A stretch of DNA of 23,521 nucleotides, from IMG/VR virus record IMGVR_UViG_3300030380_000445, positions 1-23,521 of that record. One strand, 5' to 3'. The DNA comes from a virus. Shown piece by piece: positions 1 through 23,521 of this stretch. The stretch's first letter is position 1. Each line of letters opens with the position of its first letter. Under the pieces are notes generated by a model. The model made no database searches. It saw nothing but the letters and a program-made list of their open reading frames with translations, and was not told the DNA's origin. Made by a program: the position numbers and the translations under genes.

Positions 1-1
1 G

Positions 2-88
2 CTTGCGTACAAATGCGCGCCTGATAAAAAAACTGCTGATCTTATAGTAGATTCAACAATAGCAAGAGCCAAAAATGAATACAACTAA
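2..88 (+). CDS. C-terminal end of an unknown protein, cut by the window edge
   Basis: An open frame enters from the left edge and codes for 28 residues ending ...IARAKNEYN before a TAA stop. It overlaps the first 14 bases of the DNA polymerase gene in another frame, the same tight packing seen throughout the block. The fragment is too short to assign. It is charged and helical-looking with no membrane segment. It is probably another DNA-metabolism gene because it lies upstream of, and overlaps, the polymerase. Confidence is limited because an 87-base open frame could be chance. Confidence 0.5.
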   Translation, partial: LAYKCAPDKKTADLIVDSTIARAKNEYN

Positions 89-1877
89 AATATACTTAGA
101 CTTTGAAACGTACTATGACGTACAACTGTCTCTCAGTAAAATGAGTACGGTACAGTATGTCAATCATCCTGACTTTAAGGTCTGGGGTGTTGGTATCAAA
201 GTAGAAGACGGACCCACTGAATGGTACAACGAGGAAGAAACACCAGAGATATTGTCACAGATAGACTGGGATAACACCGCAGTTGTTTGCCACAATACTT
301 TGTTTGACGCATACATACTTACACAATACTACGGTTACAAGCCTGCTTTTTATTACGATACTGCGGCCATGTCCCGTGGTCTGTATCCGAACATGTCCGC
401 TAGTCTCGCGAATGCTGTGCGAAGACAGTTTCCAAACGATGAGACTATGCGCAAAGGTGAAGAACTTGTAAATGCCAAAGGCGTACGTGATTTGGACCCT
501 GAGCTGGACGCACAGATTGGAGGCTATTGCATACAAGACGTAGATTTAACGTATGCTTTGTTCCAAGACTACATGCCTTTGTATCCGGACAAGGAGCTAC
601 GCATCATAGATCTTACTGTACGTATGTTTGTAGAACCTAGACTGATGTTGGACCGTGGACTATTAACAACTTACAAAGAAGAAATAGCCACTCGCACAGA
701 ACAAGCGATCCAGGCCTCTGGTACCACACGAGAGGTACTGGCTTCACAAGTAAAATTCAAAGAACATTTAGAATCGCTGGGTATAACAGTTCCTACAAAG
801 AAAAGCCCAACGACAGGTAAACAAATACCTGCGTTTGGTAAAAACGACAGTGCTTACATACAAATGTGTAAGATGTATCCAGAACATAACAACATATGGG
901 AAGCTAGAGAGTTTGTTAAATCTCGTATTGAAGAGACCAGAGCCCAACGATTTATAGACTCTACTAATCCTGATGGTACATTTAGTGTACCGTTGCGATA
1001 TTATGCCGCACATACTGGCCGATTTGGTGGTTCGGACAAAATCAACCTGCAGAATCTACCAAGAGGTTCGACACTCAGACGTGCAATCATGGCTCCTGAA
1101 GGGCAACGATTGTATATAGCTGACTTGTCTAACATTGAAGCTCGTATGCTTGCATGGTTGTCTAAAGAACACGACCTGGTAGAAGCATTTCGTACGGGAC
1201 GAGATGTGTACTGTGAATTTGCTAGTCAAATATATGGAAGGACGGTTACAAAAGATGACAAGTTAGAAAGATATGTAGGTAAGACAGCTATACTTGGTCT
1301 CGGGTACGGTATGGGGGCCGACAAGTTTAAGCAAACGCTCAAAACTGGCTCCCCTTCCGTCGATGTTTCTGATTCTGTTGCTCAACAAATTGTTATGCAG
1401 TACCGAGGTATGTATCCAAACATACCAAGATTGTGGTCTGGTATGAAAGACGCACTATTTCAAATGCTTAACCCTAGATCCGTAGGCATGATGTACGGAC
1501 CTTTGACCATCAAGATGCGTGCCTTAGAGCTACCAAACGAGATGGCATTGAACTATCCGAACTTACGGTTTGAAGCTGGTCAATTTATATACAACACTGA
1601 CCGAGATTACGTGCGAACTCATGGGCCGCGTGTAACAGAGAACGTAGTTCAAGCTTTAGCTAGACTAGTAATTACTGATCAGATGTTAGATATACAGTCT
1701 TTACCTCAAGTTGATATTGTATTGCAGGTACATGATGAGATTATTGCTATTGGTTCAAAACAAGATTCGGATGCTACAATGAATCAGATCCTTGAGATTA
1801 TGCGTACACCACCCGAATGGTGTGACGATTTACCGCTCGATGCTGAAGGAGGCGTTAGTAAAGTATATGACAAATAA
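75..1877 (+). CDS. Family A DNA polymerase with 3'-5' proofreading exonuclease
   Basis: This is the replicative DNA polymerase of the phage (600 aa, PolA-like, without a 5'-3' exonuclease domain). The N-terminal DnaQ-like exonuclease shows ExoI D9-x-E11, ExoII N74...D78 and ExoIII Y151-x3-D155. The polymerase domain shows the TGR motif (314-316), motif A D350-LSNIEAR, the O-helix R399-x3-K403-x7-Y411-G412, and motif C H553-D554-E555. The residue at the position of E. coli Pol I Phe762 is Leu407. The shape resembles T7-type and other phage polymerases. The start overlaps the end of the previous gene, the ribosome site is weak, and the 3' end overlaps the CsrA-like gene by 11 bases. Functional assignment is secure from the motifs; the exact phage subgroup is not. 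Confidence 0.97.
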   Translation: MNTTKIYLDFETYYDVQLSLSKMSTVQYVNHPDFKVWGVGIKVEDGPTEWYNEEETPEILSQIDWDNTAVVCHNTLFDAYILTQYYGYKPAFYYDTAAMSRGLYPNMSASLANAVRRQFPNDETMRKGEELVNAKGVRDLDPELDAQIGGYCIQDVDLTYALFQDYMPLYPDKELRIIDLTVRMFVEPRLMLDRGLLTTYKEEIATRTEQAIQASGTTREVLASQVKFKEHLESLGITVPTKKSPTTGKQIPAFGKNDSAYIQMCKMYPEHNNIWEAREFVKSRIEETRAQRFIDSTNPDGTFSVPLRYYAAHTGRFGGSDKINLQNLPRGSTLRRAIMAPEGQRLYIADLSNIEARMLAWLSKEHDLVEAFRTGRDVYCEFASQIYGRTVTKDDKLERYVGKTAILGLGYGMGADKFKQTLKTGSPSVDVSDSVAQQIVMQYRGMYPNIPRLWSGMKDALFQMLNPRSVGMMYGPLTIKMRALELPNEMALNYPNLRFEAGQFIYNTDRDYVRTHGPRVTENVVQALARLVITDQMLDIQSLPQVDIVLQVHDEIIAIGSKQDSDATMNQILEIMRTPPEWCDDLPLDAEGGVSKVYDK

Positions 1878-2052
1878 GAACTTAATATTGACCAGAAAAA
1901 AAGGCGATAAAGTAGTCGTACAACAAGGAGACCAGGTTGTTTGCGTTATAACCGTAACAAATATATCACCAACTCAATGCAAATTAGGATTTGAGGCTGA
2001 TAGCTCTGTACGTATAGATAGGGAAGAAGTATACTTAAACAAGGAGATTTAA
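1867..2052 (+). CDS. csrA: CsrA/RsmA-like post-transcriptional regulator
   Basis: This 61-aa protein matches the whole length of CsrA, a dimeric RNA-binding protein that controls translation by binding GGA motifs near ribosome sites. The N-terminus has the family strand LILTRKKGD (residues 6-14), with R10 at the place of the conserved first-strand arginine and K11 where a second arginine is usual. The end has RIDREEVY, where R52 corresponds to the RNA-contacting Arg44 of E. coli CsrA. I chose ATG 1867, which overlaps the polymerase end and has GAAGGAGG at 1845-1852 (spacing a little long). A longer frame from 1792 would run deep inside the polymerase and lacks family support. It is one base from the primase-helicase gene, so the three are co-translated. 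Target RNAs, host or phage, are unknown. Confidence 0.88.
   Translation: MTNKNLILTRKKGDKVVVQQGDQVVCVITVTNISPTQCKLGFEADSSVRIDREEVYLNKEI
2039..2046 (+). promoter_or_regulatory. Shine-Dalgarno of the primase-helicase gene, overlapping a CsrA-type binding core
   Basis: AAGGAG at 2041-2046 lies 7 bases before ATG 2054 and fixes that start. With the two preceding bases it reads ACAAGGA (2039-2045), an exact match to the core of the E. coli CsrA consensus (ACARGGA). A second ACAAGGA lies inside the csrA-like gene at 1923-1929. The ribosome site is clear; CsrA binding is only inferred, and the same heptamer also occurs in the polymerase gene near 589-595. Confidence 0.6.
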
Positions 2053-2053
2053 A

Positions 2054-4543
2054 ATGGAAGTTGTTTTCTTAAAAGCTAAGAAACCACTGTCCAAAGAAAT
2101 ATCACAAGAGGGAATTAAACCATACCCTCTAATAAAGAACTTTAGTTCTGAACACTACGATATTTCTGTGGATGCAAAAGGTTTCAACAAACTATACAAA
2201 TTACTTACGGACCAAGCTGCAGCTGGCGCCTGTTTGCACAAAGGTTTATTAAAACGTCAATTAGAGGATGAGCCCAGAGCGTTCATGTCCGAACGTACAA
2301 AAACTACGCAGCTACTTGTGCTGGATGTAGACGGGTTACATACAACTAACCCAGGGGATCTACAAGCACTGGCCGACAAGATAATCTTGCAACTTCCAGA
2401 ATATTTCCATAACGTAAGTTATATTGTTCAGGCTAGTGCGTCTCTTGGGTTTAAGAAAAACACAGTATCTATGCATTTATTTTTCTTATTGGACATGCCC
2501 GTACACCCAAAGACTCTAAAGGACTTTATTCGTATGGTTAACTACCAAAGTGAGTTTCTTGCAGAACAGATTACGTTGTCAGCTAACGGCCAAAGCCTTT
2601 CGTACATATTAGACCCGTCAGTTGCAGACAACAGTAAACTAATATACATTGCACCACCAGTTCTAAAGGATGTGGACGATCCATATCCAGAAGGTAGATT
2701 TGTCAAGGTTGACCGTGGTTCGCCTACCCTTGAGATCTCCTCATCTTTGATTGGCGTGAATCCTGAAAAGGTACACGCGCTTGGTTTACAAATTAAAGAT
2801 AATTTAAGGAAGAAAAATAATCTTCCTAAAAGGGTAGGAAAAGTAACTACGGTCAACGTTGCAGGTGAAGCGCAAGAAGTACTACAAAATCCAGACAAGA
2901 TGACTATTCAGATATCTCGAGTGTCCGAACCTTTTGTTAATTGTAATGTTAACGGAGGTGACAGCGGAGGTTACTACTTTGTCTTAACCAATCCTCATTA
3001 CATGTACAACTTTAAAGGTGAACCTGTATGGGAGATAGAAAAAGCAGATCCAGAATTCTATAGAAGTATATTTGAAATATTTGCAGACAAGATAGATACA
3101 GAAACTAAAAAGAAACCAATTGTATTGCGTGATTTTTTTACAGATACATATTACAACGGAGTATATGATGAAACAAAACAACAATTTGACGATGAGTACC
3201 CGCTCACGCCCACCAATAAAAGTAGTATTAACGATTTTCTTAAGTCTCATGGTCGCCCTACCATGGATTTTGTTCCAGATGCTCGTGTCGTTTTTGATCC
3301 TAGTAGTGACAAAGGTATTGACCTGGAGACCGTTCCATACTCAGTAAATTTATTTAGACGTACAAAATACATGCTGCGTGAAGAAGAGAACGTAAAGAAA
3401 TTATCGTACGGTGAAGCCATAGAAATCCAAAAGATTGCACCAAATTTTTACAAGTTAATAATGCACGCGCTTGGCAACGGCAAACCAGAGTTCGAACACT
3501 TTATGAATTGGTTAGCTTACATATATCAATACAAAAAGAAAGCAATGACAGCTTGGATATTTACAGGCATACCAGGTACCGGTAAAGGTCTGTTCGTACA
3601 TAAAATACTTAAGCCTTTGTTTGGCGAAATGCAAACACCAATGCGTTCATTAGAAAACATAGAAGAGCAGTTTAACTTGTACATGAGAACTGCACTGTTT
3701 CTTGTAGTTGATGAGTTTCGTATGGCTGATTCAGGATCTGTAGGACGTATGGCTGACAAACTAAAACATCAGATTACAGAACCCAACCTTACCATCAGAG
3801 CCATGCGCACAAACCAAATTGAGTTGCCATCTTACACGAACTTTATTTTCTTAACTAACAGGGCAGATGCAGTCAAGATAGAAGACAGCGACAGAAGATA
3901 CAATGTAGCACCACGACAAGAACAAAAGATAGAAAACGTGCATCCAGAGCTCCTAGAAAACTTGTCCGCACTAGAACCAGAATTATATATAGTAGCTGGC
4001 GTTCTTAAAAAGTTTGTGGTCAACGAACGCATGGCCCACACAGCGCTAGAAAATGATGCTAAGAAAGAGATGAAAGAAGTATCTATGTCTATTCTGGAAG
4101 AATTTGCAAATGCAATACGTACACGCAACCTAGAGTACTTTACTGATGTGTTAGATATACCACTTACAAACACCTTTGACGCAGGCGGTATAAGTACGGC
4201 GCAACGGTATTTAAAAGATTGGTTGTCTACCACTGGCACAGAACAAGTTATACCATTAGCTCACTTTAAGGTTGTGTACGATGCACTCACAGATAGTCGT
4301 AACACACTATCGCAAAGAGACTTTTCTAAGCGCATGTCAAGGTTAAATATTAAGACAGCACGTAAACGTATCAGCAAGGATCGCAACGCTGGTATACCAC
4401 GCGGAGTTGTATTGACTTGGAAAATAGACAATAATGTTCGAGAACAACTTATAAAAGAACACTTTGACGAAAGGGATTTAAACTTATTAGATAATGGACA
4501 ATCTAACGCAACCCAATCGTCCAGACCTAATCTCAACGGTTGA
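2054..4543 (+). CDS. Primase-polymerase / helicase fusion (AEP primase plus DUF5906-type SF3 helicase)
   Basis: This 829-aa protein probably primes and unwinds DNA at the phage fork. The N-terminal third looks like an archaeo-eukaryotic primase/PrimPol domain: LDVDG with D91 and D93 as metal ligands, S139-M-H141 as the sxH motif, and a third acidic site near D187-D192. The C-terminal part is an AAA+/SF3-like ATPase: Walker A GIPGTGKG (505-512, K511), Walker B VVDE (D553, E554), a sensor asparagine in FLTNRAD (N602), and D613-R614-R615 as a candidate arginine finger. It follows csrA by one base and its last 50 bases overlap the Cas4-like nuclease. The ATPase part is certain; the PrimPol assignment is good but rests on short motifs. 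Confidence 0.92.
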   Translation: MEVVFLKAKKPLSKEISQEGIKPYPLIKNFSSEHYDISVDAKGFNKLYKLLTDQAAAGACLHKGLLKRQLEDEPRAFMSERTKTTQLLVLDVDGLHTTNPGDLQALADKIILQLPEYFHNVSYIVQASASLGFKKNTVSMHLFFLLDMPVHPKTLKDFIRMVNYQSEFLAEQITLSANGQSLSYILDPSVADNSKLIYIAPPVLKDVDDPYPEGRFVKVDRGSPTLEISSSLIGVNPEKVHALGLQIKDNLRKKNNLPKRVGKVTTVNVAGEAQEVLQNPDKMTIQISRVSEPFVNCNVNGGDSGGYYFVLTNPHYMYNFKGEPVWEIEKADPEFYRSIFEIFADKIDTETKKKPIVLRDFFTDTYYNGVYDETKQQFDDEYPLTPTNKSSINDFLKSHGRPTMDFVPDARVVFDPSSDKGIDLETVPYSVNLFRRTKYMLREEENVKKLSYGEAIEIQKIAPNFYKLIMHALGNGKPEFEHFMNWLAYIYQYKKKAMTAWIFTGIPGTGKGLFVHKILKPLFGEMQTPMRSLENIEEQFNLYMRTALFLVVDEFRMADSGSVGRMADKLKHQITEPNLTIRAMRTNQIELPSYTNFIFLTNRADAVKIEDSDRRYNVAPRQEQKIENVHPELLENLSALEPELYIVAGVLKKFVVNERMAHTALENDAKKEMKEVSMSILEEFANAIRTRNLEYFTDVLDIPLTNTFDAGGISTAQRYLKDWLSTTGTEQVIPLAHFKVVYDALTDSRNTLSQRDFSKRMSRLNIKTARKRISKDRNAGIPRGVVLTWKIDNNVREQLIKEHFDERDLNLLDNGQSNATQSSRPNLNG

Positions 4544-5249
4544 GGTCACGGAGGACGTAGAACTAGGCCTGGTACCTGCATGGTCATACTCGGCTTTAAA
4601 AACTTTCGAACAATGCGCGTACAAAACCTACATAGGTAAAGTCAAACGTGTCAAAGAAGACTTTGGTCCTGCAGCAGAACGAGGTACGCGTATACACGAC
4701 GAAGCAGAACGTTACGTACGACATGAGATTGGCGAACTACCAGAATCACTTCGAAAATTTTCTCACAAATTTTCTGAGCTAAAACAGCTTTTTGCAGATG
4801 GAAAAGTCCAAACTGAAGGAGAATGGGGCTTTACCCTATCTTGGGAACCGACAGGTTGGATTTCTCCCGACACTTGGGCACGTGTAAAGTTAGACGCCCT
4901 GGTATCAGAGACAGACACATCAGCTCGCGTCATAGATTACAAGACAGGTAAACAGTTTGGCAATGAAATTGCGCACAGCCAACAAGCTTTAATCTATGCA
5001 ATAGGTACTTTCTTTATGTTTCCAGATCTAGAAGTAGTTAACACAGAATTGTGGTATTTAGATCATGGAACAACTATGGAGCAAACCTATACGCGAGATG
5101 AAGCTATGTTATTTATGCCTAAGTTGCATGAGCGAGCTATAGCTATGACTACAGCTACTAAGTTTCCACCAAACCCAAGCACTTACAACTGCAGATGGTG
5201 TTCGTTTGGTAAAGGACCAGAACCCCATTGTGAATGGGGAATGTATTAG
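4494..5249 (+). CDS. PD-(D/E)XK exonuclease, Cas4/RecB-like, with probable Fe-S cluster
   Basis: A 251-aa RecB/Cas4-type nuclease, likely used in recombination-dependent replication or end processing. The core is visible as H68 in GTRIHDEAE, D134 in KLDAL, and D148-Y-K150 followed by TGK, then the Gln-rich motif SQQALIYA (162-169). Four cysteines, C41 plus C233-x2-C236-x9-C246, are arranged like the iron-sulfur ligands of Cas4 and AddB: one before the core and three near the C-terminus. The ATG at 4494 is inside the end of the primase-helicase gene (50-base overlap) and has only a weak ribosome site, so start is a little uncertain; no later in-frame ATG precedes the core. No other CRISPR component is present, so a phage recombination role is more likely than spacer acquisition. 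Confidence 0.9.
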   Translation: MDNLTQPNRPDLISTVEVTEDVELGLVPAWSYSALKTFEQCAYKTYIGKVKRVKEDFGPAAERGTRIHDEAERYVRHEIGELPESLRKFSHKFSELKQLFADGKVQTEGEWGFTLSWEPTGWISPDTWARVKLDALVSETDTSARVIDYKTGKQFGNEIAHSQQALIYAIGTFFMFPDLEVVNTELWYLDHGTTMEQTYTRDEAMLFMPKLHERAIAMTTATKFPPNPSTYNCRWCSFGKGPEPHCEWGMY

Positions 5250-5256
5250 TTATAAT
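5228..5256 (+). promoter_or_regulatory. Candidate sigma70-type promoter before the SNF2 helicase gene
   Basis: TTGTGA (5228-5233) and a perfect TATAAT (5251-5256) are separated by 17 bases, in and just after the end of the nuclease gene and about 50 bases before ATG 5307. The -35 box sits inside a 7-bp inverted repeat with a 3-base loop (5223-5239, CCCCATT...AATGGGG), which could act as an operator but is also explained by the coding sequence of the nuclease. Promoter calls by eye are weak evidence. Confidence 0.45.
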
Positions 5257-5306
5257 ATATAGGTTGTACTCACCCAAATAACACAGAGTACTACGGAGAA
5301 AGAAAG

Positions 5307-6656
5307 ATGAACGATGAATGTAATATTCCTGCGCCTTATGCGCACCAAAAATCCACAACAGATTTTATAGTTAAAACAAAAACATGTTTAATTACGTCCG
5401 ATCCAGGCACTGGTAAAACACGTGCAGTGCTAGACGCACATGCTATACTTGGTGGTAAGACTTTAGTCTTGGCGCCACTTTCAATATTGGAAGCAGCGTG
5501 GGGGGAGGACATAAGTAAGTTCCAACCCGATATAAAATACGGAGTAGCTTATGCAAAAAATCGTAAACAAGTATTTGAAGATAGCGAAAACGAAATGGTC
5601 ATCACTAATTTCGAAGCCGTTAATTTTCTACAAAAAAATACACATCTCATTGAGAAATTCGATACTGTCGTTATTGACGAGTTTACCGCTTTTAAAAATC
5701 GACAAGCCAAACGCAGTAAAAATCTCAACAAAATTATCTCATACTTTACTAATAGGATTGCCATGTCTGGTACTCCTAATAGTAATACTATTCTAGATAT
5801 CTGGCACCCCGCATTCCTTGTGGACGGCGGGGCACGTCTGGGTACACGGTTCTATGCTTTTAGACACCAAGCTTGTACACCTAAGTTCAATGGCTTTGCC
5901 AATGAATGGGTAGATAAGCCTGGCATTGAAGAGGCTGTAGCAAATAAACTTTCTGACATTTCGATACGCTACGCTTTGTCTGACTGCATAGATCTACCAG
6001 ACAACATTGTACGTACTGTCAATACTAAACTTACACCAAACATACAAAAACAGTACAAGACACTGGCTGATGAGTCTGTCTTGTATACAAAATCAGGAAC
6101 TGTTAATGCAATTAATGCAGCCGCACGTGTCAAGAAGCTGCTTCAGCTAGTCACGGGCGCAATCTACGATGAGGATGGCGTTGTACAGTTCGTGCACCAG
6201 GAACGTTACGACATAGTTATGACGTTAGTGGCCCAACGAGCGCATTCGCTTGTAGCATTTAACTGGCGGCACGAACGCGACGCTCTTGTAGAGATGGCAC
6301 AGAAAGAAGGCATGTCGTACGAAGTTATAGACGGCAGTGTCCCAGCTGAACGTAGGAAAGACATAGTATCTAGATACCAAGCCGGACAGATTAAGGTCCT
6401 ATTCTGTCATCCACAATCCGCATCGCATGGTCTTACACTTACTCGGGCAAACACAGTGATATGGTGTTCACCCACGTACAATGCTGAGCATTATCAGCAG
6501 TTTAACCAGCGCATATACAGAGCAGGTCAAACACAAAAGACTGAGACAATACTCATTCAAGCCAGAGGCACGTGGGAACCTGAGGTGTACAAAAAACTCA
6601 ATACTAAGTTGGGACGTATGGAAAACTTATTACATATCTTAAAGGAGGTATCATGA
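5307..6656 (+). CDS. SNF2-family (SF2) DNA helicase/translocase
   Basis: A compact 449-aa phage version of the SNF2 ATPases that move on duplex DNA and remodel DNA-protein complexes or branched DNA. Motifs in order: Walker A SDPGTGKT (31-38, K37), motif II D124-E125-F-T, motif III SGTPN (154-158), the second RecA-like lobe from about residue 305, and motif VI QRIYRAGQ (401-408) with the SNF2-typical RAGQ. The ribosome site GGAG (5295-5298) lies 8 bases before ATG. It ends in an ATGA overlap with the next gene. Such genes are frequent in phage replication modules beside family A polymerases. No substrate-specific accessory domain is visible. Confidence 0.94.
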   Translation: MNDECNIPAPYAHQKSTTDFIVKTKTCLITSDPGTGKTRAVLDAHAILGGKTLVLAPLSILEAAWGEDISKFQPDIKYGVAYAKNRKQVFEDSENEMVITNFEAVNFLQKNTHLIEKFDTVVIDEFTAFKNRQAKRSKNLNKIISYFTNRIAMSGTPNSNTILDIWHPAFLVDGGARLGTRFYAFRHQACTPKFNGFANEWVDKPGIEEAVANKLSDISIRYALSDCIDLPDNIVRTVNTKLTPNIQKQYKTLADESVLYTKSGTVNAINAAARVKKLLQLVTGAIYDEDGVVQFVHQERYDIVMTLVAQRAHSLVAFNWRHERDALVEMAQKEGMSYEVIDGSVPAERRKDIVSRYQAGQIKVLFCHPQSASHGLTLTRANTVIWCSPTYNAEHYQQFNQRIYRAGQTQKTETILIQARGTWEPEVYKKLNTKLGRMENLLHILKEVS

Positions 6657-7021
6657 AAAAATTAAATGATTTGTTGTCAGAAGTAACTAAGCTAAGGTCT
6701 GAGATAAAGACTGTACAAGCAGAAGAAAAACTTCTTAAGACACAACAACGTGAATTAGAAAGTCAAATATCTATTAGAATGCAAGAGCAAGGTCTCGATA
6801 AAATTTCTAATGATGTTTGTACAATCTCACTTAAAAATGAGATTGTGCCCACTGTAGAAAACTGGGACGACTTGCACGAGCACATAGTAAAGACTGGACA
6901 GTTTGAACTATTGCAAAAACGCATGTCGGCAACAGCCTACAGAGAACTTGTAACAGCTGGCATGGATGTGCCGGGTGTTAAAAGTACGGAGCTGACTAGA
7001 GTTAACTTTAGGTCAGCGTAA
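6653..7021 (+). CDS. Coiled-coil phage protein of unknown function
   Basis: A 122-aa protein with a heptad-rich, charged coiled coil at residues 2-47, followed by a compact domain with ENWDDLHEHI and a C-terminal VPGVKSTELT segment. No catalytic motif, signal peptide or membrane helix is visible. The ATG overlaps the stop of the SNF2 gene (ATGA) and has a strong AGGAGG at 6643-6648, so it is made together with the helicase and may be its partner or a DNA-binding accessory. I do not recognise the family well enough to name it. Confidence 0.88.
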   Translation: MKKLNDLLSEVTKLRSEIKTVQAEEKLLKTQQRELESQISIRMQEQGLDKISNDVCTISLKNEIVPTVENWDDLHEHIVKTGQFELLQKRMSATAYRELVTAGMDVPGVKSTELTRVNFRSA

Positions 7022-7054
7022 TATTAATGTTAGATGTAAAAAGGAGAACGTTCG

Positions 7055-7732
7055 ATGTCTAATGATATAAGTATAGTAACGAGTGAAGTGCCAGCTCACG
7101 TAAAACAAGGCGCAAATCTGGGTAATGAAAACATTAACTCAGAGCACTTATCTACTCCACGTTTGAAACAGCTACAGCAGTTGTCAAACGAAGTTGATGA
7201 GAACCATAGTGAGTATATTGAAGGAGCCAAAGTTGGTGACTTCATTAATACTGTAACCAAAGAAAGCTACGGCAAAGAGTTGTTTGTAGTTAACGTACAC
7301 TTTAGAGAAGAGTACGTTGTATGGGTCAAAAGAGAAAAAGGCGGTGGTCTTGTAGGTACATTCCCTACACAGGCAGAAGCTATTAAGTATCTTGAAGACG
7401 GTGGTAACAAGGTTGAAGACCATGAGATCACACAGACTCAAACTCACACTTTGCTTAAAGTAGATGACAAAACAGGAGATATCTCAGAGATCCCTTTTTT
7501 GTTTGACTGTGCTTCATCTAAGTTAAGAGTATCTAGAGAATGGAATACTCAGATTATGAAACTAGGTGGCGACAGGTTTGCTTCTCTTTGGAAGCTTGCT
7601 TCAGTATCAACAGCTAACAAAGCAGGACAGAAGTTTATGAACATATCTGTTTCAAACGTAGGTTGGTTAAAAGAAGATACTTACAATGTTGCTAAAGGTT
7701 TTTACGAAAAGACTTTTGCAAATAAATCCTAG
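7055..7732 (+). CDS. Phage DNA-metabolism protein, candidate ssDNA-binding protein
   Basis: A soluble 225-aa protein beginning with a Ser/Asn-rich leader, then PRLKQLQQLS, a GAKVGDFINTVT stretch, and a beta-rich part with YVVWVKRE that could form an OB-like or related fold. Similar phage proteins with a 'GAK-G-x-x-NT-T' segment sit in replication or recombination blocks and are often guessed to bind ssDNA. The C-terminus (YEKTFANKS) lacks the acidic tail typical of T7 gp2.5 and bacterial SSB, which argues against a standard SSB. AAGGAG at 7041-7046 supports ATG 7055. Position between a helicase and a junction nuclease supports a DNA role; the exact function is inference. Confidence 0.88.
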   Translation: MSNDISIVTSEVPAHVKQGANLGNENINSEHLSTPRLKQLQQLSNEVDENHSEYIEGAKVGDFINTVTKESYGKELFVVNVHFREEYVVWVKREKGGGLVGTFPTQAEAIKYLEDGGNKVEDHEITQTQTHTLLKVDDKTGDISEIPFLFDCASSKLRVSREWNTQIMKLGGDRFASLWKLASVSTANKAGQKFMNISVSNVGWLKEDTYNVAKGFYEKTFANKS

Positions 7733-7741
7733 GTAAGTATT

Positions 7742-7779
7742 CGTACGGGGTGCGACGTAAACTGTCGCATCCATGTACG
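7742..7779. other. Long interrupted inverted repeat around the start of the VRR-NUC-like gene
   Basis: CGTAC (7742-7746) pairs with GTACG (7775-7779), and GGGTGCGAC (7748-7756) pairs with GTCGCATCC (7764-7772, one G-U), around a 7-base loop with a small internal bulge. That gives about 14 base pairs. The 3' arm covers the ATG at 7773. There is no T-tract after it, so it is not a classic terminator. It may control translation of the nuclease gene, be an RNA processing site, or be a protein-binding palindrome. Confidence 0.6.
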
Positions 7780-8198
7780 TGTGTTATACTCAGGATGTGC
7801 GAGAAAAGGAGTTCATAAATAAGGTACACAGACAACTGCCTAAGGAAGTTTATAGGTGGAAGATCAACGATCCTTACCACGGAGGTGTATCGGACACTTA
7901 CTACTCAGGTCCAGCAGATCATTGTTGGATTGAATACAAGTACAAAGATAACCTGCCTGCAAAGCTTAGCTCTAAGATTAAAATTAACTTATCTGAACAA
8001 CAGCGCATATGGCTTACTCGCCAAAAAGAACATAATGTTTTTACATACGTGGTATTTGCATCTGGAGATCTTGTGTACGTAACCGATGATTTTGAACTTA
8101 CACATATAACAGTAGAGCAATTTAAAAACCAAGCTGTACCGTTTAAAATATTTATACAAGTGCTAACTAATTTTTGTTTAGGAGAAACAAATGACTGA
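7773..8198 (+). CDS. VRR-NUC / Holliday-junction-resolvase-like PD-(D/E)XK nuclease
   Basis: A 141-aa small nuclease candidate. Residues from about 10 follow the VRR-NUC/T7-endonuclease-like pattern: a helix with E-x-E-F-x-N-K-V, then GGVSD (39-43 region) carrying the catalytic aspartate, and W-I-E-Y-K carrying the E-x-K pair. Such enzymes cut branched DNA or process recombination intermediates. The start is uncertain: ATG 7773 lies in a hairpin arm and has no ribosome site, GTG at 7797 is an alternative, and the AAAAGGAG at 7803-7810 has no normal start codon at proper distance. The catalytic region is unaffected. The end overlaps the DUF3310 gene by 8 bases. Confidence 0.82.
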   Translation: MYVCYTQDVREKEFINKVHRQLPKEVYRWKINDPYHGGVSDTYYSGPADHCWIEYKYKDNLPAKLSSKIKINLSEQQRIWLTRQKEHNVFTYVVFASGDLVYVTDDFELTHITVEQFKNQAVPFKIFIQVLTNFCLGETND

Positions 8199-8451
8199 TT
8201 ATGTAAACTCACCACCACATTACAACAGTGGTAACATCGAATGCATTGATGCAATAGAAGAAAGTATGACACCTGATGCCTTTAAAGGTTATCTAAAAGG
8301 TAACATACAAAAATATATGTGGCGTTATGAAGCTAAAAAAGGACTTCAAGATGTGTTAAAAGCACAATGGTACCTAAATAGACTAGTAAAAACGCTCGAA
8401 AAAGAAGAAACGCTATCTGACGCACGTACAAGCCCGCCAGATAATTATTGA
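8191..8451 (+). CDS. DUF3310 protein
   Basis: An 86-aa protein matching the phage DUF3310 family: SPPHYNSGNIECIDAIE at the N-terminus and a helical F-K-G-Y-L-K-G-N-x-x-K-Y-x-W-R-Y segment followed by D-V-L-K-A-x-W-Y-L. The family is widespread in phage replication regions and is sometimes called a nucleotide kinase, but no kinase P-loop is visible and the biochemical role is not established. GGAG (8181-8184) 6 bases before ATG fixes the start. It is the last gene of the + strand block, directly before the terminator. Confidence 0.92.
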   Translation: MTDYVNSPPHYNSGNIECIDAIEESMTPDAFKGYLKGNIQKYMWRYEAKKGLQDVLKAQWYLNRLVKTLEKEETLSDARTSPPDNY

Positions 8452-8478
8452 TTTAGTTGGACCTAAGGCCTTACCTAC

Positions 8479-8522
8479 CCTCACAAAATGCGTTAGACGC
8501 GATCCTGTGAGGTCATTTTTTT
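8479..8522 (+). terminator. Rho-independent terminator of the + strand replication block
   Basis: CCTCACA (8479-8485) pairs with TGTGAGG (8506-8512), with a second small stem GCGT/ACGC in the loop (8490-8500), followed by a run of seven T (8516-8522). It lies 28 bases after the DUF3310 stop, where the two convergent transcripts meet. The T-run codes for the Lys-rich end of the HNH gene on the other strand. Read from the - strand, no T-run follows the stem, so it probably works only for + strand transcripts. Confidence 0.85.
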
Positions 8523-8758
8523 CCAGATTGACGATTTCTAGGGAAAGAACGGTTTTTTGATCTATCTTGCAGTCTTAAATTGCTTTTCTTAAAATTCATA
8601 GGATTTCCGTCTATGTGATGAATGTCAATACGGTCCCCTTTACGCACACGACCATCTTTCAAAGCTTGACGTCTTACCTTATTTCGCATTGCACGACGTT
8701 TCTTTTGTTCAGGTGACTTATGATAACGTTCGTATTCTTGTTTATAGTTACGTGGCAT
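8513..8758 (-). CDS. Small HNH endonuclease
   Basis: An 81-aa, highly basic protein with an HNH core: I-H47-H48-I-D-G-N52 followed by the second Asn in K-K-S-N60-L-R-L, and N69 in DRSKN. This arrangement is seen in many phage HNH proteins, including free-standing homing endonucleases and DNA-nicking factors acting in packaging. No zinc-binding CxxC pairs are visible. Its ATG follows directly on the stop of the adenylate cyclase with no gap, and its stop lies inside the terminator of the opposite block. Because it sits next to an accessory cassette, a homing or transfer role is attractive but unproven. Confidence 0.88.
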   Translation of the reverse strand: MPRNYKQEYERYHKSPEQKKRRAMRNKVRRQALKDGRVRKGDRIDIHHIDGNPMNFKKSNLRLQDRSKNRSFPRNRQSGKK

Positions 8759-10516
8759 TTATATAGTATACACTTTCAAAGCTTTTGCTTTGCCTTTTAC
8801 TTTAATAGTATTGTGCAAGTACGCTTCAGGGATCTTGCTAGCTGTACGTTCACCAATAAGTATATCTACACCAGCTTCTTTAGTTGCACTCTCTAATCGA
8901 GCGGCCGTGTTTACCGCATCACCTATAGCAGAATAATCAAATCTAGAATCTGACCCCATATTACCGATGATTGCAGAACCCGTATTTACACCAATACCTA
9001 TGGCTATCGGTTCGGGCAATTCCTTCTGCAGCATACGCATTGCCGTGCACATATCTTGGGCACAGGCGACTGCGCGTTGTTCGTGTCCATCTAAATCTAG
9101 GGGGGCATTAAAGATAGCCATGCACGCGTCGCCTATGAACTTGTCCACCATACCACCATGAGCCTGGATGCACGTAACTTGTTCAGTCAATACTCTATTC
9201 ATTATCTCTGTTACTTGTTCAGGTTCTAATTTTTCGGACAGATTTGTGAACCCTCTGACGTCAGTAAACAAGAACGTACAATCTCTACGCTGGCCACCCA
9301 GTTGTAGTAGATCAGGATTCTTTTGTAAACGTGCGACTTGTCTAGGATCAAGGTAGTGCTCAAACTGTTTCTTAATCTGTTGTCGTAGTTTATATTGTTC
9401 TCCAAATCGTAACCAAAGCTCTTGCACAGATATAAGTGTCATTGATATTGCACTATAACTAAAGTCTATAAGTATATTATTACGTACAAAATACACTGCA
9501 GCTATTGCTGTGCACGTGTACATACCTCCTACAGCTAAAGCAGTTCCCAAGACCGGGAGGGTACGAATCAATATAACTAACAGTGATAAAGATCCAACTA
9601 GTATAAGTAATTCATATAGTAAACTAGCACTTGGTACTTGAGGCACATCAACTGTTAAGCTTTCAGCCAAAGCAGCTTGTACCTCATGCGGATACAATAA
9701 CCCAACTGGCGTGGCTATTTGAGGCATCACACCTTTTGCACTCACACCTACAAACACAAACTTATCTTTTACATTTAGTTCATCGAGCGTAGTCCGTGGA
9801 GTGTCAACCCATGGCACCCATCTACGGCCCAACTCGTCTACCGGTATCTCTGCATAGTTCGGTAACGTGAGTTCTACGATGCTGCCTTCAGATGTACGAA
9901 TCACATATGTATCAGAACTAGATAATATCTTCATTACTTCCATACCAAAAGCTGGCACCCAACCATCAAGAGAAGGTGTCTGAAGCAACAAAGGTAATCT
10001 CCTAACTAAATTATCTACTTCTGTTCGTGCCACAGCCAAGCCCTGGCTACTAGCGTTTGCAAGTTCAGACGTATTCTGTATCACACCCTGTGCAAAAACT
10101 CCTTGTACGGGAATCCCATCACCTAAAATAACAGTCCCTATTGTCGGAGGGTAGCTACCATTATCGTTTTCAAACATTGCAAGTACGCTCGGTGTGCCTG
10201 CCAAAGCCTTTGCAAAAGCTGTGTCCCCGCCAAATCTATCTTCTTGAGGAAAGGCGACAACCCATCCTACGCCCCAAGCTCCTGCATCAATCAGGTCGAG
10301 ATGAATGCGTGCAAGGTCTTGGCGCGGAAATGGCCAGCCGCCTCTCATGGAAACGTCTTCTTCTGTTATATCTAGAATTACAAAATTGTTACTTGGCTCT
10401 GGGATTTGTACTAGTGCATCAAAAGTTTTTAACTTAACTACTTCAAGTGCCTGCCAGTTAAATAATAAAGGTATGCATAAGATTGGTATGCTTATAAGTG
10501 AAATCCATTTCTTCAT
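8759..10516 (-). CDS. CHASE2-domain transmembrane adenylate cyclase (class III)
   Basis: A 585-aa inner-membrane sensor enzyme predicted to make cAMP from ATP. Layout: one helix (about 5-22), a large extracytoplasmic CHASE2 domain (about 24-290; early motif KTFDAL and GGWPFPRQ), three helices (about 299-319, 322-344, 348-369), then a cytoplasmic class III cyclase (about 405-585). Metal aspartates are D419 in FTDVRGFT and D463 in FIGDA. K459 is the adenine-specifying lysine. The partner position is S529, where Asp or Thr is usual. N536 and R540 are the transition-state pair. All core catalytic residues are therefore present. ATG 10516 overlaps the FecR gene stop (ATGA). CHASE2 cyclases in bacteria are often encoded beside FecR-domain proteins, exactly as here. 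Finding one within a phage late block is unusual. Confidence 0.95.
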   Translation of the reverse strand: MKKWISLISIPILCIPLLFNWQALEVVKLKTFDALVQIPEPSNNFVILDITEEDVSMRGGWPFPRQDLARIHLDLIDAGAWGVGWVVAFPQEDRFGGDTAFAKALAGTPSVLAMFENDNGSYPPTIGTVILGDGIPVQGVFAQGVIQNTSELANASSQGLAVARTEVDNLVRRLPLLLQTPSLDGWVPAFGMEVMKILSSSDTYVIRTSEGSIVELTLPNYAEIPVDELGRRWVPWVDTPRTTLDELNVKDKFVFVGVSAKGVMPQIATPVGLLYPHEVQAALAESLTVDVPQVPSASLLYELLILVGSLSLLVILIRTLPVLGTALAVGGMYTCTAIAAVYFVRNNILIDFSYSAISMTLISVQELWLRFGEQYKLRQQIKKQFEHYLDPRQVARLQKNPDLLQLGGQRRDCTFLFTDVRGFTNLSEKLEPEQVTEIMNRVLTEQVTCIQAHGGMVDKFIGDACMAIFNAPLDLDGHEQRAVACAQDMCTAMRMLQKELPEPIAIGIGVNTGSAIIGNMGSDSRFDYSAIGDAVNTAARLESATKEAGVDILIGERTASKIPEAYLHNTIKVKGKAKALKVYTI

Positions 10517-11667
10517 CCTGACCCCTGTGTAATAGTAATGGTAGAACTACCGCCACCATTCACTACAATCTGTTGGTATTTACCGTCCTGTATTAATATT
10601 ATAGTGTACCCTTGCGACGCATCTACGGTCAACTGCGCGTCCTGCGTTACCTTTCTACGGAAAGATATTTGATCTCCCTGCAACAATGTAATGATTTGTG
10701 TCTCTAAGTCTTGTCCTATATTCGTGCCTTGTACTAAGGCGCCTGTGGATAAGTTATCTGAATCAAGCTGATCTATTTCTTCTATGATCGCCAGCAAGTC
10801 TTCAAAGAAGTTTACATCTAAAAAATTTATATCTAATTCTGTGAATTCTAAGGCATCTTCAGCCAGGTAATCTACTTCTAACTCATTAAACTCTAAGTAA
10901 TCTATATCTAATATGCCTCCACTGTCTGCTACAGAGGCTGTGGACTCTTCTGTGGATAACTCTGATTCGTCAGGCGGACTGACTATAAGCATGTTGTCTA
11001 TAACATCTAAACTAAGATCAAGTATGACAGGGTTAGTAGGCGAGCTCTCCCATACATCTACTGTTGTAGCTTCGTAGGGTTTATTGAGCGTAACACTACC
11101 AGCTGCAGTCGTGACAAGTATCTCACCACTTGATAGCCCATTAACATCAGGTAATAAAATAATAAGCGAACGTCCAAGTTCATCCACAGTACAGGTAAAA
11201 TCGGTCCCACGAATAGCAATATCAGCCGTAGGTGTAGATAGTTTAATGTTCTTTTTATCAATTTTGCCTAGTTTGCTACTAATAAATCTAGCTGTGCCAG
11301 TGGCAAACTTCATTGCCATTTCTCCCTTTGTAGGGTCTGGATCGTAAACGTATTTAGTAATGACGAGCTTTGAGTGCTCGGTTAATTTAACAACGGAATC
11401 ATCTAAAAAGGTAATAGCTATTCTGCCAACAGACGTACGGACATCGTCCATCTGTTGGATGTCAAAATCAAGAGCAGCCCCGTAGGGCTGGTCCCGTATA
11501 ACCTCAGCAGTGCCTGTAAGCTCTGATATATCTCCTATACTAGCAACCAGTGGTTGTGCCGCCATCGTTTTGTACGATGCACACAGTACCATTGTTACCA
11601 TTAGAAATAATTTTGAGCCAGTCGCTAGCCAACGTAGATGATTGAGTAATGTTATATGTTCTGCCAT
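10513..11667 (-). CDS. Exported FecR-domain protein with acidic repeats
   Basis: A 384-aa protein, probably periplasmic, and likely the partner of the CHASE2 cyclase. An N-terminal hydrophobic segment (20-32) followed by MAA at 35-37 looks like a Sec signal peptide; there is no lipobox. The FecR domain spans about 70-165, with DDVRTSVGRIAITFLDDS (74-91) and the hallmark TPTADIAIRGTDF (145-157). Residues about 252-300 form acidic-hydrophobic repeats of the type D-I-D-Y-L-E-F. The C-terminus (about 320-384) is beta-rich and ends STITITQGSG. The iron-signalling transmembrane helix of true FecR is absent, so this is the FecR fold only. The start at 11667 overlaps the curlin-like gene by 128 bases; later ATGs at 11601, 11592 and 11565 exist but lack ribosome sites and would weaken the signal peptide. 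Confidence 0.88.
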   Translation of the reverse strand: MAEHITLLNHLRWLATGSKLFLMVTMVLCASYKTMAAQPLVASIGDISELTGTAEVIRDQPYGAALDFDIQQMDDVRTSVGRIAITFLDDSVVKLTEHSKLVITKYVYDPDPTKGEMAMKFATGTARFISSKLGKIDKKNIKLSTPTADIAIRGTDFTCTVDELGRSLIILLPDVNGLSSGEILVTTAAGSVTLNKPYEATTVDVWESSPTNPVILDLSLDVIDNMLIVSPPDESELSTEESTASVADSGGILDIDYLEFNELEVDYLAEDALEFTELDINFLDVNFFEDLLAIIEEIDQLDSDNLSTGALVQGTNIGQDLETQIITLLQGDQISFRRKVTQDAQLTVDASQGYTIILIQDGKYQQIVVNGGGSSTITITQGSG

Positions 11668-12238
11668 TGCCTGTCTGATCTAAATAGAAGTAGCCACTTT
11701 GGTACCCACTACCATCAAAGGTAACAGAGTTAGAGTCGCCATCTATATCTACATATGATGTACCTAGGTCATAATCTATATCAAAGTCGAGTGTGTTAGA
11801 ATCGCCATTGATAACCCAGTCTAGGTCAAGAGTAGAAGCAAGAGCATTTGTAGCAACGTTCAAGTTAAAATCATTACTTGAACCTGTTACATCTACATTG
11901 TAGTCGCCTGAGTCAGCACCGTAAGTATCGGTTGGGTCTACTTGTATATCAAATACATTGCTATCGCCGTCAAACTCAAAGAACCCTGTAATGCCATCAC
12001 CTAAGATATCACCTAAGAATTTGTTTGAGCTACCTATTTGGTTTATATCTAATGTAAGATTTAAACCGTCAAGGTCGAGCGGGGTCATAGTGCCTGAGAC
12101 AGCGTCCAACCCACCAATAATATTTGATGAGCCTAGTTGCTCCAGGTCTATGTTAGCGTTGTTACCAGACTGATCTATATAGATCTCGTTGTCTGCATAC
12201 AAAAAACCAACCAATAGTAAGGGTAAAAGTTTTCTCAT
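11540..12238 (-). CDS. Secreted curlin-repeat-like protein, probable CsgG substrate
   Basis: A 232-aa exported protein: signal peptide MRKLLPLLLVGFLYA (1-15), then Asn/Asp/Gly-rich, regularly spaced repeats. About nine units contain Q-x-G-x-x-N or G-x-S-N cores, for example near residues 21-34, 65-74, 89-99, 117-127, 143-153, 165-175 and 186-199. This resembles the curlin strand-turn-strand repeats of CsgA/CsgB, though with more Asp and fewer Gln than the classical subunits. Two cysteines, C220 and C232, close the C-terminus. ATG 12238 is preceded by GGAG at good distance and overlaps the csgG-like stop (ATGA); a TTG start at 12250 is part of that ribosome site and is rejected. Position directly after csgG makes it the likely cargo. 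Amyloid formation is inference. Confidence 0.85.
   Translation of the reverse strand: MRKLLPLLLVGFLYADNEIYIDQSGNNANIDLEQLGSSNIIGGLDAVSGTMTPLDLDGLNLTLDINQIGSSNKFLGDILGDGITGFFEFDGDSNVFDIQVDPTDTYGADSGDYNVDVTGSSNDFNLNVATNALASTLDLDWVINGDSNTLDFDIDYDLGTSYVDIDGDSNSVTFDGSGYQSGYFYLDQTGNGRTYNITQSSTLASDWLKIISNGNNGTVCIVQNDGGTTTGC
11570..12190 (-). repeat. Degenerate curlin-like protein repeats
   Basis: About nine units of roughly 20-25 residues built round a G-x-S-N or Q-x-G-x-x-N core with alternating hydrophobic residues. They are degenerate, not identical, at the DNA level, so the repeats are old and kept by selection on the protein. The C-terminal unit carries the first of the two cysteines. Confidence 0.75.
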
Positions 12239-13053
12239 TCGTAACTCCAATATCCAGCTTGTTCACCCTCCGTGATAATTCCTAACACGGCGGTTTCTAT
12301 AGCAGAGCGCAAAGCGAGTCCTCCAGACTCGTTTCTCACTACGCCACTTTCTATCTCGACTAGCTCAGTGCCATCCTCGATAAAACGAAACACGTCGTCT
12401 GTTAATGATACACTAAGAATGGTCTTGGTTACTAATTTCTCAACTAGCACCTGACCGCTACTGACTGATATGAGACGTAGCTGGATTGTCAACGTATCAG
12501 TCCTGTAGGCCTTAGATATACCAACACCTAAATAACGAGCTCCCGCGCCACCGCTGGTCTCGTTAGCTTCGTACGACACGACAGAGCCTTCTAATAAAAG
12601 ACCTGCGAACAACAATGTCTGCAACTTATTGTCGTCATTGTTTTGTTCTCTGCCGCTACGTATGATCTGTCTTTCTTTTGTGAGGTTGTCGATTCCTATG
12701 CGTTCAACAACCGTAAAGAAACCATCATTGTTTTTGCCTGCATCTTTTAGTGCTTTGATTAAGTATGCGCTAGGGCTCTGTGTTACAGCTGTAGAGAAGC
12801 TGGCATACATAGAGTTGCTTAGTCTTTGTCCTGTTTGGTCAGTAAATGCGTTTCCGTACACAGCTATGGTAGGTTTTCTGGTAGGCGTACGAACATCAGC
12901 AAGACCGGTTACAACCAGTTCATCTATACTGGCTGCTTCTATTTTTTTAGCTGGCGCTATCGTATTTTCTATAGGGTCAAATAATAATGACGCGCAACTA
13001 GAAAGTAAAAGAACCGATAGGCACAGTAATTTCGGTGACATTCCCTTCTGCAT
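12235..13053 (-). CDS. csgG: CsgG-like outer-membrane curli secretion lipoprotein
   Basis: A 272-aa homologue of CsgG, the nonameric outer-membrane pore that exports curli subunits. A lipoprotein signal ends in LSSC with C20 as the lipidated residue. Strong family matches are SFSTAVTQSPSA near 85-96, then ALKDAG, ERIGIDNLTKERQIIR (117-132), the EGS-x-x-x-YEAN / SGGAGARYLGVG stretch (155-178), SKTILS-like KTILSVS (210-216) and VFRFIE (221-226). These follow the E. coli protein nearly end to end. In the constriction loop the Phe (F86) is kept, but E. coli Asn55 is Ser85 and the Tyr51 position is not Tyr. It starts at ATG 13053 (or M5 at 13041) inside the csgF-like gene (56-base overlap) and ends coupled to the curlin-like gene. 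No CsgE is seen nearby. Confidence 0.95.
   Translation of the reverse strand: MQKGMSPKLLCLSVLLLSSCASLLFDPIENTIAPAKKIEAASIDELVVTGLADVRTPTRKPTIAVYGNAFTDQTGQRLSNSMYASFSTAVTQSPSAYLIKALKDAGKNNDGFFTVVERIGIDNLTKERQIIRSGREQNNDDNKLQTLLFAGLLLEGSVVSYEANETSGGAGARYLGVGISKAYRTDTLTIQLRLISVSSGQVLVEKLVTKTILSVSLTDDVFRFIEDGTELVEIESGVVRNESGGLALRSAIETAVLGIITEGEQAGYWSYE
12245..12249 (-). promoter_or_regulatory. Ribosome binding site that decides the curlin-like gene start
   Basis: On the - strand, TGGAG precedes ATG 12238 by 6 bases and lies inside the last codons of the csgG-like gene. It supports ATG 12238 and not the upstream TTG, and implies translational coupling of pore and substrate. Confidence 0.7.
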
Positions 13054-13495
13054 CTGTAATTTTGAGTGTAATCATTGTGCCGTCCTCACTTACAGAGTAC
13101 TCAATAGTATTACCCATGAGTTCTAGCGTGCCACTTGTGCTTGGGTTTTCACCAAACAAAGCATCTACTAGTTGTCTACTTAGCTGTGCATATATTCTAG
13201 ACTCTAAGTTTCTTATGAACCTAGCCAGCGTAGTGTTTTCGGCGTCCCGTTTGAGCTGTTCTTTATATGCTTTAAGTTCAGCTTTGTTTGCTTCTTTTCT
13301 ATTAAACTCTTGGTTTTCAATAGTTAAATAGTGAGAAGATGTCCCTACTCCGCTAAATGACGGAGACTTAAATTGGTGTGTCATTTTGTCTGCATGTAAA
13401 ACAGAACTCCAAAAGAGTAAACAAAATGCAATCATGCCAGTCCAAGCTGTTAACTTAAACCAGTCAATTCTATATCTAATCTTTCCTTTGGTCAT
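12998..13495 (-). CDS. csgF: CsgF-like curli secretion accessory protein
   Basis: A 165-aa exported protein resembling CsgF, which inserts its N-terminus into the CsgG channel and links secretion to surface nucleation. A long basic leader and hydrophobic stretch end at ...SSVLHA, giving a mature start DKMTHQFKSPSFSG that aligns with GTMTFQFRNPNFGG of E. coli CsgF, the very segment that enters the pore. Further on are a charged helix (about 65-85) and a C-terminal beta region (TLELMGNTIEY... ITLKITDAEGN) like the CsgF end. It overlaps csgG-like by 56 bases and the preceding holin-like gene by about 20. The order csgF-csgG, with the substrate next, differs from E. coli csgDEFG but keeps the F-G pair. 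Confidence 0.9.
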   Translation of the reverse strand: MTKGKIRYRIDWFKLTAWTGMIAFCLLFWSSVLHADKMTHQFKSPSFSGVGTSSHYLTIENQEFNRKEANKAELKAYKEQLKRDAENTTLARFIRNLESRIYAQLSRQLVDALFGENPSTSGTLELMGNTIEYSVSEDGTMITLKITDAEGNVTEITVPIGSFTF

Positions 13496-13826
13496 CTCTA
13501 TCTGCCTTAGCTATCTTGTTGCTATCAATCAGCTGTGGCACTCCTAAAATGGTTTTAATTAACGTATCTTGTCTAATGATTTCATTATCCAAACTACGAA
13601 TCCTATCTATTAATGCTACTAGAATACCGTGTTGAGAGTCAAGTTTACCGCCCAGGCGTTCCTCTATGGCTGCGATCTGTTCACCTACCTTTTCATCTAC
13701 AACATCTAATTTGGTTTCCATGCCATCGACGATACGCATAATTAGTTTATAAATAAACCATCCAAGACCAATAGCTGCTGCAATAGGGAACCCTACTTGT
13801 TGTATAACAGTTATGATGTCTTGCAT
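13476..13826 (-). CDS. Small membrane protein with coiled coil, holin-like
   Basis: A 116-aa protein with one N-terminal hydrophobic helix (about residues 9-28, VGFPIAAAIGLGWFIYKLI) followed by a long charged coiled coil (about 35-90). This resembles the BhlA/UviB-type holin-like or XhlA-like proteins of phages. ATG 13826 shares its A with the stop of the upstream gene (TGATG); a GTG one codon earlier is possible but less likely. It lies between the three-helix holin candidate and the csgF-like gene, so it may end the lysis group or belong to the surface cassette. Function is inferred. Confidence 0.8.
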   Translation of the reverse strand: MQDIITVIQQVGFPIAAAIGLGWFIYKLIMRIVDGMETKLDVVDEKVGEQIAAIEERLGGKLDSQHGILVALIDRIRSLDNEIIRQDTLIKTILGVPQLIDSNKIAKADRDDQRKD

Positions 13827-14305
13827 CACTCTTGTTTATTGGAGGCCCCGAAATAGAATGATATGACTGCAGACGCCAGACCACCAAGGTAGCCTAGAAC
13901 CAAATTGATCAGGGCCTCACTATTTTGCTCTGGTGGTTGGAGAGTAACGAGAAAGATATAACCTAGGAAACCACCAACCATGGCTATACCAATTATTCTA
14001 GCAGTCCAGTCTTTACTAAAAGTCTTTCGTGCATCTTGTTTTTCTTGTGTTTCTAATTTGTACAGATCTACGTCAAGCTCTTTCATTTTAGCTTCAAACT
14101 CTTTCTCTGCTTTTTTGATCTCCATCAACTGCTCAGGTGTAGCAGCTGCAATTGCTTTTTCTAATGATGCAGGGTTGTTATCTACACCTAAAATTTTTGA
14201 TATAACATCTCCTGCCATACCACCTAATGGTCCACCTAATGCGGTACCTAACGTTGGAGCTACGCTCCCTATTATATTACCCAGTAACTTCTTCATATTT
14301 GCCAA
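13826..14305 (-). CDS. Holin-like membrane protein (3TM / GTA-holin type)
   Basis: A 159-aa protein with a Gly-rich hydrophobic N-terminus, a charged central helix (about 55-95) and two clear membrane helices near 97-121 (IIGIAMVGGFLGYIFLV) and 132-155 (LVLGYLGGLASAVISFYFG). This layout fits the 'holin of 3TMs' family of phages and gene-transfer agents, which opens the inner membrane at lysis. The frame begins with TTG 14305, which has GGAGG about 10 bases upstream; ATG 14296 lacks a good ribosome site. Either choice changes only three residues. The lysozyme gene is about 7 kb upstream, so the lysis functions are split. Confidence 0.82.
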   Translation of the reverse strand: MANMKKLLGNIIGSVAPTLGTALGGPLGGMAGDVISKILGVDNNPASLEKAIAAATPEQLMEIKKAEKEFEAKMKELDVDLYKLETQEKQDARKTFSKDWTARIIGIAMVGGFLGYIFLVTLQPPEQNSEALINLVLGYLGGLASAVISFYFGASNKQE

Positions 14306-14699
14306 GCTTTAACAGCTCCTCCTTGTTTGCTAAATGTTGTGCTTCGATATCTTCTTTGCTTTGTCCTGTATAAGCAACAGCAAGGTAGTTATCAATTAGC
14401 GCTTGGTTTAGATCCACGTCATCTGCAACGATAACGCCTAGCACTCTACCGAACTTTCCTTTCTTGTCTAGTTTTGTTTGGATTACTAAATTGTCAGCAT
14501 GTAAAATATTGTCAGATAAAAACTTTGAGGCTAGTTTACCTCTAGCTTTCTCATCTAAATCTCTTGTTCGTGATTCTGGCGTATCGATTCCGTAGAGCCT
14601 GACACGAGACTTGTACACAATGTCAAAGCCTAGGTCTATCTCAGCGTCAACTGTGTCGCCATCTACTATTCTAGTGATATTACACTTGTACTCGTACAT
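14277..14699 (-). CDS. Staphylococcal-nuclease-like (thermonuclease) protein
   Basis: A 140-aa SNase-fold protein. Motifs: I-V-D13-G-D15-T-V-D18, R34-L-Y-G-I-D39-T-P-E42, and G-R85-V-L-G, which match the calcium ligands and the catalytic Arg35, Glu43 and Arg87 of the S. aureus enzyme. There is no signal peptide, so it stays in the cell or is packaged. Phage SNases may degrade host DNA or process DNA ends at maturation. The ATG overlaps the stop of the basic protein (TAATG-type coupling) and the 3' end overlaps the holin-like gene by 29 bases. Confidence 0.92.
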   Translation of the reverse strand: MYEYKCNITRIVDGDTVDAEIDLGFDIVYKSRVRLYGIDTPESRTRDLDEKARGKLASKFLSDNILHADNLVIQTKLDKKGKFGRVLGVIVADDVDLNQALIDNYLAVAYTGQSKEDIEAQHLANKEELLKLGKYEEVTG

Positions 14700-14893
14700 T
14701 ATTTACCTACTGCTTTCTGAGCTTTTTTGTGAGCGGCAGTAAAAGTACTACCTTTCATCATAAGGTTCCTCATGTATTTCATATGTTTAGCACTATGGTG
14801 TTTAGAATGACGTTTCATAGTAGCCTCTTGTCTTTTAGTAAGAGACTTCTTACGTGTTGGCTTCTTTCTAGTTGTTTTTCTTTTGTACGCCAT
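14699..14893 (-). CDS. Very basic small protein
   Basis: A 64-aa protein made mostly of Lys, Arg, His and Met, starting MAYKRKTTRKKPTRKK and ending SFT-like TFTAAHKKAQKAVGK. No catalytic motif is visible. Similar short basic proteins occur in marine phage structural regions, and the charge suggests nucleic-acid binding, perhaps DNA condensation inside the capsid or on host DNA. It is coupled to the SNase gene by a stop/start overlap. Recognition is by composition only. Confidence 0.78.
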   Translation of the reverse strand: MAYKRKTTRKKPTRKKSLTKRQEATMKRHSKHHSAKHMKYMRNLMMKGSTFTAAHKKAQKAVGK

Positions 14894-14904
14894 GCTTTAT
14901 GTTA

Positions 14905-15249
14905 TCACTCTTCTGTAATCGAATCCACTTCTTCCCACCCATATAACTTCCAAGTAGTGTAGGCATCTAACCCCTCTGAGGTCATGTTAGCTGTAAACCA
15001 TTCGTGTAGTTTCTCATTTGTTATAGCAGCTACAGGTATAAAACCACTTGGTAAATCTCTTGATTGCAAGTGAGTATGTGTAAGAGCTACAGTCTCTTCC
15101 ATCCGTATAGTTTTAGTATCATCTGCTTTGTCAGTAGCAAGTATGTCGCAAGTAATTGAAGATACTATAGGTGTAGGATCAGTGTCACTACGTGCCACTA
15201 CTTCAACTTTCTTGACCCAAAATTCATATGTAAATGCGTGCACTGCCAT
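14905..15249 (-). CDS. Small phage protein of unknown function
   Basis: A 114-aa soluble protein with no motif that I recognise. It has a strand-rich N-terminus (FTYEFWVKKVEVVARSD), a central IPVAAITNEKLHEWF helix and a Trp-rich WKLYGWEEVD end. The start codon overlaps the stop of the big tail protein (TAATG), so it is translated with it. A chaperone, tail-assembly or small virion role would fit the position, but nothing in the sequence decides. Confidence 0.82.
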   Translation of the reverse strand: MAVHAFTYEFWVKKVEVVARSDTDPTPIVSSITCDILATDKADDTKTIRMEETVALTHTHLQSRDLPSGFIPVAAITNEKLHEWFTANMTSEGLDAYTTWKLYGWEEVDSITEE

Positions 15250-18200
15250 TATGTTTGAACGATGAATAGATTATTAATACCATTTACATCTATATTTGCA
15301 CTACGTGTAGTTCCAACAGTAGAAGCACTAGTTAGTCGTACTGTTATTGTATCACCTGGTACCACAGTAGCAGTGCCTGTCTGATAGCTACCACTGTTAA
15401 CTTTAAATTGTGCTGTGCCACCAGCATTGTCAGTTAAGGTTGCTACACCACTGACGAATTGAGTACCACTTAGAGTAATAGTATTTGATGTGAAGACTGT
15501 AGAAGTATTCTGACCAGTTAAATCTGTGAAAGAGAACGCATCAGGTTCATTTATGCCTAATCTAGTAAAGGCATACTCCACAGAGCTTAAGGATCTATTG
15601 TTACCATTTCCTTGAGCGTTTACATACAGATAAGCAGTTGTAGAGTTAGAGCTTCTTTTTCTAAACTGAAAAGATATCTGAGCAATAGAATGTGTAAACC
15701 TAAACCTATCGACCCTCGACCAGTATTTACTAGCCCCTGATACGTACTGCATTTTACCAGTATCGGCTAATGGTAATTGGTTAGTAGACCCATCTAAACT
15801 GCCTGAGTCATATTCAATATTATTTTCTATATCAAAAGAACTACCAGCACCAAAAGTCCCATCTCCTGCTGCTACCTCTAAAGTTTTAACTTGTCCAGTT
15901 CCACCCTTAATTCTGACAAACCCAGAGTATAACCCTGGCTCTGTACCTATCTCACCCACTCGTTTTACTCTCATAGTGTTATTATTAAAAGTACCTATGG
16001 CTGCACCAGATACAGTCTTATGTACTACAGGCAGACTTAGATTAGCAGTGTTAATCATGTCAGCAGTAATCGTATTAGCATCAATCCTAGCTGCATCAAT
16101 AAACCCAGCATTTATCTTACCAGCATTTAAGTTATCTATCTTGGCATCATCTACCGCCAGGTCTTTTATTTTTGCTCTTTCTATAGCAGCGTCTTGTATC
16201 TTAGCTGTTGTAATAGCGACATTAGCTATCTTAGCAGTAGTTACAGCTAAATTATCTATCTTAGCTTCTTGCACTGCTAAGTTTGCTATTCTAGCTGTGT
16301 TAATAGCAGCGTCTTGGATCATGGCATTTTTCATAAATACTGTACTGTTGTTGACTGTGAAAGGAGCAGTACCCGCATCGTTGTCATTCCATATAGCAAA
16401 TTTATCTGCTATAAACTGAACTGCAGACGCTGAACCACCATCTGAAGCATTTGCTTCTAGCACCATACCAGCTACTGATCCATTAGCTGAAACTTGTAAA
16501 ACATGAGAAGCTGCCGCATTACCTTCTATATCACTAACAGCAGTCGATAAGGTTGTAACGGAGGCAGAAGAAGCAACCCCCACAGGCACCCAATTAGAGG
16601 TACCAGGAGCTGTAGCTCTATACACTTTATCGTCGTCGTTTGTGTCTATCCATATATCGCCTGCAGCTAAAGCTGTAGGAGTATTTGGTTGTGCAAATAC
16701 TGTAGCTTTTGCATCATTAGAATCATCCCTAACAACGACCCAATTACTGTTGCCCGCCGCTGTGGCTCTGTATAATTTATTGTTGTCATCAGTGTCTATC
16801 CACAAATCCCCTTCAGCCAAAGCTGTAGGAGCAGATGTTCCTACAAAAGTTTTGTTTTTTGCTGCAGCTGTAGCACTTAATTGATTTATAGCAGAAGTTC
16901 GTGCTTGAGTTTCATTTGAAATAGCAGTAGCGTTTGTTGATATATCCGCAGTATTATCCGCAACATCCGTTTGTAACTGTGAAACAGATGAGGCAGTAGA
17001 AGTAACTAAGCTATCTCTAATTGCTACCCAAGCACTACCATCATACCTATATAATTGGTTATCATCAGAATCTATCCAATAGTCTCCTAACACATGGCCA
17101 CTTGATGGAGCATTAGCCTGAAAAAATTGCACAGGTATAGAATTAACGTTAGTTGTAAGTTGACTTAAGGCATTAGCTGTTGCTGTTACTCCTGTCGTAG
17201 CGTTGTTTACGGTAGATTCTAAATCAGTAATTGAATCAGCATTAGCAGTTATATTACCAGCATTATTACTAACACTATTTTGTAAACCACTTATAGCACT
17301 AGATACAGCACCACTACCTGTAAAGCCAGATAAAGCGTTTTGTAGAGAAGTTATAGCACTTGAGTTGGCTGATAGAGCAGCTGCTCCAGGTTGTAAAGCC
17401 ACCCAAGCTGAACCATCCCACCTATATAATTTATTATCATCATTTGTGTCTAACCAGATATCTCCTGTACCCATACCAGAAGTAGGTGCGTTGTCTTGGG
17501 CAAAAGTAGCTAAGACATCAATTGCGTTAACAGTGTTTGTTAAACTAGTAAGAGCACTACCAGTAGCGTAGTCCCCACTAATTGTATTTACTGTGCCTTG
17601 TAAGTTAGTTATTGCAGTTTGTGCAGAACTTATATTAGTTGCATTAGTAGCAATGTCAGTATCATTAGCATTTACACTAGACGTTAAAGTACTCAAAGCA
17701 GAACTAACCGCTCCGCTACCTGTAAACCCAGACAAGGCATTTTGCAAACTAGTAATTGCAGCGGAATTAGATGCTACTGCTCCATTAGTAAGGTTAGTGA
17801 CTGTAGTTGTCAAAGTGCTTATAGCATTAGCATTAGTAACAAAACCCGTGTCCCGTACAGTAACCCACTCCCCCGAAGCAACTTCGTCCGCGCCAACAGA
17901 TTCAGCCCTGTACAATTTATTACCATCATTAGTATCTATCCACAGGTCTCCTATGGCTGTAGCAGTAGGGGCATTGTCTTGAGCAAACGTTTTAGTTTTA
18001 CCGTCTACCGTACCTGATAAATTGTTTAAAGAAGTAGATAAAGAGGTAACGGAAGCTGCACTCGCTTTAGTTGCAATGGCCGTATTAGCATCAGCTATAT
18101 CTGTATCATTAGAAGTGATCTGTGTCTGTAGCCCACTAACAGCAGTAGCAACAGTATTAGATCCTGAATAACCACTTAACGTGCTTTCTAATGATGTAAT

Positions 18201-19322
18201 ATCACTTGTGTGTGATGATATCGTACCCTCTGCTGCAGTAACCCTTGTGGTTAGTCCGCCTATTGCACTCGCATTCGCGCCTATATTAGTGTTGGCATTT
18301 GTTATAGAAGAATTTAAAGAAGTAATATTTACAGAAGTAGATATATCTGCTTCGTCACTAACCCCTGCTACTAATAGTATGTTATTTGCATTTTGAGTTA
18401 TAGAGTTACCATTAGCAGTAATTTGAGTTTGTAAGGTTGTATCAGAAGAAGAGGTAGACCCTGACGTGCTAGCAGCCCAAGTGCTACCTGTGTACACGAA
18501 TATTTCATTAACGTTTGGACTAGAATCGGTATCTATCCATATATCACCTGCTTGCAAAGTAGAGTTGTCTGGCCTAGCTGTAGGCGCACTGGTAGATCTG
18601 ATAACTCTTGGTGTATTAGTATTCAAAGAGTTGACCGCAGTTTGTGCGTTTGACGCTGCTGTGTTTATGGCCTCTAACGTTTGTTGTAAATTAAGAGTAT
18701 TAGCATTAATAGTTACATCTATATCAGAAAGCAAAGTATTAAAACCTGGCATCTGTTTTAATTCTTCTGATAAAGATGTCATAACTGCGCCTATGTCTGC
18801 TACAGTAGTGGCTTCTTGGCCTTCTGTTCCGTTAAAAGGCCCTTCTATATTAGAAGTACTTACAAACCTAACCCAATAATAGTGAGTAGTGCCATACCCA
18901 ACTTCGTCTGTATAGACAAAAGCATTTGTTGTGGCAATACGCACAGCGCCACCTAAATTATTGTCTTGTGATCTCCATACCTCTGTGTATGCATGGTTAT
19001 TATATGGCGCTTCATTCCAATCTAAAATGACTGCAGTAAAAGCTGAAGACGCAACTAGAGCTGTAGGTGCTGGAGGTATGGTTAGGTTTCCTCCAGGAAC
19101 CTCTTCTTGAGGAGGCACTATGTCACTAGATTGAGTGCCTTTGTTTTTAATCTTTACAATACCAGAATCTGATAACTCTCGTAAAGTAACTGCTCTATCT
19201 AAAGGGTCACCACGTCTACCCAGTCTAACTTCTAAAGCTTCTTTTATAGAATCAAGAGCAAGTTTAAGTTCTCTATCGGTTTTTGGTGGTATGTTTTTAA
19301 GAGCCGGTAATTTAGTAGTCAT
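15249..19322 (-). CDS. Large modular tail-fibre / host-specificity protein with tail-tip J-like C-terminal region
   Basis: A 1357-aa virion protein. Order: helical N-terminus (1-60); a fibronectin-III-like domain (about 82-170); a long central region of Asn/Thr/Ser-rich coiled-coil segments alternating with six 'GD-I-W-I-D-T-(N/D)-D-x-N-K-L-Y' modules (about 246-283, 445-491, 606-644, 733-770, 825-866, 875-914); a DUF1983-like part (about 925-1010); short A-K-I-x-N-L-A-V repeats (1002-1090), typical of the C-terminal region of tail-tip J-like proteins; and a beta-rich C-terminal domain (1095-1357) that may contact the host. It is much longer than ordinary fibres because of the repeats. ATG 19322 overlaps the stop of the 661-aa gene (TAATG). 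Role in adsorption is likely. Confidence 0.9.
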   Translation of the reverse strand: MTTKLPALKNIPPKTDRELKLALDSIKEALEVRLGRRGDPLDRAVTLRELSDSGIVKIKNKGTQSSDIVPPQEEVPGGNLTIPPAPTALVASSAFTAVILDWNEAPYNNHAYTEVWRSQDNNLGGAVRIATTNAFVYTDEVGYGTTHYYWVRFVSTSNIEGPFNGTEGQEATTVADIGAVMTSLSEELKQMPGFNTLLSDIDVTINANTLNLQQTLEAINTAASNAQTAVNSLNTNTPRVIRSTSAPTARPDNSTLQAGDIWIDTDSSPNVNEIFVYTGSTWAASTSGSTSSSDTTLQTQITANGNSITQNANNILLVAGVSDEADISTSVNITSLNSSITNANTNIGANASAIGGLTTRVTAAEGTISSHTSDITSLESTLSGYSGSNTVATAVSGLQTQITSNDTDIADANTAIATKASAASVTSLSTSLNNLSGTVDGKTKTFAQDNAPTATAIGDLWIDTNDGNKLYRAESVGADEVASGEWVTVRDTGFVTNANAISTLTTTVTNLTNGAVASNSAAITSLQNALSGFTGSGAVSSALSTLTSSVNANDTDIATNATNISSAQTAITNLQGTVNTISGDYATGSALTSLTNTVNAIDVLATFAQDNAPTSGMGTGDIWLDTNDDNKLYRWDGSAWVALQPGAAALSANSSAITSLQNALSGFTGSGAVSSAISGLQNSVSNNAGNITANADSITDLESTVNNATTGVTATANALSQLTTNVNSIPVQFFQANAPSSGHVLGDYWIDSDDNQLYRYDGSAWVAIRDSLVTSTASSVSQLQTDVADNTADISTNATAISNETQARTSAINQLSATAAAKNKTFVGTSAPTALAEGDLWIDTDDNNKLYRATAAGNSNWVVVRDDSNDAKATVFAQPNTPTALAAGDIWIDTNDDDKVYRATAPGTSNWVPVGVASSASVTTLSTAVSDIEGNAAASHVLQVSANGSVAGMVLEANASDGGSASAVQFIADKFAIWNDNDAGTAPFTVNNSTVFMKNAMIQDAAINTARIANLAVQEAKIDNLAVTTAKIANVAITTAKIQDAAIERAKIKDLAVDDAKIDNLNAGKINAGFIDAARIDANTITADMINTANLSLPVVHKTVSGAAIGTFNNNTMRVKRVGEIGTEPGLYSGFVRIKGGTGQVKTLEVAAGDGTFGAGSSFDIENNIEYDSGSLDGSTNQLPLADTGKMQYVSGASKYWSRVDRFRFTHSIAQISFQFRKRSSNSTTAYLYVNAQGNGNNRSLSSVEYAFTRLGINEPDAFSFTDLTGQNTSTVFTSNTITLSGTQFVSGVATLTDNAGGTAQFKVNSGSYQTGTATVVPGDTITVRLTSASTVGTTRSANIDVNGINNLFIVQT
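16053..16319 (-). repeat. Short A-K-I / A-R-I repeats in the tail protein
   Basis: About eight tandem units of 9-11 residues with the pattern (A/T)-x-A-(K/R)-I-x-(N/D)-(L/V/A)-A-(V/I), characteristic of the shaft near the C-terminus of J-like tail proteins. Codons differ between units, so they are not recent DNA copies. Confidence 0.8.
16581..18587 (-). repeat. Six 'W-I-D-T' modules with coiled-coil spacers in the tail protein
   Basis: Six modules of about 38-47 residues lie at 18474-18587, 17850-17990, 17391-17507, 17013-17126, 16725-16850 and 16581-16700. Each has an A-P-T, G-D-x-W-I-D-(T/S)-(N/D)-D and L-Y-R core and usually ends W-V-x-(V/I)-R-D. Between them a 21-residue block is identical in protein at 17697-17759 and 17295-17357 but differs at many third codon positions. 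Confidence 0.88.
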
Positions 19323-21307
19323 TATGCCTCTTTCAATTCAGCTATGTTCTCTCCAATACAAACTTCATTTACAATTTTATCTGTTATTACTTCTATGGCA
19401 AAAGTATTGTGAACGCTAGCGGGCAAACGCACCATAGGTTCTGTTATAGCTGCACTACTAAAACTAGGAGTAGTGCCAGTAACACTAAATGCACTGCCGC
19501 TTGTAGCTATTGTTGCGTGGTATATTACACTATTATCTCCATATACTTTTATAGTAACAGGATAAGACTCTGCATCTACTTTTGCAAAACCCATGCTAGT
19601 TGGTCGTGCAACAGCATATTCTTTGCTTTTCCAATTGTACGTAAGACTAGTAGAACTGCCTTGAAATTTTTTAATTTTATTTCCTACTATAATATATAAC
19701 TCATTATCGTCAGGATCTGTAAACCCACCACGGATTAAAGCACTTGCATCTAAATTAGTTAGCGCTGTTGTTTCATCTCTAAAATCAAATATAAACCCAC
19801 CAAAACCAGAACCTGTATTGAAAAAGCCTACATATCTACCTTGCCAATAAAAACCAGTTATTGTGGATGGGTAGTAGTTGGCTTGCCATTGTTCTGCAGT
19901 TATTAAAGTTTCAGTTAAGTTTTGTACAGTTACACCACTAGCAGCCATCAATCCATCCGGACCTGCAAACACAACCACCTCACCCATATCCACCATGGAC
20001 CGTTTACTTAAACATGCTTCTGCTGTTTCTATTTTTATAGCTACCATAGCAGAAGGATCGCTACCTGTAATAAGGTATGGTGTGCTTTCTGTCCCTACTA
20101 TTAAACCATTACTTGTAGCTTTTATACCTACAATCTTTTCTTCTATACCTATTCTGTAGTTAGCTGGCCAAGCATGTGGTTGATAAGGCTCGCTAAAACA
20201 TATTCTATTACCAGTAAAACCAGCAAATACACCGTTTTGTAAAGGTATTAAACCTTTCATTGGCCCATCTGGATATAAGCTAGTATCGTCATCTGGTGGT
20301 GCTATCCAATCAGTAGACGGAATAACTTCAGCCAACTCATTATTTTTTGAGGAATCCGTGAACGTAGCTGTTGCCAAAGTTACTTCGCCTACAAACTGAA
20401 ACTGCGTAGTATTAGAACCAGTGTTTGACCTGTAGATTCTTTTCTTTACTAAGTTAGTATTGGACTTTGCAGTAGACGTTTCTAAACCAGAGATAGCGAC
20501 TGTCATATTATCATCTGTAGTTATAACAGTAGATGCAGGCGACGGAGGCCCCTCTTCACCAAAGGCCGACACGAACGTGTATACATAACTAGTATCATAG
20601 TCTAGCTCTGCATCTGAATTATCACCAAATTGAGCACCGTTAGATACAGTAGCACTATTACCTGTGCTAGTAGCAGCTTGCGATAATTCAATAGTAAAAG
20701 TGCTAGTAGATGGCACAGTTTTTATTTTATAAGTACCGTTTATATTCTCAGCATCTACTCCATTAGTAGTAGAGAAACCTTGTATATTTACAAATTCTCC
20801 TACTACTGCGCCATGTGCCGCAGCATTACCACTTGTACTAGTAGTAATTGTTATTACGGAAGAACCATTAACAAAGGCTATAAGAGCATCAAATTGTGTA
20901 GCAGCAACTACTGCTACAGTAGGTGCAGCCGTAGGGGCTGGTATACCTAATCTGAAACTAGCATTTGGAAAAACAGAACCACCTACTATTTGAGCAGACC
21001 TACCCATTTTAGGAAAAGACTGGCCACTAAAATATATTGTGTCATTTACATCTCCAGGTATAGGACTACGTACGACATCTACATCTTCGTCAAACTGTAG
21101 CCAACGTTCTGGGCTGTCTGTGTATTTAAATATACTTTGTCTACTAGAATTAGATAAAGTAAGAGTATCAGAGTTATCTTTTATAGGCACTAAACGGCCG
21201 CTCTCTAGGTTTACGTCTGTCGCTACAGTAGCTAACTCATCTCTTAAGAGTCGTGGTGACAGTCTTGGAGCAAGACCTCCAAACGTTTTAAGTTTAATAT
21301 ATGCCAT
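19322..21307 (-). CDS. Large virion structural protein, propeller-like (P22 gp10-type stabilisation protein or tail component)
   Basis: A 661-aa beta-rich protein. The N-terminus GGLAPRLSPRLL...ATDVNLESGRLVPIK is a pattern common in phage structural proteins annotated as tail or DNA-stabilisation (P22 gp10-like) proteins. Residues about 235-320 look like a fibronectin-type domain (DTSYVYTFVSAFGEEGPPSPAS). From about 350 to 560 there are repeated blades of the type NGLIVGTESTPYLITG and VVVFAGPDGLMAASG, suggesting a beta-propeller. No signal or membrane helix is present. It lies between lysozyme and the large tail protein and is coupled to the latter. Virion role is firm; the exact part is uncertain. 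Confidence 0.85.
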   Translation of the reverse strand: MAYIKLKTFGGLAPRLSPRLLRDELATVATDVNLESGRLVPIKDNSDTLTLSNSSRQSIFKYTDSPERWLQFDEDVDVVRSPIPGDVNDTIYFSGQSFPKMGRSAQIVGGSVFPNASFRLGIPAPTAAPTVAVVAATQFDALIAFVNGSSVITITTSTSGNAAAHGAVVGEFVNIQGFSTTNGVDAENINGTYKIKTVPSTSTFTIELSQAATSTGNSATVSNGAQFGDNSDAELDYDTSYVYTFVSAFGEEGPPSPASTVITTDDNMTVAISGLETSTAKSNTNLVKKRIYRSNTGSNTTQFQFVGEVTLATATFTDSSKNNELAEVIPSTDWIAPPDDDTSLYPDGPMKGLIPLQNGVFAGFTGNRICFSEPYQPHAWPANYRIGIEEKIVGIKATSNGLIVGTESTPYLITGSDPSAMVAIKIETAEACLSKRSMVDMGEVVVFAGPDGLMAASGVTVQNLTETLITAEQWQANYYPSTITGFYWQGRYVGFFNTGSGFGGFIFDFRDETTALTNLDASALIRGGFTDPDDNELYIIVGNKIKKFQGSSTSLTYNWKSKEYAVARPTSMGFAKVDAESYPVTIKVYGDNSVIYHATIATSGSAFSVTGTTPSFSSAAITEPMVRLPASVHNTFAIEVITDKIVNEVCIGENIAELKEA

Positions 21308-21314
21308 TTCTTCA

Positions 21315-21767
21315 TTATACAGTATTCAAAACTGATTCTTGCAGTTCTCGACTCCTTCTTCCTACTTGTTTAAACCATCTGCTATCTTCCATTTCAGCAG
21401 CCATTCTTTTCCAATCGTGTGCTCTACACGCTTCTAACATATTTCTAAACTTAGATAACCTCGTGCCACCTAGGTTAAAACACATGTTAACAAGCACGTG
21501 TTGTATATTTTCGGGCAAGGTATAAAAGGCTTCGTCAGTGCCAAATACGTGTATTGCTTCTGTTAAGTGTTTATCAAAGTCATCGGCAAAGTACATGTCT
21601 ACTACTTCTTGGTTTACTTCTGTACCTATTTCCCAGTCATATTCTGGATCGCTTGGCTGGCACAGGTGTCCCACTCCTAGTGTTTTGTAGCCCAGACTGT
21701 CTTTATATATTTTTAAGACCTCGCCTTCATGGCGTTTTATCTCTGCTTTACATTGTTCAATATCCAT
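21315..21767 (-). CDS. T4-type lysozyme (glycoside hydrolase 24) endolysin
   Basis: A 150-aa muramidase that cuts the glycan of host peptidoglycan at lysis. The catalytic triad of T4 lysozyme is visible as E14 in R-H-E-G, D23 in I-Y-K-D and T29 in G-Y-K-T-L-G-V-G-H-L. Further family matches are VLVNMCFNLGG (91-101) and the C-terminal SRWFKQVGRRSREL. There is no signal or SAR helix, so it needs a holin. The gene follows the 58-aa membrane protein by 8 bases; an AGGGGGGG just before the ATG serves as ribosome site at very short spacing. Confidence 0.96.
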   Translation of the reverse strand: MDIEQCKAEIKRHEGEVLKIYKDSLGYKTLGVGHLCQPSDPEYDWEIGTEVNQEVVDMYFADDFDKHLTEAIHVFGTDEAFYTLPENIQHVLVNMCFNLGGTRLSKFRNMLEACRAHDWKRMAAEMEDSRWFKQVGRRSRELQESVLNTV

Positions 21768-21775
21768 GTCCCCCC

Positions 21776-21952
21776 CTAGGAAAAAATTCGATCTACACCA
21801 CTCATACCTATTATAAGTACATATAGACCTACTATGTATTTAGTGTACTTAGAATCAATTGCATCAAATTTAGCGTCACCTTTGTCTAACCTTTTTTCTA
21901 TATTGGCTACTTGACTCTCAACTTTTGCTAATGACTCTTTTGTTGTCGGCAT
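21776..21952 (-). CDS. 58-aa holin-like membrane protein
   Basis: A short gene coding for 58 residues: a charged coiled-coil N-terminus (ESLAKVESQVANIEKRLDK) and one C-terminal membrane helix (about 39-50, YIVGLYVLIIGM) followed by SGVDRIFS. The coiled coil plus single helix resembles XhlA-like holin accessory proteins. It sits immediately before the lysozyme gene, the classical place of a holin. Its ATG directly follows the stop of the 99-aa gene with no gap. Function is inferred from position and topology. Confidence 0.78.
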   Translation of the reverse strand: MPTTKESLAKVESQVANIEKRLDKGDAKFDAIDSKYTKYIVGLYVLIIGMSGVDRIFS

Positions 21953-22252
21953 TTAATTCACAGAGGGTTTATCTTTAGTCTCAACTTTATCGGCTATCAC
22001 TATCTCTTCGTCTTTTGCTTCCTGCTCAATAGCTTTTATTTTATCTTCTTTGATAATAGTTTTTACGCCTTCTGTAATAACAGACTGAGCACTCTGACAT
22101 TTCTTTAATTGATAAGCAAGATCATTTATTTCGTTTTGTATACGAAATAAAGTATTAAACTCTGTTGCAGCTCTAGGCGTTAAATCTTCTACTAAATAGT
22201 CTTCACCATCAAAGTGTAAAGTTTGTGGTGCTTGTGGTTGGTTATTTTCCAT
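21953..22252 (-). CDS. Small coiled-coil phage protein (DUF6447-like)
   Basis: A 99-aa acidic protein with LHFDGEDYLVEDLT (12-25) followed by a long helix (about 28-70) and a charged Lys/Glu end. The short beta-hairpin-plus-helix layout is like the DUF6447 proteins of marine T4-like and other phages, whose role is unknown. AAGGAG 8 bases before the ATG supports the start. A promoter-like sequence lies just upstream, so this gene may begin a lysis transcript with the 58-aa protein and lysozyme. Confidence 0.82.
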   Translation of the reverse strand: MENNQPQAPQTLHFDGEDYLVEDLTPRAATEFNTLFRIQNEINDLAYQLKKCQSAQSVITEGVKTIIKEDKIKAIEQEAKDEEIVIADKVETKDKPSVN

Positions 22253-22279
22253 TTAATTACTCCTTAATTAGTTTTAAAT

Positions 22280-22308
22280 ATTGTATCTTCTTTGTTTATT
22301 TACAGCAA
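22280..22308 (-). promoter_or_regulatory. Candidate promoter before the lysis genes
   Basis: On the - strand TTGCTG (22303-22308) and TACAAT (22280-22285) are 17 bases apart in the 59-base gap, which is the longest gap in the late block. The -10 box is good and the -35 box is poor (3 of 6). It would serve the coiled-coil protein, holin-like protein and lysozyme. Confidence 0.35.
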
Positions 22309-22311
22309 TAC

Positions 22312-23118
22312 CTATGGCAAGCCGCCTCCACTTTGACCTTCCTTACTTGCGATTAAATCCATAGTATTTTCAGATGATGGACCTTCATCTGGTGTGCCAC
22401 TAATACCTATAGCTTTAAAACGCATAGTCATGCCAGTTCCACTGGACACTCCAGCCCGATATCTTCTAAGCTGGTTTGCACTTGATACTGTTACTGACCA
22501 AACCGCATTTGAAAAAGTTCCACTATCGCTAGGAGTAGATTGCTCTGCTATCGTGTGATAAGTGCCCGAAGTCCAGGTAAAAGAATTGCCCCCAGATGTG
22601 CCATCACTGGGCTCTGATCCACCAGTTCCCGAGCCACTTGATCCACTAAAACTACCAGACCAGTTAAGTTGTACCTGTATGCTTGTTGGCGTTAGACCGC
22701 CAGAGTATGTCATGTTTACATAACTAAAAGATGTGCCTTGCGTATTGCTTGAATTTGAAAATCTGACCCTAATCCTGTTAAGAGTTGGTTGGTGTGCAAA
22801 ACCTAATTGACAGCTTGCAAAAGCACTACCAAAACTTTCTTGGTTCCCTGTAATATCTCCCCACTGCTGAGGTATTGCTATTATTGATCCCCAGGTAAAG
22901 GTTGCAGCTGCCGTACCATAAAAATCAGAAAACGATATTGCACCTGATGCAGGTATATCTGTTTCACCTGACGGAATGTTTATACCGTCAGAGTAATTAC
23001 CATCTCTGTAGTATTCTGATAATGAGTGTGGTGTGCTACCGCCAAACTCCCCTGCTATGCTTCTGTTAGTTCCAGCGGCTGATCCTAATGATATTGCACC
23101 GCTAGATTCTATTGCCAT
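22312..23118 (-). CDS. Small tail-fibre-like structural protein
   Basis: A 268-aa Ser/Gly/Thr-rich, beta-rich protein. The N-terminus has SGAISLGSAAGTNRSI and SLSEYYRDGN, then IPASGAISFSDFYGTA (55-70), a pattern very common in short fibre or decoration proteins of marine phages. The rest is a Gly/Ser-rich beta domain ending SGGGLP. No signal or membrane segment. The ribosome site is weak and the ATG lies 3 bases after the previous stop, so coupling is likely. Virion location is probable. Confidence 0.85.
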   Translation of the reverse strand: MAIESSGAISLGSAAGTNRSIAGEFGGSTPHSLSEYYRDGNYSDGINIPSGETDIPASGAISFSDFYGTAAATFTWGSIIAIPQQWGDITGNQESFGSAFASCQLGFAHQPTLNRIRVRFSNSSNTQGTSFSYVNMTYSGGLTPTSIQVQLNWSGSFSGSSGSGTGGSEPSDGTSGGNSFTWTSGTYHTIAEQSTPSDSGTFSNAVWSVTVSSANQLRRYRAGVSSGTGMTMRFKAIGISGTPDEGPSSENTMDLIASKEGQSGGGLP

Positions 23119-23121
23119 TTA

Positions 23122-23394
23122 TTATGACCAGACAGCACCGCAAATAGTTTGCACTAAAGCATCTTCACCTGAAACATCAGTTGCTGCACCACCATCTTCT
23201 ACAAACTTAGATAGATTTACAACCTGTGTGCTTACAGATCCATCAAGAGCTGCGTCTGCACCAGTTCCACCTAAAGTGTTGTTATAAACTACCATAACAG
23301 TAGGGTGTTTTGCATTTGCTGTTGCATCTGCTGAACTATCTGCTAAAGGATAAACCTCTACCCTTTGAACAGTTTTAGTATTACTTATTGCCAT
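23122..23394 (-). CDS. Small virion-type protein of unknown function
   Basis: A 90-aa protein with an N-terminal VQRVEVYPL strand, NAKHPTVMVVYNNTL in the middle and a Ser/Gly/Asp-rich remainder. Similar short proteins sit beside fibre genes in marine phages and are called structural without proof. A strong AAAGGAGG just before the ATG supports the start, and the gene overlaps the end of the preceding fibre gene. Confidence 0.82.
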   Translation of the reverse strand: MAISNTKTVQRVEVYPLADSSADATANAKHPTVMVVYNNTLGGTGADAALDGSVSTQVVNLSKFVEDGGAATDVSGEDALVQTICGAVWS

Positions 23395-23521
23395 TATTAG
23401 CCTCCTTTAAAACTTTAATTTCTGACTTCATATATTCTATCTGATCTTGTTGATCTTTGATAGCTTCTATTAGATAACCGACTAGATTGCCATAAGCTAC
23501 AGACTTTGTACCTTGTTCATC
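23381..23521 (-). CDS. C-terminal end of a tail-fibre protein with S74-type chaperone end, cut by the window edge
   Basis: The frame entering from the right edge codes for 46 residues starting DEQGTKSVAYGNLVGYLIEA and ending in a Gln/Glu/Lys helix before TAA. A 'KSVAYGNLVGxLIEAIK' segment followed by a coiled coil is typical of the extreme end of the self-cleaving intramolecular chaperone (peptidase S74) of phage fibres and spikes. The catalytic Ser-Lys part would lie outside the window. It overlaps the 90-aa gene by 14 bases. Confidence 0.82.
   Translation of the reverse strand, partial: DEQGTKSVAYGNLVGYLIEAIKDQQDQIEYMKSEIKVLKEANNGNK

Follow-up and report, generated by a model that had tools for sequence, protein, structure and literature searches.

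Phage-encoded CsrA proteins as such have already been published, and they are usually discussed as captured cargo with which a phage manipulates its host. The csrA-like gene analysed here lies in a replication operon, within a stretch of viral DNA of 23,521 nucleotides (hereafter the window; positions 1 to 23,521 of the IMG/VR record IMGVR_UViG_3300030380_000445), itself a portion of a genome some 60 kb long. Its location raises the question of whether the protein acts on the host or serves the phage itself.

Family assignment and sequence conservation

The csrA-like gene (1867-2052, + strand) runs from ATG to TAA and encodes a protein of 61 residues, MTNKNLILTRKKGDKVVVQQGDQVVCVITVTNISPTQCKLGFEADSSVRIDREEVYLNKEI. 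The profile search proposed in the earlier note was run on this product and confirmed the CsrA family with both Pfam and PHROG. Residues 6-58 match PF02599 (CsrA) with 47.2 bits and an E-value of 2.2e-12, the curated cut-off of the family being 27 bits, and the product matches PHROG 9500, 'CsrA-like regulator', with an E-value of 1.8e-9. All 65 distinct aligned homologues, encoded at syntenic loci of related phages, match PF02599 as well. Together with the matches of the flanking genes described below, these results establish that a CsrA-family gene lies between polymerase and primase, as the earlier note had proposed. The same note had called the protein full-length, which holds for the core domain and fails for the C-terminal tail: the product ends at the residue equivalent to position 53 of the 61 in E. 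coli CsrA. In seven loci (L079, L083, L039, L047, L045, L082 and L096) the C-terminus is longer by about 15-20 residues and continues beyond the start of the primase in a different frame.

The protein shares with the CsrA/RsmA/RsmE family its length, its strand order, the LILTR motif and the equivalents of Arg44, Val/Ile42 and Glu46, but it is only 37-39% identical to E. coli CsrA and to RsmE. It differs from the family by an N-terminal addition (MTNK), a beta2-beta3 loop longer by four residues, Asp in place of His43, mostly Asp in place of Pro37, and the short tail; the loop, the two substitutions and the tail are typical of the subfamily. With Asp at the positions of H43 and P37, the RNA preference of the protein could differ from that of E. 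coli CsrA. A divergent clade has MSN in place of MTNK. MTNK may be conserved on account of the polymerase and not of CsrA, since the first csrA codons share their bases with the polymerase gene.

Twelve positions are invariant among the 65 distinct proteins: M1, N5, L6, L8, T9, R10, K39, A44, I50, D51, R52 and E54. The E. coli counterparts of L8, R10 and R52 are L4, R6 and R44, which confirms the conserved Arg52 of the earlier note. More generally, the equivalents of E. coli L4, T5, R6, A36, R44 and E46 are invariant and the V42 position is always Ile, so that the RNA-binding residues of the family (L4, R6, R/K7, V/I42 and R44) are either invariant or conservatively replaced in all 65 sequences. 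L4 and R44 are reported to be particularly critical to RNA binding by CsrA (PMC7652899). Membership of the CsrA family together with RNA binding is thus very probable, as judged from the sequence.

Lys11 of the phage protein aligns with E. coli Arg7, and the earlier note had suggested that this R-to-K change could alter the choice of RNA. The alignment does not bear this out. Lys is found at position 11 in 56 of the 56 main-clade sequences, the set to which the counts of Lys11 and of the substitutions refer, and Arg in the group's divergent clade. P. fluorescens RsmE, solved with the hcnA Shine-Dalgarno RNA (2jpp), reads LILTRK exactly as the phage CsrA does. Lys11 was therefore discarded as a functional change and regarded as normal variation within the family.

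An AlphaFold monomer model built from the 65-sequence alignment has a mean pLDDT of 78, with residues 1-8 below 50. Of the five strands and C-terminal helix of the CsrA fold, it predicts strands at 14-20, 23-32 and 38-44 and a helix at 53-60, and leaves beta1 and beta5 unmodelled. In CsrA both of these strands pair with the other subunit (PMC7652899), so that a failure of the monomer prediction at these places is no surprise. The solved structures closest to the model are CsrA, RsmA and RsmE chains (best Foldseek E-value 0.025), with a structural match to CsrA chains of Z up to 4.7 and rmsd 6.2 over 50 residues. The predicted fold is in line with the sequence result and contributes little beyond it.

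Gene order in the replication operon

The upstream neighbour is a DNA polymerase A gene (75-1877, + strand; PF00476, E 2.7e-32), the last 11 bases of which overlap csrA. Downstream, a single base separates the csrA stop codon from the ATG of a primase-helicase-like gene (DUF5906; 2054-4543, + strand) matching PF19263 (E 2e-18), PHROG 24712 (E 7e-158) and DNA primase PHROGs. A PD-(D/E)XK exonuclease (4494-5249, + strand; PF12705, E 4e-19) and a SNF2-type helicase (5307-6656, + strand; PF00176, E 3e-14; PHROG 62) belong to the same operon, both assignments being supported by synteny. The replication block of the window also holds a strong match to the Pam3 phage gp34-like protein (7055-7732, + strand; PF23977, E 3e-57). 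A convergent switch point at 8451-8513 separates the + strand replication genes from a - strand cassette, lysozyme and tail genes.

Scanning viral contigs with the csrA protein gave 48 loci with 56-89% identity. The order and orientation polymerase-csrA-primase were the same in all 48, and the exonuclease and helicase genes came next after the primase wherever the stretch reached that far. A second scan, avoiding selection on csrA, was made with the primase and comprised the best 80 of 219 viral candidates and one contig from a metagenome-assembled genome (MAG), with primase identities down to 68%. Eight of these 81 loci begin within the primase, so that their upstream part was unreadable, and were left out. 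In the 73 readable loci csrA was found upstream of the primase without exception. The gene is thus a core, fixed member of the replication operon of this marine phage group and no optional extra. It evolves under purifying selection, its median dN/dS being 0.14 (polymerase overlap left out) versus 0.07-0.12 for the neighbouring genes. Because of this selection and of its strict synteny in the 73 loci, a stray host gene is ruled out.

We compared this arrangement with those of known phages. A survey of 2020 listed phage CsrAs in 30 of 2517 phages, including a few marine metagenomic viruses which are possible members of the present group (PMC7366521). E. coli CsrA used as query retrieved 85 INPHARED records; no INPHARED phage matched the present csrA protein with tblastn. 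Known phage csrA genes are likewise CsrA-family genes on phage genomes, but unlike those of the present group, none of the five considered here lies between polymerase and primase: in four INPHARED records the gene is near repressors or unknown genes (PA8, Fyn8, D279) or follows an exonuclease (VvAW1), and in JC1 it adjoins the capsid gene (PMC9144972). The nearest named relatives, phages of the KPP25/phiA008 type, have polymerases of 27-36% and primases of about 30% identity; unlike the present group, KPP25 and phiA008 have no csrA beside the primase and no match to the csrA protein. No integrase was detected in 11 large phage records. What is new is a divergent, replication-locked core subfamily of CsrA, carried by phages without detected integrase and placed like RegA of T4.

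Translation start sites and proposed role

The likely ribosome-binding site of csrA is a purine-rich GGAGGCG (1846-1852, + strand) lying inside the polymerase gene. That of the primase, probably of AAGGAG type (2040-2046, + strand), lies inside csrA and is by its motif a candidate CsrA site. Since both putative sites are located within the preceding genes, translational coupling along polymerase, csrA and primase is plausible.

Potential CsrA targets were sought at the same starts. An ANGGA motif is present at -21 of csrA in 68% of the relatives and near the primase start in 73 of 73; in the latter case it is mostly the Shine-Dalgarno sequence itself or an ATGGA at the start codon, and the ATGGA start context is not conserved across the phage group. 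With RNAalifold, neither the csrA starts nor the primase starts of the relatives showed a conserved hairpin containing GGA, the sole consensus helix being a weak upstream stem of 5 pairs without GGA. Compared with synonymous-codon shuffles, ANGGA was not significantly enriched in any of 11 genes of the window (largest z 1.8, for the exonuclease), and no RNA of CsrB/RsmZ type was matched in the window at the Rfam gathering thresholds. A bare Shine-Dalgarno site may be enough for CsrA to act on, in which case the missing hairpin and enrichment are compatible with self-regulation. Since neither signal was found, it is position and conservation that point to such self-regulation.

The presence of csrA throughout the sampled group and its embedding in the replication operon suggest that it serves the phage's own programme. 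Our leading reading, given slightly less than an even chance, is that this divergent RNA-binding protein of CsrA type, fixed in the replication operon, most likely targets the phage's early mRNAs. From its operon position csrA is assumed to be expressed early, along with the replication genes. Its product would fold as the usual strand-exchanged CsrA dimer and would bind A(N)GGA in single-stranded form within Shine-Dalgarno sites, blocking the loading of ribosomes. As the protein accumulates, it would lower the synthesis of early and replication proteins by way of the phage's own early mRNAs, in the manner of RegA; host mRNAs would possibly be bound too. RegA of T4 is similarly a small RNA-binding translational regulator encoded in a core replication cluster and universal in its phage group (PMC3014915). 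It differs in belonging to an unrelated protein family and in having A/U-rich sites, and RegA-like repression by the phage CsrA is a proposal made by analogy. That phage mRNAs are the target is a tentative assignment, early phage mRNAs being slightly favoured over host mRNAs. More tentative still is the view that this CsrA subfamily has turned into a core, replication-locked timer of early and replication protein synthesis, perhaps in hosts that have no CsrA.

Alternative functions and significance

The protein might instead bind host mRNAs, compete with host CsrA or form mixed dimers with it, and so shift metabolism, surface structures or the expression of CRISPR-Cas to the advantage of the phage. 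Such a role was proposed in 2021 for phage CsrAs, which were suggested to suppress CRISPR-Cas and to steer host physiology. The same study noted that RsmA represses cas mRNAs in Serratia, that csrA-bearing phages tend to infect csrA-bearing hosts and that a plasmid-borne CsrA can function in another genus (PMC8450108). The conserved RNA-binding residues of the present protein fit this reading. However, host manipulation does not call for the strict lock into the replication operon, and the published phage CsrAs are described as closely similar to bacterial ones (PMC8450108), whereas the present protein is divergent. The one hint of a host also tells against it: a 60.8 kb contig of the phage group (L131, PBPT01000002.1) is held by the Neomarinimicrobiota MAG RS350, and may indicate the host or be a binning error. 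In this MAG no CsrA was found other than the phage gene, and only 3 of 39 other genomes of its family have one. With RS350 as the host, the phage would meet no cellular Csr system that it could take over, provided that the contig is not mis-binned. Action on host physiology is possible, and we give this host-directed role appreciably less than an even chance. An action on enteric curli or motility, traits that the earlier note describes as under CsrA control, finds no footing here, since the phages are uncultured and have no established host, and RS350 shows no CsrA other than that of the phage.

It is improbable that the CsrA fold has been kept for a changed job, for instance as a partner of polymerase or primase or as a component of the virion, RNA binding having been lost or become secondary. 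The fixed place beside replication proteins, the longer loop and the subfamily-specific substitutions at P37 and H43 would be in line with such a change, and the CsrA of phage JC1 was detected in virions by one peptide (PMC9144972). The invariance of the L4, R6 and R44 equivalents is what would be expected under selection for RNA binding and speaks against it.

The window also carries, at 8759-13495 on the - strand, a cassette encoding CsgF, CsgG, a curlin-like ORF (weak match only), a FecR-domain protein and a CHASE2-cyclase. As called, the FecR and curlin-like ORFs (10513-11667 and 11540-12250, - strand) share 128 bases, the latter having a TTG start as listed; FecR may in fact begin at an internal ATG. 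Among 26 records of the group, PF02599 was found in all 26, with one copy each, versus CsgG in 13 and the cyclase domain in 17. Two of them (57.0 and 58.8 kb) encode csrA without CsgG or cyclase; these records carry no completeness estimate, and both genes are likely to be truly missing from them. The csrA gene thus goes with replication and not with the cassette. Relatives of CsgG and of the cyclase are found in the myophages Pelagibacter phage HTVC008M and Methylophilales phage Melnitz, about 6 kb or less apart, so that a similar cassette is common to different phage types. A joint host-control package of csrA, cyclase and curli genes, as the earlier note had envisaged for csrA and the cyclase, is very improbable: beyond their presence in the same window, the two parts lie on opposite strands, unrelated myophages carry relatives of the cassette, and the distribution over the 26 records largely rules them out as one unit.

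Being fixed in the replication operon, csrA is plausibly a built-in translation regulator of this phage group. The 65 distinct homologues, with Asp at the His43 position and a longer beta2-beta3 loop, form a test set for what CsrA needs to recognise RNA. If the proposed role in the phage's own programme is true, CsrA and RegA would have solved one problem independently.
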